A stretch of DNA of 41,281 nt from Fluviicola sp. GTDB lineage: Bacteria; Bacteroidota; Bacteroidia; Flavobacteriales_D; Crocinitomicaceae. The notes beneath the pieces are model-generated. The model had not been told where the DNA came from. It did not search any database and saw only the letters and a list, made by a program, of their open reading frames with translations. Of the stretch, positions 1 through 41,281 are shown piece after piece. The stretch is taken from contig NVXP01000010.1 of NCBI GenBank assembly GCA_002733985.1, positions 19,670 to 60,950 on the forward strand, written 5' to 3'. Within the stretch, counting starts at the first letter, position 1. Every line of letters starts with the position of its first letter. A program made the translations under genes and the position numbers.

Positions 1-53
1 TTCGAATGGTTTTGGGAGGAACGGAATCATCTGGATCTACTGCACCAAACTAG
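1..53 (+). CDS. 3' end of an unidentified upstream gene
   Basis: The third reading frame is open from the window edge to a TAG at 51-53 and encodes about 16 residues ending in GTESSGSTAPN. The stop lies one base before the ispF start, which suggests translational coupling. A second frame is also open and ends with a TGA that overlaps the ispF ATG as ATGA, so the choice of frame is uncertain. I prefer the first because its codons (gga, gaa, tca) match the rest of the window. No family can be assigned from so short a piece. Confidence 0.35.
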   Translation, partial: RMVLGGTESSGSTAPN

Positions 54-54
54 T

Positions 55-531
55 ATGAATATACGGATCGGTTACGGTATCGATGTTCATCGATTGGAAG
101 TTGGAATTCCGTTGTTTCTAGGTGGTATTCAAATTGAATCAGATTTAGGAGCTGTCGGTCATTCTGATGCTGATGTCCTTCTTCATGCAATCTGTGATGC
201 TCTACTAGGAGCAGCAAACCTTCGAGACATTGGCTATCATTTTTCAGATACAGATCCTCAATTCAAAGGTATTGATAGTAAAATTCTTTTGGATCGTGTG
301 ATGAAACTGGTTATCGACAAAGGATACTCCGTGGGAAACATTGATTGCACTGTGATCATGGAGCGGCCAAAACTCAATCCTCACATCCCAGAGATGCAGG
401 AGGTAATTGCAAAAATTTTAAAGGTCGATTTTGATGCTGTTTCAATCAAAGCAAGTACACACGAAAAAGTTGATTCCTTTGGAGAAAGTCGCGCTGTAAA
501 AGCATATGCTGCTTGCCTAATTACTTCTTAA
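55..531 (+). CDS. ispF: 2-C-methyl-D-erythritol 2,4-cyclodiphosphate synthase
   Basis: This cytosolic enzyme of the non-mevalonate (MEP) isoprenoid pathway cyclises CDP-methylerythritol 2-phosphate to the 2,4-cyclodiphosphate and releases CMP. The 158-aa product has the usual family length. Its N-terminus carries the metal-binding D10-x-H12 within GYGIDVHRL, and GHSDADVLLHAI supplies the third metal-binding histidine. The C-terminal KASTHEKVDSFGE stretch is the nucleotide-binding region. The ATG at 55 puts the conserved GYGIDVH at the normal distance from the N-terminus. It directly abuts or overlaps the end of the preceding gene, so it is probably the last gene of an operon that begins outside the window. 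Identification is firm. Confidence 0.97.
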   Translation: MNIRIGYGIDVHRLEVGIPLFLGGIQIESDLGAVGHSDADVLLHAICDALLGAANLRDIGYHFSDTDPQFKGIDSKILLDRVMKLVIDKGYSVGNIDCTVIMERPKLNPHIPEMQEVIAKILKVDFDAVSIKASTHEKVDSFGESRAVKAYAACLITS

Positions 532-609
532 ATTAAGATTCAATCTTTATAGCTGACCTAATAGGTTTAATTGCTAACTTTTTATATTTTGTAGTATAAA
601 CACGACGGA

Positions 610-1815
610 TTGGAGAAATACACTAACCCTGTTAAAGATCGATTTCGGCTTGCGCTGATTCCCGCCATATTATTGGGGATACTGACTAATGTCTACATTT
701 CAAGCATAATTATTTATGTGAATCGTCCGCTGTTATTGCTGAGTCCACTAATTGGAACTGCCATATTTAGCATCTTATATTACCGATTAAAGTATTTTAA
801 AACGTCCACACGAATTGTCTTTTTCTTTTGTGCATATACTGTTTTAGCCGAAGTAGTGATTCACACTTATTTCTTTGGTTGGAATTCAGGCTTTTACTTT
901 TTTTTCTTTCTGACACCTCTTGTTTTTCTACTCGATTCGAACTGGAAAATTTGGTCTGCGATTCTTTTCAATGCGACCATTCTTGGTGCCGTTGTGGGAC
1001 TTAATTATTGGATGAAGAATATTCCCGAACCAGAACTTCTGACAGATCTTGAAGTGAGGGGTGTTAGATATGGGAATGGTATTATGACGGGCATTGTCGT
1101 AATCGTAATTATGATTTATACTAGTCGAGCTTTGAGCAGTAGAGATAAACTACTTCTGGATATCATCGATGATTTAGAATCGAGTAATCGAAAAATTGCG
1201 AAACAGCACGATCAACAGAAAATCTTACTCAAAGAAGTGCATCACCGCGTAAAAAACAACTTGCAAATTATTTCGTCCTTGCTTTCCTTGCAGTCACATA
1301 ATTTAAAAGATGAGCACTTGATTGATGTTCTCAATCAAAGCCGTAACAGGGTAGAAGCAATTGCACTAATCCACATGAAGCTCTATCAAGATGAGTTAGG
1401 AAATGCGGTAGATTTTGAATCATACCTCGAGGACTTTATCATAAAGCAAAGTGTACTAAGTCCGCATATTAAATTCACGCTTAGTGCCGAAGAACTTATT
1501 TTGCATTTGGATATTGCAGTCCCACTAGGACTTATTATTTCTGAATTGATTACGAATTCAGTAAAACATGCCTTCAAGGGGATTGAAACTCCCGAGTTAA
1601 TGTTAGAATTAGTCCAACTTGGAGATGAATTTGAATTGTGGGTAAGGGATAATGGTGTTGGACTTCCTGCGGATTTTGATCTCAATTCAGGAGATTTAGG
1701 ACTCGGGTCGGATATTATTTCTGCGTTGACAGAACAAATCGATTCAAAAATCAGCTATTACAATATCAATGGAGCTAGTTTTAAGATTTTGTTCCAAAAT
1801 AAGGCACTTGATTAA
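610..1815 (+). CDS. Orphan membrane sensor histidine kinase, HisKA_2 type
   Basis: The 401-aa protein has about six hydrophobic membrane segments in residues 14-175, a short coiled region (about 176-207), and a HisKA_2-type dimerisation/phosphoacceptor segment, EVHHRVKNNLQIISSLLSLQ, with His211 the likely phosphorylated residue. A HATPase domain follows, with an N-box (ELITNSVKHAF) and G1 box (DNGVGLP). No extracytoplasmic sensor domain is visible, so sensing may occur in the membrane. No response regulator is adjacent. The start is a TTG at 610: an in-frame TAG lies at 592-594 and no ATG occurs near the N-terminus. A near-consensus Bacteroidota -7 element (TATTTTG) lies about 20 bases upstream. 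The signal and partner are unknown. Confidence 0.88.
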   Translation: MEKYTNPVKDRFRLALIPAILLGILTNVYISSIIIYVNRPLLLLSPLIGTAIFSILYYRLKYFKTSTRIVFFFCAYTVLAEVVIHTYFFGWNSGFYFFFFLTPLVFLLDSNWKIWSAILFNATILGAVVGLNYWMKNIPEPELLTDLEVRGVRYGNGIMTGIVVIVIMIYTSRALSSRDKLLLDIIDDLESSNRKIAKQHDQQKILLKEVHHRVKNNLQIISSLLSLQSHNLKDEHLIDVLNQSRNRVEAIALIHMKLYQDELGNAVDFESYLEDFIIKQSVLSPHIKFTLSAEELILHLDIAVPLGLIISELITNSVKHAFKGIETPELMLELVQLGDEFELWVRDNGVGLPADFDLNSGDLGLGSDIISALTEQIDSKISYYNINGASFKILFQNKALD

Positions 1816-1817
1816 TC

Positions 1818-1855
1818 GAGTTCGTCCTCAAAATGATTCGTAAGTTCTCGAACTC
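1818..1855 (+). terminator. Possible weak terminator/dyad between kinase and bioB
   Basis: GAGTTCG (1818-1824) pairs perfectly with CGAACTC (1849-1855) across a 24-base loop, and a T-rich stretch follows. It lies just after the kinase stop and directly before the bioB -7 element. It could be a weak terminator for the kinase or an operator for the biotin genes. The arms are short and the loop long, so confidence is low. Confidence 0.3.
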
Positions 1856-1858
1856 TTT

Positions 1859-1866
1859 TATCTTTG
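1859..1866 (+). promoter_or_regulatory. bioB -7 promoter element (TATCTTTG)
   Basis: TATCTTTG is an exact match to the Bacteroidota sigma-70 -7 consensus TAnnTTTG. Transcription would start near 1871-1873, giving a short leader before the ATG at 1886. This also argues against translation starting at the TTG at 1877, which would sit only a few bases from the RNA 5' end. Confidence 0.7.
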
Positions 1867-1885
1867 TCCTTAGAAATTGAATTCT

Positions 1886-2989
1886 ATGAAAGTAAATCCT
1901 CAATATAACACCAAAGAAGCACTACTTGACTTGTACAACAAGCCACTTTTGGAACTCGTTTTTGAAGCAGCTACAATACACCGTCAGTTTCACGATCCAA
2001 CGGAAGTACAGATGTCTTCGTTATTGAGTATTAAAACAGGTGGATGCCCTGAAGATTGTGGATACTGTCCTCAAGCGGCACGTTACCATACCGATGTTGA
2101 TACACATAAATTGATGACGGTAGAGTCTGTGTTGGAACAAGCGAGAAATGCCAAGGAAAATGGTTCTTCGCGACTTTGCATGGGAGCTGCTTGGAGAGAG
2201 ATTAGAGACAACAAAGATTTTGATAATGTAGTGGAGATGGTTCAAGGTGTAAATGCCTTGGATATGGAGGTTTGCTGTACACTTGGAATGATGTCAGAAG
2301 GTCAGGCGAAACGATTGAAAGACGCTGGACTTTTTGCTTACAATCACAACTTAGATACTTCAGCAGATTATTATGATGACGTAATTTCCACGCGCGATTA
2401 TGAAGATCGTTTGAATACTATTGATAACGCTCGAAAAGCAGGGATTTCTGTTTGTTCTGGTGGGATTATTGGAATGGGTGAAGCAATAGAAGATCGAATT
2501 GGATTGTTGATGAGCTACGTGCAAATGGAAACTCCACCTGAATCAATTCCAATCAATGCCTTAGTTGCTGTTGAAGGAACGCCAATGGCAGAGCAAAAGC
2601 CTATTGAACAGTGGGAGATGATCCGAATGGTAGCAACTACAAGAATTGCATTTCCAGAATCGGTTGTTCGACTTTCAGCAGGACGTACAAAAATGAGCTT
2701 GGAAGGACAAGCACTTTGCTTTATGGCCGGTGCGAGTTCAATTTTTGCTGGTGATAAATTATTGACGACTCCAAATCCAGAATACAATGAAGACATGGAG
2801 ATGTTCAAAATTCTGGGATTGACTCCGAAACGAGCTTTTGCAGATGGTGAAAAACCAGAAACGAAGGAAGATGCAATCATCGTTGCTCGAAAAGAAAAGG
2901 AACGATTGCGCGCAGAAGAGTTGGCTGCGGCTAGATTAAAAGCGAAGCCAGAAGGATTCCAACCGCGTAAGATGACAATCGTCGAATAA
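1886..2989 (+). CDS. bioB: Biotin synthase
   Basis: This radical-SAM enzyme inserts sulfur into dethiobiotin in the last step of biotin synthesis. The [4Fe-4S] motif is C54-PED-C58-GY-C61, within the family signature TGGCPEDCGYCPQA. Cysteines in RLCMGA, MEVCCTLG and SVCSGGIIGMGE, and an arginine in VRLSAGR, match the ligands of the auxiliary [2Fe-2S] cluster. The product is 367 aa, with a lysine/arginine-rich C-terminal tail of about 35 residues beyond the barrel. I chose the ATG at 1886 over the in-frame TTG at 1877 because of the promoter position. bioF follows after a 10-base gap, so the two probably form a bioB-bioF operon. Confidence 0.97.
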   Translation: MKVNPQYNTKEALLDLYNKPLLELVFEAATIHRQFHDPTEVQMSSLLSIKTGGCPEDCGYCPQAARYHTDVDTHKLMTVESVLEQARNAKENGSSRLCMGAAWREIRDNKDFDNVVEMVQGVNALDMEVCCTLGMMSEGQAKRLKDAGLFAYNHNLDTSADYYDDVISTRDYEDRLNTIDNARKAGISVCSGGIIGMGEAIEDRIGLLMSYVQMETPPESIPINALVAVEGTPMAEQKPIEQWEMIRMVATTRIAFPESVVRLSAGRTKMSLEGQALCFMAGASSIFAGDKLLTTPNPEYNEDMEMFKILGLTPKRAFADGEKPETKEDAIIVARKEKERLRAEELAAARLKAKPEGFQPRKMTIVE

Positions 2990-2999
2990 CACGATTTGA

Positions 3000-4082
3000 T
3001 TGGATAAGAAATTACATAAGAAAATAGAGAATAGAAGAGAAAAGGGGACATTACGTTCCCTTTCTTCGTTTGAAGGAATGATTGATTTTGCCTCAAATGA
3101 TTATTTGGGTTTTGCAAAAGAGGAATCAAATCAAACAGGTGTTTTTGGACAAGGAGCAACAGGCTCAAGATTAATTAGCGGAAATTCAAACCTTATTGAG
3201 GAAGTAGAACAAAATTTGGCTGATTTTTTTGAATCTGAAGCTGGACTGTGTTTTAATTCAGGATATGACGCGAACATTGGTGTTTTTAGCTCTATTCCTC
3301 AACGTGGAGATGTCGTTTTATATGATGAGTTCATTCATGCCAGTGCACGTGATGGGATTCGTTTATCGCATGCAAAATCTTTCGGATTTAAACACAATAA
3401 CTTAGAAGACTTGAAACGATTACTCGAGTTGAATAAGTCACAGACGACCTACATCGCCATTGAAAGTTTGTATTCCATGCACGGCGACTTCTGTCCACTT
3501 TTGGATATTGTTCGATTGGCGGAAGAATACAATGGATATGTTATTCTCGATGAGGCACATGCTGCTGGGGTTTATGGTGTTGATGGACGAGGATTCGCGC
3601 CTGCTCTTGATTTACATGCGAATTGTCTGATACGACTGGTGACCTTTGGTAAGACCTTTGGAGCGCACGGTGCCATTGCTCTCTGCTCGGAGGAAATGCG
3701 GGAATTCTTAATTAATTTTGCTAGATCCTTTATTTATACAACGGCACTTCCAATCTCAGCTTACCAGAATATGCGGGAGTCGACTCAAAAAGTAAATGCA
3801 CTAGAGAAAAGACATGTTTTGCAGGGTAACATTGATTACTTCAGATCGAAAATGACCTCGCTCCAACTTCTTTCTGCTCCAAATTCTCCGATTCAGTTCA
3901 TTCGTTTTGCGGATATAGCGAAGCTAAAGAGCATTGAAGTGCAGGCTAAAAAAGAAAACATTTTTACAAAAGCGATTTTCTCTCCAACCGTCTCTGAAGG
4001 AGATGAAGGTTTGAGAATTTCACTCCATAGCTACAATTCAAAATCGGAAATTGACGATTTGGTTCGTATTATGTCCATATAA
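3000..4082 (+). CDS. bioF: 8-amino-7-oxononanoate synthase
   Basis: This PLP-dependent alpha-oxoamine synthase condenses pimeloyl thioester with L-alanine, the first committed ring-forming step of biotin synthesis. The 360-aa product shows FASNDYLGFA near the N-terminus, the PLP Asp/His segment VILDEAHAAGVYG, and the internal aldimine lysine in TFGKTFGAHGA (Lys218). It starts with TTG at 3000, ten bases after the bioB stop; no suitable ATG is present. Position directly behind bioB supports the BioF assignment over other alpha-oxoamine synthases. A second, longer member of the same superfamily lies at 5441-6709 on the other strand. Confidence 0.92.
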   Translation: MDKKLHKKIENRREKGTLRSLSSFEGMIDFASNDYLGFAKEESNQTGVFGQGATGSRLISGNSNLIEEVEQNLADFFESEAGLCFNSGYDANIGVFSSIPQRGDVVLYDEFIHASARDGIRLSHAKSFGFKHNNLEDLKRLLELNKSQTTYIAIESLYSMHGDFCPLLDIVRLAEEYNGYVILDEAHAAGVYGVDGRGFAPALDLHANCLIRLVTFGKTFGAHGAIALCSEEMREFLINFARSFIYTTALPISAYQNMRESTQKVNALEKRHVLQGNIDYFRSKMTSLQLLSAPNSPIQFIRFADIAKLKSIEVQAKKENIFTKAIFSPTVSEGDEGLRISLHSYNSKSEIDDLVRIMSI

Positions 4083-4127
4083 AATGATACTTTCAAAGCG
4101 TATTTGAAATCGATTGACACAAACTCC

Positions 4128-4565
4128 ATGGGAAAAACTTATTCACCGAAACGTAAACAACGCCTTCTAATCGCAGGTTCAGTTGTGCTTTTACTCTTGA
4201 CTATTTTCGTTTATTTTCGATATTCATTTGTTTATAGTGAAGGAACTCGTGTTGGAATCATCTACAAATTCTCAAAAAAAGGAACGTTTTTCAAAACCTA
4301 TGAAGGTGAAATGATACTTCCTGGAATTCGAAACAAAGGCAAGAATGCTTCCTTATCAACCAATACCTTTAACTTTTCCGTTACGGATGAAGAGTTGGCA
4401 CAAAAACTCATGAAAAGCCAAGGGATGGAGATTGAATTGCATTATTCCTATTACAATAGACCATTGCCTTGGCGAGGTGATAGCTATGAAGGCGAAAAAG
4501 GTCAATACGTGGTTGATAAGCTAGTTAGAGTCAAGGATGAAAACCCAAACGGTTACGGCTTATAA
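4128..4565 (+). CDS. Small single-pass membrane protein (Bacteroidota family of unknown function)
   Basis: The product has about 145 residues, with a basic N-terminus (SPKRKQR), one hydrophobic segment (LLIAGSVVLLLLTIFVYF) and a soluble beta-rich remainder containing EGTRVGIIYKFSKKG. That pattern resembles a small Bacteroidota family often labelled '6-phosphogluconate dehydrogenase' in databases. I see no dinucleotide-binding motif, so that label should not be used here. The ATG at 4128 is preferred; an in-frame TTG at 4104 would add eight residues. It lies 45 bases after bioF on the same strand and could be co-transcribed, but nothing links it to biotin. Function unknown. Confidence 0.75.
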   Translation: MGKTYSPKRKQRLLIAGSVVLLLLTIFVYFRYSFVYSEGTRVGIIYKFSKKGTFFKTYEGEMILPGIRNKGKNASLSTNTFNFSVTDEELAQKLMKSQGMEIELHYSYYNRPLPWRGDSYEGEKGQYVVDKLVRVKDENPNGYGL

Positions 4566-4714
4566 TTCAATAGAACCTTCTGTAAACGCTCATCTATATC
4601 GATGATTCAATCGAAGAAGTGATATTAGTGAGAATTTTTCATTAACTAAAACGGTTTAGGTTCAAACAATTTTTTGTATCTTAATAGGAACCAATGCTAT
4701 TGAACTATTAAGTT

Positions 4715-5374
4715 ATGAAATTGATCCTTCTTTTCTTAGCGATTTTTGCTTGGGCTTCGATCTATGGTGCGGATTATTCTCTTCGTTTTCCAAAAGTTGA
4801 TAGCTCTGAAGAATCTTCGATCCTATTTGTTCAAATGAAGGCAGTATCATCGTCAAAAATTGTTCATTTCAGTTGGGACGTTGAAGAAGAGAAGAACGGA
4901 GATCATTTTATCATTGAAAAATCAATTGACTACGGGGAAACATGGGCACGAGTTTCTCGGGTTGAGTCAATTGGGGATCACAATGAACGGCATACCTACA
5001 AAATTTCAGAAATCAATATGATTGAAGGAATTACTGAATATTTCCGAGTGTGTAGAGTAGACATTGATAACAAGATGCAGGTGCTGGATGCGATTAACAT
5101 TGATCACCCAATTTTGACCAATATGAAGTTGATTCCACATCCAAAGAATGTGAAAAAGGCAACGACAATTTCATGTGAATCCTTAATTTGTTCTGATGGG
5201 ATTTTAAAAATATTCAACAAAAGTGGTGAATTGATTCAGAAGCGAAAACTGAATCTATCAAAAGGCTACAACCGTTGTCAAATAGAAATAAAGAACTTAG
5301 ATCGCGGCGAATATCGCGTCACAATTCAAGATGAATTTAGTAATACGTTAACTAAACGATTGGTGGTTCATTAG
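4715..5374 (+). CDS. Small secreted protein with T9SS type A-like C-terminal domain
   Basis: The 219-aa product has a signal peptide (MKLILLFLAIFAWASIYG, cleavage about residue 18) and a fibronectin-like beta-rich middle with FSWDVEEEKNGDHFIIEKS and ETWARV, as commonly precedes Por-secretion tails in Bacteroidota. The last 80 residues (from about LIPHPKNV) resemble the T9SS type A sorting domain: ILKIFNKSGELI, a conserved Gly-Tyr/Glu-Tyr turn (RGEYRVTIQDE) and the terminal KRLVV. Export to the cell surface by T9SS is therefore likely. No catalytic domain is present; a structural or adhesive role is inference. It ends at a strong shared terminator. Confidence 0.75.
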   Translation: MKLILLFLAIFAWASIYGADYSLRFPKVDSSEESSILFVQMKAVSSSKIVHFSWDVEEEKNGDHFIIEKSIDYGETWARVSRVESIGDHNERHTYKISEINMIEGITEYFRVCRVDIDNKMQVLDAINIDHPILTNMKLIPHPKNVKKATTISCESLICSDGILKIFNKSGELIQKRKLNLSKGYNRCQIEIKNLDRGEYRVTIQDEFSNTLTKRLVVH

Positions 5375-5385
5375 TCACCAAAAAA

Positions 5386-5421
5386 AAAACCACCCACTCG
5401 ATAATTTGAGTGGATGGTTTT
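5386..5421. terminator. Bidirectional intrinsic terminator
   Basis: Arms of 14 bases (5386-5399 and 5408-5421) pair with one mismatch around an 8-base loop. A run of A precedes the left arm and a T-rich tract follows the right arm, so it can act in both directions. It lies between two convergent genes, 12 bases after the 4715-5374 stop and 20 bases beyond the 5441-6709 stop. Confidence 0.85.
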
Positions 5422-5440
5422 GCTTTTTATTTCTTTTCGA

Positions 5441-6709
5441 CTATTTCTTGTCTACTTCAACAGTTGCCATTTCTTCAGACTGATATTCACCGTTATCCAA
5501 TTTCGCTTTCATTTTAGAGAAAGTTTCAATTGTGTATTGAACATCCTCCAATGTATGAGCCGCTGTTGGAATCAAACGTAGCATGATTACATCTTTCGGT
5601 ACAACTGGGTAAATTACAATCGAACAGAAGATATTAAAGTTCTCACGTAAATCAAATGTCAAGTTTGTCGCTTCCGCTAAAGTTCCCTGTAAGAAAACTG
5701 GCGTAACACATGAATTTGTTGCACCAATGTTAAATCCATTCTCAACTAATCCAGTTTGAAGTGAACTTGCAATCTTCCACAAGCGTGCTTTGTGCTCAGG
5801 TTGAGTTCTTAATATTTCAAGACGCTTACGTGCACCAACAACAAGTGGCATTGGCAATGACTTAGCGAATACTTGTGAACGCATGTTGTAACGCAAGAAT
5901 TCAACAATATTTTCTTCAGCGCAAATAAATGCACCAATTGAAGCCATTGCTTTCGCAAATGTTCCAAATAAGATATCAATCTCATCATGAACTCCTTGCT
6001 CTTCTCCAGCTCCTTGTCCTTTTTCACCAACAGTACCAAAACCGTGAGCGTCATCAACAAAAAGTCTAAAGTTATATTTACCTGATTTTCTGAATTCAAT
6101 TAAATCTTTCAACCTACCTTGATCTCCAGCCATTCCGAAAACACCTTCCGTAATAACAAGGATTCCACCTCCAGTTTTGCCTACAATTCGTGTAGCACGC
6201 TCCATTTGTTTGTCGAAGCTTTCCATGTCATTGTGCTTGAACACAAAACGTTTTCCAGCATGCAGACGCATTCCATCTAAGATACAAGCATGAGCTTCAC
6301 TATCGTAAACAATGACATCATTTCGATCAACTACACTGTCAATCGCTGAAACCATTCCTTGATATCCAAAGTTGAGAAGAATTGTATCTTCTTTTTCCAT
6401 GAAACTTGAAATCTCAGCTTCCAGTGCTTCGTGTTCACTAGTTTGACCAGTCATCATTCTTGATCCCATTGGATAAGCCAATCCCCATTCTGCAGAAGCG
6501 TCAGCATCAGCTTTACGAACTTCAGGATGGTTTGCCAATCCAAGGTAGTTATTTACAGACCACACTAGGCACTCTTTTCCACGGAAAATCATTCTGTTTC
6601 CAACTTCCCCTTCCAATTTCGGGAAAGTAAAATATCCGTGAACACCTTTTGAATATTGTCCAAGAGGACCTCTATTCTTTCTAATTTTGTCAAATATGTC
6701 TTGAGCCAT
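5441..6709 (-). CDS. Alpha-oxoamine synthase: serine palmitoyltransferase or cysteate acyltransferase type
   Basis: The 422-aa PLP enzyme is of the class that condenses an amino acid with acyl-CoA/ACP. Features are SVNNYLGLANHPEV near the N-terminus, LFVDDAHGFGTVGEKG for PLP contacts, and FGTFAKAMASIGAF with Lys253 as the internal aldimine lysine. The length and the lead sequence (DIFDKIRKNRGPLGQY) match the Bacteroidota enzymes making sphingolipids (serine palmitoyltransferase) or sulfonolipids (cysteate fatty acyltransferase), rather than BioF or Kbl. The sequence alone does not let me choose between serine and cysteate. It is transcribed alone and convergent with the preceding gene. Its start is an ATG; the 372-base upstream region is shared with the divergent T9SS operon. 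Confidence 0.85.
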   Translation of the reverse strand: MAQDIFDKIRKNRGPLGQYSKGVHGYFTFPKLEGEVGNRMIFRGKECLVWSVNNYLGLANHPEVRKADADASAEWGLAYPMGSRMMTGQTSEHEALEAEISSFMEKEDTILLNFGYQGMVSAIDSVVDRNDVIVYDSEAHACILDGMRLHAGKRFVFKHNDMESFDKQMERATRIVGKTGGGILVITEGVFGMAGDQGRLKDLIEFRKSGKYNFRLFVDDAHGFGTVGEKGQGAGEEQGVHDEIDILFGTFAKAMASIGAFICAEENIVEFLRYNMRSQVFAKSLPMPLVVGARKRLEILRTQPEHKARLWKIASSLQTGLVENGFNIGATNSCVTPVFLQGTLAEATNLTFDLRENFNIFCSIVIYPVVPKDVIMLRLIPTAAHTLEDVQYTIETFSKMKAKLDNGEYQSEEMATVEVDKK

Positions 6710-7081
6710 AGAATTTTTTTTGTGCTGATTGCTTGATTTTACTAGTTAGCACGTATTATCGATTACAAAAGTAGTGCATTTTAAAGAAATGCATCTTTTC
6801 TGGACTCTTTTTTATCAACACGAGGTAGGGAGTAAGCAGATTTAGGGGCTGAAATTTCAAACGATGTTATTATTCAAGCTATTTGAATGTTCTCGACTTG
6901 ATCATTAAGTACGTGGAAGATAGCTGATCTATTTCTAACTATTTGAATTGAAATGGACAACTTTTATGACTCTATACTTAGCTATTCGTTTAGCCTGTTT
7001 GTCGACCAAAAGTGCTTGTTTAGCGTAAATGTTTTGGTGCATTCATACGTTCTTTTCGCTTGAATACCTATCTTCGACATA
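6710..7081. other. 372-base divergent intergenic region
   Basis: No gene is visible here. It must hold the promoters of the acyltransferase (-) and the T9SS operon (+). CTATTTGAAT occurs twice, at 6879-6888 and 6939-6948, exactly 60 bases apart; the first copy is part of an ATTCAA-gctat-TTGAAT dyad (6872-6888). A near-consensus -7 element, TATCTTCG (7069-7076), sits five bases before the ATG at 7082. Confidence 0.5.
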
Positions 7082-10000
7082 ATGTTTACTCGTCTACTTT
7101 TATGTTCCTTAGCGCTCTTATCTACCGCCTCATCGTTATTTGCACAATGGGACTGGGTTGATAATTCTGTAAGCGGTAGTTTTGAAGGAGTTACAGACCT
7201 TGCTGTAGACGAAGTGCGTGACGTGATTTATTCCGTCGGTTATTTCGATGGAGCTGCGAATTTCCCGGAAATCGGTTTATCACACGGCTCCGAAGATGGA
7301 TTTGTCATGAAGTATGATTTAGCCGGAAACGTTCTTTGGGCTTTCGCTATTGGTGGATCAGGTAATGACCGCATAAATGGGGTGGCCATAGAGGAAACAA
7401 CAGGAAATATATTCATTACAGGGTTTATTGAAGGTTCTTTTGCAACAAACGCTACAAGTTTACAAGGAACTCCGGGAGGAACATCGGGTAACGTTACAGG
7501 TTTCATTGGAGGTGAAGATGCATTTGTTGCTTGTTATAATTTGCTGGGGCAACTTATTTGGAAAAAAATAATTGGCGGGTCAGATGTTGATAGAGGAATG
7601 GATATTACGGTAAATGTTGGAGGTGTTTATGCCACTGGCTTCTACGCGAATACATCTGGATTATCTTCAATTACTTCAATTATCCCTACGAATGGAGATA
7701 TCAATCATTTTGTAATAGCGCTAAACGTCTCAAATGGTAATACCTTATGGGATGCTGTACTTGGATCAAGTGTCGATGATTACGACATTCCTTTATTGAA
7801 TTCTACGATAAGGAGAACAGGTATTTCTTCTGACGCAAATAATGTTTATGTAGTCACATATTTTAACGGAGCTGTATACAATGTTTATGATGGATACGAC
7901 GTGCTTTCAGCAACTATTGTCGATCTTAATGCCTCAACCCAAGATTTTGTAGCGACATCTTATACGAATATAGGGAATCACAATTGGTCAGTGCTTTACG
8001 ATAACGTTGGTGCTATTGCAGCTGGTATTGATGTAACAAGTGATTGCAGCGGAGTATATGTCTCAGGAACACTGCATGATAGTGGTTCTTCTCCCGGTGG
8101 AGTCACAATTAACTCTGTCCATGATAATTTCTTTATTTCAAAATTGAATAAGACAAATGGCACAGAAATTTGGCTGAAAGAATTTGACAGTAAGTTCAAT
8201 CACGAAGACTACTTTGTTGGAATTGATGCCGATGGCTACGGAAATTTATACGCAGTAGGTCGATTAAGAGGATCGGATGTCGATTTAGGAATGGATTTGA
8301 ATTATTCCGGTGGACAAAACCACAGTGAAGTAATGATTGCGCACTTCCATACCGATGGTGTTTTTCAGAGTTTTGAAGTGATTCCAAGTAATAGTGCTGC
8401 TTGGGGGATGAGTATTGCAAGCTATAAGAATGAAAAATACGTTGTGGGAGGGTATTATAGCAATACGATCGCGTTCGATGCTCTCGTACCAAATCCTAGC
8501 TTGCAAAATGCATTTATTGCCACAAGGAATCTTCCTGAACCTCTTGTGTATGTTTCTGCTTCTGGGGATAGTCTCTTTTGTCAATCCGAAGTGAATCCTG
8601 ATCCAATATTAAATCTCCCAATAGGTGGAACTTTTTCTGGTCCAATACAAATTGTATTTGAAAACATTACCACTGGGAAAATAGATCTTTTGAACTCGAC
8701 ACCAGGAGGTCCATATACAATTACATACAGTGGGTATCCAATGGCGTGTACCGTGACACCTGTTGATTTCGAAATTTATATTGTAGCCAATGATGATGCA
8801 TCATTCACATATTCAACAGATCATTTTTGTAACAACGAAGCAAATCCTACTCCAACATCCATTGCAACTCTTGGGGGAACATTCACAGCACCAACAGGAT
8901 TAGTCTTGGCGAATAATTCAACTGGAGAAATAGATGTAGCAGCTTCAACAGTTGGTGGACCTTATTATCTAGTTTACACAACTAACGGAGTGATCTGTCC
9001 AAACAGCGATTCCCTTGAAATCTACATTGAAGATGCACCAGATCCATCCTTTGCGTATGCACAATCATCATTTTGCACTGGATCAGGTACGATTTCCCCA
9101 AGTTCAGTCACAGTTCCTGGAGGAACATTCAGTGGTCCTGTAGAAATCATTTTCGTGAATTCAGTAACAGGTGAAATTGACATATCAGCATCGACAATTG
9201 GTGGGCCATACACGATTCAATACGTAGCATCAAATACGTATTGCCAAGATTCTACAACATTCAGTCTTACCATTGATCCATCTGAGGACGCTTCATTCAC
9301 TTATTCAGCTACTCATTTCTGTTACAACGAAGCAAATCCTCTACCTACTTCGATCACAACACCGGGAGGGACGTTCTCAGCTACCATAGATCTTCTTCTA
9401 GTTAACAGTTCAACAGGAGAAATTGACGTTGCAGCGTCAACTATTGGTGGACCTTATTACCTTGTTTACACAACCAATGGCTTGACTTGTGCAGGAAGTG
9501 ACTCCATTCAGGTTTACATTGAAAGTGGTCCAAATCCTTCCTTTTCTTATGCGCAGTCAATAGTATGTATGCAATCGCAATCAGGAACAATTACACCGAA
9601 TTCAGTTGCAGTTCCTGGAGGAACATTCAGTGGACCTTCGGAAATTGTTTTCGTGAACACAACTACCGGAGAAATCGATATCAATGCCTCAACAATTGGT
9701 GGACCATATTCAATTGAATACCTCGTTTCAAATACCTATTGCCAAAAATCAAGCACCTTTGATATTATGATTATTGGTCAGGATGCTCTCATTTCTGTTG
9801 ATTATTCAGCAAGTGAATATTGTGTTTCTGATGAAAACCAGATTCCTGTAATCAATGGTGTGAGCACTGGTGTATTTAGTGGGCCTGCCTCAATTGATAT
9901 TGTGAATTCAACAACTGGTGAGTTCAGTCCATCGACATCTTATGCCGGCGGTCCTTATTTGATAAAATATGTAACGCTTGGTACGTGTCCAGATAGCATT

Positions 10001-10531
10001 GAATTATTCCTTACGATTTATGATGTCCCGTCAGCAGCATATGCAGGTGAGGATCAAGAGCTATTCTTCATTTTAACATCAACGCTCGAAGCAGATCTTC
10101 CAATTATGGGAGATGTAGAATGGTCGACTCTTTCTTCAGCTCTAATTGCTGATGAATTTGATCCAAACTCTGATGTCTCAAACTTGAGCTTAGGGACAAA
10201 CACGTTTACTTGGACAGTTACAAATGGCGCTTGTCCTTCAGTTTCTGATGAAATTAATATCGTAGTTCAAGATTTATTCATTCCTCAAGCAGTTACGCCA
10301 AATGGCGACGGTAAAAATGACTTTTTCGAATTTTATTCAATTGACGCAGTAACTTGCTCTCTTCAGATTTACAATCGCTGGGGACAAGTGGTTTATGAAA
10401 ATAGCGATTATCAAAACGAATGGTTTGGGCAAAGTTCTAAAGGAGAGGAGCTCGAGAATGATACGTATTTCTATGTAATTCTCATAGATGATTCGATTTC
10501 GTTTAACGGATACGTAGTATTGAAGAAATGA
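7082..10531 (+). CDS. Large T9SS type B cargo: SBBP-type propeller plus six Ig-like repeats
   Basis: The 1149-aa protein has a signal peptide (cleaved near residue 22, after SSLFAQ). Residues about 30-485 form an SBBP-like beta-propeller, with recurring IYSVGYFDG, DGFVMKYDLAGNVLW and IGGSGNDR elements. About six repeats of roughly 82 residues follow (about 485-985), each with GGTFSGP..., TGEID and GGPYxIxY motifs and paired cysteines. The C-terminus from about 1065 is the gliding-motility-associated type B sorting domain: AVTPNGDGKNDFF, LQIYNRWGQVVYE, and a terminal GYVVLKK. It is expected to be exported by T9SS and kept on the surface by its PorP/SprF partner. Its stop overlaps the next ATG (ATGA). 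The propeller and repeats suggest adhesion; no enzyme domain is seen. Confidence 0.9.
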   Translation: MFTRLLLCSLALLSTASSLFAQWDWVDNSVSGSFEGVTDLAVDEVRDVIYSVGYFDGAANFPEIGLSHGSEDGFVMKYDLAGNVLWAFAIGGSGNDRINGVAIEETTGNIFITGFIEGSFATNATSLQGTPGGTSGNVTGFIGGEDAFVACYNLLGQLIWKKIIGGSDVDRGMDITVNVGGVYATGFYANTSGLSSITSIIPTNGDINHFVIALNVSNGNTLWDAVLGSSVDDYDIPLLNSTIRRTGISSDANNVYVVTYFNGAVYNVYDGYDVLSATIVDLNASTQDFVATSYTNIGNHNWSVLYDNVGAIAAGIDVTSDCSGVYVSGTLHDSGSSPGGVTINSVHDNFFISKLNKTNGTEIWLKEFDSKFNHEDYFVGIDADGYGNLYAVGRLRGSDVDLGMDLNYSGGQNHSEVMIAHFHTDGVFQSFEVIPSNSAAWGMSIASYKNEKYVVGGYYSNTIAFDALVPNPSLQNAFIATRNLPEPLVYVSASGDSLFCQSEVNPDPILNLPIGGTFSGPIQIVFENITTGKIDLLNSTPGGPYTITYSGYPMACTVTPVDFEIYIVANDDASFTYSTDHFCNNEANPTPTSIATLGGTFTAPTGLVLANNSTGEIDVAASTVGGPYYLVYTTNGVICPNSDSLEIYIEDAPDPSFAYAQSSFCTGSGTISPSSVTVPGGTFSGPVEIIFVNSVTGEIDISASTIGGPYTIQYVASNTYCQDSTTFSLTIDPSEDASFTYSATHFCYNEANPLPTSITTPGGTFSATIDLLLVNSSTGEIDVAASTIGGPYYLVYTTNGLTCAGSDSIQVYIESGPNPSFSYAQSIVCMQSQSGTITPNSVAVPGGTFSGPSEIVFVNTTTGEIDINASTIGGPYSIEYLVSNTYCQKSSTFDIMIIGQDALISVDYSASEYCVSDENQIPVINGVSTGVFSGPASIDIVNSTTGEFSPSTSYAGGPYLIKYVTLGTCPDSIELFLTIYDVPSAAYAGEDQELFFILTSTLEADLPIMGDVEWSTLSSALIADEFDPNSDVSNLSLGTNTFTWTVTNGACPSVSDEINIVVQDLFIPQAVTPNGDGKNDFFEFYSIDAVTCSLQIYNRWGQVVYENSDYQNEWFGQSSKGEELENDTYFYVILIDDSISFNGYVVLKK
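8795..9781 (+). repeat. Tandem duplication of a two-domain module inside the adhesin gene
   Basis: Two in-frame units, 8795-9286 (164 codons) and 9287-9781 (165 codons), each contain an A-type and a B-type 82-residue repeat in the same order. Each unit begins with D-A-S-F-T-Y-S. Long exact stretches are shared, for example gttcctggaggaacattcag at 9113 and at 9611. More diverged repeats flank them on both sides (about 8530-8794 and 9782-10020). The pattern indicates duplication of an A+B pair rather than of single domains. Confidence 0.85.
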
Positions 10532-11439
10532 GAGTTCTTATCACCATAGCATTCCTTTTTTCTTTCTCCGCTTTTGGGCAATACTCCTCGCTGCAAAGTC
10601 AATACATGTTCAATCCAATTGCGATGAACCCTGCTGCAACAGGAAGCGAAGAGGTGATGAGTTTGGTCGGTACTTTTCGAGCGCAATGGATTGGATTCCC
10701 CGGAGCTCCTACTACGGAAGCATTAACACTTCATGCACCTTTAAAGAATTTTAACTCTTCGCTTGGAGTCCAACTCTACGCTGATCAAATCGGAGTGGAT
10801 AATCGTACAAGCGTGAATGGACTTTATTCGTATCGCTTTAAAATGAAGAATGCTTGTTTACGAATAGGGTTGTCAGGTGGATTGAGTTTTGTTCAGTCCA
10901 ATTATTCTGATTTACACGTTTTTACCGCAAGCGACGACCAGATTTCTAGTAATAGTCCAGTAGGAGTGCTTCCGAATTTTGGCGTTGGGATGTATTATAC
11001 CGCAGAAAAGTATTTTCTAAGTTTTTCCATACCTACTTTGTTAGGACATCGCTATGAAGACAATAGATTTCAAAGCTTTAGTAATCTAAGCAACTACAAC
11101 TTACTAGTTGGGGGTGGATATGAATTCAAACTGAAGAATGAGATGGGTTTTAAACCTTCTGTATTGTTAAAATTCAGAGTGAACAATAGACCACAAGTTG
11201 ATTTCAATGCAAAGGTGAAATTGAATGCAACGATTAATGTGGGAGTGTCTTATCGAACTGAAGAAGCATTAATTGGAATGTTTGAGGCGAAAGTCACGAA
11301 TCAATTTAGCGTGATGTATTCATTTGGGATGCCACTTAGTACTATTGCCAAAACTTCATTTGGGTCACATGAATTAAGCATAAAGTATAATTTTGTCTAC
11401 AAATCGAATTCTCAAGGACCGCGTTTTTCAGGATGGTAA
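10528..11439 (+). CDS. PorP/SprF family T9SS outer-membrane protein
   Basis: The 303-aa outer-membrane protein has a signal peptide (ending SAFGQ) and the family hallmark QYMFNPIAMNPAATGS directly after it. A 12-14-strand-type beta-barrel pattern follows with GLSGGLSFVQSNYSDL and GVGMYYTAEKYFLSFSIP. Genes of this family next to type B cargo are known to be needed for secretion or surface attachment of the neighbouring cargo. The ATG overlaps the stop of the large cargo gene (ATGA) and its own stop overlaps the next ATG by seven bases, so it is firmly in the operon. It is probably the dedicated partner of the 1149-aa protein. Confidence 0.92.
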   Translation: MRVLITIAFLFSFSAFGQYSSLQSQYMFNPIAMNPAATGSEEVMSLVGTFRAQWIGFPGAPTTEALTLHAPLKNFNSSLGVQLYADQIGVDNRTSVNGLYSYRFKMKNACLRIGLSGGLSFVQSNYSDLHVFTASDDQISSNSPVGVLPNFGVGMYYTAEKYFLSFSIPTLLGHRYEDNRFQSFSNLSNYNLLVGGGYEFKLKNEMGFKPSVLLKFRVNNRPQVDFNAKVKLNATINVGVSYRTEEALIGMFEAKVTNQFSVMYSFGMPLSTIAKTSFGSHELSIKYNFVYKSNSQGPRFSGW

Positions 11440-13556
11440 AAAGTCTTATTACATATCTAATTTTAATGTGTTCGTTCGCTTCGCAAGCGCAAGAAACTTC
11501 GAAGTTTACAGTTCAGGAAGTTCCAGTTCTGATGAGTGGAGAGGTTTATTCACCAACTTTTAAAGATTCCTTGCTGGTTGTTTGTGGCACTAGGAAAGAT
11601 CGAATCGCTTATACGCATCTTGATAAAAATGGCAAGGAGCCTATTGACTTATATGTTCTCAATCCGGACAATGCCTATACATATGAACGTTTTGATAAGA
11701 AATTCCGTTCAGACTTTCATGACGGACCGATTTCATTCAATGAAGCCGGTGATCAATGTATAGTATCTAGAAATCTTCGTTTGGATCAGCGATTTAAAGC
11801 CTTGCAAGAAGATGAGAATCAGCTTGGACTTTTTCATAGTCAGTTTGAAAACAATGAATGGACCTCGCCAGAACCGTTATTGGTGAATAATGTTGCCTAT
11901 AATTGTACACATCCAGCGCTCTCGGCAAATGGAAAAACACTTATCTTTTCAAGTAACATGCCCGAAGGGATAGGTGGCTACGATCTTTGGAAAATAGAAA
12001 AGTCAAACGGTACGTGGGGAGAACCCGAAAACCTTGGGAGTAGTGTGAATACCTCTTCGAACGAATTCTTTCCTACATGGATTGGAAATACACTGTACTT
12101 CTCAGCGAATAGAAATGTTTTCGGAGGACTTGACATCTACGAAGTAAAAGGAAACGGAGAAACTGCAAGTACGAAGATTCTTGAACAACCATTGAACAGC
12201 GAAAAAGATGATTTTGGAATGATTTCAAATTCTCAAGGTAAAGCAGGATATTTTTCCTCGAATAGAAATGGATCGGATCAACTTTGGTCGTATGATATGC
12301 TCTTTCCAGAATTCGAAAACTGTGATTCACTTGTAAATGATGATTTTTGTTATACACTGCTTGAGGAAACAGCATATGAGCTTGGAGGAATTGAATCTCT
12401 GATTTATGAGTGGGATATAAATGGCGTCAAGAAATACGGTTATGAAATTGACTATTGCTTTCCAGGAGCTGGAGAATATGTAATTAGTGTTGATATTATC
12501 GATACAGTCGTTAAGAAGACCTACGCCAATCAGGCGAGCTACACACTTGTGTTAAATAACGAAGAACAACCTTACATTACTTCTCTTGATTCCATTCAAA
12601 TTGGACAAGAATTAACCTTGGACCCCAGTAGAACGCATTTGCCAGGTGTTCAGATTGATTCCTATTATTGGATGATTTCTGATGGGACCTTGTTCACAAC
12701 GAAAACCCCAACCCATACCTTCAACAAGACTGGATTGTACAAGGTTAAATTGGGCGTGTTAGGAGTTAAAAACGGAGAACCATTCAAAGATTGTTCTTAC
12801 AAATATATAGTAGCTACAAACGACCCTGTTGAGTCGGTATCAATTAGTCCAGTTAAGCCAATGGGTGTGTTCGAACAAGAAGGACGAATTACTGAAAGTA
12901 TCCTCCCAATGACTTCTTCAGATAGTGCAACAGTTGTACACAGTATTGAAATTGCGAGCTCCTTAACCGAGCTTACAGATTCCAATGGGATTCTAGCCCC
13001 AGCAATTGAGAACTATATCGTAAACACCTCGTATGACCCTACAGATTCAATATATCGATATTCGATTGGTAAGTGGTTGAGCATTGCAGACGCTCATGAA
13101 ACATGGATGGATATTATGAAGATGGGATATGAAGATGCTTCGATTTTGTCACAGGAAACAAATTCTTTGAAAGATTTACCTCTAAACGAGTCTTTTTCCT
13201 TGGAAAATGTTCAATTTGACAACAATAAATGGGAGGTTCGAGAAGAAGCCAAGGAAACGCTTGAAATATTGGTATTATTGCTGAAAGAATATAAAGATGT
13301 GAGATTACTGATATCTGCGCATACTGATAATGTTGGTAGATTTGAAGATAATTTAATTCTCTCCGAGAAAAGGGCAAATGCAATTTTAGATTACCTCACC
13401 AATTCAGGGCTTGATAAAGGACGTCTTGAAGGAATGGGGGTAGGCGAAGCAGAACCTAAAGATACAAATGACACACCAGAAGGCAGGTCCAAGAATCGCC
13501 GAGTAGAATTTAAATTAATTACAACTCAAGAAGTTGAAATATTAATGAATGAATAA
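11433..13556 (+). CDS. OmpA-family lipid-free envelope protein with PD40 and PKD domains
   Basis: The 707-aa protein has a signal peptide (ending SFASQAQ). Three PD40/WD40-like blades follow (about 140-290), with SANGKTLIFSSNMPEG, GNTLYFSANR and GKAGYFSSNRNG, then PKD-like segments (about 330-465; PGAGEYVISV, THTFNKTGLYKVKLG). A variable linker precedes the C-terminal OmpA peptidoglycan-binding domain (about 595-700), which has FDNNKWEV, SAHTDNVG and GRSKNRRVEF. This architecture is common beside PorP/SprF in Bacteroidota and is thought to anchor the secretion or adhesin assembly to peptidoglycan. It overlaps both neighbours by seven to eight bases. No N-terminal lipobox cysteine is seen. Confidence 0.88.
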   Translation: MVKSLITYLILMCSFASQAQETSKFTVQEVPVLMSGEVYSPTFKDSLLVVCGTRKDRIAYTHLDKNGKEPIDLYVLNPDNAYTYERFDKKFRSDFHDGPISFNEAGDQCIVSRNLRLDQRFKALQEDENQLGLFHSQFENNEWTSPEPLLVNNVAYNCTHPALSANGKTLIFSSNMPEGIGGYDLWKIEKSNGTWGEPENLGSSVNTSSNEFFPTWIGNTLYFSANRNVFGGLDIYEVKGNGETASTKILEQPLNSEKDDFGMISNSQGKAGYFSSNRNGSDQLWSYDMLFPEFENCDSLVNDDFCYTLLEETAYELGGIESLIYEWDINGVKKYGYEIDYCFPGAGEYVISVDIIDTVVKKTYANQASYTLVLNNEEQPYITSLDSIQIGQELTLDPSRTHLPGVQIDSYYWMISDGTLFTTKTPTHTFNKTGLYKVKLGVLGVKNGEPFKDCSYKYIVATNDPVESVSISPVKPMGVFEQEGRITESILPMTSSDSATVVHSIEIASSLTELTDSNGILAPAIENYIVNTSYDPTDSIYRYSIGKWLSIADAHETWMDIMKMGYEDASILSQETNSLKDLPLNESFSLENVQFDNNKWEVREEAKETLEILVLLLKEYKDVRLLISAHTDNVGRFEDNLILSEKRANAILDYLTNSGLDKGRLEGMGVGEAEPKDTNDTPEGRSKNRRVEFKLITTQEVEILMNE

Positions 13557-14520
13557 CTGCATGAATTATATTTACTCAATCTTATTACTCTTAATTCCGA
13601 GCAATCTATTGTTTGGACAAGCAGTGCCTTCACCAGAAGAAAATATACCGTATCTCGTTACGTTCGGAAGTGAAGGTGATAAATCTTGGGGAGATGATGA
13701 CTTCTGTCAGGTATTCTTCTTTGTTGTTCCAAAAACTCAAAAAACATCGATCTATTTTCGTGTATACGATCCAGGAACAGGAAGTGTGATTGATGAGAAA
13801 AAAGGTGAGTTTAATACAAAGACAAAGTTCAGCGTGTTTGGAGGAACTGGTTGCATTACGAATAAAGATGCACGAGGAACTAATCCAGTAGGGAAGTGGT
13901 ACAGCGGAAATAACCTTGCGATGAAAACATTCGGAAATGAATACACGAGTAAATGGTACACTTTTGGACCATTCAACCCTACTTCAGGAGAATACTCAAA
14001 GAAGTATGGTGGGTATGTATTCAAATTGAGTGCCCGCGGAATTTCTGGTGATGATGGAAATCTATACAAGTACTTCATGAGTACTTCAAGCACTCAAAAC
14101 AGTGCTGTGGAAGGAGGAAACGCATTTACATTTGAGTATACATTTAGACTGAATGATCAAGCGGGTGAGGTTTCCCATGTTTATCCATACATCGATAGCA
14201 ACGTTATTTCTGTGAAACAAGCGAATTTTGACTGGGACAATGACGGAGAGATGAAAATTATCACCAATACCCGCCTAAGAATTCCATTAACGAAATCGGG
14301 AGATGGAGATTGGAAAATGAGTGAGCACAAAGTACTCAAGACAGAGAAAGAATCAACGTTTGATGTTCAATTTCACAAGAACAAATCTGCACCCGCAAAG
14401 AACAATAATGTCAGTTTCTACATAACGAATCAATACGGTGAGTCGCTGCCATTTTTTACGGTGCCAATAGGCGGAATTCCTAAACCAAAGTCCATCATTA
14501 GAATAACGAAAAAGAAATAA
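13549..14520 (+). CDS. Unrecognised secreted protein in the T9SS operon
   Basis: The 323-aa product has a signal peptide (cleaved after SNLLFGQ) and a beta-rich body without repeats. I do not recognise the family. Visible features are an acidic, aromatic N-terminal segment GDKSWGDDDFCQVFFFVVP, two cysteines (DDFCQ and GTGCIT) that could form one disulfide, a calcium-loop-like NFDWDNDGEMKI, and a basic tail RITKKK. There is no T9SS sorting domain, lipobox or barrel signature, so a periplasmic location is most likely. It overlaps the OmpA gene by eight bases, and its stop shares one base with the next ATG. That places it between an envelope anchor and a periplasm-facing phosphatase and suggests a bridging or sensing role (inference). 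Confidence 0.8.
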   Translation: MNNCMNYIYSILLLLIPSNLLFGQAVPSPEENIPYLVTFGSEGDKSWGDDDFCQVFFFVVPKTQKTSIYFRVYDPGTGSVIDEKKGEFNTKTKFSVFGGTGCITNKDARGTNPVGKWYSGNNLAMKTFGNEYTSKWYTFGPFNPTSGEYSKKYGGYVFKLSARGISGDDGNLYKYFMSTSSTQNSAVEGGNAFTFEYTFRLNDQAGEVSHVYPYIDSNVISVKQANFDWDNDGEMKIITNTRLRIPLTKSGDGDWKMSEHKVLKTEKESTFDVQFHKNKSAPAKNNNVSFYITNQYGESLPFFTVPIGGIPKPKSIIRITKKK

Positions 14521-17500
14521 TGCGCTTTCTACTATTTAGTTTCTTTCTACTTTTTTTTGGTTTTAATGGATTTTCACAGAATTTCCGTTTCAATGAATTT
14601 GGTATCGAAGATGGGATGGCTCAAAATTTCATCTATTCCATGGATCAAGATGCCAAAGGCTATCTGTGGATAGGTACTGGAGAAGGGCTTTGTCGTTTCG
14701 ATGGTCAAAATTTTAAAACATTCACAACTAAAGATGGACTTGCTGAAGACCTTGTTACAAGTACGTTCATTGGATCAGACGATATTCTTTGGATTGGTCA
14801 CAACAGTGGTGAACTTTCGCGGCACGACGATGGAGGGATTACAAGTTTTGGAGACAATAGTAAAGTGATTAGTACGATTAATGGCTTGAGCGTTCAGGGC
14901 ACAGATGTATTGTTTGTCAGTCAAAATGAGGGATTATTTTCACTTGTTTCTGGAAAGTATGTTAAGATCGGGAAATTTGATGCATCACATTTCTACGCAA
15001 TTGAACACTTAGATGAATCCAACTTGATTCTTGGAACAGACAAGGGGTTAATTCATTTGATCAAATCAAATAATAAATGGACGAAAGGAAAAAGTTACCT
15101 GAAGGATCGGCAAATTAGTTCAATCACCCAAAGTAAACTGAATCGTAATTTATTTGCTGCAACGAAAGACGGGATCCTTTGCCAATTGAAGCTTTCTGGG
15201 GATAAGCTAATGATTCGACAGTGGAACGCAGATTATCTGGGGGATACTGAAATTAGGTCAGTAATTCAGGATAATCAAATGAATCTCTGGGTGGGTACCA
15301 CTAGAAAGGGCTTGATTAAAATTCCAATAACTGCCATCAATGGGAGCGGTGATAACACCGTAATTTACAATACAAAAACAGGATTGAATTCGGATGTCAT
15401 TCAAACCGTATTTCAGGATCGAGAAGGAAGTGTTTGGATAGGTTCATTTGGTGCTGGACTGAGCTCAATGTCAGATGATTTCTTCACCTTTTACGAATAC
15501 AAAAATGAAAATCAAGCCAGGAACGTAACGTCCATTTTGATGGATGGCGACTATCGATGGTTTGGAACGAAGACAGGATTGATCCGAACAAATCTAAATG
15601 GTACTGGTGAATTGAATATTACCATTCCAAATGGACTTCTAGAATTAACGATAACAGCATTGTACGCAAGAGAGCACAAATTGTACGTTGGAACCAAAAA
15701 TTCAGGAATGTATGTTGTAGAACAGAACGAAACTACGGCAAAAAAAGTGGAGTGGAACCTCGGGAAATTATGCGATCAAGTAAACCAAATTGATGCAAAT
15801 GCCGATTTTCTTTGGGTTGCAACTAATGGTGGTCTAGTTTCATTTGATCTCGAAACATACGAAACAGAAGTCTATGGGACAGAGAGTGGCTTAGGCCATA
15901 ATGCCATTCAAACAGTAATGGTGGACCACCTTGGCGATATTTGGATTGGAACGTATAGTCGATTCGTGTATAAAATCACTGAAATTGGGATTGATCAAAT
16001 CGAATTGGTGGATGTTGGTCAACTACAGGTGAAATGTATTATTGAAGACCTTGAGTATCACGTTTGGGTTGGAACCGCAGAATCGGGTGTGTTTAAGTTG
16101 GTGAAAGGTAAGATTGAACATTTTTCAATGCGCGATGGACTCAACTCGAACTATATTTATTCCCTCAAGAATGACGTTAATAACAACATGTGGGTTGGAC
16201 ATCGAGGTGCTTTGAGCAAGATTCTAGTGAAAGATAATTCCATTACTACGTATGATTATAATTTTGGTATTCAAGGGCAAGTCAATACACGTGCCATGTC
16301 ACTTGATAGAAACTATGATCTTTGGATAGGGACAGATAATGGAGCAATCCAATACAACGCGGCGAAAGATGTAAATAATGAACTTCCACCAATCATCAGT
16401 TTGGTTAAAATTTGGATCGATGATAAAGCGTACGACCCGACAAAAGAGATTCTTTTGCCATATGGAAGTTACCGAATTCAGTTCGAATATATTGGTGTCA
16501 GCTTAAAGGATTCTAAAAAGATCACCTACAAGTTTATGCTGAAAGGTCACGACGAGATTTTCTCGGATGCAACAAAGGGAATGACTGCTTCTTACAGTCG
16601 TTTATCTGATGGTGAATACACGTTTTATGTGAATGCTTACAATGGACAAGGTGTTGGGAATTCTACTCCTGCGAATATCCGAATTGTCATATCTAAACCA
16701 TTTTGGAAACAGGTTTGGTTCATTCTGCTCGTGCTTTTAGCGTTCGTAGGAATTATATATGGATTTATTCAATACCGAACATCTCGCCTTCAGAAAGCAA
16801 AGGAATTACTTCAGGTACAACTTAAAGAGAAAACGAAGGAAGTAGTTGAAAAGGCAGAAAAAATTCACCTCATAAACAAGGATCTTACGGATAGTATCAA
16901 TTATGCTGAGCGTATCCAGAAATCGATTTTGCCAAATGTCAATTTACTACATGAAACGCTGCCGAATTCATATTTGTTTTTCCAACCTCGTGATGTCGTT
17001 AGTGGCGATTTCTATTTCATTGAACGAATCAACAACAAGTTAATCATTGCATGTGCAGATTGTACTGGACATGGAGTTCCTGGGGCGTTTGTGAGTATGA
17101 TTGGGTCGGTGACGCTTCGGAATATATATTCCATGGCAAAATTCCAATGGAAAACGCCAGATGAGGTGCTCGAGCAATTGGATGAAGAAGTACAAAACAT
17201 CTTGCATAGAAAATACCAAGGAATTGAATCTGAACCCGATCTTTTGCAGGCGGATGGAATGGATATTTCTTTATGTGAAATTGACCTCGATACAAATGAA
17301 GTATTAATTGCTTCTGCCAAGCGTACAAGTCTGATTCGTAGAAATGGGGAAATTGAGAAACTCAAAGGTGATAACCGGTCTATTGGGGGGCATGATTTAA
17401 TGAAAACAAAATTCACGCTCAATAGATTCAAGTTGGAAAAAGGAGACGCATTGTACCTGTTTACTGATGGTTTTACCGATCAATTTGGTGGTACGAATGA

Positions 17501-17657
17501 TAAAAAGTTGATGATTTCTGGTGTACTGGAAATGCTCGAAGCGCTTGAAGAAGTGAATCGGGAACATCACTTTCAAGCCATCCGTTCCAATTTCGCTTTG
17601 TGGAAATCAACGACTCCTCAAGTTGATGACGTATTGTTTATCGGACTACTCTTTTAG
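14520..17657 (+). CDS. Transmembrane two-component-type propeller/Y_Y_Y sensor with cytoplasmic SpoIIE (PP2C) phosphatase
   Basis: The 1045-aa protein has a signal peptide (ending NGFSQ) and a large periplasmic ligand-sensor made of Reg_prop blades (about 25-630; recurring DxxGxLWIGT-like motifs such as DAKGYLWIGTGEGLCRFDG). A Y_Y_Y domain (about 640-725) and one membrane helix (about 731-752) follow. A coiled coil (QVQLKEKTKEVVEKAEKI) with INYAERIQKSILP leads into a SpoIIE/PP2C domain (about 820-1045) with metal residues in VVSGDFYF, ADCTGHGVPGAF and VDDVLFIGLLF. It lacks kinase and DNA-binding parts, so its output is dephosphorylation of a serine/threonine phosphoprotein. Such phosphatases usually act on STAS anti-sigma antagonists or similar partners. 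It is the last gene of the overlapping operon. Confidence 0.9.
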   Translation: MRFLLFSFFLLFFGFNGFSQNFRFNEFGIEDGMAQNFIYSMDQDAKGYLWIGTGEGLCRFDGQNFKTFTTKDGLAEDLVTSTFIGSDDILWIGHNSGELSRHDDGGITSFGDNSKVISTINGLSVQGTDVLFVSQNEGLFSLVSGKYVKIGKFDASHFYAIEHLDESNLILGTDKGLIHLIKSNNKWTKGKSYLKDRQISSITQSKLNRNLFAATKDGILCQLKLSGDKLMIRQWNADYLGDTEIRSVIQDNQMNLWVGTTRKGLIKIPITAINGSGDNTVIYNTKTGLNSDVIQTVFQDREGSVWIGSFGAGLSSMSDDFFTFYEYKNENQARNVTSILMDGDYRWFGTKTGLIRTNLNGTGELNITIPNGLLELTITALYAREHKLYVGTKNSGMYVVEQNETTAKKVEWNLGKLCDQVNQIDANADFLWVATNGGLVSFDLETYETEVYGTESGLGHNAIQTVMVDHLGDIWIGTYSRFVYKITEIGIDQIELVDVGQLQVKCIIEDLEYHVWVGTAESGVFKLVKGKIEHFSMRDGLNSNYIYSLKNDVNNNMWVGHRGALSKILVKDNSITTYDYNFGIQGQVNTRAMSLDRNYDLWIGTDNGAIQYNAAKDVNNELPPIISLVKIWIDDKAYDPTKEILLPYGSYRIQFEYIGVSLKDSKKITYKFMLKGHDEIFSDATKGMTASYSRLSDGEYTFYVNAYNGQGVGNSTPANIRIVISKPFWKQVWFILLVLLAFVGIIYGFIQYRTSRLQKAKELLQVQLKEKTKEVVEKAEKIHLINKDLTDSINYAERIQKSILPNVNLLHETLPNSYLFFQPRDVVSGDFYFIERINNKLIIACADCTGHGVPGAFVSMIGSVTLRNIYSMAKFQWKTPDEVLEQLDEEVQNILHRKYQGIESEPDLLQADGMDISLCEIDLDTNEVLIASAKRTSLIRRNGEIEKLKGDNRSIGGHDLMKTKFTLNRFKLEKGDALYLFTDGFTDQFGGTNDKKLMISGVLEMLEALEEVNREHHFQAIRSNFALWKSTTPQVDDVLFIGLLF

Positions 17658-17734
17658 TCCCATTTATACCTGTATTGTATTTGTTTCTTGATGTTTAAGT
17701 ATATTGTGTACTACACTATCACTAGAAGATCAGT

Positions 17735-18151
17735 ATGCAGACAGATCATATTTTTATAATTGATGATGATAAATTCTTTGCGAAGTACTTTATCAAGAAA
17801 TTTGAGCTGATCGTTAACGATAAAGTTGAATTTCATCATTTTACTAGTCTGACATCTGTTTTTACTGCAAGTTTAACGATAAAGCCATCATTGATCTTTC
17901 TGGACAATTTCTTGAAGGAGGGGAGAGGATTTGAATCGATTCCTGAACTGTGCAAACGATATCCGGAAGCAGAGCTTATTCTGATATCTGCGAGTAAAAG
18001 TCAAGAATTAATTGAAAAGGCTCATAAAAATGGAGCTTCTCAATTTATTTTCAAAGATGACCTGCTTATGAAAAACATTTCTGAGCGCTTAACTGAAAGA
18101 TTGAGCAGATCAAAGAAACGAAAATTCTGGACGAGCTTCTTTAAACCTTAA
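17735..18151 (+). CDS. Stand-alone response-regulator receiver
   Basis: The 138-aa protein is a single REC domain: acidic pocket D10-D11-D12, phosphoacceptor Asp57 in LIFLDNFL, Ser85 at the conserved Thr/Ser position (LISASK) and Lys107 (FIFKDD). A basic tail (SRSKKRK) follows, with no output domain. It begins 77 bases after the SpoIIE gene on the same strand. GTGTA-c-TACAC, a short dyad, lies at about 17706-17716 and could be a regulatory site. The last base of its stop abuts the stop of the convergent peptidase gene. It could signal to or from the preceding operon, but the cognate kinase is not visible. Confidence 0.85.
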   Translation: MQTDHIFIIDDDKFFAKYFIKKFELIVNDKVEFHHFTSLTSVFTASLTIKPSLIFLDNFLKEGRGFESIPELCKRYPEAELILISASKSQELIEKAHKNGASQFIFKDDLLMKNISERLTERLSRSKKRKFWTSFFKP

Positions 18152-19507
18152 TTACAGATTCAAATCAAGCAGGTAGAGGAGTGATGCAACTGCAGCGGCA
18201 CCAAGTTCCAATTCTCTCTTGTTTACGTTCTCAAATACGTCGCTAGGGGCATGATGAAAATCAAAATAGCGCTGTGAATCCGGAACAAAACCAAACAATG
18301 GAATTTCTGGATAGTATTTTTTTAGTGGTCCAATATCAACTCCACCGTATCCTTTTTCGAAAACATGAAGATCATAATGAGTTAAATCCGATTCAAAAGA
18401 CTGCAGTAAAGTCACGAATTCATCAGAACCATCACAATGGAATCCGCGTGGAGTAAATCCACCGCGATCACTTTCAATTGCAGCAATTTGCTTTTCGCCC
18501 TTTTCTTTCGCAATACTGGCATACGATTGTCCTCCACGATTTCCGTTCTCTTCATTCATGAAGAAGACTAGGCGGAGTGTGTGTTTCGGTTTGTAATTTA
18601 AGGTCTTTAAAATGCGTAATGCTTCCAAGCAATGAACAATTCCTGCTCCGTCATCGTGAGCACCTTCTCCTGTGTCCCATGAATCCAAATGTCCTCCAAA
18701 CGTAATAATCTCATCTGGCTTTTCTGTCCCCGTCATTTCGCCAATTACGTTGTACGACGTTGCGTCAGGATATGATCGGCAGTCCATTTCTAATACAAAA
18801 CGTGCCTTTCCTTTTTTTAAGATGTCCGATAATTTCTCAGCATCTATTGTGGACAATGCAGCCGCTGGAATGCGTTCAACAGAGTCTACGTAGTGCATTG
18901 AACCAGTATGCGGGTGTTCGTCAACTGGAAGTCCCAATGATCGAATTAAGATAGCAGACGCTCCCAGTTTTGATGCTTCAACGGCACCGTTTCCCCGCAT
19001 TGCATAACAACCTCCGTAAGCGCGAAATGTATTAATCTGTTGCTCATCCATGTGTTGATTGACGAATACAATTTTTCCTTTCACTGAATTTGGATTCGCT
19101 TTTTTTAGAGCATCAAGTGTTTTGAATTCAATCACGTCAGCTTCCATAGAACCATTTGTCCCAATTGATCCACCCAGAGCCAACAAGTGAACTTTGAATA
19201 ATTGTCCATCTTTTGATTTGATCCAACCTGCTTCTTTCGTCCCTCGTTCCCAGTGTGGAACTTGAATTTCTTGCAAGTAAACTTTGTCAAAACCGTATTC
19301 TCTCATCTTAGCCTCGCCCCAATAAACAGCCATTTCTGCTTCTGCAGATCCTGAAATTCGAGCTCCAATATCTTTACAGAGACTTCGTAGGTCTTCGTAT
19401 GCTTCTCCATCTGATAGAGCTGTGTTGTACACAGATCGAATGAAAGTCGAATCGTTTTGTGCCTTAGCAGAGAAGGAAAGAAGTAAAAGGAGGAGAATGC
19501 GGTACAT
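18152..19507 (-). CDS. Secreted M28-family zinc metallopeptidase
   Basis: The 451-aa protein has a signal peptide (ending FSAKAQ), a PA-like insert (about 120-245) and an M28 catalytic domain. The co-catalytic zinc ligands are present: His273 with Asp275 (GGHLDSWDTGEG), Asp285, the catalytic and metal glutamates in MNEE (Glu319-Glu320), Asp347 (ESDRGG) and a His at 418/419 (FDFHHAPSD). The architecture matches the carboxypeptidase Q-like/glutamate carboxypeptidase-like branch. It should act outside the cytoplasmic membrane on peptides; the exact specificity cannot be read. Its stop immediately follows the stop of the convergent receiver gene, with no terminator between. Confidence 0.9.
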   Translation of the reverse strand: MYRILLLLLLSFSAKAQNDSTFIRSVYNTALSDGEAYEDLRSLCKDIGARISGSAEAEMAVYWGEAKMREYGFDKVYLQEIQVPHWERGTKEAGWIKSKDGQLFKVHLLALGGSIGTNGSMEADVIEFKTLDALKKANPNSVKGKIVFVNQHMDEQQINTFRAYGGCYAMRGNGAVEASKLGASAILIRSLGLPVDEHPHTGSMHYVDSVERIPAAALSTIDAEKLSDILKKGKARFVLEMDCRSYPDATSYNVIGEMTGTEKPDEIITFGGHLDSWDTGEGAHDDGAGIVHCLEALRILKTLNYKPKHTLRLVFFMNEENGNRGGQSYASIAKEKGEKQIAAIESDRGGFTPRGFHCDGSDEFVTLLQSFESDLTHYDLHVFEKGYGGVDIGPLKKYYPEIPLFGFVPDSQRYFDFHHAPSDVFENVNKRELELGAAAVASLLYLLDLNL

Positions 19508-19632
19508 GCGTTTAATTTTTTGCTAAGGTAAAGAACTTCGTTTAGATGGAATCACCGCTTGAGATAGTGATGACTAAAAACTGGAAACGCTGGATAGTTG
19601 AGATACGCATGCGTCCAGAAAATAATGCAAAA

Positions 19633-19666
19633 AAAAGAAGCTTGTCAAATTTGACAAGCTTCTTTT
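19633..19666 (-). terminator. Intrinsic terminator after cspA
   Basis: A perfect 34-base inverted repeat (17-base arms, 19633-19649 and 19650-19666) ends in a T-run when read on the minus strand. It begins 26 bases after the cspA stop. The central bases would form the loop. Confidence 0.88.
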
Positions 19667-19691
19667 ATAGAATATAAGTTAAAATCGATTC

Positions 19692-19883
19692 TTAATCGAC
19701 TTTTACATTAATTGCGCTTAATCCTTTAGGCGTTTCTTCTACGTCGTAACTTACTTTGTCACCTTCGTTGATCTCATCGATTAATCCATTTACGTGTACA
19801 AACACATCTTGGCTACCTTCTTCTGGTGTAATAAATCCAAACCCTTTTGAATTATTGAAAAACTTTACTGTTCCGTTACTCAT
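19692..19883 (-). CDS. cspA: Cold shock protein
   Basis: The 63-aa single cold-shock domain binds single-stranded RNA/DNA. RNP1 is KGFGFIT and RNP2 is VFVHV, both intact. Overall length and the opening MSNGTVKFFN are typical of Bacteroidota CspA. It is monocistronic, with a strong terminator downstream. A near-consensus -7 element (TAGATTTA on the minus strand, near 19906-19913) lies about 25-30 bases upstream. Beyond it is a segment duplicated upstream of the next gene, which may carry regulation. Confidence 0.97.
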   Translation of the reverse strand: MSNGTVKFFNNSKGFGFITPEEGSQDVFVHVNGLIDEINEGDKVSYDVEETPKGLSAINVKVD

Positions 19884-19902
19884 GATATAAAATATAAATA
19901 TT

Positions 19903-19972
19903 AAGTGCTAAATCTACAATTTAATAGCAAGACGAACTACTTTCTTGCTTAAGAGATTCAATTTTAGATGAT
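19903..19972 (-). repeat. Upstream repeat, copy A (cspA side)
   Basis: This 70-base noncoding segment is about 80% identical (13 differences by eye) to 20479-20547. It lies 20-90 bases upstream of cspA. On the minus strand it contains AGCAAGA...TCTTGCT, a possible hairpin or dyad, and a -7-like TAGATTTA. Confidence 0.75.
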
Positions 19973-20060
19973 AATGATTAAATCACTTACCTGAAAAAAT
20001 CAGTAGGAATAGGGTGTTTGGGCCACTGAGCGTTTCTCATGATTGTGTTCTCATTGTCTA

Positions 20061-20414
20061 TTAAATGAGCGACATATACGTTACAAGCGCAATTATCTCC
20101 AATATGAAAAGGGCGAGTCCAATAAAAGCAAAGGTTCTGCCACTTTTTACCATTTTTATTGAGCTCTCTCGAAATTGATTTGGAGCATCTTTATATTCTG
20201 TGAGAGCAATTTTCGACTGTTCTAAACTAATTTTAACAAGCATTAGTCCGATAATTGCTGCAGGCATGAGACATAAAATCATACCAATTATCCCTTTATA
20301 GAAAATACTAGAATCATTTAAAATTCGATTTTTACCCGTAGAAGTAGTGGCTGCTTTTGTTTCTTTTGGGAACTCTAATAGATCAGAATCAATTATCTCG
20401 TGTTCCTGTGGCAT
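20061..20414 (-). CDS. Small two-helix membrane protein, CCC-motif-like
   Basis: The 117-aa protein has a polar N-terminal region of about 38 residues and two hydrophobic helices (about 41-61 and 93-115), separated by a charged loop with YKDAPNQFRESSIKMVKSGR. The layout of a glycine-rich first helix, a loop with Tyr-Pro-type residues and 'GRTFAFIGLAL' entering the second helix resembles the Bacteroidota 'CCC motif' membrane proteins, although the cysteine cluster is not conserved. Function is unknown. Its upstream region contains a diverged copy of the cspA upstream segment, so it might share cold-shock or growth-phase control (inference). Confidence 0.65.
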   Translation of the reverse strand: MPQEHEIIDSDLLEFPKETKAATTSTGKNRILNDSSIFYKGIIGMILCLMPAAIIGLMLVKISLEQSKIALTEYKDAPNQFRESSIKMVKSGRTFAFIGLALFILEIIALVTYMSLI

Positions 20415-20478
20415 AATTTGGATTTTGTTAAAAGTAATATTTTACTGCTCTGCACACCAAAGATCATTGATTGAAATC

Positions 20479-20547
20479 AAGTGCTGAATCAATAATGTAA
20501 TGGCAAGAGGAGTTACTGTCTTACTTAATAGATTCAATTTAGGTGAT
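20479..20547 (-). repeat. Upstream repeat, copy B
   Basis: This is the second copy of the cspA upstream segment, same orientation, 576 bases from copy A and 65-133 bases upstream of the small membrane protein gene. The 3' half (tagattcaattt and flanks) is best conserved. The hairpin arms survive as AGTAAGA/TCTTGCC, partly through a G-T pair. Confidence 0.75.
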
Positions 20548-20565
20548 TCTGACATCAGTTTTATA

Positions 20566-21771
20566 CTAAACTCTGTTTGGGGGCTTCAACTTCTCTGGTG
20601 AGGCAATAGCAGCAAATATGACCAGCAAAAGTGACGCTAACCCCAATATATTGTGTGCATGAATCCATTCATAAAGCTCCCAGCCTATTAGACTTGCTCC
20701 GATAATGGGTGAGAAGGCCATAGACACGATTAAAAGTGCTAGTATGAAGATGAACAACTGAGGACTATTGCCTTGATTCCACTTTACAATGCAATAATAC
20801 CCTAAATAGATAAGCATCGGGTAGATCATTAAAAAGGCATATTTCTGCTGATGAGGAAAAATTAGAGGGACGATCAAGCAAATGTATGCAAGCGCCCTAA
20901 TTTCATTAAGGTGATTCCCATTTGTTTTGAAAGGCTTCGAGAGAAAGAATAATGTAAATAGCACTAAGAAAAGACGAATCCCAGTTGTAATCAATAGTAA
21001 AGTGTATTCCTTAGAAGTGGCCACCTCATTATGAACATCAGAAAAATTATTCATTTGAGTGTCTGCCATATTTGTTGAGCTTATGGGGTTAATTATATCC
21101 CACCATTCATGTAGTAAATACTGATTATACTCAACTCCAATAAACAAGGCTGGTAGTACCAGTAGTATTCCGCTAAACAACAGAACCCACAAAACAGCGC
21201 GTAGCTTCATTCTATAAATGAGATAAGGGATAATAACAAGAGGCAATAACTTGATGTTAATTGCGATTGATAAAATCAAACTTCCGCGAATTGGGCGATC
21301 ATTTTTAATTTGGTGTATCGATTCAAAAATTGCCCATAGTAAAAACATGGTAATCTGAATCATTGAAATATTATAGAGGATAAACGCTATTATAAAGAAA
21401 AGCACTAGAATCAACAGCAAAAGTTTTTGGCGCTTCGTGAATTGAGAAAAGTCGAAATATGAAATAATCAATTGTGTTGTTCTCCAAAAGAATGCTCCGG
21501 ACAACAATAACCAAATAAACCCTATTGCTCTTCCTCCTTCAGAAATTGGAGATAATATGGTGGCAAAAAATGGACTGTAGTAATATTGTAATCCATTATA
21601 ATTTCCGAATTGATAAATATTTTGCCCTTTTGTAATACGTGCAGCCGCATCTAGACAAACATCAAAATCACCCCCGAGCCATGCCGAATTAGCTGATAAC
21701 AATAGATAGATTAACCCAATTAGTACGATGCTCCACTTGTTTAAAGTAAAGTTGGGATCTAGTTTTTTCAT
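20566..21771 (-). CDS. GT87-type (DUF2029) membrane glycosyltransferase
   Basis: The 401-aa integral membrane protein has about ten hydrophobic segments. After the first helix it shows GGDFDVCLDAAARITKGQNIYQ-like sequence (acidic residue, then 'G-x-x-x-Y') followed by LQYYYSPFFA. This is the pattern of the polyprenyl-phosphate-dependent GT-C enzymes of family GT87, which includes mannosyltransferases. A GT-C transferase adding a sugar on the outer face of the inner membrane is likely; donor and acceptor cannot be read. No other glycan genes are adjacent, which is unusual for this type. A short dyad, ACCTTG-a-CAAGGT (21814-21826), lies upstream. Confidence 0.75.
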   Translation of the reverse strand: MKKLDPNFTLNKWSIVLIGLIYLLLSANSAWLGGDFDVCLDAAARITKGQNIYQFGNYNGLQYYYSPFFATILSPISEGGRAIGFIWLLLSGAFFWRTTQLIISYFDFSQFTKRQKLLLLILVLFFIIAFILYNISMIQITMFLLWAIFESIHQIKNDRPIRGSLILSIAINIKLLPLVIIPYLIYRMKLRAVLWVLLFSGILLVLPALFIGVEYNQYLLHEWWDIINPISSTNMADTQMNNFSDVHNEVATSKEYTLLLITTGIRLFLVLFTLFFLSKPFKTNGNHLNEIRALAYICLIVPLIFPHQQKYAFLMIYPMLIYLGYYCIVKWNQGNSPQLFIFILALLIVSMAFSPIIGASLIGWELYEWIHAHNILGLASLLLVIFAAIASPEKLKPPNRV

Positions 21772-21977
21772 ATCAGTTATCGTAATTTTTGTGTTTCAGC
21801 AATAAACATGCGGACCTTGACAAGGTATGATTCCAAATTACTAATTTATCTATTTCAAATGCTATTGGCTTTCATTAATGTGAATTATTGGTGTGTACCT
21901 GTGTGGCATTACTGAAAATTGCGAAAGAAAGAGTTCTGTTGCCCAGATGGATAAGCATCAATTGGGGCTTAAATCGA

Positions 21978-22115
21978 AGCGAAAACTCCATCATTATTTT
22001 TTTTTGAAATTCGAATTGCATGGCTTTAATATGTGGAATTACCGAATGTTGAGAAGTCCACCCTTTTATATTGTTTGTCAAAGCGAATGAAACTGGACTT
22101 TCCGTCTGAACAATG
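21978..22115 (+). pseudogene. Decayed duplicate of the ychF promoter and 5' end
   Basis: This stretch aligns with 22941-23108, covering the promoter and first codons of the intact ychF. Both contain 'aaaactccatc', then ATGGCTTTAA, 'atgtggaatt', 'accgaatgttg', 'gtccac' or 'atccac', and 'ttgtttgtcaaa'. The copy has an 8-base deletion after the sixth or seventh codon, so reading from the ATG at 22020 stops after about ten residues. In the shifted frame PNVEKSTLLYCLSK can still be read against PNVGKSTLFNCLSN, and a P-loop glycine has been replaced by glutamate. The -7 element TATCTTTG is also broken. It is clearly nonfunctional. The rest of the 21772-22123 gap holds nothing I recognise beyond a weaker upstream extension of the same homology. 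Confidence 0.85.
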
Positions 22116-22123
22116 GAATTGCT

Positions 22124-22819
22124 TTAAGGACACATATAACAGGATGATATTTGATAATGGGTGATAATTAGTTCTTTTGTCCAATTTTGCCCCACAATTA
22201 TTGGCCCCTCCGCATTTAGTATCCAGTAATTTGACTGAGACCAACCCCAATCTTGTTCTGGTGTATCTTCTGGCGGTACGGTTTTATTTATTTCGTAATT
22301 CTCAAACTCAACTGTCTTTTCTTCTCCATTTGATACTACACAAAACGTATATTTCCCCTTGGGTAAATTAAAGCCAAAATTTCCCAGTGAGTCGCTTTTA
22401 GTAACTTCTACTAATACTTTTTCACCATTTTTTTTACAAGCAATAGCTTGCACAGTGCAGTTCGATAATTCAGTAGGGAGAAAATTGTCGGGATGTATTC
22501 GTATCCCTCCCTGCGAATAAGATATCTCTTGAACTTTTCCATTGATCTTAAAAAAATCTCCTAAATCATTTTCTGTAGTGAGGATGATCGAGTCACTAAG
22601 GGGGATTGTTTTCCCAATGTCATCCAATTTGATTTCATTTTTAGGAGAATTCAGACTACTATTATTTTCAGAAATAGTAGTACTGTGATTAAATATTGAG
22701 TCTTGTTCAGTATTAATTTCAGTAAAATTACCCAAGTCGTCATTTAGCTTTTCACGATTACTGTTACAGCTCGTCACAAACAGTGAACAAAAAGATAAGA
22801 TGAAGAGTGTTTTTTTCAT
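22124..22819 (-). CDS. Lipoprotein with a carboxypeptidase-regulatory-like domain
   Basis: The 231-aa protein has a lipoprotein signal peptide with cysteine at residue 18 (FVTSC-NSN). A low-complexity polar linker rich in Asn/Ser/Glu/Asp follows (about 20-85). A beta-sandwich segment (about 90-180) contains VQAIACKKNGEKVLVEV, TKSDSLGNFGFNLPKGKYTF and FENYEINK, the pattern of transthyretin/CarboxypepD_reg-like domains. The last 40 residues end in SSCYMCP. Function unknown. It is flanked by the decayed ychF copy on one side and the intact ychF on the other, so it appears to sit inside an inserted or duplicated segment. Confidence 0.75.
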   Translation of the reverse strand: MKKTLFILSFCSLFVTSCNSNREKLNDDLGNFTEINTEQDSIFNHSTTISENNSSLNSPKNEIKLDDIGKTIPLSDSIILTTENDLGDFFKINGKVQEISYSQGGIRIHPDNFLPTELSNCTVQAIACKKNGEKVLVEVTKSDSLGNFGFNLPKGKYTFCVVSNGEEKTVEFENYEINKTVPPEDTPEQDWGWSQSNYWILNAEGPIIVGQNWTKELIITHYQISSCYMCP

Positions 22820-22963
22820 ATTCTCGTTTTTTAGCTAAAATCTACTTATAAATAATTCCTATTCAACCTAAATACCTATTCATTAGACAAAAGCTATTTC
22901 CAAATCATCAACATTCGTGCCCAATGAATACGACAAATCAAGCTGAAAACTCCATCTTTAAAT

Positions 22964-22971
22964 TATCTTTG
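22964..22971 (+). promoter_or_regulatory. ychF -7 promoter element (TATCTTTG)
   Basis: This is an exact match to TAnnTTTG, 17 bases before the ychF ATG. The equivalent position in the decayed copy (about 22003-22014) has a longer T-run and no match. Confidence 0.75.
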
Positions 22972-22988
22972 TTTAAAATTGGAATTAC

Positions 22989-24086
22989 ATGGCTTTAAAA
23001 TGTGGAATTGTTGGATTACCGAATGTTGGGAAATCCACTCTTTTTAATTGTTTGTCAAACGCAAAAGCGCAATCGGCAAATTACCCTTTCTGTACAATTG
23101 AACCGAATGTGGGAACAATCTCAGTACCCGATGTTCGATTGGAAAACCTTGAGAAGCTTGTAAATCCTCAACGCGTTCTGCCAACTACGATGGAAATCGT
23201 AGATATCGCCGGATTGGTGAAAGGTGCATCGAAAGGTGAAGGGCTTGGAAATCAATTCTTGGCTAATATTCGTGAAACAGATGCGATTATTCACGTTTTG
23301 CGTTGCTTCGATGATGATAATATCATTCACGTAGATGCGAAAATAGATCCAGTGGCCGATAAGGAAATCATTGATATTGAACTTCAGTTGAAAGATTTGG
23401 AGACAATTGAAAAGAAAATTAGTGGTTTGTCTCGTGTGATTAAATCTGGCGATAAAGATGCCGTGAAAGAGCATGCACTTGCCATCAAAGCTCACGAAGC
23501 ACTCGAAGCTGGACTTTCTGTTCGAACAATTGAATTGGAAGAGTCCGAATTGGAGGTGATGAAATCGTTTCAGTTAATTACTGCGAAACCAGTAATGTAC
23601 TTATGTAATGTAGACGAGGCATCAGTGAAAAATGGAAACGCATACGTGGATGCTGTTCGAGAAGCGGTAAAAGATGAGGAGGCTGAAGTATTAATCATCG
23701 GAGCGAAAATTGAAGCAGATATCACAGAATTAGAAGAGTACGAGGAACGTCAAATGTTTATGGAAGAACTTGGTTTGGAAGAATCTGGGGTGACCCGTTT
23801 GATTCGTTCAGCATATGCCTTGCTTAAACTGGAAACATATTTCACAGCAGGTGAGAAAGAAGTTCGTGCTTGGACAATCAAGAAAGGAATGACAGCTCCT
23901 CAAGCAGCTGGTGTGATTCATACTGATTTCGAAAAAGGATTTATCCGGGCTGAAGTAATGAAATACAACGATTTCATCGAATTTGGAAGTGAACCAGCAG
24001 TAAAAGAAGCCGGTAAATTTCGCGTAGAAGGAAAAGAATATGTTGTGGAAGATGGTGATATCATGCACTTCCGCTTCAATGTCTAA
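22989..24086 (+). CDS. ychF: Ribosome-associated Obg-family ATPase YchF
   Basis: The 365-aa protein has the P-loop GLPNVGKST (residues 9-17), switch region VDIAGLVKGASKGEGLGNQFL, an A-domain coiled-coil insert (about 130-200) and a C-terminal TGS domain with EVRAWTIKKGMTAPQAAGVIHTDFEKGFIRAEV split across it. In place of the canonical guanine-specificity NKxD it has LCNVDE, as expected for the ATP-preferring YchF group. It is thought to act in translation and oxidative-stress response. The ATG at 22989 follows an exact promoter element. fahA follows after 21 bases, probably in the same transcript. Confidence 0.96.
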   Translation: MALKCGIVGLPNVGKSTLFNCLSNAKAQSANYPFCTIEPNVGTISVPDVRLENLEKLVNPQRVLPTTMEIVDIAGLVKGASKGEGLGNQFLANIRETDAIIHVLRCFDDDNIIHVDAKIDPVADKEIIDIELQLKDLETIEKKISGLSRVIKSGDKDAVKEHALAIKAHEALEAGLSVRTIELEESELEVMKSFQLITAKPVMYLCNVDEASVKNGNAYVDAVREAVKDEEAEVLIIGAKIEADITELEEYEERQMFMEELGLEESGVTRLIRSAYALLKLETYFTAGEKEVRAWTIKKGMTAPQAAGVIHTDFEKGFIRAEVMKYNDFIEFGSEPAVKEAGKFRVEGKEYVVEDGDIMHFRFNV

Positions 24087-24107
24087 TTATAAAGAAATAG
24101 ATTAACT

Positions 24108-25382
24108 ATGAGTCTATCAGTAAACGATCCATCATTGACTTCTTGGGTAGAAGTTTCGAAAGGATCAGATTTTCCAGTCCAAAATTTACCATTTGGAATC
24201 ATTAAAGTTGGAGACGATCAACCACGAGTAGCTTCTCGAATTGGAGAGTTTGCAATCGATCTAAAGTCGATGTTTGTCCTTGGATACATGGAGAATTTAC
24301 CATTTTCCTTAGAAGATTTCGATACGGATTCGTTGAACATAATGATGAAGAAAGGAAAGGTCGGAACCCGCAAATTGCGAGAACGAATTTCTAAATTGTT
24401 TCAAGCTGGTAGCGAGGACTTACATACTAAACAACACCACGTAGATCAAATCTTGATTTCAATAGATGAGGTGACAATGCTCATGCCGATTGTAATTGGA
24501 GATTACACAGATTTTTACTCAAGTGAGCAGCATGCGTACAATGTTGGTTGTCTTTTCAGAGATCCAGAAAACGCATTAATGCCAAACTGGAAACATATTC
24601 CTGTTGGATACCACGGTCGTGCAAGTTCAATTATCCCTTCAGGTGTTGATTTTCACCGCCCGAAAGGTCAAAAGAAACCACCGACAGCAGATGTTCCAGT
24701 TTTTGGACCGTCAAACTTACTTGATTTTGAATTGGAGACTGCATTTTTTACGTATGAAGGAAAACCTCTTGGAGGATCGATTTCAACAGAAGAAGCAGAT
24801 GACTATATCTTTGGAATGGCCTTGCTCAATGATTGGAGCGCACGCGATATTCAAGGTTGGGAATACGTGCCATTAGGACCGTTTTTAGGAAAAAGTTTCG
24901 CTTCTCACATTTCGTGTTGGATCGTTACTTTGGATGCACTTGAGCCATTCCGTGTTTCAGGACCAGTTCAAGATCCAAAAGTATTACCCTATTTAGAATA
25001 TTCTGGAGACAAGCACATTGCCATTAATTTGGATGTATTGATCAAGCCAGAAGGAAAGGAAGAAGTTTCTGTTTGTAAATCAAACTACAAACACATGTAT
25101 TGGAACATGAATCAGCAATTGGCGCATCATTCTGTAAATGGATGTAATATCCGTCTTGGTGATTGCATGGGATCAGGTACGATCAGTGGACCTAATGAAG
25201 GTGAGTATGGTTCAATGTTGGAAATTTCGTGGAAAGGAACAAAGCCATTCCCAATGCCTGATGGAACTGAGAGAAAATTCATTCTTGACAACGATACAGT
25301 AATCATGAGAGGTTATTGTGAGAAAGATGGAGTGCGAATTGGATTTGGCGAAGTTGCCGCAAAAGTGTTACCTGTTACTTAA
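24108..25382 (+). CDS. fahA: Fumarylacetoacetase
   Basis: This is the last enzyme of tyrosine degradation, splitting fumarylacetoacetate into fumarate and acetoacetate. The 424-aa length is normal. Characteristic stretches are IGDYTDFYSSEQHAYNVG (metal Asp and catalytic His region), YHGRASSIIPSG, FELETAFF (metal glutamates) and LNDWSARDIQGWEYVPLGPF. The N-terminal SH3-like domain (FGIIKVGDDQPR) is present. No other tyrosine-catabolism gene is in the window, so it is separated from hmgA/hpd. It lies between ychF and relA/spoT with short gaps. Confidence 0.96.
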   Translation: MSLSVNDPSLTSWVEVSKGSDFPVQNLPFGIIKVGDDQPRVASRIGEFAIDLKSMFVLGYMENLPFSLEDFDTDSLNIMMKKGKVGTRKLRERISKLFQAGSEDLHTKQHHVDQILISIDEVTMLMPIVIGDYTDFYSSEQHAYNVGCLFRDPENALMPNWKHIPVGYHGRASSIIPSGVDFHRPKGQKKPPTADVPVFGPSNLLDFELETAFFTYEGKPLGGSISTEEADDYIFGMALLNDWSARDIQGWEYVPLGPFLGKSFASHISCWIVTLDALEPFRVSGPVQDPKVLPYLEYSGDKHIAINLDVLIKPEGKEEVSVCKSNYKHMYWNMNQQLAHHSVNGCNIRLGDCMGSGTISGPNEGEYGSMLEISWKGTKPFPMPDGTERKFILDNDTVIMRGYCEKDGVRIGFGEVAAKVLPVT

Positions 25383-25396
25383 TTTATAGAACGAAT

Positions 25397-27604
25397 TTGA
25401 ACGATTTATCCCCAAATGTTGATCTTGAGAAAGAACGAAAGGAAATTCTAAATGCATTTCGTGGTTTACTGCGTACTGTAAAAGATCGAAGTAGGGATGA
25501 TACGCGCATGATCCGCAAGGCATTTGACGTCGCTGTTGATGCCCACAAAGAAATGCGCCGTAAATCGGGCGAACCTTATATTTATCACCCAATTGCTGTT
25601 GCGCGGATTTGTGCAGAAGAAATGGGCTTGGGACCAACTGCCATCATTTGTGCTTTGTTGCACGATACAGTTGAGGATACGCACATTACATTGGAGGACA
25701 TTGAAGATCTATTCGGACATAGGGTTCGAGTGATTATCGATGGATTGACAAAAATTCCTGAGGTATTCGATGAGAACGCTTCTGTTCAAGCGGAAAATTT
25801 CCGTAAGATGGTTCTTACAATTTCGGATGATATTCGAGTAGTGATTATCAAATTGGCGGATCGTTTACACAACATGCGTACATTGGGAAGTATGCGTCCT
25901 GACAAGCAGATGAAAATCGCTTCAGAGACAAAATTCTTGTATGCTCCATTGGCACATCGTCTGGGCTTGTACTCTGCAAAGAGCGAATTGGAAGATTTGG
26001 CCTTGCGTTATACAGAGCCATCCACTTATTTGGAGATCGACGGAAAATTGAAATCGACCAAGGATGCTCGAAACAGGTTTATCCGAAAATTCGTACTGCC
26101 AATTAAGGAGTCGCTTACAAAAGATGGTTACAATTTCGAAATAAAGGCACGAACGAAGTCGATTTCTTCTATTTGGAGGAAAATGACAACCAAAGAGGTT
26201 CCTTTTGAAGAAGTTTTTGACCTGTTTGCCATTCGAATAATCATCGATACTCCAATGGAGATGGAGAAACCTGACTGCTGGAGAATTTACAGTATCGTCA
26301 CGGATTTCTATCAGCCTAGCCCAGATAGATTACGCGATTGGATTTCAACACCGCGTGCCAATGGCTACGAATCCTTGCATACGACAGTTATGTCTGAAAC
26401 AGGGAAGTGGGTTGAAGTACAAATTCGTTCCAAGAGAATGGATGAAATTGCTGAAAAAGGACTGGCTGCACATTACAAATACAAAGAATCAAAGACAAGC
26501 GAAACGAAATTCGATCGTTGGATCACAGAAATTCGTGATTTACTCGCTAATCCCGATGCAAACGCACTCGATTTCATTGAAGAATTCAAATTGAATTTAT
26601 TCAATGATGAGATTTACATATTTACACCAAAAGGTGATCTTCGTGTACTTCCCACAGGAGCGACAATTTTGGATTTTGCCTACGATATTCACACGCAAAT
26701 TGGTGATAAATGCATTGGGGCAAAGGTGAACAATCGCCTAGTACCCTTGAGTTATCAATTGCAGAGTGGTGATCAAGTGGACATTATCACGTCATCGAAG
26801 CAAAAGCCAAACGAGGAATGGATTCGTTTTGTGGTAACAGCTCGTGCTCGTCAGAAAATCAAATCTTCCTTAAACGAGGAATTGAAGACGATTGCCCTCG
26901 ATGGAAAAGAAATCTTGGACCGTAAATTCCGTCAGCACAATATTCGTTTCACTTCAGAGAACATTTCAATTTTAGAGAAGTTTTACAAAGTTCCTGGAGC
27001 AACGGAATTGTACTTCCGCATCGCGAAAGGGAAAATTGACCTAAAGAAGCTACGGGAAATTGAGAACATTAATGGGCTCTTACAACCGGATAAACCAAAA
27101 ACGACTCGGAAAAAATCGAAAGAGATTTATTCTAAAGTTGATAAGAAAGAAGACACGATTGTTATTGGAGATGACTTCAAGAACATTGATTATAAGTTGT
27201 CACCATGTTGTAATCCAATTCCTGGAGATAAGGTATTTGGTTTTGTAACGATCGGTGAGGGGATCAAAATCCACCGTAACAATTGTCCGAATGCTGAACA
27301 TCTCATGTCAAAAATGGCCTACAGATGTTTGAAAGCCCAGTGGAAAACAACAGAGATAAAAGAGAATATCGCAGCAATTACTGTTCACGGAATTGATCGA
27401 ATGGGATTGGTTAATCAGCTTACACAGATTTTATCCAATGAAAACGATGTGAACATGCGATCGATTTCCTTCGAAACAAACGATGGAATTTTTGAAGGAA
27501 AAATGACTGTCATGGTTTATGATACAGAGCATTTGAGTAGCCTTATGGCGAAATTCGAACAGGTTGAAGGTGTGCAACGAGTTATACGATCAGTGAAAAC
27601 TTAA
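25397..27604 (+). CDS. Bifunctional (p)ppGpp synthetase/hydrolase, RelA/SpoT (Rel) type
   Basis: The 735-aa protein controls the stringent response. An HD hydrolase domain comes first, with His64 (YIYHP), His89-Asp90 (LLHDTVEDT) and KLADRLHNMRT all intact. A synthetase domain follows with RTKSISSIWRKM (about 252-263), FDLFAIRIII, YESLHTTV (about 324) and VEVQIRS. The TGS domain is at about 400-460, a conserved zinc-finger-like SPCCNPIPGD near 600, and a C-terminal ACT domain at about 660-735. Both catalytic halves look functional, so it should make and degrade the alarmone. The start is TTG at 25397; no nearby ATG precedes the conserved region. It is 14 bases after fahA. Confidence 0.95.
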   Translation: MNDLSPNVDLEKERKEILNAFRGLLRTVKDRSRDDTRMIRKAFDVAVDAHKEMRRKSGEPYIYHPIAVARICAEEMGLGPTAIICALLHDTVEDTHITLEDIEDLFGHRVRVIIDGLTKIPEVFDENASVQAENFRKMVLTISDDIRVVIIKLADRLHNMRTLGSMRPDKQMKIASETKFLYAPLAHRLGLYSAKSELEDLALRYTEPSTYLEIDGKLKSTKDARNRFIRKFVLPIKESLTKDGYNFEIKARTKSISSIWRKMTTKEVPFEEVFDLFAIRIIIDTPMEMEKPDCWRIYSIVTDFYQPSPDRLRDWISTPRANGYESLHTTVMSETGKWVEVQIRSKRMDEIAEKGLAAHYKYKESKTSETKFDRWITEIRDLLANPDANALDFIEEFKLNLFNDEIYIFTPKGDLRVLPTGATILDFAYDIHTQIGDKCIGAKVNNRLVPLSYQLQSGDQVDIITSSKQKPNEEWIRFVVTARARQKIKSSLNEELKTIALDGKEILDRKFRQHNIRFTSENISILEKFYKVPGATELYFRIAKGKIDLKKLREIENINGLLQPDKPKTTRKKSKEIYSKVDKKEDTIVIGDDFKNIDYKLSPCCNPIPGDKVFGFVTIGEGIKIHRNNCPNAEHLMSKMAYRCLKAQWKTTEIKENIAAITVHGIDRMGLVNQLTQILSNENDVNMRSISFETNDGIFEGKMTVMVYDTEHLSSLMAKFEQVEGVQRVIRSVKT

Positions 27605-27635
27605 GCTTGACGAAATTCAGTAACTGAACGTAAAT

Positions 27636-28187
27636 TTGAATCAAAAAAGAAAAACACGCCTTCAATTCCTCAAGAACTTCCGAGAAACCGGAGCATTCAA
27701 GGAAACTAGCCGAAAAGTAGAAATGGAAATTTGCCAACGAATTCCTACTGATAAGGATATTGTCGTAGTGGAGTTTGGAATGGGACACGGAAATATTACA
27801 CGTGAAATCTTAGCCAGTATTTCTAAAGGATCAAAGTTGTACGCATTTGAAGTTGTTCCTGAATTTTGCGATCACGTAAACGACTCGATTAAAGACAATC
27901 GATTGGTTATCATAAATGATGGAGCTGAGAATTTAAAAAATCACATTTCAGAACCCATTGATTCAGTCATTTCATCGCTTCCATTTTCATTTTTCTCTGA
28001 GGAAAAGGGCTCTACGATTATCCAAAATGCCCACGATCTATTGAGCGATCAATCAACCTACAGTCAAGTTTTGCTAACCAAGTTCAATTTCAAGAAGTTT
28101 CAAGCCGTTTTTGAAAGCTGTGAGATTATGAATCTTAAAGGTTTTCCCTATGAATATATTTACCACTGTCGGAAGAATCCGAAATAG
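27636..28187 (+). CDS. SAM-dependent methyltransferase, PmtA/KsgA-like
   Basis: The 183-aa class I methyltransferase has motif I VVVEFGMGHGNITREIL (about 42-58), an acidic residue at the end of strand 2 (AFEVVPEF) and SSLPFSFFSEEK in the motif IV position. The N-terminal lead LQFLKNFRETGAFKETSRKV is very like the phospholipid N-methyltransferase (PmtA) group, so methylation of phosphatidylethanolamine is a plausible role. A KsgA-like rRNA methylase is less likely because of the small size. It starts with TTG, 31 bases after relA/spoT. No choline-related genes are nearby. Confidence 0.7.
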   Translation: MNQKRKTRLQFLKNFRETGAFKETSRKVEMEICQRIPTDKDIVVVEFGMGHGNITREILASISKGSKLYAFEVVPEFCDHVNDSIKDNRLVIINDGAENLKNHISEPIDSVISSLPFSFFSEEKGSTIIQNAHDLLSDQSTYSQVLLTKFNFKKFQAVFESCEIMNLKGFPYEYIYHCRKNPK

Positions 28188-28219
28188 TTCCCTTCAAATT
28201 TTAAGCCTCCAAAATAAAA

Positions 28220-28247
28220 AAGAGCCAATCCTTTCGAATTGACTCTT
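28220..28247 (-). terminator. Intrinsic terminator with GAAA tetraloop
   Basis: On the minus strand two 12-base arms pair (two G-T pairs) around a GAAA loop and are followed by a T-run. It starts 20 bases after the stop of the glycosidase gene at 28267-29382. The plus side lacks a good T-tract, so it mainly serves the minus strand. Confidence 0.88.
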
Positions 28248-28266
28248 CCTGTTTGTCGTTTCGTCT

Positions 28267-29382
28267 TTATTTTGAATAAACCGTCTTCACTGAAGCATAC
28301 GATGGTTTCTGCGTAAGTGCATCAATCGTATAATTTTGACCTCCTCCTGGTACATAAGTAGAAGGTTGAATAGGTGCCGTAGTTGAAGTTCCAGCAAATT
28401 TATTGATTCCAAAAGTTGCTTCCGTTCCAATTTTCATGGAAGCTTGATCCAAAAATTGGAATACACAACGACCAAGGAAATTACCACTTGGCGTAGTATT
28501 GTTCAATTGATCAAGAATGTAGCTCGCTTGTTGAGCTTCATCTGTCGACGGTGTATTTGGTTGAATAGCAGTTCCCATTTCAGAAAAGAAGTAATGCGTA
28601 TCTGGAAATGCGGCTGGAAAAGTCGTTGCAATATAGTTTGCTAAAAAAGTTCCGTCATTAAAAGGATTCACAGATGCTACAAATCGTGTGCTCCAGAATG
28701 TTGTACCCAAACTACTTGCGTTTATTGCAGTTTGAAGTTCTTTAACTTTTACAATTCCGGGTTTATTTGGTTCGCCGAAAGTTCCAAAAGATACAGGTGA
28801 TGAGATTGGAAGTAATTCACCAGAAGGAATATTTTGTGCGCTTTCCGCATCGAGAATATATTCCATTGCTGTTGCGATATCTGCAGCAGTATATACGTTT
28901 TGTAGATCGTATTCGTTTCCAACGCCCCACATTGCAGCTCCACCGTAGCGAGTAGTACCGCCATTATAGACTTCCTTGACCATTGCCGCTATTTGGGTTT
29001 TAACCAGTGTACCATTTCCTTTGCTTATTTCACCCAAAAAGTAATTTGAGATTGGAACAAAAACATTGATGTTTTCAGCTCCGCATTTTTCTAAAAATGA
29101 AGAATGTGATCGTTGGTGATTGCCCGGTGTACTTCCTGGAGCAGGTGGTACACTCCAATTGTAAAGGTGGATGAAATTAACTCCGATTGCCGCCAAGTTT
29201 TTAACATCACCTCGCCCGCTGTTTGCGTCATCCCAAAGAAGTGGGAAGCAAGAATTGGTGAAATCGGTATCGAAGTAATTTGCTGGTGGTGGTGCACTAT
29301 CATTAGAAGGAGCAGGTGAATAACTCACTCCTTTGATGTTCTTAAGATTAGGAATGTTGTCAATGCAGTGTTTTGTGGACAT
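28267..29382 (-). CDS. Putative clan GH-A glycoside hydrolase without signal peptide
   Basis: The 371-aa protein has the outline of a TIM-barrel glycosidase. IKGVSYSPAPSND opens the barrel; WGVGNEYDL carries a likely acid/base Glu157 in the clan GH-A 'N-E' context; YFFSEMGTA carries a likely nucleophile Glu268, 111 residues later. The overall pattern recalls beta-1,3-glucan-active families (GH5/GH17/GH72-like), but I cannot name the family. No signal peptide, lipobox or T9SS tail is present; the ATG at 29382 is directly followed by STKHCIDNIPNLKN. Either it is cytoplasmic or it leaves by an unusual route. A -7-like TAAATTCG lies upstream, and a strong terminator follows. Confidence 0.6.
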   Translation of the reverse strand: MSTKHCIDNIPNLKNIKGVSYSPAPSNDSAPPPANYFDTDFTNSCFPLLWDDANSGRGDVKNLAAIGVNFIHLYNWSVPPAPGSTPGNHQRSHSSFLEKCGAENINVFVPISNYFLGEISKGNGTLVKTQIAAMVKEVYNGGTTRYGGAAMWGVGNEYDLQNVYTAADIATAMEYILDAESAQNIPSGELLPISSPVSFGTFGEPNKPGIVKVKELQTAINASSLGTTFWSTRFVASVNPFNDGTFLANYIATTFPAAFPDTHYFFSEMGTAIQPNTPSTDEAQQASYILDQLNNTTPSGNFLGRCVFQFLDQASMKIGTEATFGINKFAGTSTTAPIQPSTYVPGGGQNYTIDALTQKPSYASVKTVYSK

Positions 29383-29511
29383 AATGTAATTTTTTAGAGT
29401 AATTAATGGATGTAGAATATTTAACTACAACGAATTTATCTCATTAATTGCTCGAATTACACCGTATAAATACCCGATTATGAACTTAATCCTAATAAAA
29501 TGAAGAGATCA

Positions 29512-30669
29512 CTATTTTTTTGAAGGTGGAGTGATAAGTTTACTTACTTCCTCATTATCAATCATGTCGACGAATTTCTTCATCTTCTTTTGAATTACCT
29601 TGAAGTGATGTTCAGCATCTTCCGAAATAAACGAGAGTGCTTCACCAGGGTTTTCCGCTCGACCTGTTCTACCAATTCGGTGCACAAAGTCCTTTGGAGA
29701 TCGTGGTAATTCATAATTGATTACGAAAGGAAGAAATTGAATGTCAATTCCTCGGGAAAGTAAATCCGTTGCGACAAGAACTCTCAATCGACCTTTTTTG
29801 AAATCTCTAAGAGCTGCCATCCTATCTTTTTGGGTTCTTTTCCCATGAATCGCGTCGGCATCAATGTGATTTTGATTGAGCTTTTGAGCGACCATATTTG
29901 CAGAGTGAACAGTTGAGGTGAAAATCAACACTTGATCCATCCTTTTTTCTCGAATCAAGTAACGAAGAAGTGGACCTTTTTGTTCATCTTCAACTGAATA
30001 AGCTGTCTGATTAATCAGCTGAATATCGTCCTCCTTTTCCTCGATTTTAATAACCAATGGATCATTCAATAATACGTTTCGTACGTTTTCGATATGAGGG
30101 CTTAAAGTGGCCGAAAAGAGGAGGTTTTGTCGTTTTTCAGGTAATAAAGACAGTATTTCGTCCATTTCTTCCTTAAATCCGAGATTTAGCATTTTGTCGG
30201 CTTCGTCCAAAACGAGTGTGCTAACTGCCGATAATTCAACTGAATTTGATTCTACTAAATCAAGTAATCTTCCTGGAGTGGCAACCAAAATACTCACGTC
30301 TCTAAGGCCGTACATTTGGCTGTCAGCAGCAACACCTCCGTAAATAGCCATGGTTTTACATCGGTAGGGCATAACGTCAGCAAATTTCGTAAAAACATCC
30401 GCGACTTGAATGGCTAACTCTCTTGTTGGAACTAATACCAAAGTACTTACGTGTAGGTCAGATGGCGTTTCAATACCGTCAAGGTTCACTAGAATCGGAA
30501 GTACGTAGCTCGCTGTTTTTCCTGATCCAGTTTGAGCAATTCCAAGGATGTCCTTTTTTGCGAGCACAGCAGGAATAGCCATTTCTTGAATCGGGTAGGG
30601 CTTAGCATAATTTTCAGCCTCAAGCGCTTTGAGTAAATATTTGGGAAGTTCTAAAGAAGAAAATGACAT
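29512..30669 (-). CDS. rhlE: DEAD-box RNA helicase, RhlE type
   Basis: The 385-aa ATP-dependent RNA helicase core has a Q motif (PYPIQEMAIPAVL), motif I AQTGSGKT (45-52), motif Ia PTRELAIQ, motif II DEAD (LVLDEADKML), motif III SAT and motif VI HRIGRTGRA. It ends soon after the core, without a long basic tail. The ATG at 30669 is chosen. A GTG seven codons upstream would be the last base of an exact -7 element (TACCTTTG, minus strand 30697-30690) and cannot be translated from that promoter. It is probably involved in ribosome or mRNA metabolism, often cold-linked in Bacteroidota. Confidence 0.93.
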   Translation of the reverse strand: MSFSSLELPKYLLKALEAENYAKPYPIQEMAIPAVLAKKDILGIAQTGSGKTASYVLPILVNLDGIETPSDLHVSTLVLVPTRELAIQVADVFTKFADVMPYRCKTMAIYGGVAADSQMYGLRDVSILVATPGRLLDLVESNSVELSAVSTLVLDEADKMLNLGFKEEMDEILSLLPEKRQNLLFSATLSPHIENVRNVLLNDPLVIKIEEKEDDIQLINQTAYSVEDEQKGPLLRYLIREKRMDQVLIFTSTVHSANMVAQKLNQNHIDADAIHGKRTQKDRMAALRDFKKGRLRVLVATDLLSRGIDIQFLPFVINYELPRSPKDFVHRIGRTGRAENPGEALSFISEDAEHHFKVIQKKMKKFVDMIDNEEVSKLITPPSKK

Positions 30670-30689
30670 AGTACAGTGTAAGAATTGCA

Positions 30690-30697
30690 CAAAGGTA
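30690..30697 (-). promoter_or_regulatory. rhlE -7 promoter element (TACCTTTG)
   Basis: This is an exact TAnnTTTG on the minus strand, 20 bases upstream of the ATG at 30669. It fixes the rhlE start by excluding the upstream GTG. Confidence 0.72.
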
Positions 30698-30774
30698 GTA
30701 GGAAATGGAAGTTAATTGATTGAATTCGAATTAATGTAGTTCCATTTGACCTTAAATTAATAATGGAACGCAAA

Positions 30775-30800
30775 AAAGCCCCAACTTTCGTCAAGGCCTT
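30775..30800 (-). terminator. Intrinsic terminator with GAAA tetraloop
   Basis: On the minus strand an 11-base stem (several G-T pairs) closes a GAAA loop and ends in a T-run. It starts 30 bases after the stop of the GH16-like gene. Confidence 0.82.
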
Positions 30801-30830
30801 ATATTTTGTCCATAATTTGAAAAATTCAAA

Positions 30831-31478
30831 TTAGTCTCTTACTGCAAATTTCCCTTCAACTGACAGGTTAGAAATGGTGAAAGTTCCTCCTTCTGCTGTA
30901 GAACCGGTTGCAGTGTCCATAACAAAGAAATAACCATCCTTTCCTGAAAGAGTTGCTTTAGCAACATTGCTGTTATTTGAATTTGTCACTTCTACATTCA
31001 CGCTATTTCCATTTGTTGTAAACTTAGCAACGATTGACCCTTTCCATGACGCTTCAGTATCAAATATTTGAACTTGATGAGTTCCTGGGGCTCCTGCAAA
31101 ATTTGTGTTCAAGCCATTACTAGGTCCAAATTTACTTTCGATAAAATCAACCTCGAGCGTATTCTTCCATGGCTTACTATAAATCCAAAATGCAAGCCAA
31201 GCTATTCCTGTTTCTGGTGCATGGCAATTATCGCTGATCTCAAAGTCAAAGCTGATTTGAGTAACACCACCGTCACCAAGACTGAACATGGCTTCATCTG
31301 CTGTACTGACTGTTCGGCAATCATTGCCAACAATCATGGTCATACTAGTGTCGTTATATGAAAAGTAAGATGCAGCATCTGTGTTACATGTTCCTCCACT
31401 TTGAATACATCCTGCAGTTCCATTTTCTCCACATTGAGAAGCCGTAAATAGACCTCCAAATGATTTTATAATTCCCAT
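30831..31478 (-). CDS. Compact GH16-like beta-sandwich protein without signal peptide
   Basis: The 215-aa protein contains GIAWLAFWIYSKPWKNTLEV followed by DFIES. E109-V-D111-F-I-E114 fits the GH16 active-site consensus E-x-D-x(1,2)-E, and the preceding Trp-rich strand fits too. THQVQIFDTEASW resembles the next conserved strand. The fold is therefore probably the concanavalin/laminarinase type, although the protein is shorter than usual GH16 enzymes and has no CBM. Seven cysteines occur in the N-terminal half. There is no signal peptide from the ATG at 31478; an upstream in-frame extension to 31520 adds only polar residues. It might act on beta-glucan together with the neighbouring glycosidase. 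Activity is unproven. Confidence 0.55.
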   Translation of the reverse strand: MGIIKSFGGLFTASQCGENGTAGCIQSGGTCNTDAASYFSYNDTSMTMIVGNDCRTVSTADEAMFSLGDGGVTQISFDFEISDNCHAPETGIAWLAFWIYSKPWKNTLEVDFIESKFGPSNGLNTNFAGAPGTHQVQIFDTEASWKGSIVAKFTTNGNSVNVEVTNSNNSNVAKATLSGKDGYFFVMDTATGSTAEGGTFTISNLSVEGKFAVRD

Positions 31479-31561
31479 TTTGTTTAGTTTAATTATCGTA
31501 GAAGTAGTTCTCGATTCCAAAATGGAAAATTAGATAGATTGTTGGGCATTGTTTTAGGTAC

Positions 31562-31831
31562 TTATACCTGATTAGAAGCTTTCCTTCCTCTTAACCATGA
31601 AATGATCAAATAAATAGATAGAATAATTAAAGTTGAACCTAATGCGTAAGGGATAAAAGACTTTTCAAGATTGTTCCCTTTTAGGTCTGTTATTGGACAG
31701 GCTAGCACAATAATCCCCATTAGCATAGTAAATAGTGCAAACCCAATTTTTGATGATATGTCACCGAAAAAAAAGGCAGCAATAGCGCAAAGAATTTCCT
31801 TTAGTATTGAAGGTCTACGTTTTGCGTTCAT
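31562..31831 (-). CDS. Small two-helix membrane protein
   Basis: The 89-aa hypothetical protein has a basic N-terminus (MNAKRRPS), two hydrophobic helices (about 26-46 and 62-80) and a basic end (SWLRGRKASNQ). No motif is recognised. The gene begins 40 bases after the MauE/thioredoxin gene on the same strand and may be co-transcribed. Codon use resembles its neighbours, so it is probably real. Confidence 0.6.
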   Translation of the reverse strand: MNAKRRPSILKEILCAIAAFFFGDISSKIGFALFTMLMGIIVLACPITDLKGNNLEKSFIPYALGSTLIILSIYLIISWLRGRKASNQV

Positions 31832-31871
31832 TCGCTTGAATAGTTACCCAATTCTAAAATAATAAGTCAGA

Positions 31872-32975
31872 TTACTTCGCTTTACCAATCTCTATCTTGA
31901 ATGCTTGTTCATTGAACGCGTTGGCGTCAATTCCATCAGAGAAGTAGCGAATGTTTCCATTCCAGAGGTAAACAACACCAGGCGTATCTTTCGTCATTCC
32001 AAGAATTTCCCAGAAGCTAACTACATCCGCAATTTGATGCGAGTATTGTGCACCAGCATAGGTAAAGAACTTTGGAATATCTTCAGGAGCTTCATCCATA
32101 AAGATGATATAGATCTTCGGGAAGTTTGGATCTTCCTTACGCATTTGCGTTAGTATTTTAGCCGTTTCCATACAATGTTCACAGCCTGGAGCAAATAGGC
32201 AAAGGATTTTCTTTCCTTCATCTAGTTTGATTGATGCTGGAACGTACTTACTAAATTTGGAAGTGACTTTCTTTGGTGAAGTATCCTTTGGTGGTTCTGG
32301 GATAACAGGTTCCTTTGGATTCTGAACCACGGTAGATTGTGTATCTATGTCAGCAGAATCAACGATGTCAAGAACAATCGTATTCGTTGTATCTTCAAAT
32401 GGTTCGTCTTCGATGATTACCACTGGTCCAGTAGTATTGTTATTTGCACCAGAAATTCCTTTTTGAATAGGCGAAATCATGAATAAGGCCAATGCCGGAA
32501 CTGCATAGATTAATGCTAAAAGCGGGAAGTTATGAGGTGATACATCTTTCGGAAGCATTCGCATCAGCCAAACAAGTAATCCAATTGTGATAATGTTTTT
32601 AATCAAAGCCTCAGTAGGTGTCATTTCAATTAGTGTACCGAAGCAACCACAATTTCCTCCTGCACCCGTTGCAATGCTATAACCAAGATGGATACAGAAT
32701 ACCGCTAGAAGCGCGATTGTTCCAGGAATGACTATCCTCTTCAGGAAATTAGGTTGAAGAATTGCAATTCCTAGTGCAAATTCAAGTGCAACTAATAAAC
32801 GTGAGAAAAATGGTGCAACATCATGCGAAAATCCGAGTGGGTATAATTGCTTCACTTCAAGTGTTCCAAGTCCAAAATTTGCCGTTGGATATAGCTTTGA
32901 ATAGGCCGAAAAAAGGAATAATATGGCAACTATTATACGAATAGTCCAAGGTAGATATGGTCGAATATTCTTCAT
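31872..32975 (-). CDS. MauE/DoxX-like membrane domain fused to a thioredoxin-like domain
   Basis: The 367-aa protein has an N-terminal four- to five-helix domain (about 8-175) of the DoxX/MauE type, with FLFSAYSKLYP and a conserved C109-G-C111-F-G at a helix end. A Pro/Asp/Thr-rich linker (about 180-240) follows, then a thioredoxin-like domain (about 245-367) with LFAPGCEHCMETAK, active-site Cys265/Cys268, and a TPGVVYLWNG strand with the cis-proline. The membrane part may pass electrons to the periplasmic thioredoxin-like domain, as proposed for MauE/DsbD-like systems. It is known as a Bacteroidota arrangement ('BT_3928-like' proteins). The substrate is unknown. Confidence 0.82.
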   Translation of the reverse strand: MKNIRPYLPWTIRIIVAILFLFSAYSKLYPTANFGLGTLEVKQLYPLGFSHDVAPFFSRLLVALEFALGIAILQPNFLKRIVIPGTIALLAVFCIHLGYSIATGAGGNCGCFGTLIEMTPTEALIKNIITIGLLVWLMRMLPKDVSPHNFPLLALIYAVPALALFMISPIQKGISGANNNTTGPVVIIEDEPFEDTTNTIVLDIVDSADIDTQSTVVQNPKEPVIPEPPKDTSPKKVTSKFSKYVPASIKLDEGKKILCLFAPGCEHCMETAKILTQMRKEDPNFPKIYIIFMDEAPEDIPKFFTYAGAQYSHQIADVVSFWEILGMTKDTPGVVYLWNGNIRYFSDGIDANAFNEQAFKIEIGKAK

Positions 32976-33063
32976 AAGTATACTTTAAGTCCGTTAAAAT
33001 AATTCAAATTATTCAGTTGGGAGATGGATGTGCAATGAATAGGAAATATTTAACACGGAAGTA

Positions 33064-34683
33064 TTATTCCTCCGTATCAGAAACTGGAATTTTGTTCGTC
33101 ATTTCATCCAACAATTCGACATCGGGTTCAATAACTTCCAGCACCGGTTTTTCTTTCAATAAATCTTCCCAACTTCTTGGGCGAAGTGCATCTTTCCATT
33201 CAAATCCTTGGATAAACTGCTCCTCTTCATTAATCTGATCGATCGGGTAAAAGACGCCATCAGGTTCATCTAAATACGTTATCCCACTTACTTCGTTACT
33301 GTCAATGTCAATGCGTAATGAGCTAGAATACAATCGATTCATGCCCATTCGTTCTTTTACTATTGTTGAGTCCGTTTTGGTTTCTTCCTCGGGATAAAAA
33401 ATAGTAATCGCGTTACCATTCACATAGGTTCTGTAGAGATCATTGTCTCGGAAATAGGCAATGATTTCCTTTCCTCCAATTTGATTGAAGAGCTTTTTAT
33501 CATCAACGGACATGATGACCGAGCCTTTGTTCTTTATAAGGACTTTGTGTAGAATTGAATCGCTCAATTGCAATTCCATGGAGTCACCTTTTAATTCTAC
33601 ACCATTCGACCATACAATTGGGTCGTGGAATAATTCCATTTTATCCTCATTTGGCGTATACGAAATACTGTCTGCCCGACATTGAAACTTCGTTGAATAA
33701 ATGGATGCGTTTCTATAAGCGCGCATGTATTCGACACTATCTTCTTTAAATGAATAAAGTGTATCAGCATGAACGTACATCGTGTCGTCGTCCAATTCTT
33801 TGATTGCGAGAGCATGTCCTGTGAGAAGCGAGTAGTGGAGACTATCAGAAATATAGGCGTAATCACCTTTGAAAGACATTTTTTGCGTCGAATCGCTGTA
33901 GAAAACATTTCCTCGCCCAATTGAAGTTCCTTCTTTTGGAAGATAAATCAGCGTATCTCCTCTGATCAAATCTTTCTCGCGACGGATTTCGGCATTTATG
34001 CGAAGCATTCCTTCCTCTGTTTCTGTGTTGTACCAACCCGATTCACAATATATTTTGGTCCCTTTAGTATCGATGTTTGTCGGGCCGTAGAAATATGTTT
34101 TTTTCTCACTGTATCGATAACGAAGCGTATCAGTGGTCATTTTAACATCTGGACTCCGATAAATGACATTATTACTGAAAAAGAAGTTTTTTGATTCAGG
34201 ATGAAAATATCCAACCTGACTTGTAAGAACTTCTTGAGAGAGTATACTTTCTACTCGGCCACCATGCTTGTAAACTGCTTGACTGGCTCGCGTGTCATAT
34301 TCTAGTGTATCTGTGGTGAGTTTGTATTCGTTATCTCTTACGCGAACATTTCCCCAAAGCTTCGCTTTTCCAGTTTTGCCATTGTACAGTAAAGAATCGC
34401 AAAATAGGTTGAGGGTATCTCGTTTATTGATGTGCACTCTTCCGTATGCTTTGACAATTTGCTTTTTTTCAAAGTAATGAGCTGAATCGCAATACATTTT
34501 ATTTCCTTGGTAAAGGAAGTTGACATTACCTATGAGTCGTAGTTTTTCGGAGTTATCATCCAAGATCATTTTTTTTGCACCAGGAAGCAGCTCAAGTATA
34601 CTTTGAGATAAACATTGCGTTGGAAGCAAAAAAAGTGCGCATCCGAGGAGCGCACTTTTCACTATATGTTTTAGTGTAATCAA
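33064..34683 (-). CDS. OstA-like protein (LptA/LptD N-terminal type)
   Basis: The 539-aa exported protein has a signal peptide (cleaved after PTQCLSQ) and repeated beta-jellyroll-type strands with phrases such as GNVNFLYQGNKMYCDSAHYF, GKAKLWGNVRVRD and YDTRASQAVYKHGGRVES. This is the OstA/LptA-like architecture used in periplasmic lipopolysaccharide transport. Several cycles of 'CDSLxY...GxVxV' are visible through residue 400. It starts with TTG at 34683, overlapping the purA stop as TTGA, so it is translationally coupled to purA. A bridge or accessory role in LPS export is likely from family; the acidic C-terminus (about 450-539) is unassigned. Confidence 0.85.
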   Translation of the reverse strand: MITLKHIVKSALLGCALFLLPTQCLSQSILELLPGAKKMILDDNSEKLRLIGNVNFLYQGNKMYCDSAHYFEKKQIVKAYGRVHINKRDTLNLFCDSLLYNGKTGKAKLWGNVRVRDNEYKLTTDTLEYDTRASQAVYKHGGRVESILSQEVLTSQVGYFHPESKNFFFSNNVIYRSPDVKMTTDTLRYRYSEKKTYFYGPTNIDTKGTKIYCESGWYNTETEEGMLRINAEIRREKDLIRGDTLIYLPKEGTSIGRGNVFYSDSTQKMSFKGDYAYISDSLHYSLLTGHALAIKELDDDTMYVHADTLYSFKEDSVEYMRAYRNASIYSTKFQCRADSISYTPNEDKMELFHDPIVWSNGVELKGDSMELQLSDSILHKVLIKNKGSVIMSVDDKKLFNQIGGKEIIAYFRDNDLYRTYVNGNAITIFYPEEETKTDSTIVKERMGMNRLYSSSLRIDIDSNEVSGITYLDEPDGVFYPIDQINEEEQFIQGFEWKDALRPRSWEDLLKEKPVLEVIEPDVELLDEMTNKIPVSDTEE

Positions 34684-35960
34684 GCGAGCACTTTATTACT
34701 TAATGTTTGTGTTCTATCCGGTCCAACCGAAACTACCGTAATTGGTACTTCCAATTTTTGTTCCAAATACTGAACATAGTTTTTCAATTCAATTGGAGCG
34801 TCGTCGAACGAGTTTAGTTTCGTTGTGTCACAATTCCATCCTTTGATTTCTTCGTAAACAGGAACAAGTTCTCCATCAGTAACGTCGTACGGGAAGTAAT
34901 CGTATCGTTCGCCATCAATTAAATAATGTGTACAAACGCTAATTGTATCAAATGCATCGAGAACATCTGCTTTCATCATTGAAAGTTCAGAAACTCCGTT
35001 GATCATGATTGCATATTTCAATTGAGGGATATCAACCCAACCGCATCTTCTTGGTCGACCTGTTGTCGCTCCAAATTCGCTTCCTTCCTTACGGATTCGT
35101 TCACCAACTTCATTGTCTAGCTCAGTAGGGAATGGTCCACTACCAACGCGCGTACAGTATGCTTTGAAAATTCCGATTACCTCACCAATTTTTGTTGGAG
35201 CAATACCTAAACCTGTACATGTTCCAGCAGTAACTGTATTCGAAGAGGTAACAAAAGGATAGGTTCCGAAATCAATATCAAGCATTGTTCCTTGAGCACC
35301 TTCAGCTAAAATTTTCTTTCCAGCTTTCAATGCATCGTTGAGGAATTGCTCACTATCGATTGCCTTCAATTCTTTCAATTCAGAAATCGCTTGAAGCCAA
35401 GGACCTTCTAATTCAGATAAATTGTATTCGAAATCTGGGAAGCGTTTCAACATGTCCTTATGCTTATTAACCAAGGCAGTGTATTTTGCTTCGAAGTTTG
35501 GCGAGAAGATATCTCCTACACGCAATCCATTTCGACCCGTTTTGTCCATGTATGTTGGACCGATTCCCTTCAATGTAGAACCAATTTTATCTTTTCCTTT
35601 TGCAGCTTCAGATGCAGCATCTAAAATTCTGTGAGTAGGAAGAATAAGATGGGCTTTCTTAGAGATGACCAACCGCGATTTAAAATCGATGTTGTATGGA
35701 GCCAATTTCTCCAATTCAGCTTTAAAAATAACAGGATCAATCACGACACCATTTCCGATTACGTTCAGTACTCCCTCACGGAAAATACCAGAAGGAATCG
35801 TGTGAAGGACATGTTTTATCCCTTCAAATTCAAGTGTGTGACCTGCATTTGGTCCACCTTGAAAACGTGCGATGATGTCATATTTTGGCGTCAAAACGTC
35901 AACAATCTTTCCTTTGCCTTCGTCACCCCATTGTAAACCAAGTAAAACGTCTACTTTCAT
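34680..35960 (-). CDS. purA: Adenylosuccinate synthetase
   Basis: This enzyme makes adenylosuccinate from IMP, aspartate and GTP, the first committed step to AMP. The 426-aa length is normal. GDEGKGK with catalytic Asp13 is at residues 12-18, NAGHTLEF carries the catalytic histidine, and GIGPTYMDKTGR, GAQGTMLDIDFGTYPFVTSS and TGRPRRCGWVD are all present. The ATG overlaps the upstream STAS stop as ATGA, and its own stop overlaps the OstA gene start. It therefore sits third in a four-gene coupled operon: fur, STAS, purA, ostA. Confidence 0.98.
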   Translation of the reverse strand: MKVDVLLGLQWGDEGKGKIVDVLTPKYDIIARFQGGPNAGHTLEFEGIKHVLHTIPSGIFREGVLNVIGNGVVIDPVIFKAELEKLAPYNIDFKSRLVISKKAHLILPTHRILDAASEAAKGKDKIGSTLKGIGPTYMDKTGRNGLRVGDIFSPNFEAKYTALVNKHKDMLKRFPDFEYNLSELEGPWLQAISELKELKAIDSEQFLNDALKAGKKILAEGAQGTMLDIDFGTYPFVTSSNTVTAGTCTGLGIAPTKIGEVIGIFKAYCTRVGSGPFPTELDNEVGERIRKEGSEFGATTGRPRRCGWVDIPQLKYAIMINGVSELSMMKADVLDAFDTISVCTHYLIDGERYDYFPYDVTDGELVPVYEEIKGWNCDTTKLNSFDDAPIELKNYVQYLEQKLEVPITVVSVGPDRTQTLSNKVLA

Positions 35961-36310
35961 TTCGTTGTATTAAAAAATTCAATCCCAGCTGCTTCGTTTT
36001 CGCAGATGGTATATACTTCTGTTAGTTTTGCTATTTCAAAGATCTTCTTCACATTTCCAAAGATGTTTGTGAGAACTAAATCGCCCCCCATTATTCTCGA
36101 TTTGGTGAGTGTGCGCATGAAGAATCCAATTCCAGATGAATTCGTATGCGTCAAACCTGTTAGGTTGAAGACGATCCGGTAGTAATTCTGATTTAAATGA
36201 TCGAAAACGTCTCGTTCGAAATCGAGGTAGTCTTCATCAGTTGTTATTTTCCCATTGAAGGTATAAACGATAACTGGGTCGTGTATGGTTATGTCGTAGG
36301 TTAAACTCAC
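35957..36310 (-). CDS. STAS-domain protein (anti-anti-sigma type)
   Basis: This is a 117-aa single STAS domain. The central motif is [12 protein letters not shown]: Ser58 aligns with the phosphorylated serine of SpoIIAA/RsbV, while the preceding conserved aspartate is asparagine (Asn57). The rest ([39 protein letters not shown]) follows the fold. It starts with GTG at 36310, overlapping the fur stop as GTGA, and its stop overlaps purA. No RsbW-type kinase gene is adjacent. A SpoIIE phosphatase is encoded at 14520-17657, a possible but unproven partner. Confidence 0.88.
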
Positions 36311-36774
36311 TTTTTCTCAATTTTTTCGTCCGATTGTTTTTCTTTTTTCACACCATAAAAATAGAGCGAGTGGTGCTGGATTTCAATTCCGAAAATATCT
36401 TCAATCGTGGATTTAATGTTTTGAATGCGAGGGTCACAGAACTCAATAAGCTCACCTGTATCAGTCAATATCACGTGATCGTGCTGCTTAGAGCCGTGTG
36501 ATTTTTCAAATTGAGCGATGTTCTTTCCAAATTGGTGCTTACGAACGAGATTACACGCAAGTAATAGTTCAATCGTATTATATAAGGTAGCACGAGAAAC
36601 GCGGTAGTTTTGATTTTTCATCTCCACGTACAGCGATTCGATATCGAAATGTCCTGTATAATTGTAGATTTCCGCGAGTATGGCAAAGCGTTCGGGTGTT
36701 TTCCGGTGCCCATTTTTCTCAAGGTAAGCTGAGAAAATGTCCTTAACGGTACTTTGTAACTCTTCCTGAAGCAT
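36307..36774 (-). CDS. Fur-family metalloregulator
   Basis: The 155-aa winged-helix regulator has the DNA-recognition region [20 protein letters not shown] and metal-site KQHDHVI, in which His and Asp fit the regulatory site. The structural-zinc CxxC normally following HDH is absent ([13 protein letters not shown]), as in some Bacteroidota Fur proteins. A charged lysine/glutamate tail ends the protein. It heads the coupled operon fur-STAS-purA-ostA. An exact -7 element lies at 36792-36799, and an 11-base direct repeat (36847-36876) upstream may be an operator. The regulated metal cannot be read. Confidence 0.9.
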
Positions 36775-36791
36775 TCACTTTAGTTAAGCAG

Positions 36792-36799
36792 CAAATTTA
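36792..36799 (-). promoter_or_regulatory. fur-operon -7 promoter element (TAAATTTG)
   Basis: This is an exact TAnnTTTG on the minus strand, 17 bases upstream of the fur ATG, predicting a leader of about 10-12 bases. Confidence 0.7.
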
Positions 36800-36846
36800 G
36801 TGAATATTGATCGGTTGAATACAATAATTCTCTTGATGAATTAAGG

Positions 36847-36876
36847 TAGTTATTCACAATTGAAATAGTTATTCAC
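36847..36876. promoter_or_regulatory. 11-base direct repeat upstream of fur
   Basis: TAGTTATTCAC occurs at 36847-36857 and 36866-36876, 19 bases start to start (nearly two helical turns), about 50-80 bases upstream of the fur -7 element. The spacing suits cooperative binding of a dimeric regulator, possibly Fur itself. Confidence 0.45.
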
Positions 36877-36888
36877 TTAAAGTAAACG

Positions 36889-37623
36889 CTATGGCTTGTA
36901 TTCGATTGTAGAAAGTCCACCAATAATCACCGTAAAAACAAGGCCTCTGGCTCTGTTCTCAGGAAGATTTAGGATATTGTTTCCTTTTTTCACTTTCCAA
37001 TATGATTTCGAAATATCGTAGTTGTATTCTGCTCGAAAGCCAATCGCGAATTTGTTGATTTTGAATCGGGCCTCTAGTAATACCTTTGGAGAGAAGAAGG
37101 GATTCTTGTAAACCGAAGTTTCGAAGTTTTGTGCATCATCGAAATATTTGACTTTCATCAATCCTGTATTAAAACCCAAGGCTGGAATTAAATCAAACCA
37201 ATCTGTACTCGGAAAGAGATCTTTCCCCATGTCGTAGCCAAAACTTACTCCTGTGAAAGCTAATTTGTAATCCTGCAAGGATTTTCCAAAAGGACCAAAT
37301 ACTTGGATGTCAAGGTGTGTATCTAATGCCCGTTCACGGTCAAGCTTGTCACCCCTTCCTTCGTCGGAAAAATAGGGGGTGATAATACTTATGCCAAATG
37401 AGTTCAAATATTGACCATTGAAGCGATCGGGAAGAACTTGATTTAACACGGTGCGTGTTTCCTCGAAATCAAATTGATGAATACTGGAGGTCGCTACTAT
37501 CCCAACATGATTGGAAAACCACATCTTTCTTGTTTTTTGTGGATTGGAGTTTACTTGGCCATTAGCGTTTGGCAAGAATAGAACAGAAAAGAGTAGTGGG
37601 AGTAGATGGAAGATTGCTTTCAT
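36889..37623 (-). CDS. Putative outer-membrane/secreted beta-barrel-like protein
   Basis: The product from the ATG at 37623 has about 244 residues. Its signal peptide is MKAIFHLLPLLFSVLFLPNA with cleavage near GQ. The rest alternates aromatic and polar residues (FAIGFRAEYNYDIS, LGFNTGLMKVKYF) and ends in a hydrophobic strand (GLVFTVIIGGLSTIEYKP), consistent with a small outer-membrane barrel. A longer reading from 37680 would place a second hydrophobic stretch before the signal peptide and is less likely. No family is recognised. It is followed by the fur upstream repeat. Confidence 0.6.
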   Translation of the reverse strand: MKAIFHLLPLLFSVLFLPNANGQVNSNPQKTRKMWFSNHVGIVATSSIHQFDFEETRTVLNQVLPDRFNGQYLNSFGISIITPYFSDEGRGDKLDRERALDTHLDIQVFGPFGKSLQDYKLAFTGVSFGYDMGKDLFPSTDWFDLIPALGFNTGLMKVKYFDDAQNFETSVYKNPFFSPKVLLEARFKINKFAIGFRAEYNYDISKSYWKVKKGNNILNLPENRARGLVFTVIIGGLSTIEYKP

Positions 37624-37787
37624 GATTCCAAAGTAGAGAATAATAGCAATCATCGTTGTTAAATATATGTGAATTAACAAGCTATGAGCTAAAGTTCTTA
37701 ATCATCACAAGTGTTTCAAGTATAGAAATTAAGTCAGATATTGTATACTTGATTCTCAGTGGATGTTTAGAAAAGGTTAAATAAAAA

Positions 37788-37810
37788 AAGCCACCTCAAA
37801 GAGATGGCTT
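37788..37810 (-). terminator. Intrinsic terminator after terB-like gene
   Basis: A 10-base stem (arms 37788-37797 and 37801-37810, one G-T pair) is followed on the minus strand by a T-run. It starts 24 bases after the stop of the TerB-like gene. Confidence 0.85.
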
Positions 37811-37834
37811 CAAAATTTATGTAATAGGTTCTAA

Positions 37835-38257
37835 TTAAAGAACTTGTTCTAATATTTCTTGACGAGAAATACCTGCTTTCACTTTTTCTAAAATGATTGG
37901 ATATTTTTCATTGATTTTATCATCAGTAAAACCTAAAGCTGTTCCGTATTTTGAAACTAATTTTTCTTCAATAGGATCTATTTTACCATCTGCGAAAATC
38001 ATTTTCACGAATTGAATAAAACGCTCGTAACGCTCTTCACGAGATACTGGTGGAATCATAGGATATTCATTCGAATGCTCAATGATTTCTTTTACTTGCT
38101 CAGAAGTCAATCCAAGACGCGTAGCAATTCGTGTTAACAAGTTAAGCTCAGCAGCATCCACTTTCCCGTCAACACGAGCTAGCATTACTAAGTTGTTAAA
38201 GTATCCTTTGTCGGCGCGTTTTTCACCTGATTCAAATAATTGTGCGATTGTTCCCAT
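37835..38257 (-). CDS. TerB-like (TerB family) cytoplasmic protein
   Basis: The 140-aa all-helical protein has the TerB pattern of two acidic metal-type loops, VMLARVDGKVDAAELNLL and MIFADGKIDPIEEKLVS. These DGK-D...E loops are the family hallmark. The family is named from tellurite-resistance clusters but is widespread; no other ter gene is nearby, so tellurite resistance should not be inferred. The ATG at 38257 is chosen. A TTG at 38281 lies within an exact -7 element (TATCTTTG, minus strand 38286-38279) and cannot be the start from that promoter. gmhA lies 57 bases upstream on the same strand. Confidence 0.82.
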   Translation of the reverse strand: MGTIAQLFESGEKRADKGYFNNLVMLARVDGKVDAAELNLLTRIATRLGLTSEQVKEIIEHSNEYPMIPPVSREERYERFIQFVKMIFADGKIDPIEEKLVSKYGTALGFTDDKINEKYPIILEKVKAGISRQEILEQVL

Positions 38258-38278
38258 CCTTGTGCTTAAATTTCGTGG

Positions 38279-38286
38279 CAAAGATA
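38279..38286 (-). promoter_or_regulatory. terB-like gene -7 promoter element (TATCTTTG)
   Basis: This is an exact TAnnTTTG on the minus strand, 21 bases upstream of the ATG at 38257. It gives the gene a promoter separate from gmhA. Confidence 0.72.
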
Positions 38287-38313
38287 CTATTTTCGTTTGC
38301 CTTGTTTCGATAA

Positions 38314-38883
38314 TTAGATATTATTTTCAATATAGTGGATCAATGAATGAATGACCTTTATATGTATCTCTTGAGCGCGATCAGCATATTCTGATTTTGG
38401 TGCGCGAATTTCAACATCACATAGCGAAGCCATTTCACCACCAGATTTCCCTGTTAAACCAACTACTTTCATTCCTTTCTTCTTCGCGACCTTAATTGCA
38501 TTCAGTACGTTTTTCGAATTGCCGCTAGTCGATATTCCAAGAAGGACATCATTTTCATTGCCTGTTCCTTCAACATACCGAGAGAAAATTTGATCGAATC
38601 CATAATCGTTTCCGACACATGTAATGTGACTTGGGTCTGAAATTGAAATGGCGGCTATTGATGGACGGTCATCTCTAAACCTTCCCGTGAGTTCTTCGGC
38701 AAAATGCATTGCATCACACATGGAACCACCATTACCACAACTGATGATTTTACCACCATTTTTTATCGCAGTTACCATGATCTCACCAGCGTTCACGATT
38801 TTTTGAATATTTTCGGGAGTGTTAAATATTTGCAAAATTTCTGCTGCTTGAGAAAATTGGTCTGTTATTTGTTTTTCACTCAT
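38314..38883 (-). CDS. gmhA: Phosphoheptose isomerase (SIS domain)
   Basis: This enzyme converts sedoheptulose 7-phosphate to D-glycero-manno-heptose 7-phosphate for the LPS core. The 189-aa SIS-fold protein has [22 protein letters not shown], the phosphosugar-binding and active-site signature of GmhA, and [17 protein letters not shown] for the second SIS loop. [13 protein letters not shown] provides the C-terminal histidines. An exact -7 element (TATTTTTG) lies 17 bases upstream. The rest of the heptose pathway is not in the window. Confidence 0.93.
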
Positions 38884-38900
38884 TGAAAAAAGATTTTCGT

Positions 38901-38908
38901 CAAAAATA
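38901..38908 (-). promoter_or_regulatory. gmhA -7 promoter element (TATTTTTG)
   Basis: This is an exact TAnnTTTG on the minus strand, 17 bases upstream of the gmhA ATG. It is one half of a divergent promoter pair with 38952-38959. Confidence 0.7.
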
Positions 38909-38951
38909 CGAATTCTTAAATGCAGGAGAGAAAATATTGAATCAATCTTGC

Positions 38952-38959
38952 TATATTTG
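38952..38959 (+). promoter_or_regulatory. -7 promoter element (TATATTTG) of the 38992 gene
   Basis: This is an exact TAnnTTTG on the plus strand, 32 bases upstream of the ATG at 38992. A TTG at 38937-38939 could be the -33 element, though the spacing is short. Confidence 0.7.
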
Positions 38960-38991
38960 GAAACCAGAGCTTAGCTCGCAAACAACAAACT

Positions 38992-39414
38992 ATGAAAAAA
39001 AGTTTACTGCTCATTCTTACTGTCTTCATTACGATGGCTGCACAATCTCAAGATTGCTTTACACGTTTGAGGAAAGCATTCGATAATCGTGGAGCTTATG
39101 CTGTTTCAGATGAAATGCACAGAAATGTAATTCTTACCTTTTTTGAAGATGGAGGTACTTCTTTTTGTATTTCAGGAAAAGCCCGTGTAGAAAATGGATT
39201 AATTCAATCAGTTTTTAGACAATATGAAGATGATACATATGAGTTAATGGAGAAGAAATTCTACAGCGCTTCGAAACAAGCACCGGTTATTGTGAATGGA
39301 ATTACTGAAATGATTTACAATACAGACGGAGAAAAATTCAAGATTGTATTTATTGAAGCTTTGAAACCAAAGCAGAAATCGTACAAAGAAATTAGTCTTC
39401 CTGACGATTTATAG
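38992..39414 (+). CDS. Small secreted protein of unknown function
   Basis: The 140-aa product has a signal peptide (MKKSLLLILTVFITMAAQSQ) and a mature part of about 120 residues with two cysteines (DCFTRL and SFCISGK). FDNRGAYAVSDEMHRNVILTF and IVNGITEMIYNTDGEKFKI are the most distinctive stretches; I do not recognise a family. No sorting domain or lipobox is present, so the mature protein is probably periplasmic. It has its own promoter and a strong terminator, so it is monocistronic. Confidence 0.75.
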   Translation: MKKSLLLILTVFITMAAQSQDCFTRLRKAFDNRGAYAVSDEMHRNVILTFFEDGGTSFCISGKARVENGLIQSVFRQYEDDTYELMEKKFYSASKQAPVIVNGITEMIYNTDGEKFKIVFIEALKPKQKSYKEISLPDDL

Positions 39415-39434
39415 GAAGTCAATAGACAATACAT

Positions 39435-39487
39435 AAGTCCCGTCCGTGATGATTCCATAGAGAATATCAGGTCGGGACTTTTTTTGT
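39435..39487 (+). terminator. Long-stem intrinsic terminator
   Basis: AAGTCCCG (39435-39442) pairs with CGGGACTT (39473-39480). An inner stem, TGAT-g-ATTC with GAATATCA, extends it above a small internal loop, and a T-run follows. It starts 20 bases after the 39414 stop. Confidence 0.87.
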
Positions 39488-39507
39488 GCATATTTCCGAA
39501 TGTTCAT

Positions 39508-39515
39508 TAGCTTTG
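39508..39515 (+). promoter_or_regulatory. SDR gene -7 promoter element (TAGCTTTG), probably leaderless
   Basis: This is an exact TAnnTTTG that ends only four bases before the ATG at 39520. If used, transcription would begin at or next to the start codon, giving a leaderless or nearly leaderless mRNA. Confidence 0.65.
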
Positions 39516-39519
39516 TTGG

Positions 39520-40314
39520 ATGAACGATTGGAAAGATAAAGTCGTCTGGGTGACAGGAGCGTCCTCCGGAATTGGTGCTGAAATTGCAAAACAAGCTGCA
39601 AGCGCTGGGGCTAAGGTGATTCTTTCAGCGCGAAATGAAGCGAAACTCCAAGAAGTTCAAGAATCCCTAAAAAATTCTGAAAATCATTTAGTGCTTCCCC
39701 TTGATTTGAGTGAATCTGAGAATTTCTCTTCGCTAGTTGATGTTGTTATTTCAAAATACAACCGCATTGATGTGCTCGTAAATAATGGTGGTCTTTCCCA
39801 ACGTTCTGAAGTTCATGAAACTCCAATGGAGGTTGATCGAAGAATTATGGAAGTAAATTATTTCGGAAATGTAGCGCTAACAAAATTGGTGCTTCAAGTA
39901 TTCAGAAAACAAAAATCAGGTCAGTTCATTGTCATTTCAAGCATTGCTGGGAAGTTTGGTTTCTTCCTGAGAAGTGCATATAGTGCTTCAAAGCATGCTC
40001 TTCATGGTTTTTATGAAAGTTTGATGTTGGAGGAGGAGAAGAACAATATCAAGGTGTTAATTGCCTGTCCAGGGAAAATTAATACAGAAATTTCGATCAA
40101 TGCCTTAAATTCTGAAGGGAAAACGCACGGTGTGATGGATCACAATCAAGAAACGGGAATGCCTGTGGATGAATGTGTACGTCAACTATTTGATGCGGTA
40201 AAGAAAGAGAAGAAGGAAGTGTTGATTGGAAACAAGGAAATCAAAGCTGTAACCTTGAAACGATTTGCGCCACGTCTTTTTTGGAAAATCATCAGGAAGC
40301 AAAGCGCGACTTAA
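39520..40314 (+). CDS. Short-chain dehydrogenase/reductase (classical SDR)
   Basis: The 264-aa NAD(P)-dependent oxidoreductase has the cofactor loop TGASSGIG (12-19), the NNGG motif (VNNGGLSQRS), a catalytic Ser in VISSIAGK and the catalytic pair Tyr154/Lys158 (AYSASK). A basic C-terminus (KRFAPRLFWKIIRKQ) could sit on the membrane, as in DHRS7-like SDRs that act on lipids or retinoid-like substrates. The substrate cannot be read. A near-leaderless promoter precedes it and no partner genes are adjacent. Confidence 0.88.
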   Translation: MNDWKDKVVWVTGASSGIGAEIAKQAASAGAKVILSARNEAKLQEVQESLKNSENHLVLPLDLSESENFSSLVDVVISKYNRIDVLVNNGGLSQRSEVHETPMEVDRRIMEVNYFGNVALTKLVLQVFRKQKSGQFIVISSIAGKFGFFLRSAYSASKHALHGFYESLMLEEEKNNIKVLIACPGKINTEISINALNSEGKTHGVMDHNQETGMPVDECVRQLFDAVKKEKKEVLIGNKEIKAVTLKRFAPRLFWKIIRKQSAT

Positions 40315-40581
40315 GACAATCATTGTTGCCCGATTTATTCAATCAGTAGGAGGGATACCTATTTCCCTTGTGAAGATTCGAGAGAAGTAGACTGAACCGC
40401 AGAGCCCAAGTCAAACTCAATTCCTAGAACGTTCAAATCCCCTCATCCAGTGGTTTCTTTGCTTCAGATTAGCGCCGAGTCATGATGAATTCAGTGACAT
40501 TTTATTCGTAAGTGTGTTCCTTTTCGTGCAATCTTCATCTCATTAGTTTACCTTCTTTTCAAAAAAAAGTAAGATAAAATC
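40315..40581. other. Intergenic stretch with no recognised gene
   Basis: About 270 bases between the SDR stop and the thioredoxin promoter. No convincing open frame, tRNA or terminator is seen; only a short ACAAT-c-ATTGT dyad follows the SDR stop. The last 30 bases are A-rich. Confidence 0.5.
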
Positions 40582-40608
40582 AATATAGTTAGGAATCCTT
40601 ACTATATT
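40582..40608. promoter_or_regulatory. 27-base operator-like dyad over the thioredoxin promoter
   Basis: Around the central A at 40595, twelve of thirteen base pairs are symmetric: AATATAGTTAGGA on the left against TCCTTACTATATT on the right (one mismatch). The right end overlaps the -7 element TATATTTG (40603-40610), so a bound protein would block or reposition RNA polymerase. Confidence 0.7.
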
Positions 40609-40610
40609 TG
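40603..40610 (+). promoter_or_regulatory. Thioredoxin-like gene -7 promoter element (TATATTTG)
   Basis: This is an exact TAnnTTTG on the plus strand, 39 bases upstream of the ATG at 40650. It excludes an upstream TTG at 40608, which lies inside it, as the translation start. Confidence 0.75.
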
Positions 40611-40612
40611 TA

Positions 40613-40628
40613 TCGGCAATATTGCCGA
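40613..40628. promoter_or_regulatory. 16-base perfect palindrome at the predicted transcription start
   Basis: TCGGCAATATTGCCGA is perfectly symmetric and starts three bases after the -7 element, so it spans the likely transcription start. It may be a second operator or, if transcribed, a 5' hairpin. Confidence 0.65.
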
Positions 40629-40649
40629 ATACACCTAAAACATATAATC

Positions 40650-40883
40650 ATGAGTAAATCAATTTTTTACCACGCCGGTTGCCCAGTTTGCATAAGTGCA
40701 GAACAGGATCTTTTGAACTTAATTGACCCGTCAAATGTGGAAGTGGTAAACTTTGCCGATGGAAAGTCTCGAATCGAAGAAGCTGAGAAGGCAGGAGTTA
40801 AATCTGTACCAGCACTAGTAACTCCAAATGGAAATGTGTTACACATTAATTTCGGAGCTTCTATGGCAGATGTGAAGGGATAG
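40650..40883 (+). CDS. 77-residue thioredoxin/glutaredoxin-like protein
   Basis: This minimal thioredoxin fold has active site C11-P-V-C14 (FYHAGCPVC), cis-proline Pro54 (KSVPALV) and a final strand GNVLHINFGAS. It lacks the extra N-terminal strand and helix of full thioredoxins. It is cytosolic: no signal peptide. The ATG at 40650 is fixed by the promoter, which overlaps a TTG 42 bases upstream. In other Bacteroidota, proteins of this size sit beside sulfur/persulfide-handling genes (from memory; not tested here). The strong operator-like elements imply tight, probably redox- or sulfur-responsive control. Confidence 0.85.
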   Translation: MSKSIFYHAGCPVCISAEQDLLNLIDPSNVEVVNFADGKSRIEEAEKAGVKSVPALVTPNGNVLHINFGASMADVKG

Positions 40884-40902
40884 CCCTTTGCTTTAAGTAA
40901 TG

Positions 40903-40936
40903 TAGTTAGGACTCCTTTCAATGTGGGTCCTGACTA
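40903..40936 (+). other. Intercistronic hairpin downstream of the thioredoxin-like gene
   Basis: A 12-pair stem (40903-40914 with 40925-40936, two G-T pairs) closes a 10-base loop. No T-run follows, so it may stabilise RNA or attenuate rather than terminate. Its left arm begins TAGTTAGGA, the same nine bases as in the promoter operator at 40586-40594. Confidence 0.6.
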
Positions 40937-40970
40937 GATTAAATTAGAAATAATTAGAAAAATAAAAACA

Positions 40971-41281
40971 ATGAGAACACTTTTAATAATTACCGCAATT
41001 TTCACGGGGTTTGTAGCGATGGCCCAGGATTTTGACATTACAGATGTACATGTTAAAAAGAACAGTGAATTGAATCAACTAATCTTCACAATTGAAGTCG
41101 CAGGAAATGCGGGAGATTCTATTCCCACAGCAGTAGGGAGCCTTGACGGTGCACCTGTTCTAGCTTATGTTTTCCCGACAACGCTTAATTCTGAAGATGT
41201 TGGTTTTGATGCTACCACAGGAATTGTAGCATTGGCTTTAACATCACATCCTGATTTTGATGATACTCCACTTTGGGATGA
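40971..41281 (+). CDS. Partial exported protein of unknown function
   Basis: The gene starts at ATG 40971 and runs off the window after 103 codons. It has a signal peptide (MRTLLIITAIFTGFVAMAQ) followed by DFDITDVHVKKNSELNQL and a beta-rich stretch with GSLDGAPVLAYVFP and ALALTSHPDFDDTPLWD. No family is recognised. It follows the thioredoxin-like gene by 87 bases, with only a hairpin between, so they may share a transcript. The C-terminus is missing, so any sorting domain would be outside the window. Confidence 0.75.
   Translation, partial: MRTLLIITAIFTGFVAMAQDFDITDVHVKKNSELNQLIFTIEVAGNAGDSIPTAVGSLDGAPVLAYVFPTTLNSEDVGFDATTGIVALALTSHPDFDDTPLWD

Follow-up and report, generated by a model that had tools for sequence, protein, structure and literature searches.

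Why should an operon for a type IX secretion system (T9SS) cargo and its anchors also encode a transmembrane phosphatase whose sensor is predicted to face the periplasm? The locus lies in the window, a 41,281-nucleotide stretch of Fluviicola sp. DNA. Five plus-strand open reading frames (ORFs) occupy positions 7082–17657 and encode, in order, the cargo, a PorP/SprF-family protein, a PD40–PKD–OmpA protein, a secreted protein of no known family (hereafter Unk), and the sensor phosphatase. According to the ORF calls, consecutive genes overlap by 4, 7, 8, and 1 bp, and a gene for a stand-alone receiver (17735–18151, plus strand; 138 aa; Response_reg 1.5e-10) starts 77 bp 3' of the phosphatase gene. 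These coordinates bear out the arrangement given in a preliminary description, namely five overlapping or touching genes followed by a receiver. The genes flanking the operon (5441–6709 and 18152–19507) are located on the opposite strand. Terminator-like sites, which a promoter/terminator scan found no more often than in shuffled sequence, are uninformative.

The cargo gene (7082–10531) encodes 1149 aa that comprise an N-terminal part with weakly SBBP-like repeats, internal repeats of the Ig-like type, and a CHU_C/Bac_Flav_CTERM sorting domain at residues 1066–1149. This domain scores above the cut-offs of both CHU_C (6.8e-22, 77.8 bits; cut-off 27) and TIGR04131 (52.2 bits; cut-off 35). The protein is thus a T9SS cargo by its type B sorting domain, and its secretion and surface location are predicted. 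The following gene (10528–11439) encodes a 303-aa outer-membrane protein recognized by both PorP_SprF (PF11751; 3.3e-62, 211 bits, cut-off 22.3) and TIGR03519 (219 bits, cut-off 90.55). The third protein (11433–13556, 707 aa) combines PD40, PKD, and OmpA domains in a PorE-like architecture, and TPR was not found in the window protein. A true PorE identity was rejected: PD40 and OmpA are shared, but the score of 204 bits is under the curated PorE cut-off (600). The family searches therefore agree with the earlier naming of a type B cargo, a PorP/SprF gene, and a PD40/PKD/OmpA gene; for the propeller assigned to the cargo they give a weak SBBP-like match (44.7 bits against a cut-off of 400), with internal repeats also present. 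The N-termini of the cargo proteins vary strongly from lineage to lineage.

PorP–PorE-like pairs have been suggested to attach cargo that does not move to the cell wall in F. johnsoniae and P. gingivalis, where genes for type B CTD cargo and PorP-like/PorE-like partners lie side by side (PMC9143113). The present operon shares this gene arrangement, and our view of it shares the anchor role of the PorP-like protein, whereas that system is described with neither Unk nor a sensor phosphatase; the words 'phosphatase' and 'operon' are absent from the text. The SprB–SprF gliding adhesin and carrier likewise pair a type B cargo with a PorP/SprF-family protein, and a C-terminal Cys-X-Cys motif ties SprF to the gliding track and GldK (PMC12635249). 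None of 53 operon PorPs carries this tail, including the window protein, which ends in ...GPRFSGW. Hence the operon PorP is likelier to be a static anchor than a gliding carrier, and a gliding-adhesin reading is disfavoured.

The sensor phosphatase (14520–17657, 1045 aa) contains Reg_prop propellers (9e-26), a Y_Y_Y domain at residues 664–724 (4e-9), and a SpoIIE/PP2C domain at residues 839–1040 (2e-17). Its single internal membrane helix (~732–750) is followed by R/K, from which we infer a periplasmic sensor and a cytoplasmic phosphatase domain, in line with the periplasmic-sensor/SpoIIE protein of this length claimed before. The phosphatase domain matches 6k4e at 3.9e-28, with the metal-site Asp conserved (in A2); D830 is an Asp of this site in window numbering. 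Against the SiaA equivalog NF038263 it scores 151 bits (cut-off 700), and this in the C-terminal part only. Judged by these matches, the domain is SiaA-like, not SiaA. Among solved structures, those closest to the sensor part are 4a2l, 3v9f, and 3ott, which are hybrid two-component sensors of the gut Bacteroides type, a class known to sense carbohydrate. The periplasmic Reg_prop/Y_Y_Y architecture is common to both, whereas the window protein ends in a SpoIIE phosphatase rather than in a kinase–receiver–AraC chain.

The genomic distribution of the operon bears on whether its genes belong together at all. We found 327 Unk relatives in GTDB genomes and surveyed the loci of the closest 80, of which 65 can be judged for upstream genes. 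The sensor gene directly follows Unk in 76 of the 80, and cargo, PorP, and PD40 protein are all encoded upstream in 50 of the 65. The order recurs in Flavobacteriales and in Bacteroidales/Marinilabiliales, with the overlaps involving PorP and PD40 and the tight spacing kept across orders. The gene order, whose conserved co-occurrence had been set beforehand as a check, is thus found well beyond this genome, and the phosphatase gene is mostly linked in relatives, with short gaps. Strict coupling, as previously claimed, is too strong, as 15 of the 65 loci lack the complete upstream trio and 4 of the 80 lack an adjacent sensor. Because of these four loci, and of 11 among the 65 whose Unk–sensor pair has none of the trio genes near it, detection of cargo is not a necessary role of the sensor.

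The window genome has 24 PorP and 13 SpoIIE matches, which makes single adjacencies cheap, and an adhesin operon might by chance or mere co-expression be followed by an unrelated sensor. Order, spacing, and clades kept across orders make this explanation very improbable. The association of the genes exceeds chance, for their order is shared with further orders of Bacteroidota, and in the window genome none of the remaining SpoIIE matches adjoins any of the 24 PorP matches. Moreover, most Unk-linked phosphatases cluster in clades apart from paralogues, and the operon PorPs form one clade, which excludes 19 paralogues encoded by the window genome. A profile search detected operon-type PorP in 12 of the 13 Unk genomes and in none of 227 further genomes of the same family; the score gaps are partly circular, since the PorP and phosphatase profiles were built from operon members. 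The PorPs of G107, G108, and G148, left out of the PorP profile, nonetheless score 415–459 bits. One SpoIIE/PorP pair, about 9 kb apart, is located on contig 174.

Unk (13549–14520, plus strand, 323 aa; alternative start 13561) is the element common to all variants of the cluster and was passed over in the preliminary description, which had rightly called it an unrecognised secreted protein. No Pfam or NCBIfam family scores above its curated cut-off, the best for the window protein being GBD_ATRN (15.1 bits; cut-off 27). Unk is predicted to fold as a tandem β-sandwich (residues 22–182 and 194–303), and the pLDDT rises from 78 with 14 sequences to 92 with 65. Structure comparison by Foldseek and VIA-align returned generic jelly-roll matches near background, and for this reason no function is read from the fold. 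Unk thus defines an unnamed, widespread family whose fold is predicted with confidence and whose partners are consistently of one type, transmembrane sensors.

The main rival to a sensor of cargo status is a ligand sensor controlling the adhesin, where Unk and the propeller would detect a glycan or wall fragment, the phosphatase would tune how the surface protein is produced or used, and the cargo would be output rather than input. The carbohydrate-sensor relatives of the sensor part favour it, as do the β-sandwich of Unk, whose top match is a porphyran-binding module (Z 8.3, at background level), and the Unk–sensor pairs that occur without cargo or with AraC-type transcriptional output; in L101, the neighbour of Unk is a sensor of the same kind with histidine kinase, receiver, and AraC in one chain. 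A receptor for varied external ligands would, however, hardly show the 60% mean column identity of Unk over 65 rows from diverse hosts, nor does this reading sit well with the gene overlaps kept with PorP and PD40 over orders. We regard it as a real possibility, short of probable.

In another alternative, Unk and the PD40/OmpA protein would monitor peptidoglycan or outer-membrane attachment as an envelope- or wall-integrity sensor, with cargo and PorP as passengers. Loci without PorP and cargo (L030, L031, L064, and L102) indeed retain the PD40/PKD(/OmpA) gene before Unk, and Unk-PKD proteins of other Bacteroidota are encoded near LysM/FecR proteins and Cache-HAMP kinases. This alternative is nevertheless rather improbable, given that Bacteroidales versions of the third protein lack the OmpA domain and that the complete trio is kept in most of the judgeable loci.

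The cytoplasmic side of the system is illuminated by relatives. In Pseudomonas aeruginosa, the SiaABC(D) threonine-phosphorylation switch comprises the phosphatase SiaA, its SiaC-family substrate, and the kinase SiaB (PMC7647112). SiaC genes are located inside the clusters of G107, G108, G109, G110, and L044, and SiaB–SiaC lies directly 3' of the phosphatase gene in G102; the SiaC proteins have Thr/Ser at the T68 position, and no SiaD cyclase was seen. Since SiaA-like phosphatase and SiaC occur within the same cluster, the cytoplasmic Ser/Thr phosphoprotein guessed at before gains a likely identity, with SiaC-family proteins as substrate candidates. The window genome encodes SiaB and SiaC away from the operon, and the pairing there is therefore predicted. 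A membrane-bound PP2C/SpoIIE phosphatase and the conserved phosphosite position are common to both systems, whereas the operon differs in its Reg_prop/Y_Y_Y sensor, its coupling to T9SS cargo, and scores under the SiaA and SiaC equivalog cut-offs. A STAS protein (35957–36310), considered as a substrate, is flanked by genes for a Fur-type regulator and for adenylosuccinate synthetase, and SiaC is better supported.

The tight, anciently conserved set suggests that the cell monitors its own surface protein or envelope through a reversible protein-phosphorylation switch. In the reading we prefer, PorP and the PorE-like protein, the latter by binding the wall, would form a static anchor for the cargo at the cell surface, and periplasmic Unk, serving the propeller sensor as an adaptor or a ligand, would connect that sensor with the anchor complex. 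Depending on whether the cargo in this complex is present, anchored, or loaded, phosphatase activity on the SiaC-type protein would change, and the phosphorylated and the free form of this protein would switch a cytoplasmic target, closing a feedback loop. Such cargo-status feedback is plausible, and we hold this co-inherited transenvelope module tentatively, at somewhat under an even chance. In its favour, Unk also comes after a sensor of this kind in L101, even with a histidine kinase/AraC hybrid as the output there; the strong variation of the cargo N-termini and the location of SiaB and SiaC away from the operon in the window genome weigh against it. The narrower proposal, that Unk founds a periplasmic adaptor family reporting the state of anchored T9SS cargo to propeller sensors, with cargo-specific feedback and a SiaA/SiaB/SiaC-type threonine switch as cytoplasmic arm, is on balance unlikely.

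PorX/PorY is a two-component signalling system acting on T9SS machinery genes. Signalling is tied to the T9SS in both cases; the operon instead combines a periplasmic sensor with a single cargo and the anchors of that cargo, to which the clusters of relatives add the expected phosphoprotein substrate. No report of SpoIIE together with type IX secretion was found in the collection of papers searched, which covers literature outside subscription journals. The operon is carried by the named isolates Labilibacter sediminis, Thermophagus xiamenensis, and Plebeiobacterium, in which monitoring of the export or anchoring of T9SS cargo becomes testable. In addition, homologues of the receiver are encoded inside the clusters of the same-genus genomes G143 and G129, and of G107, G109, and G110.

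The six ORFs named in the preliminary description are present at 7082–18151, and encode, in order, a type B T9SS cargo protein, PorP/SprF, a PD40-PKD-OmpA protein, a 323-aa secreted protein assigned to no family (termed Unk; 13549–14520, +), a sensor phosphatase with Reg_prop, Y_Y_Y and SpoIIE domains (14520–17657, +), and a receiver. The first five genes overlap by 4, 7, 8, and 1 bp, the receiver follows after a 77 bp gap, and the flanking genes on both sides lie on the opposite strand, which makes this stretch a natural candidate for a single transcription unit. All first five proteins carry a putative N-terminal signal peptide, as judged by eye. The phosphatase contains a single clear internal transmembrane helix at ~732–750 with basic residues after it; from these sequence features, its propellers should be periplasmic and its PP2C domain cytoplasmic. 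Among solved structures, this PP2C domain matches 6k4e, a serine phosphatase (3.9e-28), and the metal-site aspartates are conserved in the family.

Unk is encoded in 13 of 240 genomes of the same family, with one further, weak match in genome G011. The sensor phosphatase adjoins Unk in all 15 neighbourhoods around strong Unk matches in these genomes, and the cargo, PorP and PD40/OmpA genes (together the trio) precede Unk in most of them. All six genes, receiver included, are common to the window and the close relatives G143 and G129. Among the GTDB representative genomes scanned, 327 encode Unk relatives; the best 80 of these 327 were retained with flanks of up to 10 kb, and scored with profiles built in this analysis on the six genes. 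Within the best 80, the sensor lies immediately 3′ of Unk in 76 loci (some cut by contig ends; the count includes L101, whose output is not a phosphatase), PD40/OmpA lies immediately 5′ in 58 of 74, and the full trio is upstream in 50 of the 65 with sufficient sequence. Median spacings of successive genes are −1, 1, 31, and 7 nt. The hosts belong to Flavobacteriales, Bacteroidales and Marinilabiliaceae, with one Flexithrix; the Bacteroidales version of the third protein combines PD40 with two PKD domains and lacks the OmpA domain. The gene-order survey proposed in the preliminary description is thus positive, but the "strict" coupling it claimed is overstated, as 15 of the 65 loci are without the upstream trio and four loci are without an adjacent sensor. 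Among those 15, three keep PD40/OmpA (L064, L073, L102), 11 have no trio member, and in L036, the same locus as in genome G108, the trio lies downstream. The trio of G107 and G108 has the same orientation as the phosphatase and starts ~4 to 6 kb 3′ of it; between them lie genes for a receiver and a hybrid histidine kinase, along with two small genes.

The more telling gene of the operon is Unk, previously left unrecognised. The protein has a signal peptide without a lipobox (by eye), and a T9SS tail was looked for in it and not found. Its structure, predicted from 65 sequences (pLDDT 92, pTM 0.88), consists of two tandem β-sandwich domains, and no structural match to the model exceeds the background level of jelly-roll folds. 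Columns of the 65-row Unk alignment average 60% identity; the cargo N-termini are very variable in length and scarcely alike between orders. Unk occurs with trio and sensor (most loci), with the sensor only (11, of which several have an acyltransferase and a thioredoxin-like gene 5′ of Unk) or without an adjacent sensor (4), its presence throughout being partly by construction because Unk was the query; the informative point is that trio and sensor can each be missing in turn. The loci without an adjacent sensor are L060, L073, L078, and L082, with a full trio in L078 and L082; the genomes of L060 and L078 encode a second Unk with a sensor (L085 and L064, respectively). Ligand sensing, with the cargo as output, matches both the loci without cargo and the known relatives of the propeller sensor, and is the main alternative to the feedback reading set out below; we give it roughly one chance in three. 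In six loci of uncultured Bacteroidota (L045, L049, L053, L054, L055, L075), an acyltransferase and/or thioredoxin-domain gene replaces the trio before the Unk-phosphatase pair (domains checked in L045, L048, L049, and L075). A second Unk-phosphatase paralogue (L030:1777–3048 in G066; L031:6087–7349 in G110) is preceded by dnaB, a ~420-aa protein without family and an OmpA/PKD/TPR protein. In Flexithrix dorotheae DSM 6795 (L101:9983–15106), the gene 3′ of Unk encodes an entire hybrid two-component regulator (Reg_prop, Y_Y_Y, HisKA, HATPase, receiver, AraC); Unk thus accompanies this type of periplasmic sensor regardless of output. In other Bacteroidota, the Unk domain forms the N-terminus of ~1600-residue proteins rich in PKD domains (L141, L142, L143, L144, L145, L148; weaker in L146, L147, L150), whose neighbours are Cache-HAMP histidine kinases or a cyclase and LysM/FecR proteins, with SpoIIE genes in 3 of 9 such loci.

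In a phylogeny of 103 phosphatase domains, 72 of them Unk-linked, the Unk-linked label changes four times (two forced by starred branches) against ~27 in shuffles, and 61 of the 72, the window's included, form a single clade spanning orders. In the PorP phylogeny, 53 of 54 operon PorPs, those encoded in Unk clusters, fall in one clade (support 90), with all 19 paralogues from the window's genome outside. Across the 240 family genomes, the PorP profile reaches at least 366 bits in 12, all Unk genomes (12 of 13), and in none of the 227 non-Unk genomes, the next score being 313 bits (Fisher p ~2e-19, for related genomes and with nine profile rows from these loci). Elsewhere in the window's genome, a region of contig 174 (L157:5315–19899, −) encodes a second PorP and, ~6 kb away, a SpoIIE protein of 1436 aa; the two share a strand, and the genes that separate them are on the opposite one.

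Type B cargo is anchored by PorP-like proteins, and attachment of non-mobile cargo to the wall has been proposed as a role of PorP-PorE-like pairs (PMC9143113). In SprF, a Cys-X-Cys at the C-terminus mediates binding to the gliding track (PMC12635249). All 53 operon PorPs lack this tail, and their anchor should therefore be static. The cargo would then be held by a static anchor complex via the operon PorP, Unk may connect this complex with the propeller sensor, and the phosphatase would set the phosphorylation of a SiaC-type protein. This feedback route is a tentative reading, somewhat short of probable, of the anatomy, conservation, co-inheritance and, in relatives, substrate-family linkage documented here; general envelope sensing is unlikely as the function. 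Both halves are of known kind, a cargo-PorP-PorE-like set and a SiaA-type switch, and their coupling through the new family Unk appears undescribed in the open-access literature searched.

The two small genes between phosphatase and trio in G107 and G108 encode SiaC-family phosphoproteins (PF09345, E 1e-27 to 1e-33). A SiaC gene lies immediately 5′ of the cargo gene in G109, G110, and L044, and also precedes Unk in G108. In G110, a third SiaC-family gene (L040:11040–11438) sits between Unk and phosphatase, accounting for the unusual 641-nt gap there, and the order in G102 is Unk, phosphatase, SiaB-family kinase, SiaC. SiaC/SiaB-type genes also lie beside 2 of 14 non-Unk phosphatases (L186, L192), thus the SiaC pairing belongs to the phosphatase type. 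In Pseudomonas aeruginosa, phosphate at T68 of SiaC (peptide LLYLNTSSIK) is removed by SiaA and added by SiaB (PMC7647112); the cluster SiaC proteins of the relatives keep a Thr/Ser-containing peptide at this position (YYNTASSK, YFNTSTS, MYMNSSSA or similar). In the window's genome, SiaB and SiaC are paired on contig 102, while contig 58 carries one more SiaC gene and contig 44 one more SiaB gene; none of these is beside the operon. The predicted SiaC-type output arm is therefore well supported in the relatives and weaker in the window's own genome. The G102 locus (L032:3138–11081) is a compact signalling set, comprising a LytTR response regulator, a small PKD-like protein, Unk, phosphatase, SiaB, SiaC and a histidine kinase/receiver/Hpt protein. 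Elsewhere in the window, a stand-alone STAS-domain gene (35957–36310, −) is flanked by the genes for a Fur-type regulator and for adenylosuccinate synthetase.
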